From contig VFJO01000042.1 of the NCBI GenBank assembly GCA_009886045.1, forward strand, positions 1-50,484: a stretch of 50,484 nt of DNA, in the 5' to 3' direction. The notes beneath the pieces are model-generated. The model did no database searches and had not been told where the DNA came from. It worked only from the letters and a program-made list of their open reading frames with translations. Both the position numbers and the translations under genes were made by a program. The DNA is from Verrucomicrobiota bacterium (lineage in GTDB: Bacteria > Verrucomicrobiota > Verrucomicrobiia > Chthoniobacterales > Terrimicrobiaceae). Of this stretch, positions 1-50,484 are shown piece after piece (the first letter of the stretch is position 1; every line of letters starts with the position of its first letter).

Positions 1-351
1 GCCGATGCGATCCGAATCTCGCGCTCGAATCTCGAAGCATCTCAGATTCCTGTGAACGCGGATTTTTTTCATGGCGATTTTCGAAACACAGAGCTTCCGC
101 CAAATTCAGTAAGCCAAATCATCACCAACCCTCCCATGGGTCGCCGCGTTCCGATTCCAAATCTGGAAGGCTTGATTCAAGATCTTTTCGATGCGGCTGC
201 AAGGGTTCTGATACCCGGTGGAACGCTTATTTTTGCAAACCCGGTTGCTCTACCCAATCTCAACAAACGTCTGGCGCTCGATTTGACAGAACGTATCGAT
301 CTCGGTGGATTTGATGTCCGACTGCAACGCTACCTCAAAACGACGAAGTGA
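1..351 (+). CDS. Partial CDS (5' end outside window): SAM-dependent methyltransferase, C-terminal part
   Basis: Frame open from base 1 (ADAIRISRSNLEASQIPVNADFFHGDF...); NPPMGRR resembles the NPP[YF] motif of N-methyltransferases. Confidence 0.6.
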   Translation, partial: ADAIRISRSNLEASQIPVNADFFHGDFRNTELPPNSVSQIITNPPMGRRVPIPNLEGLIQDLFDAAARVLIPGGTLIFANPVALPNLNKRLALDLTERIDLGGFDVRLQRYLKTTK

Positions 352-1469
352 CCTACACGATCCCTAAATTCAGAATCCTCATAATAACCTTATTAGGCAT
401 ATTGATTTTTGCATCGGCTGACGCGCAGGACTCCCAAAAATCCAAAGTATTTTATTCCATCGAGACGTCGTCCCTCTCGCACAACAGAACCCCAAATCCT
501 TTAGTGGTGCGCCGCATGGTCGATAATCTCGTCTGCACGGCGACTGGCAAAGCAAGTCCCTCCGCGGCCTGGAGCTCGCTTGTGAAGCCCACCGACCGCG
601 TGGGGATAAAGGTCTCGGCGGTCGGCAGGGCAGTAAGTGGCACGCACACCGCTATTGTAAAAGCCATCGCAGCAGGTCTCATTTCCGCAGGGATTCCGGC
701 CTCAAATATCATCGTGTGGGACCGTCATCTCGATGATCTCATCGCGGCCGGTTTTTCACGCAAAGACCCCCTTTATCGTTTGCGTTGGGTTGATACGGCG
801 ACTGGTTATGACAAAAAGGCTCAAGTCACGGCACCGGTGATCGGACGCCTGATTTGGGGCGATAGCTCCTTCGGCGACCGAGACGGTTCTCGAATCGAGG
901 ACATACTTGGCAATGGAGAGCAACTCAGTAGCACGAGTTTTTACTCCAAGGTTCTCAGCCAAGAGGTCGATAAGGTCATTAACGTCCCTTCGCTCACTGA
1001 CAGCTTTCTGACCGGTCTGAATGGCGCTCTCGCCAACATGACACTTCCGAATCTTGACAACTGGCGCCGGTTCACTCGCACGCCAGATTTCGGCGATCCA
1101 TACCTTGCCGAGATTTATGCGGACGCCATGATTTCTGAAAAAGTGGTATTAACCGTCATGGACGCACTTGTTCTGCAATATGCAGGTGGCCCCTTTCCGA
1201 ATCCTGGCTATTTGGCCGATCACCATACGATTTTTTTGAGCCGCGATCCAGTTGCCATCGACGCCACGGCCATCCGACTTCTCAATGAAAACCGCACGCC
1301 CTCACGTCTTCCGACGCTTGATAAAATGACACTCTGGCTTGAGAGCGCGTCCACAATCGGCCTTGGTAAGAACAAAGAGGAGGATATCGATTTGATCCGC
1401 GTGGGAGCCCATGCTCAGTCTCCGGACGGGTTCAAACTCACCAACCCTCCTCAGCCCGATGCGCGCTGA
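348..1469 (+). CDS. DUF362-domain protein with N-terminal signal/TM segment
   Basis: 373 aa ORF; GTGA overlap with upstream stop; hydrophobic N-terminus; DUF362-like VGIKVSAVGR and RDPVAIDATAIRLL. Confidence 0.7.
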   Translation: MTYTIPKFRILIITLLGILIFASADAQDSQKSKVFYSIETSSLSHNRTPNPLVVRRMVDNLVCTATGKASPSAAWSSLVKPTDRVGIKVSAVGRAVSGTHTAIVKAIAAGLISAGIPASNIIVWDRHLDDLIAAGFSRKDPLYRLRWVDTATGYDKKAQVTAPVIGRLIWGDSSFGDRDGSRIEDILGNGEQLSSTSFYSKVLSQEVDKVINVPSLTDSFLTGLNGALANMTLPNLDNWRRFTRTPDFGDPYLAEIYADAMISEKVVLTVMDALVLQYAGGPFPNPGYLADHHTIFLSRDPVAIDATAIRLLNENRTPSRLPTLDKMTLWLESASTIGLGKNKEEDIDLIRVGAHAQSPDGFKLTNPPQPDAR

Positions 1470-1471
1470 AA

Positions 1472-3814
1472 TTGAAAAAAACATCTCCACAACTCCCATT
1501 CGTCACCTTGAATTTGCCCGACCTCTGGCAGCAGGAGGCCGTGCGCTACCTCAAGCAGGGAGAGGATGTTGTCATTGATGCTCCGACTGGAGCCGGAAAA
1601 ACACGCGTCTTCGAACTTTTTCTAGCCACCCCAGAGGCAACTCGCCTCGGGCAGGCGGTCTATACGGTTCCGACTCGCGCACTGGCCAATGACAAATGGA
1701 GGGAATGGAAAGCCCTTGGATGGAATGTCGGAATCGCAACGGGCGATGTGGCCGAGAATCTTCACGCTCCTGTACTCGTAGCCACACTCGAAACCCAGAG
1801 GGAGCGCATCCTGAGCGGGAATTCGCCCGGATTTCTGATTTTGGATGAATACCAAATGCTCGCTGATACTCAGCGCGGTTTGAATTATGAAATGGCGATT
1901 GCTCTGCCACCGGTTTCCACCCGACTTCTTCTTTTGAGTGGAAGTGTCCGAAACGCATCTGAGATTGTCGAGTGGCTCAAAAGACTCGGACGTCATGTGA
2001 AGTTGATCCAAGTCGCAATGCGTCCTGTGCCTCTCGATGAATTCGGAATTGAGAATCTTCCCCGTGTTCCGGACTCGATCCATGGGCTCTGGCCACGCAT
2101 CGCCTACGGAGCCGTTCTGGCTGGCCTGACTCCGCTTTTGCTCTTCGCTCCCCGCCGCCGTGACGCAGAAAAAATGGCCACCCAAATTGCGGCAGCGCTT
2201 CCAGCGGATAATCCCATCCGGATTTCCTTAGAGGATCAGAATCTTCTAGGTCGCGACTTGGCTCGCATGCTTCAGCACCGGGTCGCCTTCCACCACAGCG
2301 GACTCCCTTACTCGGCACGCGCCGAGTGGATCGAGCCACTTGGCAAGGCCGGGAAACTCGATGTCATCGTTGCAACAACCGGTCTTGCTGCGGGCATCAA
2401 TTTCTCGGTCCGCTCCGTGGTGGTGACATCGACATCCTACGGAGACGCGCGTTTCCAACGAGAACTTCGCCCGGACGAGTTGCTGCAAATGTTCGGGCGC
2501 GCCGGGAGGAGGAGCCTCGATGAGCAGGGATTTGTACTCACCGCTCCAAATCTTCCTGGTCTTCTCAGCGCGGCACCGCGTCAACTCCGACGCGTCACCC
2601 AAATCGATTGGCCAACCTTGCTGCGCGTCATGGAAACAGCAGCGAAACGCGGGGAGAATCCGCTTAACCATGCTTCCCAAGTCTGTGAAAAACTTTTCAG
2701 CCGTCAAAAAATCGCCCCAGATCTCGCAACGGCACTGGAATTGCAAACATCGAAAGAACGACATGGCCCAACGAGGGTGGAATTTTTCGGACTGAATGAG
2801 CGTTGGGAACCGCTGAAAGGCAGCGCCGAAGAAATTCGACCTCTTGGCGATTGCCACATCTTGCACAGAGAGCGCTGGATTCCTGCCTTGAGGGCTCCCC
2901 AATGCATGGACTTCCTCCCTCAGGGCAGAGCCTGTAAAATCAGGCACTCGCAAGGTTTTTTCTATGCCAAGGAGGTTTCCATAGCTCGCCAGAGGGAAAA
3001 TTTATTTGAGCCACTGCCATGGGTTCAGAAGCTCCTTGGTCTTTCCAAGGTCGAAACATTTTCAGAGGCCGACCTGATTCGCGATGTGATCCCGCTGCTA
3101 GAACCCAACTGGTCTCCCGGCATTTTTCATTCAACAGCCCAGCACGGTCCAAACCTCATGACTCGAATCTCACTCGAGCGTGTTCCCATCAAAGTATTGA
3201 TCACACCCGATGGCTCCGCGCTTATTGATGCCCCCAGACGGAGAGTGACTTCCCTGCCCGAACTCGGAGAGTCCAACGCCTTCAATCCAGCCCCTGGCTC
3301 GACGGCATACGCCTGGCGCAAGTTGGGGCTTGTCGATGGCAGCGCCACTCCAACTCCAAGAGGCCGACTCTTCAGCCGCTTTCAAGGCGGAGAAGGACTC
3401 ATGATTGCAGCGGCCCTTGAGGACCCCTCTTATCCGGTGGAGGATCTCGTGTGTCACTTGGCGAACCTCAGGGGCGGCGCCCGTTTTATTGATTTTGCCG
3501 ATGGACCCAGCCTCCGGTTTTCTGCAGCAGCCCGCGAGATTTACGGACATGTCGATCACGAGGGTTACCTTGCAGGAGGTCTTTGTCCAGGCTTCGGAGA
3601 GGGCACTTGTGAAGCCCTCCTTGCCTATCGAAGCGGCGGGATGAGGGGGATTGAAAAAGAATCAGACGCCATTCGCCGGGGTGATCTCGAGCGGGCTAAT
3701 TTGGAATGGAGAAGCCTCCTTCGACATATCCTCCACGCCGCTGACCCAGTCTGCAAAAGATGGGGTGACCTGCAATCTGCCGCATCGCAGGCCTTGGAAA
3801 AATCTCTTTTATAA
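1472..3814 (+). CDS. Superfamily 2 (Ski2-like) DEAD/DEAH-type helicase
   Basis: Walker A DAPTGAGKT, motif II LDEYQ, ATTGLAAGINF, QMFGRAGRR; TTG start. Confidence 0.85.
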   Translation: MKKTSPQLPFVTLNLPDLWQQEAVRYLKQGEDVVIDAPTGAGKTRVFELFLATPEATRLGQAVYTVPTRALANDKWREWKALGWNVGIATGDVAENLHAPVLVATLETQRERILSGNSPGFLILDEYQMLADTQRGLNYEMAIALPPVSTRLLLLSGSVRNASEIVEWLKRLGRHVKLIQVAMRPVPLDEFGIENLPRVPDSIHGLWPRIAYGAVLAGLTPLLLFAPRRRDAEKMATQIAAALPADNPIRISLEDQNLLGRDLARMLQHRVAFHHSGLPYSARAEWIEPLGKAGKLDVIVATTGLAAGINFSVRSVVVTSTSYGDARFQRELRPDELLQMFGRAGRRSLDEQGFVLTAPNLPGLLSAAPRQLRRVTQIDWPTLLRVMETAAKRGENPLNHASQVCEKLFSRQKIAPDLATALELQTSKERHGPTRVEFFGLNERWEPLKGSAEEIRPLGDCHILHRERWIPALRAPQCMDFLPQGRACKIRHSQGFFYAKEVSIARQRENLFEPLPWVQKLLGLSKVETFSEADLIRDVIPLLEPNWSPGIFHSTAQHGPNLMTRISLERVPIKVLITPDGSALIDAPRRRVTSLPELGESNAFNPAPGSTAYAWRKLGLVDGSATPTPRGRLFSRFQGGEGLMIAAALEDPSYPVEDLVCHLANLRGGARFIDFADGPSLRFSAAAREIYGHVDHEGYLAGGLCPGFGEGTCEALLAYRSGGMRGIEKESDAIRRGDLERANLEWRSLLRHILHAADPVCKRWGDLQSAASQALEKSLL

Positions 3815-4507
3815 AAGTGCTACCCACCTTTGGAAAAAACCACGGGCGTATGGTTCCAGCCCAGGCAAAACCTCTTTGGATTCACGAATGAGAGCCGTGG
3901 GCTCGTATCCTGAACCAACCAGATATTCCTCAGAATCCCAAACAAGCTCCTCAAAAAGGGAGCCAGTCATTTCAAGATGGAACTGGAACCCATAGCAGTT
4001 TTTCCCATATCGAAAGCTCTGATTTGGAGTAAGCTTGCTTGAAGCCATGTGCACAGCGCCGAGCGGAATCTCAAAAACATCGCCATGCCAGTGGGTGACG
4101 GCAAATTTTTTGGGAAGCAAGCCGACCAGCGGGTCTTCCAGCGCATCATGGCTCAAAGTCACCGGATAGAACCCAATCTCCTTTTGCTCTGCGGCTCTCA
4201 CTTCAGCGCCAAGAGCACGGGCAATCAGTTGAGCACCGAGGCAAAGACCAAGCAAAGGCACCTGCAGGTGCACCGCAGACCGGATCAATCCACACTCGGC
4301 ATCAAGGTAAGGATGCGAGTCCACATCATAAGCGCTCTGGCCCCCACCACCCAGCGCGAGCCCATCAAATCCACTGAGATGAGACGGCACAGGATCTCCA
4401 GAATAGGGATGAAGCAATTCCAACTCGACACCCATATCGCAAAGCCCATCGGCAAGGAGACCGGGCTTATCGACATCCCCATGCTGAATGAAAAGGAGTT
4501 TTGGCAT
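3809..4507 (-). CDS. Class I glutamine amidotransferase (GMP-synthase-like)
   Basis: Catalytic GLCLGAQ, THWHGD and QFHLE. Confidence 0.85.
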   Translation of the reverse strand: MPKLLFIQHGDVDKPGLLADGLCDMGVELELLHPYSGDPVPSHLSGFDGLALGGGGQSAYDVDSHPYLDAECGLIRSAVHLQVPLLGLCLGAQLIARALGAEVRAAEQKEIGFYPVTLSHDALEDPLVGLLPKKFAVTHWHGDVFEIPLGAVHMASSKLTPNQSFRYGKNCYGFQFHLEMTGSLFEELVWDSEEYLVGSGYEPTALIRESKEVLPGLEPYARGFFQRWVALL

Positions 4508-4644
4508 GCTACAAAACTCAGCACCTATCGTTTTAAGGTGAAATCAAAAAAGAACATGCCGCTTGATATTTCTGCATTGCCAAGCGGTCTGGTAATGGAA
4601 AAACTCAGAAATATGCATTGGATGCCCAGTGCAGCCTTGAACCC

Positions 4645-5757
4645 ATGCCCAAACTCCCAAGCCCTATGCCAAGTGTCACCGATGACGAAATAGCCGTAGA
4701 TCCAGCCGACTACGCCCGCGCGGAGATCAACGCCTCGCTGAAGCCGAAGCAAAAAATTGGATTTTTTAGGGAAATGATCCGCATCCGGCGCTTCGAGCAA
4801 ACATCACTCAAATATTACAATCAAGGCATGATGGGCGGATTCCTCCACCTATATATTGGCCAAGAGGCAGTGGCAGTTGGCACGGTCTCACTTCTTGGTA
4901 AAAACGACCACGTGATCACAGCCTACCGGGACCATGGCCACGCTCTCGCCGTAGGAATGGGAATGAACGAATGCATGGCTGAGCTCTTCGGTAAGGCCAC
5001 AGGCTGCTCCCGAGGCAAGGGAGGTTCCATGCACTTTTTCGCTCCAGATAAAAATTACTGGGGTGGCCACGGAATCGTCGGCGGTCAAACCCCGCTCGGA
5101 CTTGGGCTCGCATACGGCCTTAAGTACAAGGGCCTCAAAGGATGCGCTCTCTGCTTTATGGGTGACGGTGCTGTGAACCAAGGCGCTTATCACGAATCCC
5201 TCAACCTCGCTGCACTCTGGAAATTGCCGGTCGTTTATATCATCGAAAACAATAAATATTCGATGGGCACGACGCTGGAACGCTCTTCCGCAATGAGAAA
5301 TTGTCTAGCCGAGCGCGCTGATGGATACGGAATAGTATGGGATATCGCCAATGGCGAGGACCTCTACGAAGTCCGCGCCAAGACGGCCAGCGCCATGCGC
5401 CGCGCACACGATCAATCCCTCCCCACCGTGCTGGAAGTCGATACCTACCGCTACTACGGCCACTCCGTTGCCGATGCGAATACGAAAAAATACCGTTCCC
5501 CTGAGGAAATCGAGCGCCACAAAAATCACCACGACCCTATTAGGCTCTGGAAAAAACGCCTCATCGATGAGTGTGTCTTCACAGAAGCCGAAGCCGATGC
5601 CATCGATGAAGCGGCCAAAGAAGAAGCCGACACCGCAGCTCAGTTCGCGATTGATAGCGATACGCCCGCACCCGAGACGATTTTCGAGGACGTTTACTGG
5701 GAAGTGGACAACAAAACCGATGCAGGCTCGACTGGTAAACATTTTTTCGGTGACTAG
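4645..5757 (+). CDS. pdhA: Pyruvate dehydrogenase E1 component, alpha subunit
   Basis: GGSMHFF, GDGAVNQGAYHESLNLAALWKLPVVYIIENN, RYYGHS; start placed at internal ATG of ORF 4618. Confidence 0.92.
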   Translation: MPKLPSPMPSVTDDEIAVDPADYARAEINASLKPKQKIGFFREMIRIRRFEQTSLKYYNQGMMGGFLHLYIGQEAVAVGTVSLLGKNDHVITAYRDHGHALAVGMGMNECMAELFGKATGCSRGKGGSMHFFAPDKNYWGGHGIVGGQTPLGLGLAYGLKYKGLKGCALCFMGDGAVNQGAYHESLNLAALWKLPVVYIIENNKYSMGTTLERSSAMRNCLAERADGYGIVWDIANGEDLYEVRAKTASAMRRAHDQSLPTVLEVDTYRYYGHSVADANTKKYRSPEEIERHKNHHDPIRLWKKRLIDECVFTEAEADAIDEAAKEEADTAAQFAIDSDTPAPETIFEDVYWEVDNKTDAGSTGKHFFGD

Positions 5758-5829
5758 AACACGCCCGCCGCCCACGTAGGGCGCGCCTTATTTCCTGACT
5801 GAACCAAAATTTTTTAAACACACTGCACC

Positions 5830-6804
5830 ATGCCACTGATCACGTACCGCAAAGCTCTCAATGACGCCCTCGCTGAGGAAATTTCCCGCGACGAAAATGT
5901 CGTTATCATCGGGGAGGAAGTGGCCCAATACAATGGCGCCTACAAAGTCACCGAAGGCCTCTGGCAACGCTTCGGCGACAAGAGGGTAGTTGACGCCCCT
6001 ATCAGCGAAGCTGGCTTCATCGGCATGGGAATCGGAGCATCCATGCTTGGGATTCGTCCTGTCATGGAACTCATGTTCTGGAGTTTTGCCTACGTCGCTT
6101 GGGATCAAATCATCGACAACGCAGGGCAGGTCCGCTACATGAGCGGCGGTCTTATTAACTGCCCGATCGTCATTCGTGGCCCAGCAAATGGGGGAACCAG
6201 TGTTGGCGCTACCCACTCGCACACTCCGGAAAATTTTATCGCAAACACGCCCGGTCTCAAAGTCGTGTGCCCCGCGACCGCGTATGATGCAAAAGGGCTG
6301 ATGAAATCTGCGATTCGGGATAACGACCCAGTGTGTGTGATGGAAAACACCCTGCTGTATGGCGAGTCATGGGAGGTCCCCGAGGAAGAATACCTGATCC
6401 CCCTCGGCGTCGCCGACATCAAGCGCAAAGGAACCGATGTCTCGCTCATCGCCCATGGCCGAGCAGTGATCACCGCTCTGAAAGCCGCTGAAATCTTGGC
6501 TGCTGAGCATGACATCCATGCCGAGGTGCTTGATTTGCGCTCCATCCGACCACTTGATGAGGAGGCCATTTTAAACTCTGTTCGGAAAACCCACCGAGCG
6601 GTCCTCGTGGACGAGAATAAGCCTTTTTGCGGAGTCTCCGCTCAGATCGCCGCGACGATCCAAGAAAAGGCCTTTGACGACCTGGATGCTCCAGTTCAGC
6701 GCGTTTGCGCACTCGACGCCCCGGCAATTTACTCGCCGGCGTTAGAAAATCTTCAACTTCCAACGGTGAGCCGAATCATAGAAAAGGTTCTGCAAATCCG
6801 TTAA
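5830..6804 (+). CDS. pdhB: Pyruvate dehydrogenase E1 component, beta subunit
   Basis: GEEVAQYNGAYKVTEGL, DAPISEAGFIGMGIGASMLGIRPVMELMFW. Confidence 0.93.
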   Translation: MPLITYRKALNDALAEEISRDENVVIIGEEVAQYNGAYKVTEGLWQRFGDKRVVDAPISEAGFIGMGIGASMLGIRPVMELMFWSFAYVAWDQIIDNAGQVRYMSGGLINCPIVIRGPANGGTSVGATHSHTPENFIANTPGLKVVCPATAYDAKGLMKSAIRDNDPVCVMENTLLYGESWEVPEEEYLIPLGVADIKRKGTDVSLIAHGRAVITALKAAEILAAEHDIHAEVLDLRSIRPLDEEAILNSVRKTHRAVLVDENKPFCGVSAQIAATIQEKAFDDLDAPVQRVCALDAPAIYSPALENLQLPTVSRIIEKVLQIR

Positions 6805-6820
6805 CACATTTACTCAGATT

Positions 6821-9549
<2,729 letters not shown>

Positions 9550-9553
9550 GCCC

Positions 9554-9961
9554 ATGCTAAGGCTCGAAATCGTCACACCTGAGGCCAAGACGTACTCGGA
9601 CGACGTGGATTCCGTAGTGATTCCCGGTATCGAAGGAGAACTCGGTGTGCTGCCGATGCACGCTCCGCTCATGACCCAATTAACTCCGGGCGAACTTCGC
9701 GTTTTCAGAAAAGGCGAAGAGATTCGCTTGGCAGTTGGTGAGGGTTTTGTCGAGATCACCTCCGACAAGGTCGCGGTTCTTACGGACATGGCGGTGAAGG
9801 AAAGTGACATTGATGAATCCGCTGCCGAAGAAGCGGTGCGCCGTGCAGAGCAGGCCATGACAGGTGAGAAACTCAGCAATGAGGAGTACGCCGCCACAAA
9901 TGCCTCGCTTATCCGCTCCCTCGCCCTCATCAAAGTCAAACGTCGCAGACATCAACTCTAA
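9554..9961 (+). CDS. atpC: F-type ATP synthase subunit epsilon
   Basis: LRLEIVTPEAKTYSDDVDSVVIPGIEGELGVLPMHAPLMTQLTPGEL. Confidence 0.95.
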   Translation: MLRLEIVTPEAKTYSDDVDSVVIPGIEGELGVLPMHAPLMTQLTPGELRVFRKGEEIRLAVGEGFVEITSDKVAVLTDMAVKESDIDESAAEEAVRRAEQAMTGEKLSNEEYAATNASLIRSLALIKVKRRRHQL

Positions 9962-10122
9962 CGCACCTCTTCGAGCGTTTGCAGTTGGCTAAAACCGACT
10001 TGATCTGATGCATCAACGCTATAACCTTAGAACAGTGAATGGCGCGCCCATCTCAGAGATATTCAAATCAATATGCGAAACTCTCAGGATCCTGTGTCAT
10101 TTTTGCCGTTAGATAAAGACCT

Positions 10123-10554
10123 ATGAGACCTCATACACTTCGGAAAACTCGCTTTTCACAGTCCGGATACACGCTTTTTGAGATCATGCTGGTGCTCGGC
10201 ATCATTGCCGTGCTAGTGGGCTCTGCCATTTACATGCTGGTTGGAAACATTGATGTGGCTAAAGAACAACGGGTGGATAGTGACGTCGAGGCGATTTCGA
10301 TGCAGCTCCGCACATACGAGATGTTAAATTACCGGATGCCTACCACGGAGCAGGGGCTCAAAGCGCTTGTCAGTCAGCCTAGCACAGAGCCTCGTCCTCG
10401 ACGCTGGAAACAGCTCATGAAGACCGTCCCTATGGATCCTTGGGGCAACGAGTATGCCTATCGCAACCCCGGCAAGGGAGGAACAGGTTTTGAAATCTAC
10501 TCGCTCGGACCTGATGGTAAGGAGAGCGATGACGACGCGGGGAAAGACAAGTAG
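10123..10554 (+). CDS. gspG: Type II secretion major pseudopilin GspG
   Basis: Prepilin site G/YTLFEIMLVLGIIAVL; MPTTEQGLKALV; DPWGNEYAYRNPGK. Confidence 0.93.
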   Translation: MRPHTLRKTRFSQSGYTLFEIMLVLGIIAVLVGSAIYMLVGNIDVAKEQRVDSDVEAISMQLRTYEMLNYRMPTTEQGLKALVSQPSTEPRPRRWKQLMKTVPMDPWGNEYAYRNPGKGGTGFEIYSLGPDGKESDDDAGKDK

Positions 10555-11014
10555 CCGGTTTATATCCTGCTTTCGTGGAGAGAGCGGATACACCCTTTTT
10601 GAGATTCTTTTGGCGTTGGGAATCGTCGCCATTCTTTTGGGAACGACGGTTCCCCTTATCATGACTTCTTGGCAACCCTCCGCTGCGGAGGAAATTTCCC
10701 AGAATATCGAAAAAAGCGTTCAAGCAGCTCACAAAAAAGCCGTGGAGACCGGAGAGGCTCGTCGCTTGCGGATTTTGGAATCTGGTCTTACAGCAGACTC
10801 AGGTCTTCCCTCCGCCAGTTTGCCAAAAGGTTGGAAATTGCAGGTGCGCCGATTTACGGAGACCCGCTACCGCAAGCCACAACGTGATGAATACTGGAAC
10901 TTCAATGGAGCAGGCATATGCGACCCGCTGGAATTAAGGCTTGTTAGCAAACAGGAATCCATCGATTTAAAATTTGATCCCCTCACCGCATTGCTTGTCG
11001 CCGATGAAAACTAA
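10529..11014 (+). CDS. gspH: Type II secretion pseudopilin GspH-like
   Basis: ESG/YTLFEILLALGIVAILLG; position after gspG; start at ATG 10529 overlapping gspG. Confidence 0.8.
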   Translation: MTTRGKTSSRFISCFRGESGYTLFEILLALGIVAILLGTTVPLIMTSWQPSAAEEISQNIEKSVQAAHKKAVETGEARRLRILESGLTADSGLPSASLPKGWKLQVRRFTETRYRKPQRDEYWNFNGAGICDPLELRLVSKQESIDLKFDPLTALLVADEN

Positions 11015-11378
11015 GAAGGCATTCACTCTCTTCGAAGTTATGATCGCTCTCGGCGTTTTTGCAATGGCCGTGACGGGTCTGGCACTAGCCCTCCAAGCAG
11101 CCGTGGATGCGGCGTTGAATGCCAGAGAACGAATGCTGGCCCGCACGATTATCGAGTCCCGCTTGGCCACCGCTATGGCGAATCCTCCACTGGACGGCCG
11201 GCGCGAAATCGATGGACGCACCAACAACGGCATCTCGGTATTGGAAACATTCGAACAGGCGGAAATTCGAGATACGAACAACACGATCTTGCCTGGGATG
11301 TGGCGTCTCAAAGTCACGGCTGAACCGATACGCGGTGGAGTGAAGGAAAACGCTGAAATTCTGGTGTACAGGCCATGA
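11004..11378 (+). CDS. gspI: Type II secretion pseudopilin GspI-like
   Basis: MKTKKA/FTLFEVMIALGVFAMAVTGLALAL; operon position. Confidence 0.8.
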   Translation: MKTKKAFTLFEVMIALGVFAMAVTGLALALQAAVDAALNARERMLARTIIESRLATAMANPPLDGRREIDGRTNNGISVLETFEQAEIRDTNNTILPGMWRLKVTAEPIRGGVKENAEILVYRP

Positions 11379-12061
11379 AAAACCCACCCTCCCTAGCCAA
11401 AAGCGATCCGAGTGCGGGGTTCACTCTTTTCGAAGTGATCATGGCTCTTATGATATTGGGCCTTCTGAGCGGTGCTGTTTATTCGATTTCCTTGGCCGCC
11501 CTCGAAACCTCAAAATCCGTGATCTCGGAGCAGTCCTCCGCACGGAGGCTTGAGGCTTTTCTCCGAATAACTCGAGAAGCTTTTCTCAACCTTCCCGCTG
11601 ACGCAAACCTCTCACTCCGCATTTCCAAATCCTCCGCTGGGGCGCCCGTGCCAGAATTGATTTTTGCGGAAACATCGGGGACCTTCGGCGTGCCAAGTCT
11701 CGGCGGGGGCTCACTCATCCTTGCTGCCCGCCCAAGGGCCGATGGATCACGCGCATTTTCCATTCTGAGAGTGCAGGCTGGGCTCGGAACTGACGAAATG
11801 GAGCGCCTCAACACCAAAGGAGATTGGATTTCCCTCCTCCCCGAAGTAACCCGCGTGACATGGTTTTTTTTTAATGGCAACGAGTGGGTGGAGGAATGGC
11901 CAGAGGGAGCAGGAAGACCGCAACTCGTGCGTTTGCAGTTTACATACAATCCCATGGCCGCAAGCCTGATTGACGTCCAATTCTGGATTCCCCCGCTTGC
12001 ACCGCCACAACCCATGCCAACGCCGACCTCAGGAGCCAACAACGCTCCCAAATTGCCATGA
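11375..12061 (+). CDS. gspJ: Type II secretion pseudopilin GspJ-like
   Basis: SAG/FTLFEVIMALMILGLLSGAVYS; 4-bp overlap with gspI. Confidence 0.8.
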   Translation: MKNPPSLAKSDPSAGFTLFEVIMALMILGLLSGAVYSISLAALETSKSVISEQSSARRLEAFLRITREAFLNLPADANLSLRISKSSAGAPVPELIFAETSGTFGVPSLGGGSLILAARPRADGSRAFSILRVQAGLGTDEMERLNTKGDWISLLPEVTRVTWFFFNGNEWVEEWPEGAGRPQLVRLQFTYNPMAASLIDVQFWIPPLAPPQPMPTPTSGANNAPKLP

Positions 12062-12969
12062 ATCGCATCCGAGCCATTCGAGCTATCGCTTTGCCACTGG
12101 TGCTTTGGTGCATCGCGTTTCTGGCGGGCCTTGTCATCTTGGCTGGAGGTGTCGTGCGTGGATGGATCGAAAACGAGTCGCTCGCAGAAAAAAAATTTGT
12201 GGCCCGTCAGATGGCGCTTAGCGGAATTGCCTTAGGGCTGAATCCTTCGGTAAAATCAGGGAGCCCCTTGCTCCGAAATGGAAACAAGGACACTGAGGGG
12301 TATCAGGTTTTACTCACCAACGAAGCGGCAAAGATCAATCCCAACTTCTGGATTCAGGCCGGAAATCGCCCTATTTTCAACCGCCTCTTCGCTTCTTGGG
12401 GGGCCAGTCTTTCAAATAGCGAAGCAGCGATCGATGCGCTGCAGGATTGGATCGACGGAGATGACTTTGTCTCACTCAAAGGAGCCGAACGCGGTGAGTA
12501 TGAGAGGGAGGGGCGCTTGGGCTACCCGGCAAATCGCCCCCTGAAGCATATTCGCGAGATGGAGTCCGTGATGAATCTCGCTCCCCTTCTGGCAGCAAAG
12601 CAGGGCTGGCAGACAGACTTCACCATCTGGTACACTGGAAAAATAAGCATCCAATATGCGAAGGAACCAGTTCTTACAGCTCTTGCCGAACTCACTCCCA
12701 CTCAATGCCAGTCGCTCATCGAATTGCGAGCGGGCCTTGATGGCATCGATAACACAGGTGACGATCAAAAGCTCGCATCCGTCGAGGCCGTTGCTGACCT
12801 CCTTGGAGCTGTGGGAAACCAGCGTACAGCGCTTCTGGAATTTTTTGATGTGTCGGGAGATGTGCGCCGCATTGAAAGTACAGGCTGGTGTGCAGGCGTG
12901 TCCCATACCATCGCAGTCATCGCACAGTCTGGGGCATCTGCTCAACTCATGAGCTGGGAGGAACGATGA
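12058..12969 (+). CDS. gspK: Type II secretion GspK-like
   Basis: N-terminal TM, ARQMALSGIALGL, DALQDWIDGDD; operon position. Confidence 0.8.
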   Translation: MNRIRAIRAIALPLVLWCIAFLAGLVILAGGVVRGWIENESLAEKKFVARQMALSGIALGLNPSVKSGSPLLRNGNKDTEGYQVLLTNEAAKINPNFWIQAGNRPIFNRLFASWGASLSNSEAAIDALQDWIDGDDFVSLKGAERGEYEREGRLGYPANRPLKHIREMESVMNLAPLLAAKQGWQTDFTIWYTGKISIQYAKEPVLTALAELTPTQCQSLIELRAGLDGIDNTGDDQKLASVEAVADLLGAVGNQRTALLEFFDVSGDVRRIESTGWCAGVSHTIAVIAQSGASAQLMSWEER

Positions 12970-14183
12970 AAGAGCAAACTCCCGACGCCGTTCTCCGGCC
13001 CGCTATTGATGGATGGGAGCTGTGGAGATTCCCGTCAAAGGGTTCACCCTCTCAGGATTCGGAGTTTTCTGAAAAGTCGCTGGATTCCTGCACCCATCTG
13101 CTTCTAGCCGTCCCGACTCGTAGCATTTTGGCAATGCCATTTTGGATTGCATCTCAGGGCGATGCAACCGAACTCGCAGAACTCGAACTCACCAGCAGAC
13201 ATCTTTTGCGTAAGGAAGCCCAAGTTTATACGATCCCCATTCTCGAACATGAGGGACGCTCCTTGGTACTTGCGATGGCAGTTGTTGACGACGATACGCC
13301 TCACACTTATCTCAAAAAGGCCAAGAAATTTGAAGTTCCAGCTCGCCTCTTGTCTCTCTCAGGGGCCGACGTAGCCGTTTGGAAAGAACAAGGCGGTCTC
13401 TGCTTTGCGTTCTACCGCGATGATAAATGTGTGTTTTTTGCATCCACCGGCGAATCGCAACCCCGCGCGAGCTTTGCCGGAACCATCGCGCGGACTGCAA
13501 TGCGGCTTCGCGCTGAGTCTGTCATAACTCGAATGCCAGCAAGACTGCGATTTTTCGGCGATTTTTTACCGGCCGATGCCTCCTTGGTCGGGCAAGCACT
13601 CAGATTGGATTTTGAAGTCGATCAAACTCGTCCTGCTCCGATTCTGCCGGACCTATTGAGCGATCCGGCTCCTCCCACAGCTCGTACAGCCGTGGAATCT
13701 CGGAAGCGACTAAAACGTTTAGCTTCGATTGCAACGATGGGCCTTGCTGTGTACGCGGTGCTTCTATTGTTTATCGCCGCCGATCTGGCTTGGCAGAGAT
13801 TCCAATTACACCGCCTCGGCTCAGAGTTGAATTCCATCCAAGTCGAAGCGACCAGCGCACAAAAACTCGTCACCGAGTGGAAACAATTCCGATCCTCCAT
13901 CGATCCCCAAACTTTTGCGATCGATCAACTCGCGGCCGTCGCTAGTGAGATCCCCGGCGAGCAGGTGCGCTTGACTCAATACGGCTACAACAGTGGCAGA
14001 CTCTCAATCGTTGGGGAGGCGACCGATGTCTCCCAAGCCTATGAATTTTTTGAGCGAGTAAAAAAATCTTCACTGCTGCAAGATTATGATTGGACTTCAC
14101 GCCAGCCTCAATTGGCAGGCCGCAATAAAGTAAAATTTGAAATGGAAGGAGTACGCCCCGATGCGAAAACTAGCGAAGAATGA
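12966..14183 (+). CDS. Type II secretion GspL-like / PilMN-type inner membrane assembly protein
   Basis: Start at ATG 12966 overlapping gspK; single TM (LASIATMGLAVYAVLLLFIAADLAW) followed by coiled region. Confidence 0.6.
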   Translation: MKEQTPDAVLRPAIDGWELWRFPSKGSPSQDSEFSEKSLDSCTHLLLAVPTRSILAMPFWIASQGDATELAELELTSRHLLRKEAQVYTIPILEHEGRSLVLAMAVVDDDTPHTYLKKAKKFEVPARLLSLSGADVAVWKEQGGLCFAFYRDDKCVFFASTGESQPRASFAGTIARTAMRLRAESVITRMPARLRFFGDFLPADASLVGQALRLDFEVDQTRPAPILPDLLSDPAPPTARTAVESRKRLKRLASIATMGLAVYAVLLLFIAADLAWQRFQLHRLGSELNSIQVEATSAQKLVTEWKQFRSSIDPQTFAIDQLAAVASEIPGEQVRLTQYGYNSGRLSIVGEATDVSQAYEFFERVKKSSLLQDYDWTSRQPQLAGRNKVKFEMEGVRPDAKTSEE

Positions 14184-14715
14184 ATCCCAGTTGCTGTTGA
14201 TCTTCGGCGCAGCGATCTTCCTCGCGGTGAATCTCTTTCTCGTTCGCGCTTGGCTTTCACATCGCTCATCAACTGCGGGTAAAATATCCGCAGCAGCTTC
14301 AGCCATTTCGACATCCCGCTCTTGGATCACTGCAGCAGAGGTACTGCAACCGGCTCGCGACTGGATGCAGGAGCACCCGTCACCCTTCAAGAAAACCGAT
14401 GCGGCCAATACCGACCTCCTTAACACGGTGAGAACCCTGGCTGAGAAATCGGGACTCAAGATCGCAGAAGAGACTTTGCTTCCGGGAGAAGAAGCCGATG
14501 GGTCACGTGTGGCTCTCTTGCAATCAAAAATTACAGGCCCATTCTCGGGTGTGGCCACGTTTTTATTCGAACTTCAAAATCCCACAGCTTGGCGCTCGGT
14601 TGAAAAAATGATCATCCGAAGCGATAATGAACCACCCAACGTGATTGTAGAAATGGAAATTCGCCAGTACTTCCGAACCTCAGAGTCGGCCACCAAAGAA
14701 ACTGTCTCCGAATGA
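14161..14715 (+). CDS. Type II secretion GspM-like protein
   Basis: Short protein with N-terminal TM and ferredoxin-like layout, at the GspM position. Confidence 0.6.
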   Translation: MRKLAKNESQLLLIFGAAIFLAVNLFLVRAWLSHRSSTAGKISAAASAISTSRSWITAAEVLQPARDWMQEHPSPFKKTDAANTDLLNTVRTLAEKSGLKIAEETLLPGEEADGSRVALLQSKITGPFSGVATFLFELQNPTAWRSVEKMIIRSDNEPPNVIVEMEIRQYFRTSESATKETVSE

Positions 14716-15287
14716 AGATATCTATAGCTGCCCTTTTTTTTTCGGCCTTAATCACACAGCTCCTGCAAGCCGAAAACGTGCCTTGGACTGACCAACGATC
14801 AATGGAAAATTTTCAAGTTCTGCTCAATCGTTCGCCGTTTTCCCTTCCCACTGCCGAAGAATCCGCTCCATCAGCTGATCGTTTTTTCCTAACTGGTGCC
14901 GCAACGATAGATAACGAACCCGTGGTGTTCATATTGGACAAAAACACCCAAGCGCGTCACATGCTGGGCAAGAAACCAGATTCTGCAAACAATCAACTTC
15001 TCGACTACCAACCCAGTGCCGATATCAAAAGCGCGAGTGCGAGAGTCCGAATTGAAGGCCAAGACGCTCTCATTCGCTACGCCGAGATGCCAACAGAAGC
15101 ACATCCTCCAACACAGGCGCCTATGAATCCTCAGATGCCTCAGCAACCAGGCGCTATACCACAACCACCGGGCGGAACAGCCGTTCAACCCTCAGCACCT
15201 ACAGGGTCGGAGCCTCCACGTCGAGTCATCCGCCGTCGTGTGATCTCCGGTCAGCCACCAGCTTCCCAGCCAGTCCCAAATCAATGA
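14712..15287 (+). CDS. Putative GspC-like periplasmic protein with Pro-rich C-terminus
   Basis: Signal peptide; FFLTGAATIDNEPVVFILDKNTQARHML resembles a GspC HR-domain strand pattern; located between gspM and gspD. Confidence 0.4.
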   Translation: MKISIAALFFSALITQLLQAENVPWTDQRSMENFQVLLNRSPFSLPTAEESAPSADRFFLTGAATIDNEPVVFILDKNTQARHMLGKKPDSANNQLLDYQPSADIKSASARVRIEGQDALIRYAEMPTEAHPPTQAPMNPQMPQQPGAIPQPPGGTAVQPSAPTGSEPPRRVIRRRVISGQPPASQPVPNQ

Positions 15288-17632
15288 AAAAAACGATCTT
15301 TACTGTCATACATGCCCTGCTTCTTTGCGCCATGCCATTGGTTGCGCAAACTCCCCAGGTTTTACCACCTGGAGCACCCGTGACCCCGACCCTAGCTCCC
15401 CCATCCGAGCAGCGCTCTCAGGACTCGGTGAGCATTACATTTCCGCGCAACTCCGTGCTCGATGTCATTTCATTCTACGAAACACTCACTGGCAAGCGGA
15501 TCATTCGTGATTCCAACCTCGCTGGCCAAGAACTCTCGATCATGGTCGCCAAGCCAGTCAGCCGCGAGGATGCGATTGGGATTATTGAGAGTTCCCTGCT
15601 TATGAATAATTACAGCATCGTTCCGGTGGATGCTCAGACGATCAAAATCCTTGGCCCAAGCCGTGCTCCACGTACTGAAGGCCTTCCGCTTCTGAGCGAG
15701 ATCGAATCGCTCCCGAGAGATGGCGACAAGGTATTGAGCTTTTACAAACCGCTCGCATTTATTTCTCCAGAAGAGGCGATTGCCGTCGTTCAGGGCGTCG
15801 TTCAAATCAACGCCTATGGGTCGGTTGTCCCAGTGGCAAATACCAACGCCATCATCATCACAGACAAAACCCCAGTCATTCGCAAGGCCCTCGGTATTCT
15901 CGAGCTGATAGACGTGGAACCAGCCCGCGTCGTGACCGAGTTTGTGCAGCTTCAACGCGCCAATGCAGAGCGCGTCGTCGAAATGCTTGATGAGATGTTC
16001 GACAAGGACGACGCCGCAAAATCGAAGGGTACCAGTACTCAACCCCAAACGCAGGCCAACCCTCAGACACCCGAAAACCCACAGGCCGCTGGAGCAGCCT
16101 CGGGCGCGCGCTATGAAAACCGCCTGATCGCTGGTAAAGCAAAGTTCCTCGCCGATAAGCGCACCAACCGCATCCTCGTCGTAACGCGAGTCGAAAACTA
16201 CCGCTATGTGCGCGATGTGATCTCCCAACTCGATTCGGCAGGGAATTTTGAGCTGCCGTTCACGCGCATCCTAAATTATGTCCCTGTCAACGACGTCTTC
16301 CCCGTGCTTACCGACATGCTCAGCGATCCGGATTCCGAAAAACAGGGTGGCACTGGACAACAATCTCAGAATTCCTCCAACAACAATCAACTGAATCAAA
16401 ACAATAATAATAATTCCAACGGAGGTCTCGGCGGCAGCGGCAGCGGCGGTCTGAATCGATCCGACCGATTGAATGATGAAACCCAACAAGGAGCACCGCA
16501 ATCCGCTACAATCGGCGAAATCCGGCTCATTGCCGACAACAACTCAAATAGTATCATTGTTTTTGGTCCGCCCGAGAGCAAGCAGCGCGCAAAACAAATT
16601 CTCGATATCCTGGATCAGAGACCGAAACAGGTTTATCTCGCCGTCGTCATCGGCCAACTTCGCCTCAGCAAAGGAGTGGATTACGGTGTGAGCTATCTCA
16701 TCCGAAACAAGGGATTCCAACCCATCAACAATCTGCTTGGCAATAGCGATGCAAGTGGAGCGGCCGCGACGTCACTCAGCCCCACCCTCCTGCCAAGTAG
16801 TGTTTTTCCCAACGCCGCATCGATCGTGAATCCGGCTTCACTTGCGACCAATGGTCTCTCATCCCTCGCCGGCCTCACTATCTATGGAACGATTGCGGAT
16901 TCGGTTGATGTCTTCGCGCGCTTTCTTGAAAATACAGACCGCTTCAGAACGCTCTCCAGACCGGTCATCTACACAACTAACAACCGCAAGGCCACGATCC
17001 TCTCGGGTCAGAAGGTTCCCGTCCCAACGCAGTCGCTCACCACTGCCACCGGTGGAGGGATAGGCGGCAATGGCAGTGCGATCACCTCAAACATTCAATA
17101 CCAAGACGTCGTGTTAAAACTCGAAGTCATTCCACTCATCAACTCCGACCGCGAGGTGAACCTCATTATTGCTCAAACAAACGATAATGTTATTGGCACC
17201 GACACGATCTCCGGGAACAAAGTCCCTATCATTGCCACACAGGAAATCACCACCAGCGTGCGAGTGCCAAATGGTGCCACCATTGTTCTCGGAGGCCTGA
17301 TTTCCGAAGACAAGGAGCGTGGGGTGGAAGGCATGCCATACATCTCAGAAATCCCTGTACTCGGGTCACTCCTCGGCGGGCGTACTACATCGAAAGTGAA
17401 AAAGAACGAGCTCATTGTGATGATCCAGCCCTTCGTAGTGGATTCCAATCACGAGATGATGAAAGCCAGCGCCTATGAGGGCGACCGCTCACCTCTGGGG
17501 CGTGATGGGCAGGCAATGACCGCGCCAATCGCCGAGCAAAAAAGCCCCCCAGCCGTCTGGACTCCCACACCGGTCCCACCCGAGAAAAAGAAAAAATTCC
17601 GCTGGCCATGGAGCAATGATCAATACAACTGA
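15284..17632 (+). CDS. gspD: Type II secretion secretin GspD
   Basis: Signal peptide, N0-N3 repeats, secretin core VPNGATIVLGGLISEDKERGVEGMPYISEIPVLGSLLGG. Confidence 0.95.
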   Translation: MKKTIFTVIHALLLCAMPLVAQTPQVLPPGAPVTPTLAPPSEQRSQDSVSITFPRNSVLDVISFYETLTGKRIIRDSNLAGQELSIMVAKPVSREDAIGIIESSLLMNNYSIVPVDAQTIKILGPSRAPRTEGLPLLSEIESLPRDGDKVLSFYKPLAFISPEEAIAVVQGVVQINAYGSVVPVANTNAIIITDKTPVIRKALGILELIDVEPARVVTEFVQLQRANAERVVEMLDEMFDKDDAAKSKGTSTQPQTQANPQTPENPQAAGAASGARYENRLIAGKAKFLADKRTNRILVVTRVENYRYVRDVISQLDSAGNFELPFTRILNYVPVNDVFPVLTDMLSDPDSEKQGGTGQQSQNSSNNNQLNQNNNNNSNGGLGGSGSGGLNRSDRLNDETQQGAPQSATIGEIRLIADNNSNSIIVFGPPESKQRAKQILDILDQRPKQVYLAVVIGQLRLSKGVDYGVSYLIRNKGFQPINNLLGNSDASGAAATSLSPTLLPSSVFPNAASIVNPASLATNGLSSLAGLTIYGTIADSVDVFARFLENTDRFRTLSRPVIYTTNNRKATILSGQKVPVPTQSLTTATGGGIGGNGSAITSNIQYQDVVLKLEVIPLINSDREVNLIIAQTNDNVIGTDTISGNKVPIIATQEITTSVRVPNGATIVLGGLISEDKERGVEGMPYISEIPVLGSLLGGRTTSKVKKNELIVMIQPFVVDSNHEMMKASAYEGDRSPLGRDGQAMTAPIAEQKSPPAVWTPTPVPPEKKKKFRWPWSNDQYN

Positions 17633-19322
17633 CGACCTCCTGCGCCTCGCCGAACTCGCGGGTTCCACAGATCGCGAAAAATGCCGCGATGTCATCGACC
17701 GCGCCGCGTTTTCCCAGCGCTCCCCGATTGCAGCCCTGCTGGATTCTCAGCTCATTCAAGAACTGCCTTTTCTTAAAAGCCTAGCTCAAGAACTCGACAT
17801 CCCATGGCGCGAGGAAGCCGATGTCGCCCCGATCGAAAATGTGAGGGAAAAATTTCCCGCTCGTTTGGCACTCGGCCAAATCGTCCTTCCCGAGTCGGCT
17901 ATCCCTGGCGGCGAACTGAGCCTCCTCACATTTGACCCCTTCGATTATGCGACTTGGCAGGCAGTGACACAGCACTGGCGTGGCCCGGTGGCACTCGTCA
18001 TGACCTCCCGCACTCGACTGGTTGAAACGCTCAAGAAAACCTACGGCGTCGGCGCCGACACATTTGAAGAGTTGCTGGAAGGGCGTGAGGACGATCTGCC
18101 CGGCGGCGCGAAGGAAGAAATCAATATCATCGACGAAGACGACTCCGAAGCATCCGTCATGAAATTTGTGAACCAAATCCTGCGCGAGGGACTCCAACAA
18201 AGCGCCACAGATATCCATTTCGAGCCCCTCGGCCATGACCTTCGTATCCGCTACCGCATCGACGGCGTCCTACAGGAAGTACCGGTCCCACAGCGGATCA
18301 AGATGCTTCAAGACTCTCTCATCTCCCGGCTTAAAATCATGTCGGGACTCGACATTGCCGAGCGGCGGCGTCCCCAAGACGGCCGTATCGCGCTCGAAAT
18401 CGCCGGTCAACCGATCGATGTCCGTGTGGCCACGATCCCGAGCGTGAATGGCGAAAGCGTGAGCCTGCGTCTGCTCGGGCAACAACAATTTGACTTCTCC
18501 GGACTCGGGCTTGACCCCGAGAACGAAAAGCGCATCCGCACCCTCATTTCCATTCCGAACGGAATCGTGCTAGTGACAGGTCCCACGGGATCGGGAAAAA
18601 GCACCTCGCTCTACACATTCCTCAGCGCCATCAACTCGATGGAGCGCCGCATTGTGACCATTGAAGACCCGGTCGAACACAAGCTTAATGGCGTCATTCA
18701 AATCGCCGTCAAACCTGAGATCGACCTGACCTTTGCAACCGCCCTTCGAAGCATCCTTCGTGGCGATCCCAACATTATCATGGTGGGTGAAATGCGTGAT
18801 CTGGAAACCACCGAGATAGCGATCCGAGCCGCGCTAACTGGTCACTTAGTCTTCAGCACGCTCCACACGAACGACGCCGTAGGTGGCATAACACGTCTTC
18901 TAGATATGGGCGTTGAGCCATTCCTCGTGGGCTCAGCAGTGAGGGCCTTCATTGCCCAGCGACTCGTTCGCCGCCTTTGCAAATACTGCTCGGAGCCGGC
19001 CGAATACAAAATCGAAGACCTCACAGGATTCGGCTATCCCATCGAGTGGGCCGACAAAATCCGACGACCCGTCGGCTGCCTCCATTGCCGAAATACCGGT
19101 TTCTCCGGCCGCACCGCGATTTTTGAAATCTGCCAGATGAGCCCACGCATGCAAGAACTCATCCAGCGCAGGGCCCCAGCAAACGAACTCCGCGAACTTG
19201 CCCTACGAGAAGGCATGGTGCCACTCCGCAAAGCGGGCTGGGAAACCGTCTCGCATGGGGTCACTTCCGTAGAGGAAGTCTTGCGCGTTACATCTAGCGA
19301 ACTCCAAGTTCTCGACGAATAG
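17616..19322 (+). CDS. gspE: Type II secretion ATPase GspE
   Basis: Walker A GPTGSGKST, EDPVEHKLNGVIQI, GEMRDLETTEIAIRAALTGHLVFSTLHTN, tetracysteine CKYC...CLHC. Confidence 0.96.
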   Translation: MINTTDDLLRLAELAGSTDREKCRDVIDRAAFSQRSPIAALLDSQLIQELPFLKSLAQELDIPWREEADVAPIENVREKFPARLALGQIVLPESAIPGGELSLLTFDPFDYATWQAVTQHWRGPVALVMTSRTRLVETLKKTYGVGADTFEELLEGREDDLPGGAKEEINIIDEDDSEASVMKFVNQILREGLQQSATDIHFEPLGHDLRIRYRIDGVLQEVPVPQRIKMLQDSLISRLKIMSGLDIAERRRPQDGRIALEIAGQPIDVRVATIPSVNGESVSLRLLGQQQFDFSGLGLDPENEKRIRTLISIPNGIVLVTGPTGSGKSTSLYTFLSAINSMERRIVTIEDPVEHKLNGVIQIAVKPEIDLTFATALRSILRGDPNIIMVGEMRDLETTEIAIRAALTGHLVFSTLHTNDAVGGITRLLDMGVEPFLVGSAVRAFIAQRLVRRLCKYCSEPAEYKIEDLTGFGYPIEWADKIRRPVGCLHCRNTGFSGRTAIFEICQMSPRMQELIQRRAPANELRELALREGMVPLRKAGWETVSHGVTSVEEVLRVTSSELQVLDE

Positions 19323-19324
19323 AA

Positions 19325-20560
19325 ATGCCGGATTTCTCCTACAAAGCCAGCGACGCCTCTGGATCCGTTTCAACAGGGACCATGCCCGCAATTTCTCGAA
19401 GCGATGCCTACCGCCTCCTTCGCGCGAAGGGCCTCCAACCCATAAGCGTCAGCGATATCAATGGCGCTGTATCTTCCAACAAAAAAGCATCCGCAGCTTC
19501 GGGCAACGATCCCCTTCCCCGCCTCAATACAACTCAATTGCTGTACTTCACCGAAGAGTTGGCTGAACTCCTCGAGGCAGGACTCAAGCTCGAGGGCGCT
19601 CTCAAAGTGATCGAACAGCGACAGGAAAAGTCCGGCGTTCAACCCATCGCCGCTCACCTGCGCCAACGCGTGCGCGACGGCTTCAGCTTCTCTGCGGCCC
19701 TCCATGACTGCGGGAAAACCTTTGACCCGCTCTATTGCAATCTCGTCGCGGCAGGCGAAGTTTCCGGCGCCCTCCCACAGATTCTCAAACGGCAGTGCGC
19801 CTATCTCACACTCATCAGCGACCTCCGCCGACGAGTTGTTTCCTCCCTCCTCTACCCGGCCATCGTTTTTACCTCAGCCATTGTGCTCATGTTTGTTTTT
19901 CTGACATTCCTCGTTCCACAGCTCTCTGTGCTCCTTGGAAAAACCGGTCAGAAGCTGCCAATCATAACACGCATCCTAATTGGCGTCAGCGAATTCTGCG
20001 CCCAATGGTGGTGGGCAATTTTTGCGTTTGTTGGCTTTCTCATTATCTCTGCACGTGCAGCAGTGCACACCCCCGCCGGTCGGGAATGGTGGCACCGTAC
20101 CATGCTCGATCTTCCTGTGGTTGGCCCAGTCCTGCGCGCAAAGTTCTACGCGGAAATGCTGCAAACCCTCTCGACCCTCGTCTCAAACGGTGTAGCACTC
20201 CTCCAAGGGCTCAACCTCATGACTTCTGCCACGATGAATGTTTATCTCAAGGCCTTACTCACAAAAACGGCGGCTATGGTCGGGGAAGGGTCCAGCCTCG
20301 CCTCCGCACTTAGACGCGTGGGTTTTTTCCCAGCAGTTCTCATGGATATCCTAGCAGTCGGCGAACAGACGGGTGATATCGCCATCGCCTTGGAACGTGC
20401 GGCGAAGAGGTTCGACCGCGATCTTACTACACGCATTTCCCATCTCACTACACTTGTCCAGCCGGCAATTATCCTACTTGTGGCATTGTTCGTAGGCATC
20501 GTTGCTTATTCGATGATTGCTGGCATCCTCACCAGCGTGAGCTCGTTAAAATCCCGCTAG
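19325..20560 (+). CDS. gspF: Type II secretion inner membrane protein GspF
   Basis: FTEELAELLEAGLKLEGAL, ILAVGEQTGDIAIALERAAKRFD, three TM segments. Confidence 0.93.
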   Translation: MPDFSYKASDASGSVSTGTMPAISRSDAYRLLRAKGLQPISVSDINGAVSSNKKASAASGNDPLPRLNTTQLLYFTEELAELLEAGLKLEGALKVIEQRQEKSGVQPIAAHLRQRVRDGFSFSAALHDCGKTFDPLYCNLVAAGEVSGALPQILKRQCAYLTLISDLRRRVVSSLLYPAIVFTSAIVLMFVFLTFLVPQLSVLLGKTGQKLPIITRILIGVSEFCAQWWWAIFAFVGFLIISARAAVHTPAGREWWHRTMLDLPVVGPVLRAKFYAEMLQTLSTLVSNGVALLQGLNLMTSATMNVYLKALLTKTAAMVGEGSSLASALRRVGFFPAVLMDILAVGEQTGDIAIALERAAKRFDRDLTTRISHLTTLVQPAIILLVALFVGIVAYSMIAGILTSVSSLKSR

Positions 20561-20604
20561 TAGCGGTTGCCTTGGCCATTTAGCGATGGCATTTCACCTC
20601 TAGG

Positions 20605-21264
20605 CTAGCTGGCTGAATAATGAGCCCGTCTCGCTTCTTGAATAAAACGCCTGACCAAATCGCGGTCCTTTTTACGGGGACCGGATTCCACGCCGCCAGC
20701 CACGTCCACAGCTGCCGGCACAACAACTCGGATGGCGTCTGCCACATTTTCAGGGTTGAGTCCACCAGCCAACACAAACTGCCTTGAGAGATGCATGGAC
20801 GAAAAGCTTCGAATCATTGCCCAGTCCGCCTTCTCCCCCGTTCCACCAAATGCGAGAGGCGACCAAGCATCCAGGAGAAGGTGCGGAGTTTTGTACTTGA
20901 GAGCCTCTTCTAGAGTCTCACGATCTTTTGCTCGGACCGCTCGCATCCACTGCCGAAAGCCACTCGCTTCACAATGCAAGGGAGTTTCTTCACCATGATA
21001 TTGGATGAGATCGAAACATCCCGACTCCCGCAGCATTGCAAGCAAAGCCTCGTCAGCATTCACAACCACAGCGACTCGGTCTATCCGCCCTTCCAATCGG
21101 CAAATCCACTCAACGGATTCTTCAAAGTCGATGTAACGTTTCGATCCCGGAAAATAATTAAATCCTAGTGCGTCGGCTCCCTCTTCGATGCACATCGAGG
21201 CATCCGCCTCATTGGTAATACCGCAAATCTTGACCCCCACACGGTCTGAGTCAAAAAGCCTCAC
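20605..21264 (-). CDS. trpF: Phosphoribosylanthranilate isomerase
   Basis: VKICGITNEADA, GADALGFNYFPGSKRYI, LAGGLNPENVADAI, VDVAGGVESGPRKKD. Confidence 0.93.
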   Translation of the reverse strand: MRLFDSDRVGVKICGITNEADASMCIEEGADALGFNYFPGSKRYIDFEESVEWICRLEGRIDRVAVVVNADEALLAMLRESGCFDLIQYHGEETPLHCEASGFRQWMRAVRAKDRETLEEALKYKTPHLLLDAWSPLAFGGTGEKADWAMIRSFSSMHLSRQFVLAGGLNPENVADAIRVVVPAAVDVAGGVESGPRKKDRDLVRRFIQEARRAHYSAS

Positions 21265-21719
21265 TTAATCGTCCGAGCGTCAGCATTTTTTATCGATGGA
21301 TGGTGCGTGATTGTGTGAATCCGTCCATCAGTGGTTCGAAAAAATGAACTCAAAATCCAGCTCACCAAGCTAATGATGATCGCGCCAAAAAATGCACTCC
21401 AGAAACCGTCTACCTGAAACGCAGGAATCATCTGCGATACAAAAAGAAGAAGGAGGGCGTTTACGACGAAAATAAATGCCCCCATTGTAATGATTATAAA
21501 GGGAATACTTAGAAGCAAAAGCACGGGACGCACAAATGCATTGGTGATTCCCAAAAGGAGCGATGCGCCAAGCAAGGCCCCAAGACTTGCACAATGGATG
21601 CCGGGCAGCATCTTCTCAGCGACAAAAACCGCCACCGTTGTGACCATCCAGCGAATAAAAAAAGCACTCACATGTTGATAGTAAACCCTGTCGAAAAATT
21701 TTGAAGAATTATTTTGCAA
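21261..21719 (-). CDS. Phage holin family / YvlD-like four-TM membrane protein (PF04020 type)
   Basis: Four hydrophobic helices; FVRPVLLLLSIPFIIITMGAFIFVVNALLL. Confidence 0.75.
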   Translation of the reverse strand: MQNNSSKFFDRVYYQHVSAFFIRWMVTTVAVFVAEKMLPGIHCASLGALLGASLLLGITNAFVRPVLLLLSIPFIIITMGAFIFVVNALLLLFVSQMIPAFQVDGFWSAFFGAIIISLVSWILSSFFRTTDGRIHTITHHPSIKNADARTIK

Positions 21720-21749
21720 ATGATTGAAGGAGACTCAAAGATCAAATTC

Positions 21750-22187
21750 ATGCCTGCAAAACAAACAAAAAAATCTCCGCCACCGAAGACCTCGCTAATC
21801 TCTAAAAAGGAGGTCAAAGCGCCCACCAAGACATCCGCAAAAGCTGCAACCAAGCCCACACCCAAAACGGCTGCAAAACCCATACTGAAGACCAAGTCCC
21901 CAGTAAAAACCCCGGTAAAAACCCCGGTAAAAACCCCGGTAAAAACCCCGGTAAAAACCCCGGTAAAAAAAACGTCACCCAAGACAAAAGCGACCAGTGA
22001 ACCGAAGCCGAATGCACCTCACGCACAGTCTCCTATTATCGCACGCGAGGAGATCGGCTTGAGGGCCTATTTTATTTCCGAACGTCGCCACACCATGGGC
22101 TGGCCAGGCAATTCCTCCACCGACTGGGCTGAGGCTGAAGCCCAGTTGCTCGCGGAGGCAAGCCGCCGACTGAAGCAAGCCCTCTGA
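21750..22187 (+). CDS. DUF2934-type protein with Lys/Ala/Pro-rich histone-H1-like N-terminal tail
   Basis: KTPVKTPVKTP tail; C-terminal IGLRAYFISERRHTMGWPGNSSTDWAEAEAQL fits the DUF2934 pattern. Confidence 0.7.
   Translation: MPAKQTKKSPPPKTSLISKKEVKAPTKTSAKAATKPTPKTAAKPILKTKSPVKTPVKTPVKTPVKTPVKTPVKKTSPKTKATSEPKPNAPHAQSPIIAREEIGLRAYFISERRHTMGWPGNSSTDWAEAEAQLLAEASRRLKQAL
21903..21974 (+). repeat. 12-bp tandem repeat gtaaaaaccccg, 5 perfect units plus 1 degenerate (VKTP repeats)
   Basis: Read directly. Confidence 0.97.
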
Positions 22188-22225
22188 CCCATCGCCGCTA
22201 TTTCGTAGGAGAATACGGCTCCGGA

Positions 22226-22762
22226 ATGAATATCGAAGATCGCCTTGCAAAGTTTTTAAACAACAAACCTCAGGTCTCAGAGGCAGTATTTGTAGCTTCC
22301 AATGCGTGCCTCATTGGCGACGTGCGCTTGGGACGTGACTCGAGTGTCTTCTACGGCGCGACCCTGCGTGCCGACATCGAAACAATTCAAATTGGCGAAG
22401 CTACCAATGTGCAGGATGGTTGCATCATCCACTTGGCAGATGATCTTGGCGTGCAAATTGGCGCACGCTGCACCATTGGGCACGCCGCCATCGTTCATGC
22501 CTGCACGATTGGGGATTTGTGCCTCATAGGCATGCAAGCAGTCATCCTCGACGCCGCAGAAATTGGTGACGAGTGCCTTATCGGAGCCGGCTCTTTGATT
22601 ACATCGAGAACCAAGATTCCTCCGCGTTCTCTGGTGATGGGTTCGCCTGCTAAAGTGGTGCGCCAACTTACACAGGAGGAGATCTCTTTTCTGCGGGTCA
22701 GTTCTGAAAAGTATGTCGCAGTGGCCCGTGCCCACGCTGGTCTTCAAGCCGCCTCTCGATGA
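22226..22762 (+). CDS. Gamma-class carbonic anhydrase family (YrdA/PaaY type) hexapeptide protein
   Basis: VFYGATLRADIETIQIGEATNVQDGCIIHL, TIGHAAIVHAC, MGSPAKVVRQLT. Confidence 0.9.
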   Translation: MNIEDRLAKFLNNKPQVSEAVFVASNACLIGDVRLGRDSSVFYGATLRADIETIQIGEATNVQDGCIIHLADDLGVQIGARCTIGHAAIVHACTIGDLCLIGMQAVILDAAEIGDECLIGAGSLITSRTKIPPRSLVMGSPAKVVRQLTQEEISFLRVSSEKYVAVARAHAGLQAASR

Positions 22763-23322
22763 ATCTCCCCAATCGGCTCACCATTGCGCGCCTCGCACTC
22801 ACCGCCATTTTTGTGCTCTGCTTCGCCCTCGATTTCAGATTCCGCTTCACGGCGGCATTCCTCGTTTTTTTATTGGCTGCGCTCACCGATCTTCTCGATG
22901 GCATTATTGCCAGGCGCTGGAATCTCATTACCGACTTCGGCAAGCTCATGGATCCGCTCGCCGATAAAATCTTAACAGCATCGGCTTTTATTTGCTTAAT
23001 CGGATTTCACGATATTCCACCCTGGGCGGTGATCCTCATCATCAGTCGGGAATTTCTGATCACAGGACTTCGTTCCCTCGCTGCTAGCAAAGGCACAATC
23101 ATTCCCGCTGACAATTTGGGGAAACACAAGACGGCGTGGCAAATGATCACGATCATCTATTTTCTTTTTCTTCTCTCGCTCTCTGAAATCCAGCATCCGG
23201 ATTGGTTCCCACTAGCTTGGTCCGCAGGAACTCATCTTCTCGTTCCCATTACAGTGATCCTCTCGGTCTATTCCGGGCTAGCCTACCTTTTTAAAAACCG
23301 CGAGATCATAAGAACCGCCTGA
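22759..23322 (+). CDS. pgsA: CDP-diacylglycerol--glycerol-3-phosphate 3-phosphatidyltransferase
   Basis: NLPNRLTIARL; DLLDGIIARRWNLITDFGKLMDPLADKIL. Confidence 0.94.
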   Translation: MNLPNRLTIARLALTAIFVLCFALDFRFRFTAAFLVFLLAALTDLLDGIIARRWNLITDFGKLMDPLADKILTASAFICLIGFHDIPPWAVILIISREFLITGLRSLAASKGTIIPADNLGKHKTAWQMITIIYFLFLLSLSEIQHPDWFPLAWSAGTHLLVPITVILSVYSGLAYLFKNREIIRTA

Positions 23323-23374
23323 TTTTTTCGGCAGGCCGATTGACAGCCTGAAGAAACATCCTCATTTTCGCGGA

Positions 23375-24667
23375 GTGCATTCGTTTTCCTACGTTAATGG
23401 CATCCTGCGTTGTGAGGGTGTGGACCTTAATGAAATCGCCAATCGTTTTGGCACACCGGCCTATGTTTATTCGTCGGCGACGATCCGCGATAACTATCAG
23501 CGCCTCGATGCAGCCTTGTCTCCACTCGACCACCTCGTTTGCTTCGCCGTCAAAGCGAATTCGAACATCGCCGTCTTGAGCGTACTTGCCAAGATGGGGT
23601 CCGGGTTCGATATCGTCTCTGGAGGCGAGCTGTTTCGAATTTTAAAAGCGGGAGGGCGCGCTGACAGGTGCACATTTGCCGGAGTCGGCAAAACCCGCGA
23701 GGAGATCGCCTTCGCGCTGCGTGAAGGAGTTTATTCCTTCAACGTCGAGAGCGAGGCTGAGCTTGCTCGCATCAATGAAATCGCTGGCGAGCTTGGACTA
23801 GTAGCTCCGATCGCCATTCGGGTGAATCCCGATGTCGATGCCAAAACCCACAAATTCATTTCGACCGGCAAAAGCAAAAACAAGTTTGGCATCGGCCTTG
23901 ATCGCGCCGCCGAGGTTTATGAGGTCGCCGCAAACTTGCCTCATCTCAAAATCCGCGGCGTTCAGACACACATCGGCTCCCAGATTCTTGAGTCAGGTCC
24001 CTTTGCTGAAGCAGCCGGAAAACTGGCCTCGCTGGTCGAGAAATTGAAAACCACCTATGACTTGGAATTTTTTGATTTCGGGGGCGGTATCGGTATCGTT
24101 TATGATGAGGCTCTGGAGAGTGGAAGCCCTGCTTGGTGGAAACAAGACGGCGCGCCACCACGGCATATCACCCCAGAGGATTATGCCGCAGCGATTATTC
24201 CCATCCTAAAGCCACTCGGATTGCGCATCCTTTTTGAACCAGGCCGCTTCCTCGTCGGCAACGCTGGCGCCCTGCTTTCAACCGTCCAATATGTGAAGCA
24301 AACTCCGGCAAAAACTTTTACGATCATTGACGCCGCCATGAACGACCTCATCCGCCCTGCGCTCTACGAAGGCTGGCATGAAATCGTTCCACTTAGACAA
24401 TCCTCCGAGGAAAAAAACCCAATGGACGTCGTTGGCCCAGTCTGCGAAAGCGGTGATTTCTTTGCCCAAGACCGCGCCCTCCCGCCTCTAAAGTCCGATG
24501 ACCGCATTGCCGTGCTTAGCTCGGGAGCTTACGGATTTGTTATGTCTTCGAATTACAATTCCCGACCGCTTCTGCCCGAAGTCCTCGTTGATGGAGGCCA
24601 CTATAACCTCGTTCGTGAACGCCAGACTTACGAGGACCTCGTGAGAGGTGAATCCATCCCACACTAG
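23375..24667 (+). CDS. lysA: Diaminopimelate decarboxylase
   Basis: FAVKANSN, SGGELFRILKAG, HIGSQI, FGGGIGI, EPGRFLVGNAG, GAYGFVMSSNYNSRP. Confidence 0.95.
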   Translation: MHSFSYVNGILRCEGVDLNEIANRFGTPAYVYSSATIRDNYQRLDAALSPLDHLVCFAVKANSNIAVLSVLAKMGSGFDIVSGGELFRILKAGGRADRCTFAGVGKTREEIAFALREGVYSFNVESEAELARINEIAGELGLVAPIAIRVNPDVDAKTHKFISTGKSKNKFGIGLDRAAEVYEVAANLPHLKIRGVQTHIGSQILESGPFAEAAGKLASLVEKLKTTYDLEFFDFGGGIGIVYDEALESGSPAWWKQDGAPPRHITPEDYAAAIIPILKPLGLRILFEPGRFLVGNAGALLSTVQYVKQTPAKTFTIIDAAMNDLIRPALYEGWHEIVPLRQSSEEKNPMDVVGPVCESGDFFAQDRALPPLKSDDRIAVLSSGAYGFVMSSNYNSRPLLPEVLVDGGHYNLVRERQTYEDLVRGESIPH

Positions 24668-24673
24668 CCGTTT

Positions 24674-25753
24674 TTAGTTTGCCTGCATCCCGACAATGCG
24701 TCCTGAGTAGCCTGTCATTTCAAGGTAACCTCGCCCCTTGCGCGTCCCTTGAACAGAGACAGCCCCCTCCCAATACGAGAATGGCGCAGCCGAAAGTTCC
24801 TGATCAGAAAAGCGGGCGCGCACAATGAGGTCCAAGTTGAATTTCGGAATCTTGAGTTTCCAAGCCACTGGATACTTCGCCTTGCTATCCTTGCTCGTCC
24901 ACCACTCGGTTGCCTCAAGAGAAAAATCCGAGTTTTCGATTTTGTGATCTTTCCCCTCCGCATCCACAAATGTACCGGAGGAAAATTCATCCCGGCCGCC
25001 TGTGTTCGTTCGAATTTGAAAAAGCATGAGTTCCCCACCCTCCTCAAAATGGAGGCTGAACCAGTCCCAGCCACTCTGGTTGGCAGCGAGCTGATTTGTA
25101 GCCCATTCATGATCGAACCATGTCCACCCATCGACGAGATATTCGACGCCATGCAAGCGAATCGTTCCATTCGTTGACATGCGCGTGAGCGAGTAGTAGT
25201 GCGATGCCCGCCCCTCACCTGCCGATTTCTGGCTCACGCCATCCCGACCATGCATTACGGGCGCTCGAGAAGAATTGACATGCAAGTCCACCGCCACTTC
25301 GCCTTGCAATGCCAAAAGATGAAACGCATGCAAACCCGTGCGCTCGCAAGACCAGTCATCAATCCAAGCCGTGCGCACTCCCTCCTCAAAACCCGCTTCT
25401 CCAAAAGCTCCGCGTGATAGTTTTTGAAAGTGATGAAACTCTTTTCGAGAGATATCAGAGACTGCGAAGTGGGCAAATTTCACATCCCGCTGAATGAATC
25501 TCGAGCCAGGAAGCGATCGGGAGGGATCTGCGACCCCTTGGCGAAAAAATGTCAGCTGATAACCAAATTCTTCCTCCCCGCGCGCGCGAAGATTGCCAGT
25601 AAAATACCACCACTCGGTTTTAAAATCAGGATGCAAGCCGTGATCTCTTGGAAATTCATAGCGCCAGCCAGGCAGAGCGGAGCGCCAGTCGGCGTGTGCG
25701 GACATTGCGCTGAAAACAACAAACAGGAAAGTGAGCAGACGAAAATTGGCCAT
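24674..25753 (-). CDS. Lipocalin-like/CrtC-type (carotenoid 1,2-hydratase family) secreted protein
   Basis: FPRDHGLHPDFKTEWWYFTGNL, GYQLTFFR, DGWTWFDHEW, GWDWFSLHFEEGGELMLFQIR. Confidence 0.8.
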   Translation of the reverse strand: MANFRLLTFLFVVFSAMSAHADWRSALPGWRYEFPRDHGLHPDFKTEWWYFTGNLRARGEEEFGYQLTFFRQGVADPSRSLPGSRFIQRDVKFAHFAVSDISRKEFHHFQKLSRGAFGEAGFEEGVRTAWIDDWSCERTGLHAFHLLALQGEVAVDLHVNSSRAPVMHGRDGVSQKSAGEGRASHYYSLTRMSTNGTIRLHGVEYLVDGWTWFDHEWATNQLAANQSGWDWFSLHFEEGGELMLFQIRTNTGGRDEFSSGTFVDAEGKDHKIENSDFSLEATEWWTSKDSKAKYPVAWKLKIPKFNLDLIVRARFSDQELSAAPFSYWEGAVSVQGTRKGRGYLEMTGYSGRIVGMQAN

Positions 25754-25858
25754 TGGGATACAGAGATTACGCTGCCCGCCCACCCTTCGTCTCGATTGAA
25801 ATCGCAATCAAGCGAAGCTTGAAGAAGCTCAAATTAAGAACTAGGTTAATTTCCCCTT

Positions 25859-27244
25859 ATGGCTGAAAAGACCGAAAAAGACCTCCCCGAATTCCATCGA
25901 GCGAATTGGCTAAAAGCCATGAGTGCGATGCAGCTTAAAAATTACGGTTACACCATCCAACTCCTCCAGACGGTTCTCAAGAGCTGCCCAGAATTCCTAG
26001 CCGGTCGCCAACTCGCTCGCAAAGCAGCCATGGCGAAGACCGGCGGGAAAAAATCTATTTTCTCGACCGCTTCACTCAGTGCATTAAAAATTCAATCGCA
26101 AATTAAAAAAGACCCATTGGAGGCGATGGATGCCTTGGAGAAATGTTTTGAGTCGGAACCAAATAATCCGCAGCTCAATCAAATCCTGAGAGAAGCCGCT
26201 CTGGCAGCAAACTTACCCGAGGTGGCCGCATTTGCCCTCGAGACTATTCTCGAAAGCTCCCCCAAGGATGTCAAAATCCTTCACGAACTTGCCAAGCACC
26301 ACATGCAGTTTGGAAAGCCGGACAAAGCTGTAACACTCTACCAGCGAATCGTCGATGTCTCCCCCAACGACCTCGCTGGCATCAAGGGCATGAAAGATGC
26401 CTCAGCTTCCGCATCCATGCAAAGCGGAGGGTGGGAAAAGGAGGAAACAACCTACCGGGATTTGATTAAGAACAAGGACGAGGCCATCGCACTCGAGCAA
26501 CAATCCCGCGTGGTACGCAGTGACGAAATGATCGAGAACCTCCTCGCGGAATTCCACGTCAAAGCTGAGGAAAATCCAGGCAATATCGACACCTCGCGTC
26601 GCATCGCTGAACTTTATGAGCAGAAAGAGGATTGGGAGAATGCTTCAAGCTGGTTCAGCTATGCAGCCGCACTTTCCAACAATTCCGACATGGCCCTCGT
26701 GCGCAGAGCCTCCGACCTGCAAATCCGACAGTTCGATATCGCCATCAGCGCCCGCGAGGATTACATCGCCGCTCATCCAGACACTCCAGAATCCGAAGCC
26801 TATATCAGCGAACTCCCCAGCCTCCGTTCCCAAAAATGTGAGCTTGCTCTTCAATTTGCCAAGACCCGCGTCGAACAAAATCCCACCGACCTCCAATTCC
26901 GATTCGAACTTGGTGAGGTCCTAACAGAGCTCGAACGCTGGCAGGACGCGATCCCAGAGCTGCAAAAAGCGCGCCAAAATCCAAACGTGAGGATGCGGGC
27001 TATGTGCCTCCTAGGTCGTTGCTTCACAGCTCGGGGCATGCTTGATCTGGCTGCAAAAACGCTATCCGATGCTGTCGCTGAGCTTGTTGCGATGGATGCC
27101 GTGAAGAAGGATGTCATTTACAACCTCGGACTTGTTTATGAAAAAATGACCGATACGGAAAAGTCCGTTCACTGTATGAAGCAGATTTATGAAGTGGACT
27201 ATGGATACCGGGACGTTGCAGCCCGCGTCGAAGGCTCTTACTGA
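25859..27244 (+). CDS. TPR-repeat protein
   Basis: Repeated TPR-like helices (ILHELAKHHMQFGKPDKAVTLYQRIVDVSPND). Confidence 0.8.
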   Translation: MAEKTEKDLPEFHRANWLKAMSAMQLKNYGYTIQLLQTVLKSCPEFLAGRQLARKAAMAKTGGKKSIFSTASLSALKIQSQIKKDPLEAMDALEKCFESEPNNPQLNQILREAALAANLPEVAAFALETILESSPKDVKILHELAKHHMQFGKPDKAVTLYQRIVDVSPNDLAGIKGMKDASASASMQSGGWEKEETTYRDLIKNKDEAIALEQQSRVVRSDEMIENLLAEFHVKAEENPGNIDTSRRIAELYEQKEDWENASSWFSYAAALSNNSDMALVRRASDLQIRQFDIAISAREDYIAAHPDTPESEAYISELPSLRSQKCELALQFAKTRVEQNPTDLQFRFELGEVLTELERWQDAIPELQKARQNPNVRMRAMCLLGRCFTARGMLDLAAKTLSDAVAELVAMDAVKKDVIYNLGLVYEKMTDTEKSVHCMKQIYEVDYGYRDVAARVEGSY

Positions 27245-27340
27245 CCTCAACCCACCCCACAACCACACTCATCTGGACAAGGGGCAACCGGTGAGCTGCT
27301 CCTTCAAAAACTCACCGTCATAAAGTCTCATACCTCTGGA

Positions 27341-27359
27341 GGCAAAGAATTTCTTTGCC
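27341..27359. promoter_or_regulatory. Perfect inverted repeat ggcaaagaa-t-ttctttgcc, candidate operator upstream of the sugar transferase gene
   Basis: 9-bp perfect arms around one base, followed by AT-rich tatatatat. Confidence 0.45.
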
Positions 27360-27416
27360 CAATTGGAAGTGCTATATATATTGGCAAGGTAGGTTTTCCC
27401 AGTAGACACAAGACAC

Positions 27417-28892
27417 ATGGCCACACATTCCATGGAAGCAACAGAGCCAGCAACCGACTTATTTTCACGGAGGTCGGCATCGCTGTTTCCAGCGGGTCTC
27501 AAGGTGGCCAAGGGCTCATTTCGCGAGAGAGCCCTCATGCTAGGGCTTTTATTCCTCGATTGTACATGCTGGGCGGGAACATACCTTGGGCTCTCGGAGT
27601 TATCGGGAACATTTAACCAATACGGCTGGGCTGAAGTCGTTCTGCCAACCGCGATTTCTGTTTTTTCTCTCAGCTTGATCGGAGCCTACAACTCCCGCTC
27701 CGACATGAAGTCCCCAGGCTACACCAGCGAACACATCATCGCCTGCATCGTGGCATTTTTAATCTCTGCCCTTGTTGTTTACCTTGTGGCATCATTTGGC
27801 GGGATTGTGGCCTCAAGCCGCTCGATTTTTGGCATCACCTTTCTCTTTTTTGGCGCGTTTTCCATCTTTCAACGCCGCCTCGTCTATTCGTCCCGTTTGC
27901 TCCGAAGGAATCGGAGACTCTTGGTGATCAGCGATACAGAATCGGGAGAACGATTTTACAAAAACTACACCACCAATGGCCAGAAGCAGGACCTGCACTT
28001 CTTCGCCGTGGGAGATGCCGTAGTGGGATCGAGCGTTGCAGGCCCAGACAGCCCGACTTACTTGGCGCTTGGGAGCGAGGTTCTAAAAAGTCTGGAAGAA
28101 AACTTGGACACCGAACACGAGGCGATCGTCATAGCCGCACCTTCCTCACAGATCGATAACAACGTCCTCACATCGCTGGTCGCAGTGCACTTTCAGGAAT
28201 TGCCAGTTTATACGATGCACTCTTTTTTTGAGGCCTACTGGCAGAAAATGCCGCCAGACCTCCTCAGTCGCACTTGGCCGTTGGACTCCGGTTTTCAACT
28301 GGTACAACATTCGGCTTTTGCCTCGCTGAAACGCGTTTTTGATATTGTGTTGGCATCCATCACCCTTCTTTTGATGTCCCCCGTACTGGCTCTGGTGGCA
28401 CTACTCGTTAAGTTGGAAGGCAGAGGACCGGTCATCTTCAGCCAAACGCGAGTTGGGCAACACGGAGAGCTCTTCACGCTTTACAAATTCCGAACGATGG
28501 AAGTCGGTAGTGAATTTAAGGGCATCTACACCGCGCAAAATGACCCGCGAGTGACTCGTCTCGGCCATTGGTTAAGAATTTCGCGCCTCGATGAACTTCC
28601 TCAAATCTGGAATGTCCTGCGAGGCGAAATGAGTCTCATCGGACCACGTGCGGAATGGATCAAATGCGTGGAGCAATATGAGGAAGTCATCCCATATTAC
28701 CACTTCCGCCACCTCGTGCGACCAGGGATTACAGGCTGGGCGCAAGTGAACTACCCCTACGGGGCAAATATCAAAGACACCGTGGAGAAACTGATGTACG
28801 ACCTCTATTATATTCGTCATTTTTCCTTAGCACTTGATGCCACTGTAATAATGAAGACTCTTCACGTCATGCTGTTCGGAAAAGGACGTTGA
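27417..28892 (+). CDS. Exopolysaccharide polyprenyl glycosylphosphotransferase (undecaprenyl-phosphate sugar transferase)
   Basis: KRVFDIVLASITLLLMSPVLALVALLVKLEGRGPVIFSQTRVG; FKFRTM-like YKFRTME; RISRLDELPQIWNVLRGEMSLIGPRAE. Confidence 0.93.
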   Translation: MATHSMEATEPATDLFSRRSASLFPAGLKVAKGSFRERALMLGLLFLDCTCWAGTYLGLSELSGTFNQYGWAEVVLPTAISVFSLSLIGAYNSRSDMKSPGYTSEHIIACIVAFLISALVVYLVASFGGIVASSRSIFGITFLFFGAFSIFQRRLVYSSRLLRRNRRLLVISDTESGERFYKNYTTNGQKQDLHFFAVGDAVVGSSVAGPDSPTYLALGSEVLKSLEENLDTEHEAIVIAAPSSQIDNNVLTSLVAVHFQELPVYTMHSFFEAYWQKMPPDLLSRTWPLDSGFQLVQHSAFASLKRVFDIVLASITLLLMSPVLALVALLVKLEGRGPVIFSQTRVGQHGELFTLYKFRTMEVGSEFKGIYTAQNDPRVTRLGHWLRISRLDELPQIWNVLRGEMSLIGPRAEWIKCVEQYEEVIPYYHFRHLVRPGITGWAQVNYPYGANIKDTVEKLMYDLYYIRHFSLALDATVIMKTLHVMLFGKGR

Positions 28893-28910
28893 TGACCCCA
28901 TTTTAACGCC

Positions 28911-30503
28911 TTGGAAAACCATCCCCCCCCCCGCCTTACCAAGGACCAATCCCTCGGAACAGCGGTCGCGGCCATCGCAGCAATTTGGTGGCTCGCAATC
29001 CGAATGCTCTGGAACGAATGGGAATTGGACCCCCAATATAGTTACGGATTTTTGGTTCCGATTCTTTGCCTCGCCCTTTTTTTTCAACGCTGGCAAGACC
29101 GCCCCACCCCCAATCCCCCTCAAAATCTCTGGAGGCTTGCTGCCATGGGTTTTCCAGCATTCGTTTTTCTTGCAGCAGTGCAGCCCTTCTTTGAAGCCAA
29201 CCCCGAGTGGCGCGTGTCCGGAATCCTAGGCGCTTTCAGCGCTGTGCTTCTCACCATTTTGTTCATTTATGCAGTAGGAGGCTCGCCTTGGATGCGACAC
29301 TTTCTTTTCCCTGTTTGCTTTTTTCTTGTGTCAATCCCGTGGCCACGTAACGCGGAGGAGGCAGTCATGGGCTTCCTAATGGAAAAAAATGCTATCGCAG
29401 CACTAGAGGTTCTTCACTGGTGCGGCCATGAAGCCATTCGAAGAGGACACCTCATCACACTTCCCACCGGCACCCTCGGAGTTGAAGAGGCGTGTAGCGG
29501 AGTCAGATCCCTACAGAGCGGAATCATGTCAGCATTTTTCCTCGGCGAAATTTTTCGCTTCAGCATTTTCGTTCGTTGCGGCCTAGTTTTTTCGTCCGTG
29601 GCACTCGCCTTATTTGGAAACTTCGCTCGAGCAACTATTCTTTCCCTCATCGCTTCGAGTAATGGGGTGGCGGCCATTGAAAAATGGCACGACATCGCTG
29701 GCTACGCCATCCTTCTCACAACCATCGGCACACTCTGGGTTATCTCGTATTGCTACTACCGATCCTGTCATTCCAAGTTGACGAAAAGCCAAGGCGGAAA
29801 AGAAATCCCGCATGAGCCACTACACATTCCAAAGCCGGTGCGCGTCGCTTGCCTAGCAGTACTTGCCACAACGCTGATTTCTCTAGCAGGTACAGAAATT
29901 TGGTACCGATCCCATGAACAGACGCCAAACTCGGAAAGCCAGTGGACCATTCAATCAGGCACATCCGGAACAAGGTCTGTTCCCATCTCCGACCGCACCC
30001 GTAGGATTTTGTTTTATCCGGAAGGCTTTTCCGAGCGCTTTTTGGATTCAGGAGGACGGAATTGGCAGTTTTTTTATCTGCGATGGCCTGCTGGTCGCAC
30101 CGCCATCCAAGCCCTGAATATTCACGACCCCCGCACTTGTCTGGCCAGCATCGGCATGGTCTTGGATAGACAACTCCCCTCGATCACGATCCCTATTGCC
30201 GCCCAGACTTTTCGCTTTCGTGTTTTTTTATTCCACAATGAAGGGCGACCGGTCCTCGTCTTCCACTCCATTATTGCAGGAGGCGTCGCTGCGAGTAATG
30301 GTTCTAGGATCACTGAGAACTTAGTTGATGAGCATTACACCCTACAAGGCCGTTGGAATGTTGTGAGAAAAGGCATAAGAAATAGAGGCCAAAGCCTCAT
30401 TGAAGCCGCAGTCTGGAACACGACCGATGTACCTCTCGCTGCAAACGAACTCACAAAGTTTCTCACTGGCGTCATGGTCGTCCCCTCGTCTGCCCAACAA
30501 TGA
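28911..30503 (+). CDS. Exosortase with fused C-terminal EpsI-like domain
   Basis: WELDPQYSYGFLVPIL; EEACSGVRSLQSG (catalytic Cys); FGNFARATILSL (Arg); WHDIAGYAILL (His); C-terminal IHDPRTCLASIGM. Confidence 0.88.
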   Translation: MENHPPPRLTKDQSLGTAVAAIAAIWWLAIRMLWNEWELDPQYSYGFLVPILCLALFFQRWQDRPTPNPPQNLWRLAAMGFPAFVFLAAVQPFFEANPEWRVSGILGAFSAVLLTILFIYAVGGSPWMRHFLFPVCFFLVSIPWPRNAEEAVMGFLMEKNAIAALEVLHWCGHEAIRRGHLITLPTGTLGVEEACSGVRSLQSGIMSAFFLGEIFRFSIFVRCGLVFSSVALALFGNFARATILSLIASSNGVAAIEKWHDIAGYAILLTTIGTLWVISYCYYRSCHSKLTKSQGGKEIPHEPLHIPKPVRVACLAVLATTLISLAGTEIWYRSHEQTPNSESQWTIQSGTSGTRSVPISDRTRRILFYPEGFSERFLDSGGRNWQFFYLRWPAGRTAIQALNIHDPRTCLASIGMVLDRQLPSITIPIAAQTFRFRVFLFHNEGRPVLVFHSIIAGGVAASNGSRITENLVDEHYTLQGRWNVVRKGIRNRGQSLIEAAVWNTTDVPLAANELTKFLTGVMVVPSSAQQ

Positions 30504-32380
30504 ACGATTCAAATCAGACAAAGAGCACGCGCCCAAAAGCTGCTCGGGGTTCCAAAAGCAAACCTTCTTCGAAAGGCTCTGCCAAGCAGGACGCGCCACA
30601 ACTTTTTCCCGAACCTGACCCCGTAGAAGAGACGCCAAATCCTGTTGAACTGCCCGATTATGAAATCGTCCCGTTGGAGAGTCATTCACTAGCCCGTTTT
30701 TTAGGCAACCTTGTCCGCGATACGAGGGCCCGCATTCTTTTGGCGGTTCTTTTTCTGGGCTTGTTGGCATGGATGGCCGCTCCCTCAGTCTATCAAAGGA
30801 TCAAGGTCTTCCGCGCCATGCAATTTTTGCAGCAATCTGAGGTGGCTATCAGTGAAGAAAATGCCCCCAAAGCACTCAGCCTGATGCGCCGGGCAATCCT
30901 CATGGCCCCGAATGAGGAAAATGTTTTCCGGAGGGTTCGCTTATTCAATGCCTCACTTGGAGACCCTGCCGCTCTCAATTCCATCCAGCAATTGATGCTG
31001 GAAAAACAAGCCACTTCTGAAGAACTCCTGACCCTCGCTAAACAGGCCCTCAAAACGAACAATGTCCTGATTGCCAAATCAGCTCTGGAGAGTCTGCAGG
31101 AAGATCGCTCTACAGAGAAATTCATCCTTGAAATGCGACTTTTGGAACTCGAGGGGAATCAAGCCGCCGCTATCGATCTGGCACGAAAGGAGCTTCCCAC
31201 TCTCCCTCCTGAAAGCGCCAAAAAACTCTTACTCGCCACAGCGGAGATGACGCTGAAGTCCGATCCCGCCGCGAGTCAGCAGATATTAGTTCAACTTGTG
31301 GATAAGGACTCCGCAACGGGAATGACCGCCCTCCGCATGCTCGCAGCGCAACAACTTTTCCAACCAACCCAAAAATCTCAGCCAACCGATAATCTTGCAG
31401 AAAAAATCCTCTCGCACCCGCTTCGCACGCGCGACGATGAGCTTCTGGCGTTGGACATCCAAATCCTCCTGAATCCTCCCAGCAAGCCTGCACTTCTGTC
31501 TCAGGCGGCTTCTGCAAGAACTGCAGGGCCTGCGAATGAAGGTCTCGCATTTGCTCGCTGGCTCAACCGCCGCCTGAGTTATAGAGAAGCGGTGGACTTC
31601 ATCGGTTTGGACCGCGCGCGGTCGAACCCAGACTGGTTCCTTGTTTATCTTGATGCGCTAGCTGGTCTCGAGCGCTGGAACGACATTTTTTCCCTCCTGG
31701 ATGAGAACTCTATCATTGGCCTCTCAGATAGCATCCGCCTCCTGTTTTTAGCCAGAGCCGCTGAAAAATCCGGAGACCAAGAGCGCGCAGATAACAATTG
31801 GCGAGACATGCAGCTTGGATTGGCCTACGAGAAGCCCGAAGTGGTATCCTTTGTGGCAGCATACGCCTTGCGCATCGAGGAACGCACTCAAGCCATCAAG
31901 GCCTACACAACACTGTCCAACCGCAAGGAAACCGCGCTCGGCGGCTACCTTGGACTGATCCGATGCTGGCCCTCAAATACCTCTGCAGCAAATCTCCTGC
32001 CACTCTATGAGCAGTTCACACAGGCATTCCCGACATTGGGGGAAGCGCAAAGCGATCTGACTTATCTGAGACTCCTGACCGGTGACAACCCTGTCAGAAA
32101 CGCCGAAGCCGCACTGAAATTGCATGAAACAAGCCCGACATCACTGGCCACACTCAGTGTCGCTGCGCTTAGCCAGTTAAAATGCGGTAACGCTGCTGCT
32201 GCAGATGAGCTCTACACCGGTAAAGCCATCCCTTGGATTTCGGCACCCGCTCCATGGAAAGCCGTTCGGGCAGCCGTGCTGTATGGCGCGGGGAAAAACA
32301 AAGAAGCCGACGATATTGTCAGGACCATTAAAACTGCCAACCTTCGCCCTGAAGAATTAGCTCTTCTTCCTCAAAAATAG
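30500..32380 (+). CDS. TPR-like membrane-anchored protein downstream of exosortase
   Basis: One TM (ILLAVLFLGLLAWMAAPSVY) then alpha-helical repeats; 4-bp overlap with the exosortase gene. Confidence 0.65.
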   Translation: MNDSNQTKSTRPKAARGSKSKPSSKGSAKQDAPQLFPEPDPVEETPNPVELPDYEIVPLESHSLARFLGNLVRDTRARILLAVLFLGLLAWMAAPSVYQRIKVFRAMQFLQQSEVAISEENAPKALSLMRRAILMAPNEENVFRRVRLFNASLGDPAALNSIQQLMLEKQATSEELLTLAKQALKTNNVLIAKSALESLQEDRSTEKFILEMRLLELEGNQAAAIDLARKELPTLPPESAKKLLLATAEMTLKSDPAASQQILVQLVDKDSATGMTALRMLAAQQLFQPTQKSQPTDNLAEKILSHPLRTRDDELLALDIQILLNPPSKPALLSQAASARTAGPANEGLAFARWLNRRLSYREAVDFIGLDRARSNPDWFLVYLDALAGLERWNDIFSLLDENSIIGLSDSIRLLFLARAAEKSGDQERADNNWRDMQLGLAYEKPEVVSFVAAYALRIEERTQAIKAYTTLSNRKETALGGYLGLIRCWPSNTSAANLLPLYEQFTQAFPTLGEAQSDLTYLRLLTGDNPVRNAEAALKLHETSPTSLATLSVAALSQLKCGNAAAADELYTGKAIPWISAPAPWKAVRAAVLYGAGKNKEADDIVRTIKTANLRPEELALLPQK

Positions 32381-32411
32381 TTTTTCCCGAGAGTCCAGAG
32401 AGCCAGTCCCC

Positions 32412-33056
32412 ATGCCTCCTCGCAACCAATCCCAGCCCACATGTCGACAGGATGAAGTTCTGCGTGAACTCAAGCGCTCCGGCCCGCTCTCAGTGCGGAA
32501 CCTCGCAGCAAAACTCACCCTCAGCTATATGGGCACCAAACAGCACTGCCTCACTCTTGAAAAAAGAGGTCTCCTATCGAGTCGCAATGCACACCAAGCA
32601 GCTGGACGCCCGCTGCTCATCTACGCTCTCACGCGGAAAGGGCAAGCTTGGTTTGAGGGCACAGACGACGCACTGACGATCTCCATCCTGCGCAACGCAC
32701 AAAAACTCTTTGGCTCCAGTAGCGCCGCAAAATTGCTGCTGCTCTACTTTCAGGAAACAACCGAAAAATACCGCACTCAGATCCCCACCCAAGCCACGCT
32801 TGCAGAAAAAATGAGCCTCTTCGCAAAAATTCGCGACGAGGAGGGACGCATGACAGAACTCGTGCCTGGCCACCAAATCATGGAACGACACAATCCCAAT
32901 CTGGCTTTGCATAAGGCGTTCCCCGAAGCAGACGCACTTGAGGAATCTCTTGTTCGTCAAATCCTCGGCTCTCCTGTTCGCCGCCGCGTCACCTCACTTG
33001 GAGATCAATACGAGATTCACTTTGAACTCCACCGCACGTTCCAACCGGAGACATAA
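32412..33056 (+). CDS. Winged-helix transcriptional regulator, SufR-like architecture without Fe-S cysteines
   Basis: wHTH N-terminus (EVLRELKRSGPLSVRNLAAKLTLSYMGTKQHCLTLEKRGLL); C-terminus HNPNLALHKAFPEADALEESLVRQILGSPVRRRVTSLGDQYEIHFEL. Confidence 0.65.
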   Translation: MPPRNQSQPTCRQDEVLRELKRSGPLSVRNLAAKLTLSYMGTKQHCLTLEKRGLLSSRNAHQAAGRPLLIYALTRKGQAWFEGTDDALTISILRNAQKLFGSSSAAKLLLLYFQETTEKYRTQIPTQATLAEKMSLFAKIRDEEGRMTELVPGHQIMERHNPNLALHKAFPEADALEESLVRQILGSPVRRRVTSLGDQYEIHFELHRTFQPET

Positions 33057-33159
33057 ACCGGTTCCTCGAAGTCGCTGGTTTTTATGACCGAGATTCAATC
33101 TCGCATAATTCCTCGAGGCCATGGCGACACACGATCCCTGTGGAAATTCTTTGTTTTTT

Positions 33160-33927
33160 TTAGTTCGCAGACCTTTTGACCTCTTCTGAAAACTCGCGAA
33201 CAGCTTGCTGAATGGCAGTCGCGACATCGGTTCGGGCGGTGGCAAATTTGGGACGGAACCAAGGGAACAAACCAATGAGGTCGTGGAGAACGAGGATACT
33301 ACCGTCGCACTCATTACCACTGCCAATCCCAACCGTCGGGCAGATCAGCTTTTTGGAGATGGCTTCGGCAAGTGGTGCGTGAACAAGCTCCAAAACGAGG
33401 GCACTGGCGCCCGCTTGGTCAATCGTGATGGCATCCGCTAAAAGCCGATCAGCTTCAGGGCCGGATTTCCCCTTAATATGATACCCTCTCTCCTCGATCA
33501 CCCTCTGCGGCAGCATGCCAAGATGTCCTATGAGCGGAATCCCGTCACAAAGAATCGCCTCGATCGAGGGCAAGCATTCACGACCGCCCTCAAGTTTGAC
33601 AAGATCAGCCCCAGCGTCGCGAAGGAGACGAGCATTCTGGACCGCCAACTCAGGAGTGGAACAACTCCCGAATGGCAAATCCACAGCAATGAGGGTTTTT
33701 GAAACTCCGCGCACAACGGCCCGTGTATGGTGGAGCATATCAGCCATCGTGACATGGGTCGTATCAGGATGCCCAAGAACAACCATTCCCAGCGAGTCTC
33801 CGACCAAGACAAAATCCAGGCCGCAGTCATCCAGCAATCGGGCCGTGGGGTAGTCGTAGGCAGTAAGAGACGCCAATCGGCGACCAATGGCTTTGGCCTC
33901 CCGGAGTGAGTTGGGTGAAGGTTTCAC
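33160..33927 (-). CDS. panB: 3-methyl-2-oxobutanoate hydroxymethyltransferase
   Basis: LTAYDYPTARLLDDCGLDFVLVGDSLGMVVLGHPDT; HLGMLPQ; GIGSGNECDGSILVLHDLIGL. Confidence 0.96.
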   Translation of the reverse strand: MKPSPNSLREAKAIGRRLASLTAYDYPTARLLDDCGLDFVLVGDSLGMVVLGHPDTTHVTMADMLHHTRAVVRGVSKTLIAVDLPFGSCSTPELAVQNARLLRDAGADLVKLEGGRECLPSIEAILCDGIPLIGHLGMLPQRVIEERGYHIKGKSGPEADRLLADAITIDQAGASALVLELVHAPLAEAISKKLICPTVGIGSGNECDGSILVLHDLIGLFPWFRPKFATARTDVATAIQQAVREFSEEVKRSAN

Positions 33928-33967
33928 AATAGAGAGAAACTAAGAATGGCGAAACATACAGCGGTTT

Positions 33968-34465
33968 TTAGAAGGCAGCGACCGCTTTCGGAAGCGCATC
34001 GGAATTCAGCTCTCCAACAAGCATAGCGATGCTTTTGTCCAACCCAGGCAGAATGCGGTCGGGACAAATATCGGCAAGCGGGCAAAGGACAAAAGGTCGC
34101 TCATGCAGTCGAGGATGCGGCAGAGTGAGCTTAGGAAGACTGAAATAAAGATTGTCGTAGTACAAGATATCGAGGTCGATCGTGCGCGGCGCATGAAACC
34201 CATGAATGTGAGGCCGACCAAGCAATTCTTCAATGCGCTGAAGCCTCGCCAAGAGGTCCAGCGGCGGCATCGTGCAGGCAATTTCAATGACTGCATTCAA
34301 AAATCGTGGCGAACCGGCTGGACACTCAAACGGCTCGGTCTCAAAAATTCGCGAGCTCAAAAATGCCCCCCTGTCCTCGTGCAAAGACCGAAGATGATCA
34401 CGCGCAGACCGCAAGCATTTTAAGCGCTCGTCAAGATTCGATCCGAGCGCAATGCCGACTCTCAT
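33968..34465 (-). CDS. folK: 2-amino-4-hydroxy-6-hydroxymethyldihydropteridine diphosphokinase
   Basis: IALGSNL, FLNAVIEI, PRTIDLDILYYDN, LPHPRLHERPFVLCPLADI. Confidence 0.94.
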   Translation of the reverse strand: MRVGIALGSNLDERLKCLRSARDHLRSLHEDRGAFLSSRIFETEPFECPAGSPRFLNAVIEIACTMPPLDLLARLQRIEELLGRPHIHGFHAPRTIDLDILYYDNLYFSLPKLTLPHPRLHERPFVLCPLADICPDRILPGLDKSIAMLVGELNSDALPKAVAAF

Positions 34466-35202
34466 TTTAAACCCAAAACATCCTGCATGTCGTACAGACC
34501 GGGGCCTTGAGTTTGAGCCCAGCACGCAGCGCGAAGTGACCCCTTTGCAAAGGTGTCGCGACTCGAAGCCTTGTGGGTTAATTCCAGACGCTCCCCCAAA
34601 TTTGCAAAAATAACCGTGTGGTCGCCAACGACGTCCCCACCTCGAATGGCGTGCATCCCGATTTCGGACTTCGTTCGCTCGCCGACCATGCCTTCGCGAC
34701 CGTGCATCACATCCGCTCCGTATTCGAGTTGACGCACATCAGCAAGAATCTCGGCCAATCGGCGGGCCGTTCCGCTCGGGGAGTCTTTTTTCAGACGATG
34801 ATGCATTTCCACAACTTCAAGATCATAGTCAGGCCCCAGAATTTCAGCAGCCTTGCGGGTCAGCCAGAAGAGCGTATTCACACCAACACTGAAATTCGGA
34901 GCAAAGACGATTGGAATTGTTTTTGAGAGATCTGCAATAGATCGACGGGTTTCATCGTCGTGACCGGTGGTGCCAATGACAAGCACCTTGCCTGCGGCAG
35001 CGCACGTCTTGGCAATATCAACCGTGGAGGTGGCATGTGTGAAATCGATCACCGCATCACACGCAGACAAAGACAAAGCCAGGTCATCCCCAAGGTCGGT
35101 ACTGCCTGCCAAGACAAATGACTCGTCCGCACCCACACAGGCAATGATCGCCTGCCCCATTCGTCCACGGGCTCCATTCACAATGACACGGGTAGGATTC
35201 AT
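34462..35202 (-). CDS. dapB: 4-hydroxy-tetrahydrodipicolinate reductase
   Basis: VNGARGRMGQAI, VIDFTHATST, GTTGHDDE, APNFSVGVNTLF, HHRLKKDSPSGTA. Confidence 0.96.
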   Translation of the reverse strand: MNPTRVIVNGARGRMGQAIIACVGADESFVLAGSTDLGDDLALSLSACDAVIDFTHATSTVDIAKTCAAAGKVLVIGTTGHDDETRRSIADLSKTIPIVFAPNFSVGVNTLFWLTRKAAEILGPDYDLEVVEMHHRLKKDSPSGTARRLAEILADVRQLEYGADVMHGREGMVGERTKSEIGMHAIRGGDVVGDHTVIFANLGERLELTHKASSRDTFAKGSLRAACWAQTQGPGLYDMQDVLGLK

Positions 35203-36074
35203 AAGCCGAGATTACTGAGGGTTGCCGTGAGGTGCTGCACGTTGGATGGAAGCATCTCACAAAGTGGCAGGCGTACTTCGGATGCCATTTTTCCGGCACG
35301 GGCGAGTGCGAATTTTACAGGCACGGGGTTGGGTTCTATGAAAAGATCTTTGAAGAGCGGATAGTATTTTTGATGAATCACGCGAGCCTCATGGCATTCC
35401 CCAGCCAACTGTAGCCGAACCAAGCTCGCGACTTCTGCAGGGATGATATTCGAAGCCACGCTGATCACACCAACCGCCCCTACTGACATAAACGGAAGCG
35501 TGAGAGAGTCGTCGCCAGAGAGGATTTCAAATGCTGAAGGAAGGCTTGCCCTGAGCTGATTGACTCGGTCGACCGAGCCCCCAGCCTCTTTGATCGCAAC
35601 GATGTTTTTAAAATCCGAAGCAAGGCGAGCCGTCGTCTCCACGCCGATCTCGATGCCGCAACGACCGGGTATACTATAGAGAACAAGCGGAATTTTCACC
35701 GCATTGGCAATAGCTTGGAAATGCCGATAGAGGCCTTCCTGACTCGGCTTGTTATAGTACGGAGCCACGAGGAGACAGGCATCAACTCCACACTTTTCGG
35801 CAGCCTGGCTGAGAGCAATCGCCTCGGACGTGGAGTTTGAGCCTGTGCCCGCAATGACGAGACAACGCCCATTCGCTGTCTGCACAGCGACCTCAACCAC
35901 CTTGAGGTGCTCATCGTGATCCAGCGTAGGCGACTCCCCAGTAGTTCCCACGGGAACGATGCCAGTGATGCCGCCCGCAATCTGATCCTCGATGAGCTGG
36001 CGGAATGCGGGGATGTCAATTTGCCCGTTACGGAATGGCGTAACGAGCGCGGTGTGTGCGCCTGCGAATGTCAT
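35199..36074 (-). CDS. dapA: 4-hydroxy-tetrahydrodipicolinate synthase
   Basis: ALVTPFRNGQID, VPVGTTGESPTLDHDEH, YNKPSQEGLYRHF, VLYSIPGRCGIEI, AIKEAGGS. Confidence 0.96.
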   Translation of the reverse strand: MTFAGAHTALVTPFRNGQIDIPAFRQLIEDQIAGGITGIVPVGTTGESPTLDHDEHLKVVEVAVQTANGRCLVIAGTGSNSTSEAIALSQAAEKCGVDACLLVAPYYNKPSQEGLYRHFQAIANAVKIPLVLYSIPGRCGIEIGVETTARLASDFKNIVAIKEAGGSVDRVNQLRASLPSAFEILSGDDSLTLPFMSVGAVGVISVASNIIPAEVASLVRLQLAGECHEARVIHQKYYPLFKDLFIEPNPVPVKFALARAGKMASEVRLPLCEMLPSNVQHLTATLSNLGL

Positions 36075-36085
36075 AGCCACATTAC

Positions 36086-36898
36086 TTACAAAGAAACGAC
36101 CCCCTCGAAAACAAATTCCGCTGGACCAGTCAGACGCACGCCGACGAAAGCACCTTCCGAATTTTTTTCTAAGTCCACCCTCATTGTATCGCCACCACGT
36201 ACCTGCACCAGAATAGGTGAGATCGCTCCAGTCTCTACGGCGTGGAGAAGAGCGCTGGCACAAACCCCCGTACCACAAGCAAGAGTTTCACCTTCGACTC
36301 CCCTCTCATAAGTGCGGACAGCCAAGGTTCCCGAGGCGAGAACTTGGACAAAGTTCGCATTCGTACCCTTGGGAGCAAATGCCTCATGCCAGCGCAACTC
36401 AGAGCCCAGAGACTGCACGTCCACAGCTTCAATGTCTGAAACAAAGACGACGGCATGAGGGACGCCCGTGTTGATGAAATGCACTTGGCATGGAAAACCT
36501 CCCAAGGACAGTGACTGCGGAGCTCTGTGATCCTGCGGCTGCCCCATCTCCAGGGTTACAAGATCGCCTTCAAAAGTTGCAAAAATCACGCCGACCTGAG
36601 TTTCAAAAGACAAAAAGCCCGGCATCTGAGGCATGAGACGCGCAGCAAACCTAGCAAAGCACCGGGCCCCATTCCCACACATCTCCGCCTCTCCACCGTC
36701 GCTATTGTAGTAGCGCATCCGAAAATCCGCCCCGCTGCTTGCCGCCTCGACCGAAAGCAATCCGTCGGCCCCCACCCCTCTGTGACGATCGCAAAGCCTG
36801 GCAACGGCACTGCCATCCAGTGAAAACCCACCAGAACGGTTATCAAAAACAACAAAGTCATTCCCCGCACCATTCATTTTTGTGAATCGGATATCCAT
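36086..36898 (-). CDS. dapF: Diaminopimelate epimerase
   Basis: FTKMNGAGNDFVVFDN, EMCGNGARCFARF, RTYERGVEGETLACGTGVCASAL. Confidence 0.97.
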   Translation of the reverse strand: MDIRFTKMNGAGNDFVVFDNRSGGFSLDGSAVARLCDRHRGVGADGLLSVEAASSGADFRMRYYNSDGGEAEMCGNGARCFARFAARLMPQMPGFLSFETQVGVIFATFEGDLVTLEMGQPQDHRAPQSLSLGGFPCQVHFINTGVPHAVVFVSDIEAVDVQSLGSELRWHEAFAPKGTNANFVQVLASGTLAVRTYERGVEGETLACGTGVCASALLHAVETGAISPILVQVRGGDTMRVDLEKNSEGAFVGVRLTGPAEFVFEGVVSL

Positions 36899-37095
36899 TC
36901 CCTCGATCCTAAAGAACTACGCCGCTGCCTGCAATCCATAGCAAAAGTTCGAAACAATCCAAGGGGTTGGCTAGTTTTGAGATTGCTTGAAGCGATACGT
37001 TAGCTGCACTTTCGGAAAAAGCGCTAGCGCATACTGGTTAGTTGTTTGCAATATTCCCTCAGGCGAAATGTCAGACGTAGAGATAGGTAAATTAT

Positions 37096-37635
37096 TCAGT
37101 TTCTTAATGCCTGAGCACTTCCAGCAAATAGAGCTGCGAGATTTTCATCACTTACGACATCCTCGATCAGACCCAAATCCTTGAGGTCAGTTTCAAAAAG
37201 GCGTAAGCCAGATATTTCGGCGACGGGGAGCCACTCATTAAGGTGCCGCATGACAGTGCGAAGGTCGGTGTCGGCAGGATGTTCGTCTTCTACGCGAAGC
37301 CCGCTCTTGTACGTTGAGTGCAAACGCGTGCAGCGATGAATTGGCGGTTCGGGCATATCTGACAACTCGATCCATGCATCAGCACGAATCGTTCGCGTAT
37401 TTGCTGCAAGCCAAATGAGCAGGGCGCCGTCCGACAAGCATGTGTGCGAGTGAGCGTGGATATGCACATGCGGCGGGCGTTTGCGCAGAACCTCCAAGAG
37501 CATGAGCGCGGTATCGTGGAGCATCAATCCGGGGCCCAGCAGTTCGAGCGTTATTTTATCCATGCCATCCCCCAGAGCCGCATAGAGACTCGATAGCAAG
37601 ATTGAGGGATTTTTTTCAGCAAGATTGAGAAGCAT
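37096..37635 (-). CDS. Hypothetical protein with ClpP/crotonase-like fold signature
   Basis: HVHIHAHSHTCLSDGALLIWLAANTRTIRADAWIELSD resembles the ClpP 'aSaGalI...a..r.a..na.i..h' region; TAATG coupling with upstream LysM gene. Confidence 0.35.
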   Translation of the reverse strand: MLLNLAEKNPSILLSSLYAALGDGMDKITLELLGPGLMLHDTALMLLEVLRKRPPHVHIHAHSHTCLSDGALLIWLAANTRTIRADAWIELSDMPEPPIHRCTRLHSTYKSGLRVEDEHPADTDLRTVMRHLNEWLPVAEISGLRLFETDLKDLGLIEDVVSDENLAALFAGSAQALRN

Positions 37636-38459
37636 TAGAGAACGCAGGTTGTGTTCGACTTGCGTTCAGGCACTTTGAGTTTCTGGCCGATGCGCAATTG
37701 CCGTGGATCGGTGATGCCGTTGGCCTCCATGAGTTCGCTGTAGGAAACTTGGAGTCGGCGGGAGACGGCATAAAGATTATCGCCGCTGCTCAGCATGTAT
37801 TCGCTCGCTGGAGCCGTGCGCAGTGTCGCAGCCACGGGTTTTACCGGCTCTGGCAAAGCGATGTTTTCTGCAACGATTGGATAGGAAGTTGTGGACACTA
37901 GGATTCTTTCCTGAACCTCAGCATCCGCCTTCGGGCGAGACGCTGTGTTTTTTGTAGCCAGAAACTTCTCCTTGAGTATGGCTTTTTCGGGTTGGGAAGC
38001 AGGTGGAGATGCGGGAGGTTCTTTTGGTACAGCGACCACAACCGAGCTGGCAGGGATGGGTGTGGAAGGCACGCGCACGGCCGGTTTGGGAGCAATAGGT
38101 GCCGGTTTAGATGCCGTAGCAACCTTCTTCGGAGCGAGTGGCAGTGCTTTCACTTCAGGCGTTGCGTCTGGTTGAGGCCATTCGTTTCTCGCGAGCGCAT
38201 CGGACTTCGGCCCGTCGGGTATTGTCGTTGGCGTTTCCAATGCTGCAGTGGACTTGTTGGCCTTGGCCTTCAAGTTGCTCGAGGCATAGATGCCGCAGAG
38301 AAGAACCACATGGAAGCCAAGCACAATCAAGAAGGCCCACTTAAAAGAGAGACCTATCTTTGTGCAGCGGGCACGCAATGTGATTTTTTCGATTTGAGGC
38401 TCGAGATCGTCATCGATCCAGTTCGGATGGCGGGTTGGGTAGGATGGATATGTTTTCAT
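37635..38459 (-). CDS. Membrane-anchored LysM-domain protein
   Basis: One TM (FLIVLGFHVVLLCGIYASS), Pro/Ala-rich linker, C-terminal LysM YMLSSGDNLYAVSRRLQVSYSELMEANGITDPRQLRIGQKLKVP. Confidence 0.88.
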   Translation of the reverse strand: MKTYPSYPTRHPNWIDDDLEPQIEKITLRARCTKIGLSFKWAFLIVLGFHVVLLCGIYASSNLKAKANKSTAALETPTTIPDGPKSDALARNEWPQPDATPEVKALPLAPKKVATASKPAPIAPKPAVRVPSTPIPASSVVVAVPKEPPASPPASQPEKAILKEKFLATKNTASRPKADAEVQERILVSTTSYPIVAENIALPEPVKPVAATLRTAPASEYMLSSGDNLYAVSRRLQVSYSELMEANGITDPRQLRIGQKLKVPERKSNTTCVL

Positions 38460-38556
38460 CGCCCGTTGTATCCTTTAAAAATATAAGAAACGCAAATAGC
38501 AGGGGCCCTCAGATCCTTTTCTGGTCTTGTTTTCCGCCCATTCGTCCAGCGCACCC

Positions 38557-38593
38557 GACCGCTCGACCGGCGAAATCAACCGTTCGTTGAATT
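38557..38593. promoter_or_regulatory. Predicted LytTR-type binding site A (9-bp direct repeats, 21-bp spacing) upstream of LysM gene
   Basis: gACCGCTCGAccggcgaaatcaACCGTTCGTtgaatt; 33/37 identical to site B. Confidence 0.65.
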
Positions 38594-38610
38594 TGCAAAA
38601 TTTTCCGTTT

Positions 38611-39312
38611 TCAGACCGCCTTGAGTTCGCGGAATTCGGCGCTTTGCCTGCGCGATAGCTCAACTTTCACCCCGTTTGCCATCGTTAAGATCATAAAGCC
38701 TCCCTCGGCATCTTCGACATTTGCGATGTGGTCAAGATTCACCGCGTGGCTACGGCTGGCTAAGAAAAAGAGATTTCCATTGAGACGCTCGCGGACGCCT
38801 TTGAGCGTTCCATTCACGGTCACACCGTGCCCATCACCAAGCAGTAGTCTGGTATAGGAATCCGAGGCTTCCAACACTTGGATGTCGCCAACCCGGAGCA
38901 GCACATTTTTTACACCATCACGGAAGAGCGCCTTCTCATCGCTGGAGAAAGGCCGCTCCTCAGTAGGTTGGCAAACACGCGTGAGGCTTTCCTTCAAGCG
39001 GCGGGGATCCACAGGCTTCAGTAAATAATCCACCGCTCGCACCTCGAAGGCGCGAAGTGCATGGTCAGGATGCGCTGTAATAAAAATCGCCGGAATCCCT
39101 TCCGCAGGCAGCGTGTCGAGCAGGTCGAACCCCACCTTCCCACCACGCAACTCGACATCCAGCAGCAACACATCTGGCCGCTCTTCATTCAACGCCTTCA
39201 CGGCCTGATCAATCGTCCCGACATCCCGCACATCCGTCACCCCGATTTGGGCCAGCGCCTGTCTCATGCCCCGCCGTGCAGGCGGTTCGTCGTCGAGTAT
39301 CAGAACCTTCAT
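38611..39312 (-). CDS. LytTR-family (LytR/AlgR-type) response regulator
   Basis: Receiver LILDDEPPARRGM...LLLDVELRGGKVGFDLL...ITAHPDHALRAFEVRAVDYLLKPVDPRRL; LytTR LEASDSYTRLLLGDG...FFLASRSHAVNLDHIANV. Confidence 0.93.
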   Translation of the reverse strand: MKVLILDDEPPARRGMRQALAQIGVTDVRDVGTIDQAVKALNEERPDVLLLDVELRGGKVGFDLLDTLPAEGIPAIFITAHPDHALRAFEVRAVDYLLKPVDPRRLKESLTRVCQPTEERPFSSDEKALFRDGVKNVLLRVGDIQVLEASDSYTRLLLGDGHGVTVNGTLKGVRERLNGNLFFLASRSHAVNLDHIANVEDAEGGFMILTMANGVKVELSRRQSAEFRELKAV

Positions 39313-39384
39313 TTATGCGACCAAGGCACTCTTTCCATGGCCGTCTTGTCAAGTGTCATCCTTGGTTTTAAGGTTTCTTCAGTT

Positions 39385-39951
39385 ATGCGCAATAATTTGA
39401 CTCGTCTCGAAATTATCCATGTTCTCGTTGCACTCGACGCGGAATGCGAAAAGCGGGGCATAGCGGGCGAAATCTGCATATACGGTGGTGACGGGATGGT
39501 GCTTGTGTTCGATGCCCGTCAATCAACGAGAGATGTTGACGCTGTGTTCCGGCCCAAAGCCGAAATTCGGACAGCTGCCGAGGCTGTTGCCTCCGAGTTG
39601 GGTTTGCCGCTTGATTGGTTGAATAATGTTGTGAAGGGCTTTCTTTCCGAGACTGAGGAAATAAGAAGGGTTCCGGTCCCTGAATTGGAATCGTTGCAAA
39701 ATCTGCGCATCGTTTGGCCAACACCTGAATATCTTTTAGCGATGAAGTGTATGGCTGCCCGTTCCGATGACTCATCCATGGACAAGGAAGATGTTGTGTT
39801 TCTATTTCGCCGCCTTGATATCAAAAGTGAGGAGCAGGCTTTGGAGATTGTAGAGCGTTTTTTTCCGAAGGAGCGTATCCACATCAAAACGCATTATTTC
39901 ATTTCCGAAAATTTAGAGTTGTTGAAGCAATCGGAAGGAATCGAACCATGA
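39385..39951 (+). CDS. DUF6036/AbiEii-like nucleotidyltransferase family protein
   Basis: CIYGGDGMVLVFDARQSTRDVDAVF (nucleotidyltransferase G-G-x-DxD-like); PTPEYLLAMKCMAARSDDSSMDKEDVVFLFRRL. Confidence 0.75.
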   Translation: MRNNLTRLEIIHVLVALDAECEKRGIAGEICIYGGDGMVLVFDARQSTRDVDAVFRPKAEIRTAAEAVASELGLPLDWLNNVVKGFLSETEEIRRVPVPELESLQNLRIVWPTPEYLLAMKCMAARSDDSSMDKEDVVFLFRRLDIKSEEQALEIVERFFPKERIHIKTHYFISENLELLKQSEGIEP

Positions 39952-40334
39952 TTGCTGAACGCATTGCCAGTTTAGCAGAAGTTGCCCGAATCGCTTTGCA
40001 GGAAAGCTCCTTGAGCTTTGCTCTTCGGGACTTTCTGGATGGTTTCTATGCAGATGTTAACCTTCAGAAGCTCTCCGAGGAGCCACAGCATATTTCAGCG
40101 GCACTCGATGACAATGGCTTTGCGGATGCTTATCTGGCGGCCGTTTGTGATCATCTCTGCCGTCGTTACGCTTTGCCAAAGCCCGACTGGATTTTTGCGC
40201 CAGGTAGAATACTCCAGCGCCCCCATTTTGCGGCGAAAACTTATGGGTTGAGAATGGTACTGCTTCAAGAGTCACCGCCCGCTTTTCGTGAGCGCAATAT
40301 TTTTGTCAGTGCGAATGCGCTCTCACGCGCCTGA
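39948..40334 (+). CDS. Small partner protein of the nucleotidyltransferase module
   Basis: 4-bp overlap (ATGA) with upstream gene; conserved-looking C-terminus LLQESPPAFRERNIFVSANALSRA. Confidence 0.6.
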   Translation: MIAERIASLAEVARIALQESSLSFALRDFLDGFYADVNLQKLSEEPQHISAALDDNGFADAYLAAVCDHLCRRYALPKPDWIFAPGRILQRPHFAAKTYGLRMVLLQESPPAFRERNIFVSANALSRA

Positions 40335-40356
40335 CTTGAATTTTGCCATAGTTCGC

Positions 40357-41979
40357 TCAACCTCGCGCTGCCGTTTGCTTGATCCGCAGCAAAGCCTGCA
40401 CCATCCCCTCGGCGGGTTTGGAAAACTCCAGCCCGCTGCCTTCCGGGCAGCCATCAGCAATCCGTGCGCGCACGCTCGACAGGCCTACATTGTCTTTCCA
40501 GGCGGAGGGGTCTGTTTTTGGCGGCGCTGTATTACTGAGGTAAACAACTAGATCGCCAGCTTCCATGCGCGCATTGAGTTCCACCCTGCCAAAGCCATCA
40601 TCCACTCCATGCTTCACCGCGTTTTCCACGAGTGGTTGCAGCAGCATCGGCGGCAACAAAAATCCACCGGTATCGGCATCTGCACTGACGCTCCATTCCA
40701 GGCCTTCTTCGTAGCGCATTTTCTCCAAACGCAGAGTCTCGCGAATGATGTCCAGTTCCTCGGAAAACGGAATCAGCGCTTTCTTGGACAAGTCCAATGT
40801 TTTCCTCAAAAGCTGTGCCAGTGCGGTAACGCCGTCTTGGGCAGCGTCCCTGTCCGAGCAGATCAGGCCATGGATCGCATTGAGGCAATTGAAGAGAAAA
40901 TGCGGATTCACCTGGGCCTTGAGGCGCTCCAATTCCGCGGTCTTCTGTGCTGCCACAGCCTGCAGCACTTTCTCGCGCCGCTGGGACTCCGCGCCTGCCG
41001 CAATGAGGAGGCCCGTGGTGGCAACAATCGCGATGAATGCCTCGATTTGCCAGATCGTGCCAACCATGGAGCTCGAAACAAACGGCCCGCTGCCATGGCT
41101 CGTGAAGGCTGCGGCCGTGAAGACGATGAGAAGCACAGAGAGCGCGGCAGCAGGCAGCCCCCGACTCAGCGCGACCCAGACCAAAAAGGGAAAAGGCAAA
41201 TACGCCAGCGCCTGCATCGAGGCCGTTGCAGAGGGCTTCCCGTAAAAAGCCAACCACGCCGCGAGAAAGACGCAGGCCAGTTGGACGAGGCTCGCCGCCA
41301 CATCATGAAACCGCGTCGCCTTGGGCCAAAACCGCCCGCTCGCCATCAGCAAAACCACCGGTGCCACGACGACTGTTCCCGCTGTGTTCGTCGCCCAGTA
41401 GATACTCGCCACAGACCACAGGCCCACCGGCGGCATCATGCCGGAAATCACAAGGCAGCCCGCGCTCCAAAGCCCTGCCGCGCCCATGGGAATCGCCGCG
41501 CCGAGCCCCGCGAGCAGGAGCACATCCCGCGTCGATGAGAGCCGGATATCAAACCGCGACCTCGCCAGTAGAGCAACGCCTGCCCCCACGGCCACTGTCA
41601 TTCCCGCCGGAGCCAGAATTGTGAAGATCCACGGATTCCCAGCTCCAAGGCTGCTGAAAAAAAGCGGCAGAAAAATTCCCGGCAACACCTGCAGACCGAG
41701 CAGCAGAGCGAACGCCAGCGCCACACCGCCCGCTGGCCAAATCGGAGAAAACACCGCGTCGGCGTTTCCAAAAAGCTTCGCCGATCCCATGGCCGTCAAA
41801 TAAACCGCCGCCGCAACAGTCGCGTTCACCAAAATGACTTTGCCTACTTGCCTCAGTGGGGAAATGGCTGACACGCCGGATTGGTTAACCTCTTGCTCTG
41901 GCCATTGCAAATCCTCTTCGTTCACCATCGCCCCGTTGCTGCATCCCGTCGGAGTCGCAAAGCGCGCAGGTGGATTCAT
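40357..41979 (-). CDS. LytS-type sensor histidine kinase with N-terminal MASE1-like membrane domain
   Basis: 8-9 TM N-terminus (IWPAGGVALAFALLLG); LKAQVNPHFLFNCLNAIHGLI; LLQPLVENAVKHGV; NVGLSSVRARI. Confidence 0.9.
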   Translation of the reverse strand: MNPPARFATPTGCSNGAMVNEEDLQWPEQEVNQSGVSAISPLRQVGKVILVNATVAAAVYLTAMGSAKLFGNADAVFSPIWPAGGVALAFALLLGLQVLPGIFLPLFFSSLGAGNPWIFTILAPAGMTVAVGAGVALLARSRFDIRLSSTRDVLLLAGLGAAIPMGAAGLWSAGCLVISGMMPPVGLWSVASIYWATNTAGTVVVAPVVLLMASGRFWPKATRFHDVAASLVQLACVFLAAWLAFYGKPSATASMQALAYLPFPFLVWVALSRGLPAAALSVLLIVFTAAAFTSHGSGPFVSSSMVGTIWQIEAFIAIVATTGLLIAAGAESQRREKVLQAVAAQKTAELERLKAQVNPHFLFNCLNAIHGLICSDRDAAQDGVTALAQLLRKTLDLSKKALIPFSEELDIIRETLRLEKMRYEEGLEWSVSADADTGGFLLPPMLLQPLVENAVKHGVDDGFGRVELNARMEAGDLVVYLSNTAPPKTDPSAWKDNVGLSSVRARIADGCPEGSGLEFSKPAEGMVQALLRIKQTAARG

Positions 41980-42030
41980 ACTTCCTCCTTCTTCCTTCTA
42001 ACTTTTCTTTGCCACTCACCCCCACTTTTC

Positions 42031-42067
42031 GACCGCTCGACCAGCCAATTCAACCGCTCGTTGAATT
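42031..42067. promoter_or_regulatory. Predicted LytTR-type binding site B in the divergent kinase / LPP20-like intergenic region
   Basis: gACCGCTCGAccagccaattcaACCGCTCGTtgaatt; same 21-bp spacing as site A. Confidence 0.65.
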
Positions 42068-42111
42068 GCCTGTTTACGCGTAGGGATCGCTCTCATAATT
42101 TCGGCGCTGTT

Positions 42112-43146
42112 ATGAAAACCACCTCTCAACACCGCATCCTCATACCCGTCCTATCTGCTGCATTTGGCCTTCTTTTGCCATCCCTTGTGCAAGCTGCAGT
42201 CAAACCCACCGAAGAATCCGCTCCCAAGCTTCCTGAGATTTGGGTGAAGGCTGGTCCGCGCGAGCGTCTCAAGGCCACACGCGCCGCAGAGCTCGATGCC
42301 GACCGCCTCCTTGCCGAGCGCATCTATGGCCTCGAAGTCGATTCCGAGACCACGATCGCCGATCTCGCTGCAGGCGACGATAAGATCGACAGCGCGGTCT
42401 CTGCCACACTCGTTGGCTCCTTGACGACCGAGCCACCGGAATACCTCGCCGACGGCACTGTCCAAGTCGTCCGCGCCGTCAAAATCCGAGAAGTCATCAA
42501 CACACTCAACACCGCCATCAAAGGCAAGGTCCTCAAGGATGGCTCGGTTCAGACCTTGTCCAACAAGACCAAGACAAACACCGAGGTCAAAGACAGCGTC
42601 ATCGATGTGATGGGCAACGCCGCCCTGCCCGGCTCCGAGGGACACCAGAAAGTCATGGCCAAGCGCGCCGCCGAGCTCGATGCCTACCGCCGCCTGGCCG
42701 CCCGCATGTTGGGCATTCAAATCAACGGCAACACGACTGTCCGAGACATGGCTTTGGAAAATGACGAACTCGTGGCTGGGCTTTCGCATGTGCTCAAAGG
42801 GGCCGCGACCACGGCCATCAAATTCAACAAGGACGACGGATCTTGCGAAGTCACGATGGCGATCAAAACAGCCGATGTTCTCCGCACCGCCAAACGCATT
42901 GTTAAGGGCGAAAAAGTCACCACTACGATCAAAGATTCCATCGAGGAGAAAACCTTCTCCGAAACCGGCCGAGGCGCGATGCGTGAGGTCGCCCAAGGTG
43001 ACGCCCCCACCGAAGCAGCCACAGAGAGCGTTCCTACGAATCAGCCCACTATCGAAGCGGAAGTTAAAATCTCCGGCCGTGATCCATTTTTTGAAACCAC
43101 AGCCATCATCAAGGAAGTCGTCCAGAGCGGACCCGTGGTCCAGTGA
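42112..43146 (+). CDS. LPP20/FlgP-like secreted protein with two repeated domains
   Basis: Signal peptide; RLKATRAAELDADRLLAERIYGLEV and KVMAKRAAELDAYRRLAARMLGIQI repeats. Confidence 0.6.
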   Translation: MKTTSQHRILIPVLSAAFGLLLPSLVQAAVKPTEESAPKLPEIWVKAGPRERLKATRAAELDADRLLAERIYGLEVDSETTIADLAAGDDKIDSAVSATLVGSLTTEPPEYLADGTVQVVRAVKIREVINTLNTAIKGKVLKDGSVQTLSNKTKTNTEVKDSVIDVMGNAALPGSEGHQKVMAKRAAELDAYRRLAARMLGIQINGNTTVRDMALENDELVAGLSHVLKGAATTAIKFNKDDGSCEVTMAIKTADVLRTAKRIVKGEKVTTTIKDSIEEKTFSETGRGAMREVAQGDAPTEAATESVPTNQPTIEAEVKISGRDPFFETTAIIKEVVQSGPVVQ

Positions 43147-43213
43147 AGTAGGAAGTCAGAAGGAGGAAGGAAGAAAACAAGACCGCCAACCGAACCGGCT
43201 CATCACCCTAAAA

Positions 43214-43399
43214 TTAACAAAAGCGTATGGCTTTAGGCATCGATTCGGGAGTGTCAAAAAAATATCCCTTCACAGCGTCCGCTACCGCCTCACGGAGAGA
43301 AACCCAGTCGTCGCCTTGCGTGACGATCGGTTCCGTCAAGCACTCCGCCACAAATCCGCCATCGCTCTCCTGAACGACCTCGAAGATTAAATCAAGCAT
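43214..43399 (-). CDS. Orphan HicB-like antitoxin family protein
   Basis: MLDLIFEVVQESDGGFVAECLTEPIVTQGDDWVSLREAVADAVKGYFFDTPESMPKAIRF. Confidence 0.6.
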   Translation of the reverse strand: MLDLIFEVVQESDGGFVAECLTEPIVTQGDDWVSLREAVADAVKGYFFDTPESMPKAIRFC

Positions 43400-43445
43400 A
43401 ACTTCACTAAAACCTACCAAAACAAAATCGCAAGCCACCATCACC

Positions 43446-43780
43446 ATGAAACTTCGCAATTCACTTCAAACTTCCTACTTCTTACTTCTACCTTTCTTCC
43501 CGCCTGTGCCAGCAGTCAATCTCGCCCCGTGGCAAGTTATTCCTCCGCGCTTCGCTCCTCCGACACCGAATCGAGGCAACTCGCTTCCATGAGCGACGAA
43601 GACGTCGGTGACCAGCCCGCAGGAAGCATTCGGAAGGAAAAAACCGCTGAATCCCAAACCTCGACCAAAAAAGGAAAAATCCAAAAACAAGAGTCCGAAG
43701 TCACCGAGTTGGTCGAAACCGACATTACCACCGTCATCGACACCACCAGCGCACCGACGGCGGATCAGGACGCGAGGTAA
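43446..43780 (+). pseudogene. Apparently frameshifted lipoprotein gene (start/hydrophobic segment in one frame, LPAC lipobox and body in another)
   Basis: Frame 1: MKLRNSLQTSYFLLLPFFPP... stops at ~43590; other frame reads NFLLLTSTFLPACASSQSRPVASYSS and runs on to the stop at 43780. Confidence 0.5.
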
Positions 43781-43818
43781 AGGAAGAAGTATGAAGGAAG
43801 AAGGAAGAAGTATGAAGT

Positions 43819-44166
43819 ATGAAGTCGGCGAATGATGATTTGATTGAGCGGACGAAGCAGTTTGCGCTGCGGGTGATTCGTTTGTTTGTGTCACTCCCCA
43901 AGACGGGCGAGGCACAGGTGCTTGGCAAGCAGCTTTTGCGTTCGGGAACATCCGTCGGAGCCAATTACCGCGAAGCCCATCGCGCACGCAGTAGAGCCGA
44001 GTTTGCCGCCAAATGCGGCGACTCCCTCCGCGAAATCGAAGAATCCGCCTACTGGCTCGAACTCCTCGAGGAAAGCGGCATCGTCCCAGCCACAAAACTC
44101 AAAGACCTCCGCGCCGAAGCCGATGAACTCACCGCCATTTTCGTCACAATCGTGACGAAAAAGTAA
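43819..44166 (+). CDS. Four-helix-bundle protein (23S rRNA intervening-sequence/S23 family type)
   Basis: LLRSGTSVGANYREAHRARSRAEFAAKCGDSLREIEESAYWLELLEESGI. Confidence 0.85.
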   Translation: MKSANDDLIERTKQFALRVIRLFVSLPKTGEAQVLGKQLLRSGTSVGANYREAHRARSRAEFAAKCGDSLREIEESAYWLELLEESGIVPATKLKDLRAEADELTAIFVTIVTKK

Positions 44167-44169
44167 AAA

Positions 44170-44245
44170 GTCAGAGGGATGAGGAAAGTATGAAGTCAGA
44201 AGGATGAGGAAAGTATGAAGTCAGAAGGATGAAGTAAGAAATACC
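44170..44245 (+). repeat. Polypurine tandem repeat, period 25 bp (gtcagaaggatgaggaaagtatgaa), about 3 units
   Basis: Units start at 44170, 44195, 44220. Confidence 0.93.
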
Positions 44246-44272
44246 AAAAACCCGCAAAACTCCCGAATCACC

Positions 44273-45391
44273 ATGAAACCATCACCACACTACCCCCTTC
44301 ATACTTCATACTTCCTACTTCTCACTTTAGTTTCTTCCTTCATACTTCTTACTTCTAACTTCTCCTTGGCGTCCGCCAAGGACGATCCTTTCAAAAAGCT
44401 CGCCAATAAACTCGGCAAGGAAGCGCCTGGTGAGAAGGTCAACATCGCCGTTGGCAGCTTCAACTATGAGAACACCGATCTCCAGTCGCCGTTCTCCTCC
44501 ATGCTCCGCGACGAGTTGGAGATCGCGCTCGGTGAATCCGGGAAATTCAAGGTCGTGACCCGTGACCGCCTGGCCGATCTCCAGATGGAAGGCAAATTCC
44601 AAGGCAAGGGCATCCTGGAGCCAGGAACTGGAGTTGAAAAAGTCACCATCGAAGGCGTGAAGGGCATCATCCGTGGGGGCTTCTGCGCCAGCGGCGACGA
44701 GGTCACCGTCTACGCCGAGTTGGCGTGGCTTGAAGGTGGCGAGATTAAGAAAGCCCGCATCGTCATCCCGGCTTCCCAAGTGCGCGCAAAAATCTGGCCA
44801 GATCCAGCCGATGCGGCAGCCCGGCCCATCGATGGCGTCATTAATCCCCAGAATGTCGAGCAAAGCCTCGCCAATGTGCAGGAGATCGCCAGAGACCGCC
44901 TCGCCAAAGTGCCGAGGGATTTTCCCATCGAGATTTTTACCGTGGACGGTCGCCGCGCCTATCCTGAAAAAGAAACCCTCTCGTTTCGCGTCCGCAGCGC
45001 GCGCGAGTGCCACATTGCCGTTCTCTGCCACCAGAGCGACGGCACCACCGTCGTCCTCTTTCCAAACCGCTTCTCAAGAAACACCCTCATTCCTGCGAAC
45101 AAAGCCATCGACATCCCAGGCACGCACAAGAGCGGATTCGAGATCGAGATCGGCCCGCCCTACGGCTCCGATGTCGTCGAGGTTATCGCCTGCTCCCAAC
45201 CCAGCGAACTCCACAAGGCGCTATCCAAATACGCCTCCGAAACAAGCGCCCCCGCTCCCTTCCAAGTCCTCACCCGAGGCATGGCTGTGAAAGGCATCGA
45301 CTCCGCCCTCGCCGCTGCCAAAGTCGGCTCCACCGCCGCCCTGCTTTGGTCCCAAGACTCCATCGTCATCAGCACCTTTCCGAAGCCATAA
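44273..45391 (+). CDS. CsgG/FlgO-like N-terminal domain plus C-terminal DUF4384-like domain, secreted
   Basis: KVNIAVGSFNYENTDLQSPFSSMLRDELEIALGESGKFKVVTRDRLADL; LSFRVRSARECHIAVLCHQSDGTTVVLFPNRFSRNTLIPANKAIDIP. Confidence 0.75.
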   Translation: MKPSPHYPLHTSYFLLLTLVSSFILLTSNFSLASAKDDPFKKLANKLGKEAPGEKVNIAVGSFNYENTDLQSPFSSMLRDELEIALGESGKFKVVTRDRLADLQMEGKFQGKGILEPGTGVEKVTIEGVKGIIRGGFCASGDEVTVYAELAWLEGGEIKKARIVIPASQVRAKIWPDPADAAARPIDGVINPQNVEQSLANVQEIARDRLAKVPRDFPIEIFTVDGRRAYPEKETLSFRVRSARECHIAVLCHQSDGTTVVLFPNRFSRNTLIPANKAIDIPGTHKSGFEIEIGPPYGSDVVEVIACSQPSELHKALSKYASETSAPAPFQVLTRGMAVKGIDSALAAAKVGSTAALLWSQDSIVISTFPKP

Positions 45392-45426
45392 AAACCTCTT
45401 CCTTTTTCCTTCTAACTTTACTCACC

Positions 45427-45708
45427 GTGTCATCCATCATCCTCTTTGAAGAAAAAACAGTCCGCCGCGCTTGGGATGCCGAGAATCAGAAATGGCTCTT
45501 CGCCATTGTTGATGTCTTGGCAATTCTCACGGGAAGCATTGATCCCGGTGCGTATTGGAGAAAGCTCAAAGAGCGACTGAAAAAAGAAGGCAACCAAACC
45601 GTGACAAACTGTCACGCCTTGAAAATGACTGCTGCTGACGGCAAGCACTGCACTCAACCCCGCTTAGGAATGAGAAATCGAGTTTATCAAGTTTATCATG
45701 AAAAATAA
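45427..45708 (+). pseudogene. Truncated BRO-N-domain protein remnant
   Basis: LFEEKTVRRAWDAENQKWLFAIVDVLAILTGSIDPGAYWRKLKERLKKEGNQTVTNCHALKMTAADGK matches the BRO-N start; then unrelated tail CTQPRLGMRNRVYQVYHEK. Confidence 0.6.
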
Positions 45709-46888
45709 TTCCTCGCGGCAACCGGCTATTGTCGGCCAGAGCGTCCTTACATCCCAGGAATACCGCGATTTTATCGCCGATCTAAAGTCTCGTATCCAGT
45801 CCGCGCGGATTTCAGCGGCCCGCGCGCTGAATTCCGAGGCCATTCTTCTCTACTGGGATATTGGCCAAGGCATCGTAGAAAGGCAGCGCTCGCTCGCTTG
45901 GGGAGAGTCGGTAGTCGAGTTGGTCTCGGCCGACCTTCGCCGGGAATTTCCTCAAGCCACCGGCTTCTCGGCAAGGAGTGTCTGGGACATGCGAAGATTC
46001 TATCTTTTCTACACCGACGCACATTTTCTGGATGAAGCCGCTCGGGAAATTTCCAAGATTCTCAAAAATCCCGGTCTGCGGCAGCTTGTCGCAGAAATCC
46101 CGAATCCACCCCGGCAGATTGCGTCCTCCGATGCTGCCATTACATTTCTGCGACGACTCGTCGCAGAAATTCCTTGGGGCCAAAACTTGGTTATCCTCAA
46201 CAAGGTGCCCACGCCCCTCGCGAGTCTTTGGTATCTTCAAGCCACAGCCCGCTTCGGATGGACTCGAAATGTTTTGCTCAACCAGATCAAGGCCGGCGCT
46301 TACGAACGCGCGGTCGCCGATAAAAAGTCCCACAACTTCGGCCTCTCCCTCCCCGCACACCTCGCCGAGCAGGCTGAGGAAATGCTCAAGAGTTCCTACA
46401 ACCTCGAGTTCCTCGGAATCCGCCGCGCCGTGAAGGAACGCGAACTGGAAGACCGCTTGATCTCGCGCCTCCAAGCCTTCCTCATGGAATTAGGCTACGG
46501 CTTCTGCTTCGTAGGTCGCCAATACCGCATCGCAGTCGGCAAGAAAGAATACTTCATCGACCTCCTCTTTTACCACCGGTTCCTCAAAGCTCTCGTTGCA
46601 TTCGACTTGAAGGTCGGCCCTTTCGAGCCCGAATTCGCCGGAAAGATGGATTTTTACCTCACCATCCTCGATGAAAAAGAGCGCGCCCCCTGTGACCAAC
46701 CCTCAATCGGAATTATCCTCTGTGCCGAGAAAGACGACATCGAAGTCGAGTATGCCCTCCGCACCAAGTCCAATGCCATCGGCGTGGCCACCTACGAACT
46801 CCAGTCGAAACTCCCAGGAGAATTCAAAGGAAAACTCCCCACGCAGAAACAACTCGCCGACCTCGTCCGCGCGGAATATCGAAATTGA
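45698..46888 (+). CDS. YhcG/DUF1016-family PDDEXK nuclease
   Basis: ILLYWDIGQGIVERQ, FSARSVWDMRRFY, FIDLLFYHRFLKALVAFDLKVGPFEPEFAGKMDFYL, PSIGIILCAEKDDIEVEYAL. Confidence 0.92.
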   Translation: MKNNSSRQPAIVGQSVLTSQEYRDFIADLKSRIQSARISAARALNSEAILLYWDIGQGIVERQRSLAWGESVVELVSADLRREFPQATGFSARSVWDMRRFYLFYTDAHFLDEAAREISKILKNPGLRQLVAEIPNPPRQIASSDAAITFLRRLVAEIPWGQNLVILNKVPTPLASLWYLQATARFGWTRNVLLNQIKAGAYERAVADKKSHNFGLSLPAHLAEQAEEMLKSSYNLEFLGIRRAVKERELEDRLISRLQAFLMELGYGFCFVGRQYRIAVGKKEYFIDLLFYHRFLKALVAFDLKVGPFEPEFAGKMDFYLTILDEKERAPCDQPSIGIILCAEKDDIEVEYALRTKSNAIGVATYELQSKLPGEFKGKLPTQKQLADLVRAEYRN

Positions 46889-46908
46889 AGCAATCCAAAA
46901 AAATCAAG

Positions 46909-48489
46909 ATGTTCGCAATAAATAACTTCTTCCTTCTGACTTTTTCCTTCCTTTTCTCCGCCGCTCTCCACGCCTCGCCGCCGAAGGAGGCTCTGTTAAT
47001 TGCGAACGGGAAATACTCGCACTTCGCGGGCTTAGCGCACCCAAGCCCTGATGCAGCAAAGTTAAGCGCGGCACTGGAGCAACTCGGCTTCCGCGTGCGC
47101 GTGGTGCGCGATGGGAACCGCGAGCAGATGATCGACGCCATCGCAGAGTTTGAGCGCGGGCTACGCAATACCGACGCGATTGCATTTTTTCACTACGGGG
47201 GACACGGCGTTCAAGTGGATGGCAAAAACTATCTTCTTCCGGCGGATGCCGACATTCCCGACGAGCGGCGAGTCGCCACGCGGGCTGTGGCGCTCGATGA
47301 AGTGATGACGGCGATGGATGCCGCCGCAGCGCGGGCGAGCATTATTGTGATCGATGCGTGCCGCGACAACCCGCTGCCTGCCGGAAGCGGTCGCAATCTC
47401 GCGCGTGGTCTCTCGGTGGTGGGAATGAAGCCAAAAAATTCCATCGTCATCTACGCGGCGGAAGCAGGAAGCAAGGCGCTGGATGGGCTTTTCACGCCGA
47501 TTTTGGCCGTGGCTCTGCAACAAAAAGGACGGACGATCGACCAAGTGATGAAAATCGTGCGCAGCGAGGTGTATGCGAAGTCGAGCGGCCAGCAGACGCC
47601 TGGGGAATACAATCAGCTGTTTGAGGAGTTGATCTTGGGTGAATTGGCAGGAGTGGATTTAACGCCAGAGACGGCCTTTGCGGCGAAGCCAGCTGGGACT
47701 CCGTATGCCGCGCCAACTTCCGCTTCGCTCACGACGGACGACATGGTGCTTGTGGAGGGTGGCACGCTGCCGGATGAGTCGGATTTAGCAGGGAAGTCGG
47801 TCCAGTCATTCTACATCGGCCGCACGGAGGTGACATGGCTGGAGTGGAAGAAAGTGAAAAATTGGGCGGCAGACAACGGCTATGACATCGGGAATGTAGG
47901 CGAGGGCAGCGGGAACGTTCATCCGGTGCAAAATGTAAATTGGTATGATTGCGTGAAGTGGTGTAATGCGCGGAGTGAGTTGGCAGGATTGACGCCAGTC
48001 TACCAAGTCAAGGGCAAGGTGTATAGGAGCGGAGAGTATGGAGATATGGGTTCGGGCGTGGTAATGCCAATTTCAAGCGCGAACGGATATCGACTGCCGA
48101 GCCAGACAGAATGGGAGTGGGCCGCGCGAGGTGGAGTAGAAAGCCGTGGATACAAGTATAGCGGGAGCGATGATCTGAATGCGGTGGCGTGGTATAGTTT
48201 GAACTCAAGTGGAGCAGAAGTGGAATTGGGAAGCAGGGTATCAAAGAATTTGTTCGGTGGCGGGACATTTCCGGTTGCACAAAAAGGAAGAAACGAACTC
48301 GATCTGCGAGACATGAGCGGGAATGTTTGGGAGTGGTGTTGGGACAGCAATGGTCCCAACCGCCACGTCCGCGGGGGCAGTTGGAACTTTCATGCGAACT
48401 ACTGCACTGTTGCTTACAGATACGACAGCCACTCCCCAGACGCTCGTAACTACTACATCGGCTTCCGTCTGGCCCGAAATCTGAATTAG
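46909..48489 (+). CDS. Secreted caspase-like (C14) peptidase fused to formylglycine-generating-enzyme (SUMF1/FGE-sulfatase) domain
   Basis: Signal peptide; catalytic HYGGHG and DACRDNP; FGE motifs VNWYDCVKWCNARS, YRLPSQTEWEWAARGG, DMSGNVWEWCWD, HVRGGSWN...IGFRLAR. Confidence 0.93.
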   Translation: MFAINNFFLLTFSFLFSAALHASPPKEALLIANGKYSHFAGLAHPSPDAAKLSAALEQLGFRVRVVRDGNREQMIDAIAEFERGLRNTDAIAFFHYGGHGVQVDGKNYLLPADADIPDERRVATRAVALDEVMTAMDAAAARASIIVIDACRDNPLPAGSGRNLARGLSVVGMKPKNSIVIYAAEAGSKALDGLFTPILAVALQQKGRTIDQVMKIVRSEVYAKSSGQQTPGEYNQLFEELILGELAGVDLTPETAFAAKPAGTPYAAPTSASLTTDDMVLVEGGTLPDESDLAGKSVQSFYIGRTEVTWLEWKKVKNWAADNGYDIGNVGEGSGNVHPVQNVNWYDCVKWCNARSELAGLTPVYQVKGKVYRSGEYGDMGSGVVMPISSANGYRLPSQTEWEWAARGGVESRGYKYSGSDDLNAVAWYSLNSSGAEVELGSRVSKNLFGGGTFPVAQKGRNELDLRDMSGNVWEWCWDSNGPNRHVRGGSWNFHANYCTVAYRYDSHSPDARNYYIGFRLARNLN

Positions 48490-48513
48490 AGTATCACATC
48501 CTTCCTCAAAGAA

Positions 48514-49128
48514 ATGAATTACAAAAACTGGCAAGAATACCAAAAAGGACTTGCTGTTTATAACTCTGCGAAGCTCGAGCATGAATCAGTCCTCAAAAAA
48601 TGGAACGAAAAACTGGCAAGTTTCAACAAAGACTCTGATCAATCAAGCGCTGTCCAAGGGTGTGGTTGCCTGCTAATTTTAGGGGTTGGATTAATCGTCG
48701 TAATCAACGGCTTCGCAAATCGATACTGGGGGTGGTTGATTGTTTGCTTCATTCTCTTTGTAATCTACCAAAACTTTGATGAAAAATGTCGCTCTTATCA
48801 GAAACGTCGGTTCCTTGAGACAAATTTTCCACCTGTAAACTTCTCAATGAGTGAACCAATTTATTTGCCGCCCGAGGAAAATGAGAGGCCACCAAATTCA
48901 TCAAATATCCCAGTAACTTTATCCTTGGAGGGCAGTTTGTCCATTTTGGGTATCAAAAAAGGCTCTGGGCTTGATGAAATTAAGCAAGCCTACAGAGACA
49001 GGATTCGAGAATACCATCCAGACAAAGTTGCAAGCCTTGGAAAAGAGATTCGGGACGTGGCCGAATACAAAGCAAAGGAAATCAATGCAGCATACGAATA
49101 TCTAATTCGTTTTTATAATTTTAAATAA
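48514..49128 (+). CDS. Membrane protein with C-terminal J-domain
   Basis: Two TM (GCLLILGVGLIVVINGF, WLIVCFILFVIYQ); LGIKKGSGLDEIKQAYRDRIREYHPDKVASL with HPD motif. Confidence 0.85.
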   Translation: MNYKNWQEYQKGLAVYNSAKLEHESVLKKWNEKLASFNKDSDQSSAVQGCGCLLILGVGLIVVINGFANRYWGWLIVCFILFVIYQNFDEKCRSYQKRRFLETNFPPVNFSMSEPIYLPPEENERPPNSSNIPVTLSLEGSLSILGIKKGSGLDEIKQAYRDRIREYHPDKVASLGKEIRDVAEYKAKEINAAYEYLIRFYNFK

Positions 49129-49132
49129 ATTA

Positions 49133-49744
49133 ATGAATCCACGCCAATCCCCAAAAACTTCGCCACCATTTGGTTTGTTATTATTTGGTTTCTTGCGAAT
49201 TCTTATTGCTTTGATGATTTTTGCTATTCCTGTGTTTGTGCTAATTGACAGCTTCAAGAGCGATGACAAGGAGATCTCCCCGCCAATTCATTCAAACACG
49301 TCTCCCCGTCCCACGCCGATAGTCCGACCGACTCCCCTTCCATTTAATCAACCAATCCAACCAATTCCACCAAACGGAGAAGTTGTAAAATACACACGAG
49401 CTCCAAGCTTAGCTCCATTTCAGATCAAATCATCTCCAGGTTCAAATTACCTGATAAAAATTAGCGATTTTGATACAAGTCAGCCTGTCATGACCATTTT
49501 TGTCCGTGGAGGGGAGCATTTTACTGTTAAAGTTCCATTAGGACAATTCACCATAAAATATGCATCTGGTGATACTTGGTATGGTTATAACTATTTTTTT
49601 GGACCTGAAACAGTTTATAATAAGGCTAATTCTTCATTTACATTTGCTCGTGAAAGTGATGCGTATTCCGGATATACGATTACTCTTTACAAAGTCCGTA
49701 ATGGCAACTTGAAAACGCAGGCTATTTCTGCGCATGATTTTTAA
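49133..49744 (+). CDS. Membrane-anchored hypothetical protein
   Basis: N-terminal TM, Pro-rich linker, beta-rich C-terminus PGSNYLIKISDFDTSQPVMTIFVRGGEHFTVKVPLGQFTIKYASGDTWYG. Confidence 0.6.
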   Translation: MNPRQSPKTSPPFGLLLFGFLRILIALMIFAIPVFVLIDSFKSDDKEISPPIHSNTSPRPTPIVRPTPLPFNQPIQPIPPNGEVVKYTRAPSLAPFQIKSSPGSNYLIKISDFDTSQPVMTIFVRGGEHFTVKVPLGQFTIKYASGDTWYGYNYFFGPETVYNKANSSFTFARESDAYSGYTITLYKVRNGNLKTQAISAHDF

Positions 49745-49956
49745 AATTAGCTTATGCTGCGATGGGAAATTGATTTGAGAACCATGTTGAATTCAAAAAA
49801 AACTGCATCATTGAAGGCCGCTTCTTTGAGTCCGACTTCGATCGCGTCTATAGATAACGGCCCAACTCTGGGCCAACCACCCGATGATTTCAAACTGCAT
49901 ACTTGTGACTTTCCATCTGCCACCTCTATCATGATGCTGCCTCTTCGCCGTCTCAC

Positions 49957-50484
49957 ATGTTCCGCCGCATAGCATTTTTTTTAGCTTTTTTGGTCTTTTC
50001 GGCTGCTCTTCACGCCGCGCAGCCGAAGGAGGCCTTGCTGATTGCCAACGGGAAATACTCGCACTTTGCGGGGTTGGCGAATCCAGGCCCTGATGCGGCA
50101 AAATTAAGCGCGGCGCTGGAGCAACTCGGATTCCGCGTGCGTGTGGTGCGCGATGGGAACCGCGAGCAGATGCTCGACGCCATCGCAGAGTTTGAGCGAG
50201 GGCTGCGCAATACGGACGCGATTGCGTTTTTCCATTACGGGGGACACGGCGTTCAAGTGGATGGGAAAAACTACCTCCTCCCGGCGGATGCCGACATTCC
50301 GGATGAGCGGCGGGTGGCGACGCGTGCGGTGGCTTTGGATGAAGTGATGACGGCGATGGATGCCGCCGCAGCCCGAGCGAGCATTATTGTGATCGACGCT
50401 TGCCGCGACAACCCCCTGCCTGCGGGAAGTGGGCGGAACCTCGCGCGGGGCCTCTCGGTGGTGGGGATGAAGCCGAAAAACTCC
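49957..50484 (+). CDS. Second caspase-like peptidase, truncated by window end (absent from ORF track because no stop in window)
   Basis: MFRRIAFFLAFLVFSAALHAAQPKEALLIANGKYSHFAGLANPGPDAAKL...HYGGHG...DACRDNPLPAGSG...; near-identical to the 46909 gene. Confidence 0.92.
   Translation, partial: MFRRIAFFLAFLVFSAALHAAQPKEALLIANGKYSHFAGLANPGPDAAKLSAALEQLGFRVRVVRDGNREQMLDAIAEFERGLRNTDAIAFFHYGGHGVQVDGKNYLLPADADIPDERRVATRAVALDEVMTAMDAAAARASIIVIDACRDNPLPAGSGRNLARGLSVVGMKPKNS

Follow-up and report, generated by a model that had tools for sequence, protein, structure and literature searches.

Three-unit direct-repeat arrays with a BtsR-like code point to a probable envelope regulon of a LytTR two-component system in freshwater Verrucomicrobiota

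The window, by which we mean the whole stretch of 50,484 nucleotides that was analysed, carries a two-component locus flanked by genes for LysM-domain and LPP20-like proteins. The response regulator gene (38611-39312, minus strand) encodes a receiver domain (PF00072, 2.2e-20, 73.3 bits) and a LytTR domain (PF04397, 9.1e-15, 55.1 bits), both above the curated cut-offs, and its product is the proposed binder of the arrays described below. The sensor histidine kinase proposed as its partner (40357-41979, minus strand) has a MASE1 sensor and a His_kinase core (PF06580) containing NPHFLFN, as found in kinases of the LytS/YehU (BtsS) type. The kinase and regulator genes adjoin in the relative G013, and in the genome of the window (G000) as well as in G012 and G002 a pair of small genes read in the opposite direction (39385-40334 in the window), absent from G013, lies between them; this pair comprises a weak match to the DUF6036 nucleotidyltransferases and a 128 amino acid protein. 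On the other side of the regulator lies a gene for a LysM-domain protein with an N-terminal membrane segment (37635-38459, minus strand; PF01476, 3.4e-12), which would be the first gene of one target of the regulator, and overlapping it is a gene for a 179 amino acid protein (37096-37635, minus strand), predicted to belong to the same operon. An earlier reading of this DNA, made without database searches (the sequence-only reading), had labelled this second protein ClpP-like, which was not confirmed, the protein having no Pfam match. Beyond the kinase, on the plus strand, are an LPP20-like exported protein (42112-43146; its PF02169 match is weak, with E 0.034, and below the cut-off), predicted as the first gene of a second target, a downstream protein with CsgG and DUF4384 domains (44273-45391) and, at the end of the LPP20 locus and only putatively co-regulated with it, a protein with a Peptidase_C14 caspase domain (46885-48489). 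An FGE-sulfatase domain was also noted in the latter, which is the first of a near-identical tandem pair of caspase-domain genes, the second of which (49957-50484) runs off the window, and a gene for a YhcG-type (DUF1016/PDDEXK) nuclease (45698-46888) lies within the same region.

Two stretches of 37 nucleotides at 38557-38593 and 42031-42067 are identical at 33 of 37 positions, as had been noticed from the letters alone. Each had been described as two 9-mers 21 bp apart and this pair is exact, but each site really has three units, since a third, weaker one lies 21 bp upstream of each pair, so that arrays A and B both consist of three units with the consensus RCCRYTCR at a 21-bp pitch. Array A (38537-38586, plus strand) is made up of CCCATTCG at 38537-38544, ACCGCTCG at 38558-38565 and ACCGTTCG at 38579-38586, and array B (42011-42060, plus strand) of GCCACTCA at 42011-42018 and of ACCGCTCG at both 42032-42039 and 42053-42060. 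Array A is found 77 bp before the start codon of the LysM gene (38459, minus strand) and is reversed relative to that gene; array B is found 51 bp before the start of the LPP20-like gene (42112, plus strand), with which it shares its orientation, while 31 bp separate it from the start of the kinase gene. The sequence-only reading had missed the third unit, a third operon (see below), the closer likeness of the code to that of BtsR than to that of AlgR, and the fact that the two sites face opposite ways with respect to their genes. The LytTR consensus [TA][AC][CA]GTTN[AG][TG] is matched in full by just one of the four 9-mers, ACCGTTCGT; the ACCGCTCGN units miss the consensus by having C instead of T at position 5.

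The pattern ACCGYTCGW-N12-ACCGYTCGT was matched twice in the window and not at all in 100 shuffles, and the genome-wide scan suggested earlier, now carried out on the draft genome of 3,517,976 bp, gave just these two exact sites and one degenerate array on contig C259, with no match to a reversed control pattern. When exact ACCGYTCG pairs were sought in the 3.52 Mb at spacings from N8 to N19 they were obtained only at N13 (two exact pairs and none with one mismatch), N8-N12 and N14-N19 giving none. A matrix was built from 18 arrays of the genus, those of LysM and some of those of LPP20, and stretches of 220 bp preceding genes were scored with it. In G000 the matrix found three arrays above 30 bits, namely array A (30.8 bits), array B (31.7 bits, the top array of the genome) and C259:5029-5078, and the next best match, at 22 bits, was within the range given by 13 other spacings (24.2 bits at most). 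Pairs on C206, C208 and C243 and the 22-bit triple on C108 were rejected as extra sites, being at noise level compared with the control spacings. The array on C259 precedes an operon encoding a 120 amino acid exported protein, a 123 amino acid IceA2/PQQ-like protein, a TPR lipoprotein and a CsgG-PEGA protein; an LprI-like gene lies nearby.

Phylogenetic footprinting, also suggested in the sequence-only reading, was carried out with 16 further species-level genomes from the genus, and neither it nor the genome-wide scan refuted that reading. Arrays again preceded the LysM and LPP20 orthologues, with inter-unit spacers that have diverged; in all of them the direct repeats, about 8-9 bp long, stand N13 apart, except that G016 and G003 once show a pitch of 20 bp. 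The best regulator orthologues were from metagenome-assembled genomes of Spartobacteria, Terrimicrobiaceae and Verrucomicrobia, several of them lake-named. An array stood upstream of the LysM orthologue in all 10 genomes possessing one (29.4-33.4 bits), before LPP20-like genes at 10 promoters in 8 genomes (21.7-33.4 bits; beside these, G005 has a further array at a neighbouring gene lacking identification) and before the third operon in 9/9 genomes (25.0-32.8 bits), which supports the earlier naming of the LysM and LPP20-like genes as targets. Nine third-operon and five LPP20 arrays were outside the training set and thus provide an independent test of the matrix. None of 12 control upstream regions contained an array, all scoring below 0 bits (four of the regulator, three of CsgG and five of kinases without an LPP20 neighbour), so that the CsgG gene has no array of its own. 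In 10 genomes of other genera of the same family no array was found with up to one mismatch. A single match in G040 (L006) was isolated, with no regulator context seen, and was treated as chance, and matches on C32 of G003 (16182-16301) were discarded as a perfect tandem repeat of the heptamer GCCACTC, unrelated to the operator.

The B site has, around CGCTC, a perfect inverted repeat of 8 bp (AATTCAACCGCTCGTTGAATT), and TTGAA often follows the last unit of an array, as might be expected if the conserved piece were a palindromic site for a factor other than a LytTR protein, or belonged to a dispersed repeat family. The palindrome reading of the last unit was rejected, as the palindrome is lost in relatives (for example ATTTATCCGCCCATTGAAAA in G003) while the 21-bp direct units are kept, and a dispersed family was rejected because the 3.5 Mb hold no more than three arrays, each of them preceding genes; we therefore hold this whole class of explanation to be very improbable. 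With their repeat size and spacing, and their conserved placement at regulator-linked genes, the three-unit arrays would instead qualify as direct-repeat LytTR operators.

As array B lies between divergent genes, either could be served by it. The LPP20 gene retains its array in G007 and G012, where the kinase is not adjacent and another gene lies upstream, and this together with the five array-less kinases leads us to read array B as the operator of the LPP20 promoter. Autoregulation of the kinase through array B, which had been predicted, thus gains no support from the pattern of conservation, and co-regulation of the divergent kinase from array B in G000 is possible but likewise unsupported.

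G000 encodes three LytTR proteins, and the arrays might be bound by one of the other two, encoded on contigs C219 and C187, rather than by the regulator at 38611-39312; that three array-bearing draft genomes (G006, G007 and G009) gave no LytTR gene counts in favour of this and against the neighbouring regulator as the binder. However, array A adjoins the regulator gene in every genome having both on one contig, and there is no array near the LytTR genes of C219 or C187. Furthermore, G004 and G014 (93% and 95% complete) each encode another LytTR protein yet lack arrays, along with the regulator, the kinase, LPP20, the third operon and a close LysM orthologue, and only the regulator at 38611-39312, among the LytTR proteins of the genome, has a C-terminal SRR loop in common with BtsR. 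Binding by another LytTR protein is consequently considered improbable. The missing LytTR genes of the three drafts may be due to draft incompleteness. G006, however, at 97% completeness, has a weak LPP20 array (24.8 bits), and before the TPR gene of its third operon none was found, as might be expected if this genome has lost the regulator.

We take the unit bound by E. coli BtsR to be ACC[GA]CT[CT]A, with N13 between units, and all four of the 9-mers fit this better than they do the LytTR consensus, the last base here being A or G; with this unit and spacing the arrays would class as operators of BtsR type. Applied to the E. coli btsT promoter, the matrix gave a best match of 18.3 bits against 3.4 for the runner-up, a score reached in one of 1,500 dinucleotide shuffles, and this match, ACCGCTTA-N13-ACCACTCA, located 164 bp before the start codon on the coding strand, corresponds to the BtsR consensus site. 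The BtsR (YehT) operator at btsT (yjiY) thus has both the RCCRYTCR code and the N13 spacing in common with the arrays, and since a further BtsR-like unit, GCCGCTCA, precedes the pair by 20 bp (L193) it may also be a three-unit operator. BtsR is 31% identical to the regulator, and BtsS is 34% identical to the core of the kinase, to which the similarity is confined. The sensors differ, being a seven-transmembrane pyruvate receptor in BtsS and MASE1 here, as do the targets, a pyruvate transporter in E. coli and predicted envelope proteins here, and, unlike in the BtsR system, some arrays are forward and others reversed with respect to their genes.

Operators of three units are already known in kind, because those of RcoM1 and CoxC also have three direct repeats at a two-helical-turn spacing (18-21 bp), recognised by the LytTR domain (PMC11347149), although their unit (TTNNNGCN / TTCNNGCA) differs and they are one-component CO sensors, unlike the system here. 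The sequence-only reading had drawn a comparison with AlgR of Pseudomonas aeruginosa (site CCGTTCGTC), which is sound in that CCGTTCGT is common to the last unit of array A, amounting to 8 of the 9 AlgR core letters, and in that AlgR sites too occur in both orientations (PMC4064291). AlgR was nevertheless rejected as the closest code, as fewer units fit it than fit BtsR, and direct repeats 12 bp apart are not obligatory in AlgR sites (PMC4064291) whereas the direct repeats here keep to a 21-bp pitch almost without exception. AgrA, VirR and PlnC bind a pair of direct repeats that are spaced by about 12 bp and precede the promoter, the agr sites being centred near -60 (PMC4227749, PMC4064291), with a unit sequence different from that of the arrays. 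The regulator lacks the FxRxHrS motif, having FLASRSHAVN in G000 and replacements of the R and H in orthologues too; these two residues are reported as essential for DNA binding by VirR in the title of a study cited in PMC4227749, and with them missing the base contacts of the regulator may differ from those of AgrA and VirR. A search of the PDB for LytTR-DNA complexes gave no informative template.

The distance from array to promoter-like sequence is strict. Reversed arrays are followed, in gene orientation, by a TTTG[AC] box at 40-41 bp in 18/18 promoters (10/10 LysM and 8/8 third-operon), and forward LPP20 arrays by TTTAC[GT] at exactly 12 bp in seven of the 10 tabulated promoters, with a -10-like hexamer 17 bp beyond the -35-like box. 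The putative LysM core promoter (38468-38496, minus strand) would consist of TTTGCG (38496-38491), N17 and GGATAC (38473-38468), its box being 40 bp from array A, and the putative LPP20 core promoter (42073-42101, plus strand) of TTTACG (42073-42078), N17 and TAATTT (42096-42101), 12 bp from array B. The start codon closely follows the -10 box, which suggests short leaders.

Such geometry bears on whether the arrays activate or repress. CoxC represses PcoxB through three direct repeats lying over the -35 box (PMC11347149), so three-repeat LytTR operators can serve repression, and array B ends just 12 bp before its -35-like box; the regulator might then mainly block promoters. Against this, no array overlaps a proposed -35 box, the gap being 12 or 40 bp; the -10 boxes are poor ones, such as activated promoters have; and the majority of LytTR regulators act as activators from sites upstream of -35 (PMC11347149). 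Repression as the main effect is therefore unlikely, though less so than binding by a different LytTR protein.

Taken on sequence evidence, it is highly probable that the arrays are BtsR-type LytTR operators of the regulator at 38611-39312, through which it would probably activate an envelope regulon. In such a scheme the MASE1 kinase would phosphorylate the regulator, which would then bind the three direct RCCRYTCR repeats, at two-helical-turn spacing and by the BtsR code, and activate promoters whose -10 boxes are weak and whose -35 box, TTTGM or TTTAC, stands at a constant distance from the array. Its regulon would comprise the LysM gene with that of the 179 amino acid protein, the LPP20-like gene (perhaps with CsgG/DUF4384) and the C259 operon of small exported, IceA2-like, TPR lipoprotein and CsgG-PEGA proteins. 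A simple activator model leaves it unexplained that the arrays of two of the three target classes are reversed relative to their genes. A broader proposal, to which we give somewhat better than even chances, is that an undescribed envelope regulon in uncultured freshwater Verrucomicrobiota is controlled by a LytTR regulator whose code is BtsR-like, through obligatory three-unit operators in two fixed geometries (forward at 12 bp and inverted at 40 bp from -35); if true, the two geometries imply two modes of activation by one LytTR protein. The envelope regulon predicted in this proposal spans LysM, LPP20-like/CsgG/caspase-linked and CsgG-PEGA/TPR lipoprotein genes, and LPP20-like, CsgG-type and LysM proteins would gain a common signal. 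No LytTR regulon in Verrucomicrobiota is evident from the titles and abstracts of nine papers naming both. As the three-part site recurs before the same three gene groups across the genus, the predicted regulon can be read from genomes, with a recognition code in common with E. coli BtsR across phyla, and the strict array-to-box geometry makes it amenable to reporter testing. In one relative, G010, the LysM array is duplicated, and its two copies (L076, 11103 and 12212), both lying between the regulator gene and that of LysM, are some 1.1 kb from each other.

Follow-up and report, generated by a model that had tools for sequence, protein, structure and literature searches.

Heptad arrays in an envelope operon

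What kind of DNA are the repeat tracts that interrupt an envelope operon of a Verrucomicrobiota bacterium, and how did they come to lie there? The window that we analysed is a 50,484-nucleotide stretch of contig VFJO01000042.1, in which a sequence-only reading had placed eight related tracts at gene boundaries and suggested that they may be insertion or recombination hot spots, or the ends of small elements that had delivered cassette-like genes. We consider it probable (about 0.7) that the tracts are the arms and arm relics of a small mobile element with S23, a four-helix bundle gene, as its only gene.

All eight tracts were found where they had been reported. They are clustered, and no comparable tract occurs at 1-41.9 kb. 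Their unit, described earlier as 'gaagtatgaag / agtcagaaggatgagg', had to be corrected to 7 bp: the eight tracts share one degenerate tandem repeat with a period of 7 (GAAGTAT/GAAGGAT/GAAGTCA). Genome-wide, (GAAGNNN)2GAAG occurs 21 times at period 7 versus 0-2 times at periods 5, 6, 8, 9 and 10. This 5-kb stretch holds seven of the 12 (GAAGNNN)2+ tracts of the 3.5-Mb genome, as well as eight of its 20 best-scoring heptad tracts. An Rfam search of positions 41900-47000 returned no match.

Some tracts do lie at gene junctions, but several are inside gene starts. Their reverse strands encode the signal peptides of the lipoprotein gene (43451..43499, minus strand, score 31.5; SLQTSYFLLLPFFPAC), the CsgG/DUF4384 gene (44285..44368, minus strand, score 59.1; HTSYFLLLTLVSSFILLTSNFSLASA) and the caspase-FGE gene (46925..46959, minus strand, score 27.2; NNFFLLTFSFLFS). 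The forward strand supplies the S23 gene start, and an SD-like AAGGAGG and ATG for a histidine kinase (41975..42011, minus strand, score 29.2). New signal peptides and start sites have here been born from a repeat. Further arrays are found at the junction of the LPP20-like stop with the hicB-like gene (43144..43175, plus strand, score 31.9) and in the gap between CsgG and the BRO-like remnant (45394..45443, minus strand, score 23.4, with the reported tract at 45394-45419).

Of the gene labels proposed from the sequence, S23, CsgG/DUF4384 (44273..45391, plus strand; PF14326, PF03783), DUF1016/YhcG nuclease (45698..46888, plus strand; PF06250, PF17761) and caspase-FGE were confirmed. The HicB-like antisense ORF (43214..43459, minus strand), the LPP20-like gene of the interrupted operon (42112..43146, plus strand) and BRO-N had no Pfam match. 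The HicB-like and LPP20-like ORFs had no NCBIfam match either, and all three labels are the earlier reader's guess.

A probable S23 element

The S23 gene (43819..44166, plus strand) encodes 115 aa, and its start codon lies inside a heptad array. The protein matches PF05635 with 74 bits (cut-off 33.8) and TIGR02436 with 93 bits (cut-off 24). Its AF2 model consists of four helices (pLDDT 95), and the nearest folds are 2rld (best), 2gsc and the DGR Avd protein 4dwl. We recognised no catalytic domain in S23. In a set of 38 S23 proteins, five residues (Q38, R41, N49, E52 and E75) show conservation of 90% or more.

Heptad scoring, period-7 matches and RNA folding support an element of array, S23 gene, array and inverted array at 43775..44372 (plus strand). 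The 5' arm (43775..43838, plus strand, GAAGTAT GAAGGAA ..., score 50.6, also a period-7 match) and the array directly 3' of S23 (44157..44243, plus strand) have the same orientation, the latter being the best-scoring array of the genome (61.9). The arrays adjoining S23 are direct and only the outermost pair is inverted, its 3' arm being the array that also encodes the CsgG signal peptide. In the predicted RNA fold, the outer arrays pair and enclose the ORF (z -4.3). For one plasmid element, the RNA hairpin was not clearly stabler than shuffled sequences (z -1.5). The window element is intergenic rather than inside a 23S rRNA gene, and the protein encoded between its arrays matches PF05635 only, with no RAYT (Y1/HUH) gene. 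There is no reverse transcriptase gene near the window S23, and the genome has a single, partial reverse transcriptase match, on C111. Judging by their sequence type and clustering, the other arrays of the window may derive from this S23 element.

Arrays accompany S23 genes across bacteria

All five S23 genes over the cut-off in the same genome abut period-7 arrays, the sequences of which differ. Because every element has its own heptad, genome-wide scoring of GAAG heptads missed most S23-linked arrays, and we used a general period-7 autocorrelation instead. For the scan of the genome collection we used a tighter S23 alignment, as the broad one was too divergent.

Of 135 S23 loci, drawn from about 20 phyla, 121 had an array within 200 bp and 80 had one on both sides, versus nine of 117 and none of 117, respectively, in a control 1 kb from S23; the other 14 loci had no array. 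Likewise, for 80 loci from about 20 phyla, arrays were found at 97 of 157 flanks compared to 2-8 of about 145. In the relatives and phylum sets, 33/60 and 25/60 flanks contained arrays within 220 bp, bins farther away had 0-4 arrays each, and other periods were near zero except 8 and 14. A search for an rRNA context as the reason for array-poor loci gave no rRNA match at 17 such loci.

Arrays were present at 33/60 flanks of S23 but at only 4/47 of YhcG, 0/57 of Fic and 0/60 of RecA. Based on these controls, we rejected a generic cassette hypothesis as the main driver, most cassettes (YhcG, Fic) having no general link to heptads.

The architecture around S23 recurs in about 20 phyla, and nearly identical plasmids differ at single sites by having or lacking the entire unit. 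It probably consists of a degenerate heptad array, G- and purine-rich on the S23-sense strand, an S23 ORF of about 120 codons and an inverted array. Inverted k-mer sharing exceeded direct sharing in 99 of the 135 loci and direct exceeded inverted in 30, and the strands upstream of S23 are 60% purine (32% G, 13% C). S23 and its heptad type travel together. There were 108 different top heptads among 138 loci, and the more alike two S23 sequences are, the more alike their heptads (Mantel p 0.001), across phyla too. Runs of AGTGGNN occur in 27/104 genomes with S23 versus 2/47 without. As predicted, the sole genome with GGGAATC runs among 401 class-mates has S23 inside inverted GGGAATC arrays, and the S23 genes of a congener are enclosed in the same way. 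Insertion contexts include cas6/cas4, the RNR subunits and accB/accC. We found no paper that links S23 to heptads in open-licence full texts.

Empty sites and the same locus in relatives

In cyanobacterial plasmids that are 97% identical, the whole unit of S23 and arrays is present or absent. Two of the empty sites, one in a TrbI operon (GTAAT) and one in a second operon (TTCTA), revealed 5-bp target duplications, for which chance microhomology is about 1% per site, and neither empty site has an array. Two further empty sites show indels and no duplication. The evidence for target duplication rests on two sites because a general test of array ends for intrinsic 5-bp duplications gave no signal (own 0.48, null 0.48). 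The duplications point to a staggered cut. Hairpins of the element type that lack S23 also occur and interrupt genes; in Nostoc, they were seen within an S23 gene and between tra genes.

The LPP20-like gene is syntenic in three relatives (G010, G003 and G011). G003 has the series LPP20-lipoprotein-CsgG with neither hicB nor S23 and no heptads; its lipoprotein starts with an ordinary MKKAPALTILLCCLLSAC and its CsgG with an ordinary signal peptide. The expectation that one intact repeat would remain at each empty site thus failed, as G003 has none. In G012, S23 is missing, one array is kept at the S23 site, and LPP20 and the lipoprotein are joined by an internal fusion. The array at the LPP20-like/hicB-like junction is present in G010 (GAAGTAGGAAATTAGAAGGATGAAGG) and absent from G003, and neither has an array at the histidine kinase start. 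Cassettes in the CsgG-FGE gap differ between relatives. In G010, Fic-like, toxin-antitoxin-like and other genes replace the BRO remnant and YhcG of the window, with arrays kept at both edges, including the one in the caspase-FGE signal peptide. The array behind CsgG is retained in both G010 and G012, where it precedes different genes. The earlier mobile-element idea is partly supported, in that the repeats bound cassettes that are present, absent or swapped between relatives, but the arrays are specific to S23. For the other cassettes, the simpler view is that they are passengers lying between relics of arrays or result from recombination between such relics.

How the element may move, and alternative explanations

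In the mechanism that we propose, the transcript would fold with the arrays as a stem and S23 in the loop, like a 23S rRNA intervening sequence (IVS). S23 is homologous to the DGR accessory protein Avd; in cis it would bind the transcript, or a hairpin of single-stranded DNA, and help the element to insert, and in trans it might also mobilise S23-less hairpins, as RAYT does for REPINs. One GAAGTAT-type element would have inserted between the lipoprotein gene and CsgG in the window, after which further arm copies may have spread through the operon, either because hairpins without S23 moved or through recombination. These copies would now bound exchangeable cassettes and may have come to serve as signal peptides and translation starts. 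Points against this explanation are the lack of a recognised catalytic domain in S23, the negative general test for duplications and the two empty sites that have none, the direct arrays next to the window S23, the plasmid hairpin of unremarkable stability, and the loci that have no array or share more direct than inverted k-mers.

A version of this explanation, which we consider doubtful, has the elements move via an RNA intermediate, with a reverse transcriptase in trans and S23 in the role of Avd. The fold of S23 matches that of Avd, both by itself and as subunits in the DGR ribonucleoprotein, a homology of PF05635 to Avd has been noted (PMC10053308), and reverse transcriptases are enriched in genomes with S23 (Fisher p 0.002), but 56 of 104 such genomes, several of them complete and S23-rich, have no match to PF00078. 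It is unlikely that the arrays arise by replication slippage and act as hot spots where S23 elements and cassettes land or recombine. The single array at the S23 site of G012, the cassettes swapped between conserved CsgG-FGE arrays, and the arrays flanking PIN, RhuM-like, KilA-N and DUF1016 genes in the bacterium's own genome would fit such hot spots. Yet the empty sites in G003 and in the closely related plasmids are array-free, no flank of Fic or RecA and few of YhcG carry an array, the sequence of an array follows that of its S23 across phyla, and arrays around S23 are mostly inverted.

Homologous recombination between dispersed arrays alone, with S23 as a passenger, would account for the internal fusion and missing S23 in G012 and for the variable CsgG-FGE segment. 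However, the arrays are short (about 30-80 bp) and degenerate, and recombination cannot make new sites in array-free plasmids, which makes this quite improbable as the sole process. We give very little credence to the arrays being translation or transcription control sequences (SD-like, G-quadruplex or regulator sites) selected at gene starts, a role proposed for the TAACTGA repeats of Beggiatoaceae. The purine-rich upstream strands and the two genes that receive SD and ATG from arrays here are consistent with it, as are the heptads that MacGregor 2015 found immediately upstream of start codons (PMC4679880), but it leaves unexplained why inverted arrays lie downstream, why S23 alone is linked to them, why whole units are present or absent and why heptads differ between elements.

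Relation to known repeats and elements

The S23 element is best read as the free-standing counterpart of 23S rRNA IVSs. In Leptospira and Coxiella, these carry an S23 ORF between stem-forming terminal inverted repeats and are suspected mobile elements, the mobility of which the ORF would help (PMC4990558). Both have an S23 ORF enclosed by stem-forming inverted repeats, but IVSs lie inside rRNA, whereas the elements described here lie in intergenic DNA and operons, their arms are degenerate heptad or octad arrays, and empty sites and duplications are visible. Terminal inverted repeats with a target duplication, as in DNA transposons and MITEs, may apply to the S23 element: 5-bp duplications were seen at two empty sites and none at two others, and the general test gave no signal. 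The DGR Avd protein shares the fold of S23 (TM about 0.72-0.76) at 12% identity, but S23 lacks template and variable repeats and an adjacent reverse transcriptase. REPINs are short inverted hairpins spread in trans, and the dedicated RAYT gene lies between its own repeats. RAYT is a Y1/HUH transposase-like protein (PMC3116915), whereas S23 has no known catalytic domain and the ends of its element are tandem heptads.

More tentatively, and with somewhat less than even odds, S23 elements may be a mobile DNA class of their own, nearly pan-bacterial, with an Avd-like sole gene and private heptad or octad arrays as ends. Each S23 would recognise its own heptad, most dispersed heptads (STRR, GGGAATC, TAACTGA) would be S23-less offspring, and 23S rRNA IVSs would be copies tolerated in rRNA. 

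The recurrence of arrays around S23 genes in some twenty phyla links three things long unexplained, namely cyanobacterial heptamer repeats, S23 proteins and inserts in 23S rRNA genes. The dispersed heptamers of cyanobacteria, xanthomonads and others, the role of the widespread S23 family and the origin of the IVSs would have one answer, and S23 gains a testable role, that of making a hairpin element mobile.

Tandem heptamers in intergenic DNA are common to the window and the cyanobacterial STRRs, but the window heptad differs from the classical STRR sequences. S23 genes on Nostocales plasmids are flanked by heptamers of the GGGAGTA, GGGTGTA, GGGAACA and AGGAGTC types; in open-licence full texts, STRRs are described as repeats only, with no S23 link found. 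The TAACTGA arrays of Beggiatoaceae, intergenic and patchy across phyla, are of one fixed heptad with no reported S23 link (PMC4679880). Repeats of GGGAATC in Xanthomonas and of GGGGA(T/C)T in Nostoc frequently form inverted pairs (70 and 75 cases); Rehm 2015 reported that they are not generally associated with mobile elements, considered G-quadruplexes and made no mention of S23 (PMC4692102). The GGGAATC heptad also surrounds S23 in a gammaproteobacterial genus, where the gene lies between accB- and accC-like genes.

Heptad Arrays in the Window and the Host Genome

The eight purine/pyrimidine tracts that the sequence-only reading had picked out as suspected cassette junctions (window 41975-46959) were all recovered at their positions. 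They share one unit, a degenerate tandem repeat of 7 bp that occurs in both orientations (GAAGTAT, GAAGGAT, GAAGTCA, GAAGGAG and GAAGGAA). Throughout the host genome (3,517,976 bp), three GAAG motifs at 7-bp spacing occurred 21 times, and 0-2 times at each of the spacings 5, 6, 8, 9 and 10. This 5-kb stretch holds eight of the 20 top GAAG-heptad tracts of the genome, and none of the 20 lies in the first 41.9 kb of the window. A sequence-independent search for period 7 yielded 43 arrays (periods 5, 8, 10, 11 and 13 gave 0-4), belonging to many heptad families that include TGAAACC, TTGGATT, AACATCC, CCAGTTA and AAGTTTT. Contigs C13, C83, C113, C194, C325 and C340 of this genome begin or stop within heptad arrays, so arrays probably interrupt the assembly and the count is probably an underestimate. 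Paired arrays on contigs C24, C134, C206, C218 and C324 enclose genes that, judged by eye from their translations, are PIN toxin-antitoxin-, RhuM-, DUF1016-, KilA-N- and AlbA-like.

Most S23 Genes Lie Next to Heptad Arrays

Within the window, heptad arrays flank a gene for an S23 four-helix bundle protein (43819-44166). Besides two S23 fragments, the host genome contains five S23 genes that score above the PF05635 cut-off, of which one has an internal stop; all five touch a period-7 array, each with its own different heptad. Using a threshold of at least 20/28 matches at a distance of at most 220 bp, we found arrays in 33/60 and 25/60 flanks of same-order and same-phylum S23 loci; the more distant bins each had 0-4 of about 60. 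Apart from 14 (2 × 7) and, in some elements, 8, other periods were near zero. Among control genes from the same phylum, DUF1016/YhcG had arrays in 4/47 flanks versus 33/60 for S23, while RecA (0/60) and Fic (0/57) had none.

The association extends to 80 S23 loci from GTDB species genomes (Planctomycetota, Bacillota, Bacteroidota, Acidobacteriota, Proteobacteria, Chloroflexota, CPR, one archaeon and others), with arrays in 97/157 flanks versus 2-8 of about 145 further out. When period 7 or 8 was allowed with at least 19/28 matches, 121 of 135 S23 loci had at least one neighbouring array, and in 80 the gene had arrays on both sides; the same count 1-1.2 kb away gave 9/117 and 0/117. By k-mer sharing, the two arms were more similar in inverted than in direct orientation in 99 of the 135 loci, and the reverse held in 30. 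The upstream arm is rich in G and purine on the S23-sense strand (G 32%, C 13%). Period-8 arrays replace period 7 in some elements from CPR, Bacteroidales, Nitrospirae and one archaeon (loci L108, L112, L127, L136, L143, L153, L155, L166 and L121).

S23 and its heptad move as a pair. Array similarity (5-mer cosine) was about 0.05 where two S23 sequences shared less than 50% identity, and rose to 0.20 at 60-70%, 0.47 at 70-80% and 0.77 beyond 80%. The Mantel test gave p = 0.001, both overall and for the cross-phylum set alone. AGTGGNN heptad runs were present in 27/104 S23-positive versus 2/47 S23-negative genomes (p = 0.0008). As an independent test, runs of the published Xanthomonas repeat GGGAATC (PMC4692102) were sought in 401 genomes of the class to which a gammaproteobacterial S23 locus belongs, and only one (G591) contained them. 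The S23 genes of this genome and of a congener are enclosed by inverted GGGAATC arrays, between genes that by eye from the flanks are accB- and accC-like.

Empty and Filled Insertion Sites

Conjugative cyanobacterial plasmids with flanks about 97% identical carry the S23 unit in Trichormus and Scytonema and lack it at the same site in Nostoc PCC 7120 beta, N. carneum and N. linckia. The empty form reads AAAAAGTAATTAACAA and the filled form AAAAAGTAAT / AAATCAGAATTCAGGAGTCAG ... S23 ... CTGACTCCTGAGTTCTTCTTT / GTAATTAACAA: the unit arrived together with its heptad arms as one piece, and GTAAT is present twice. At another operon, empty AGGTTCTAGGTTATGC becomes AGGTTCTA / element / TTCTAGTTATGC, with TTCTA duplicated. 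The chance of each duplication arising by microhomology is about 1%. Still, target duplication is suggested rather than proven, as two further empty sites showed indels and no duplication, and a general test of array ends was negative.

The unit also separates a ribonucleotide reductase pair in N. edaphicum, and in Anabaena sp. 90 pANA02 (L174:1600-1960) S23 splits cas6-cas4 of a type I-D CRISPR operon. A long AGGTGAC/AGGGAAC array precedes the latter S23. N. punctiforme also has S23-less inverted heptad hairpins with the same architecture, which resemble non-autonomous copies: one lies in a tra intergene, and another of about 190 bp on pNPUN01 (L176:2270-2480) breaks an S23 gene near its 3' end that is unbroken in Calothrix brevissima (L172).

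The Window Operon in Relatives

In the relative G010, gene order matches the window, including hicB and S23, with arrays at matching places; identity to the window is 95.5% for S23, 87% for CsgG, 75% for LPP20 and 49% for the lipoprotein. A second relative, G003, has LPP20-lipoprotein-CsgG without hicB, S23 or any array at this locus, and ordinary lipoprotein and CsgG signal peptides. A third, G012, lacks S23, has LPP20 and lipoprotein fused, and retains one array before a CsgG signal peptide that is built from heptads. The CsgG-FGE interval differs in content: a BRO-like remnant and YhcG in the window, a longer BRO-like ORF in G012, and Fic-like and toxin-antitoxin-like genes (labels by eye) in G010, where the edge arrays are retained. 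From this gene content and these array positions, the window arrays mark a variable region and were reused. One of their strands encodes SYFLLLTS and makes up signal peptides, and the opposite strand supplies a Shine-Dalgarno-like sequence and ATG.

At the start of CsgG (L053 and L055), the N-termini of G012 (C40) and of another relative, G011, hold a different inserted stretch, LCASFDSLAPARL..., apparently another repeat absorbed into the signal peptide. G010 (L051) has a second, partial FGE match directly after caspase-FGE, as well as a pair of HicB-like copies separated by 4 kb (L051:1299-3569, 8241-8423, 11995-12168); in G003, G011 and G012 the HicB-like piece is again close to these genes.

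Relation to Known Systems and Possible Mechanism

Intervening sequences of 23S rRNA contain an S23 ORF flanked by terminal inverted repeats; their origin is 'unclear' and mobility has been suspected since 1993 (PMC4990558). S23 elements are best read as their free-standing counterparts. Cyanobacterial STRR heptamers and Xanthomonas GGGAATC would be the same material as the S23-element arrays, and perhaps also the Beggiatoa TAACTGA repeats (PMC4679880). The heptad-S23 link was absent from publications found by a search of open-licence full texts.

Folded as RNA, the outer arrays of the window element pair around the ORF (z = -4.3); one plasmid element gave z = -1.5. The S23 fold matches 2rld, 2gsc and, within a diversity-generating retroelement RNP, the Avd subunit; homology between PF05635 and Avd was noted previously (PMC10053308). 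S23 may bind its own hairpin and aid insertion. We rejected a reverse transcriptase in trans as a general requirement, since a PF00078 match is absent from 56 of 104 S23-positive genomes. Six polar residues (Q38, R41, S45, N49, E52 and E75) are conserved in at least 90% of 38 aligned S23 proteins (alignment A4), many pairs of which are only about 20% identical.
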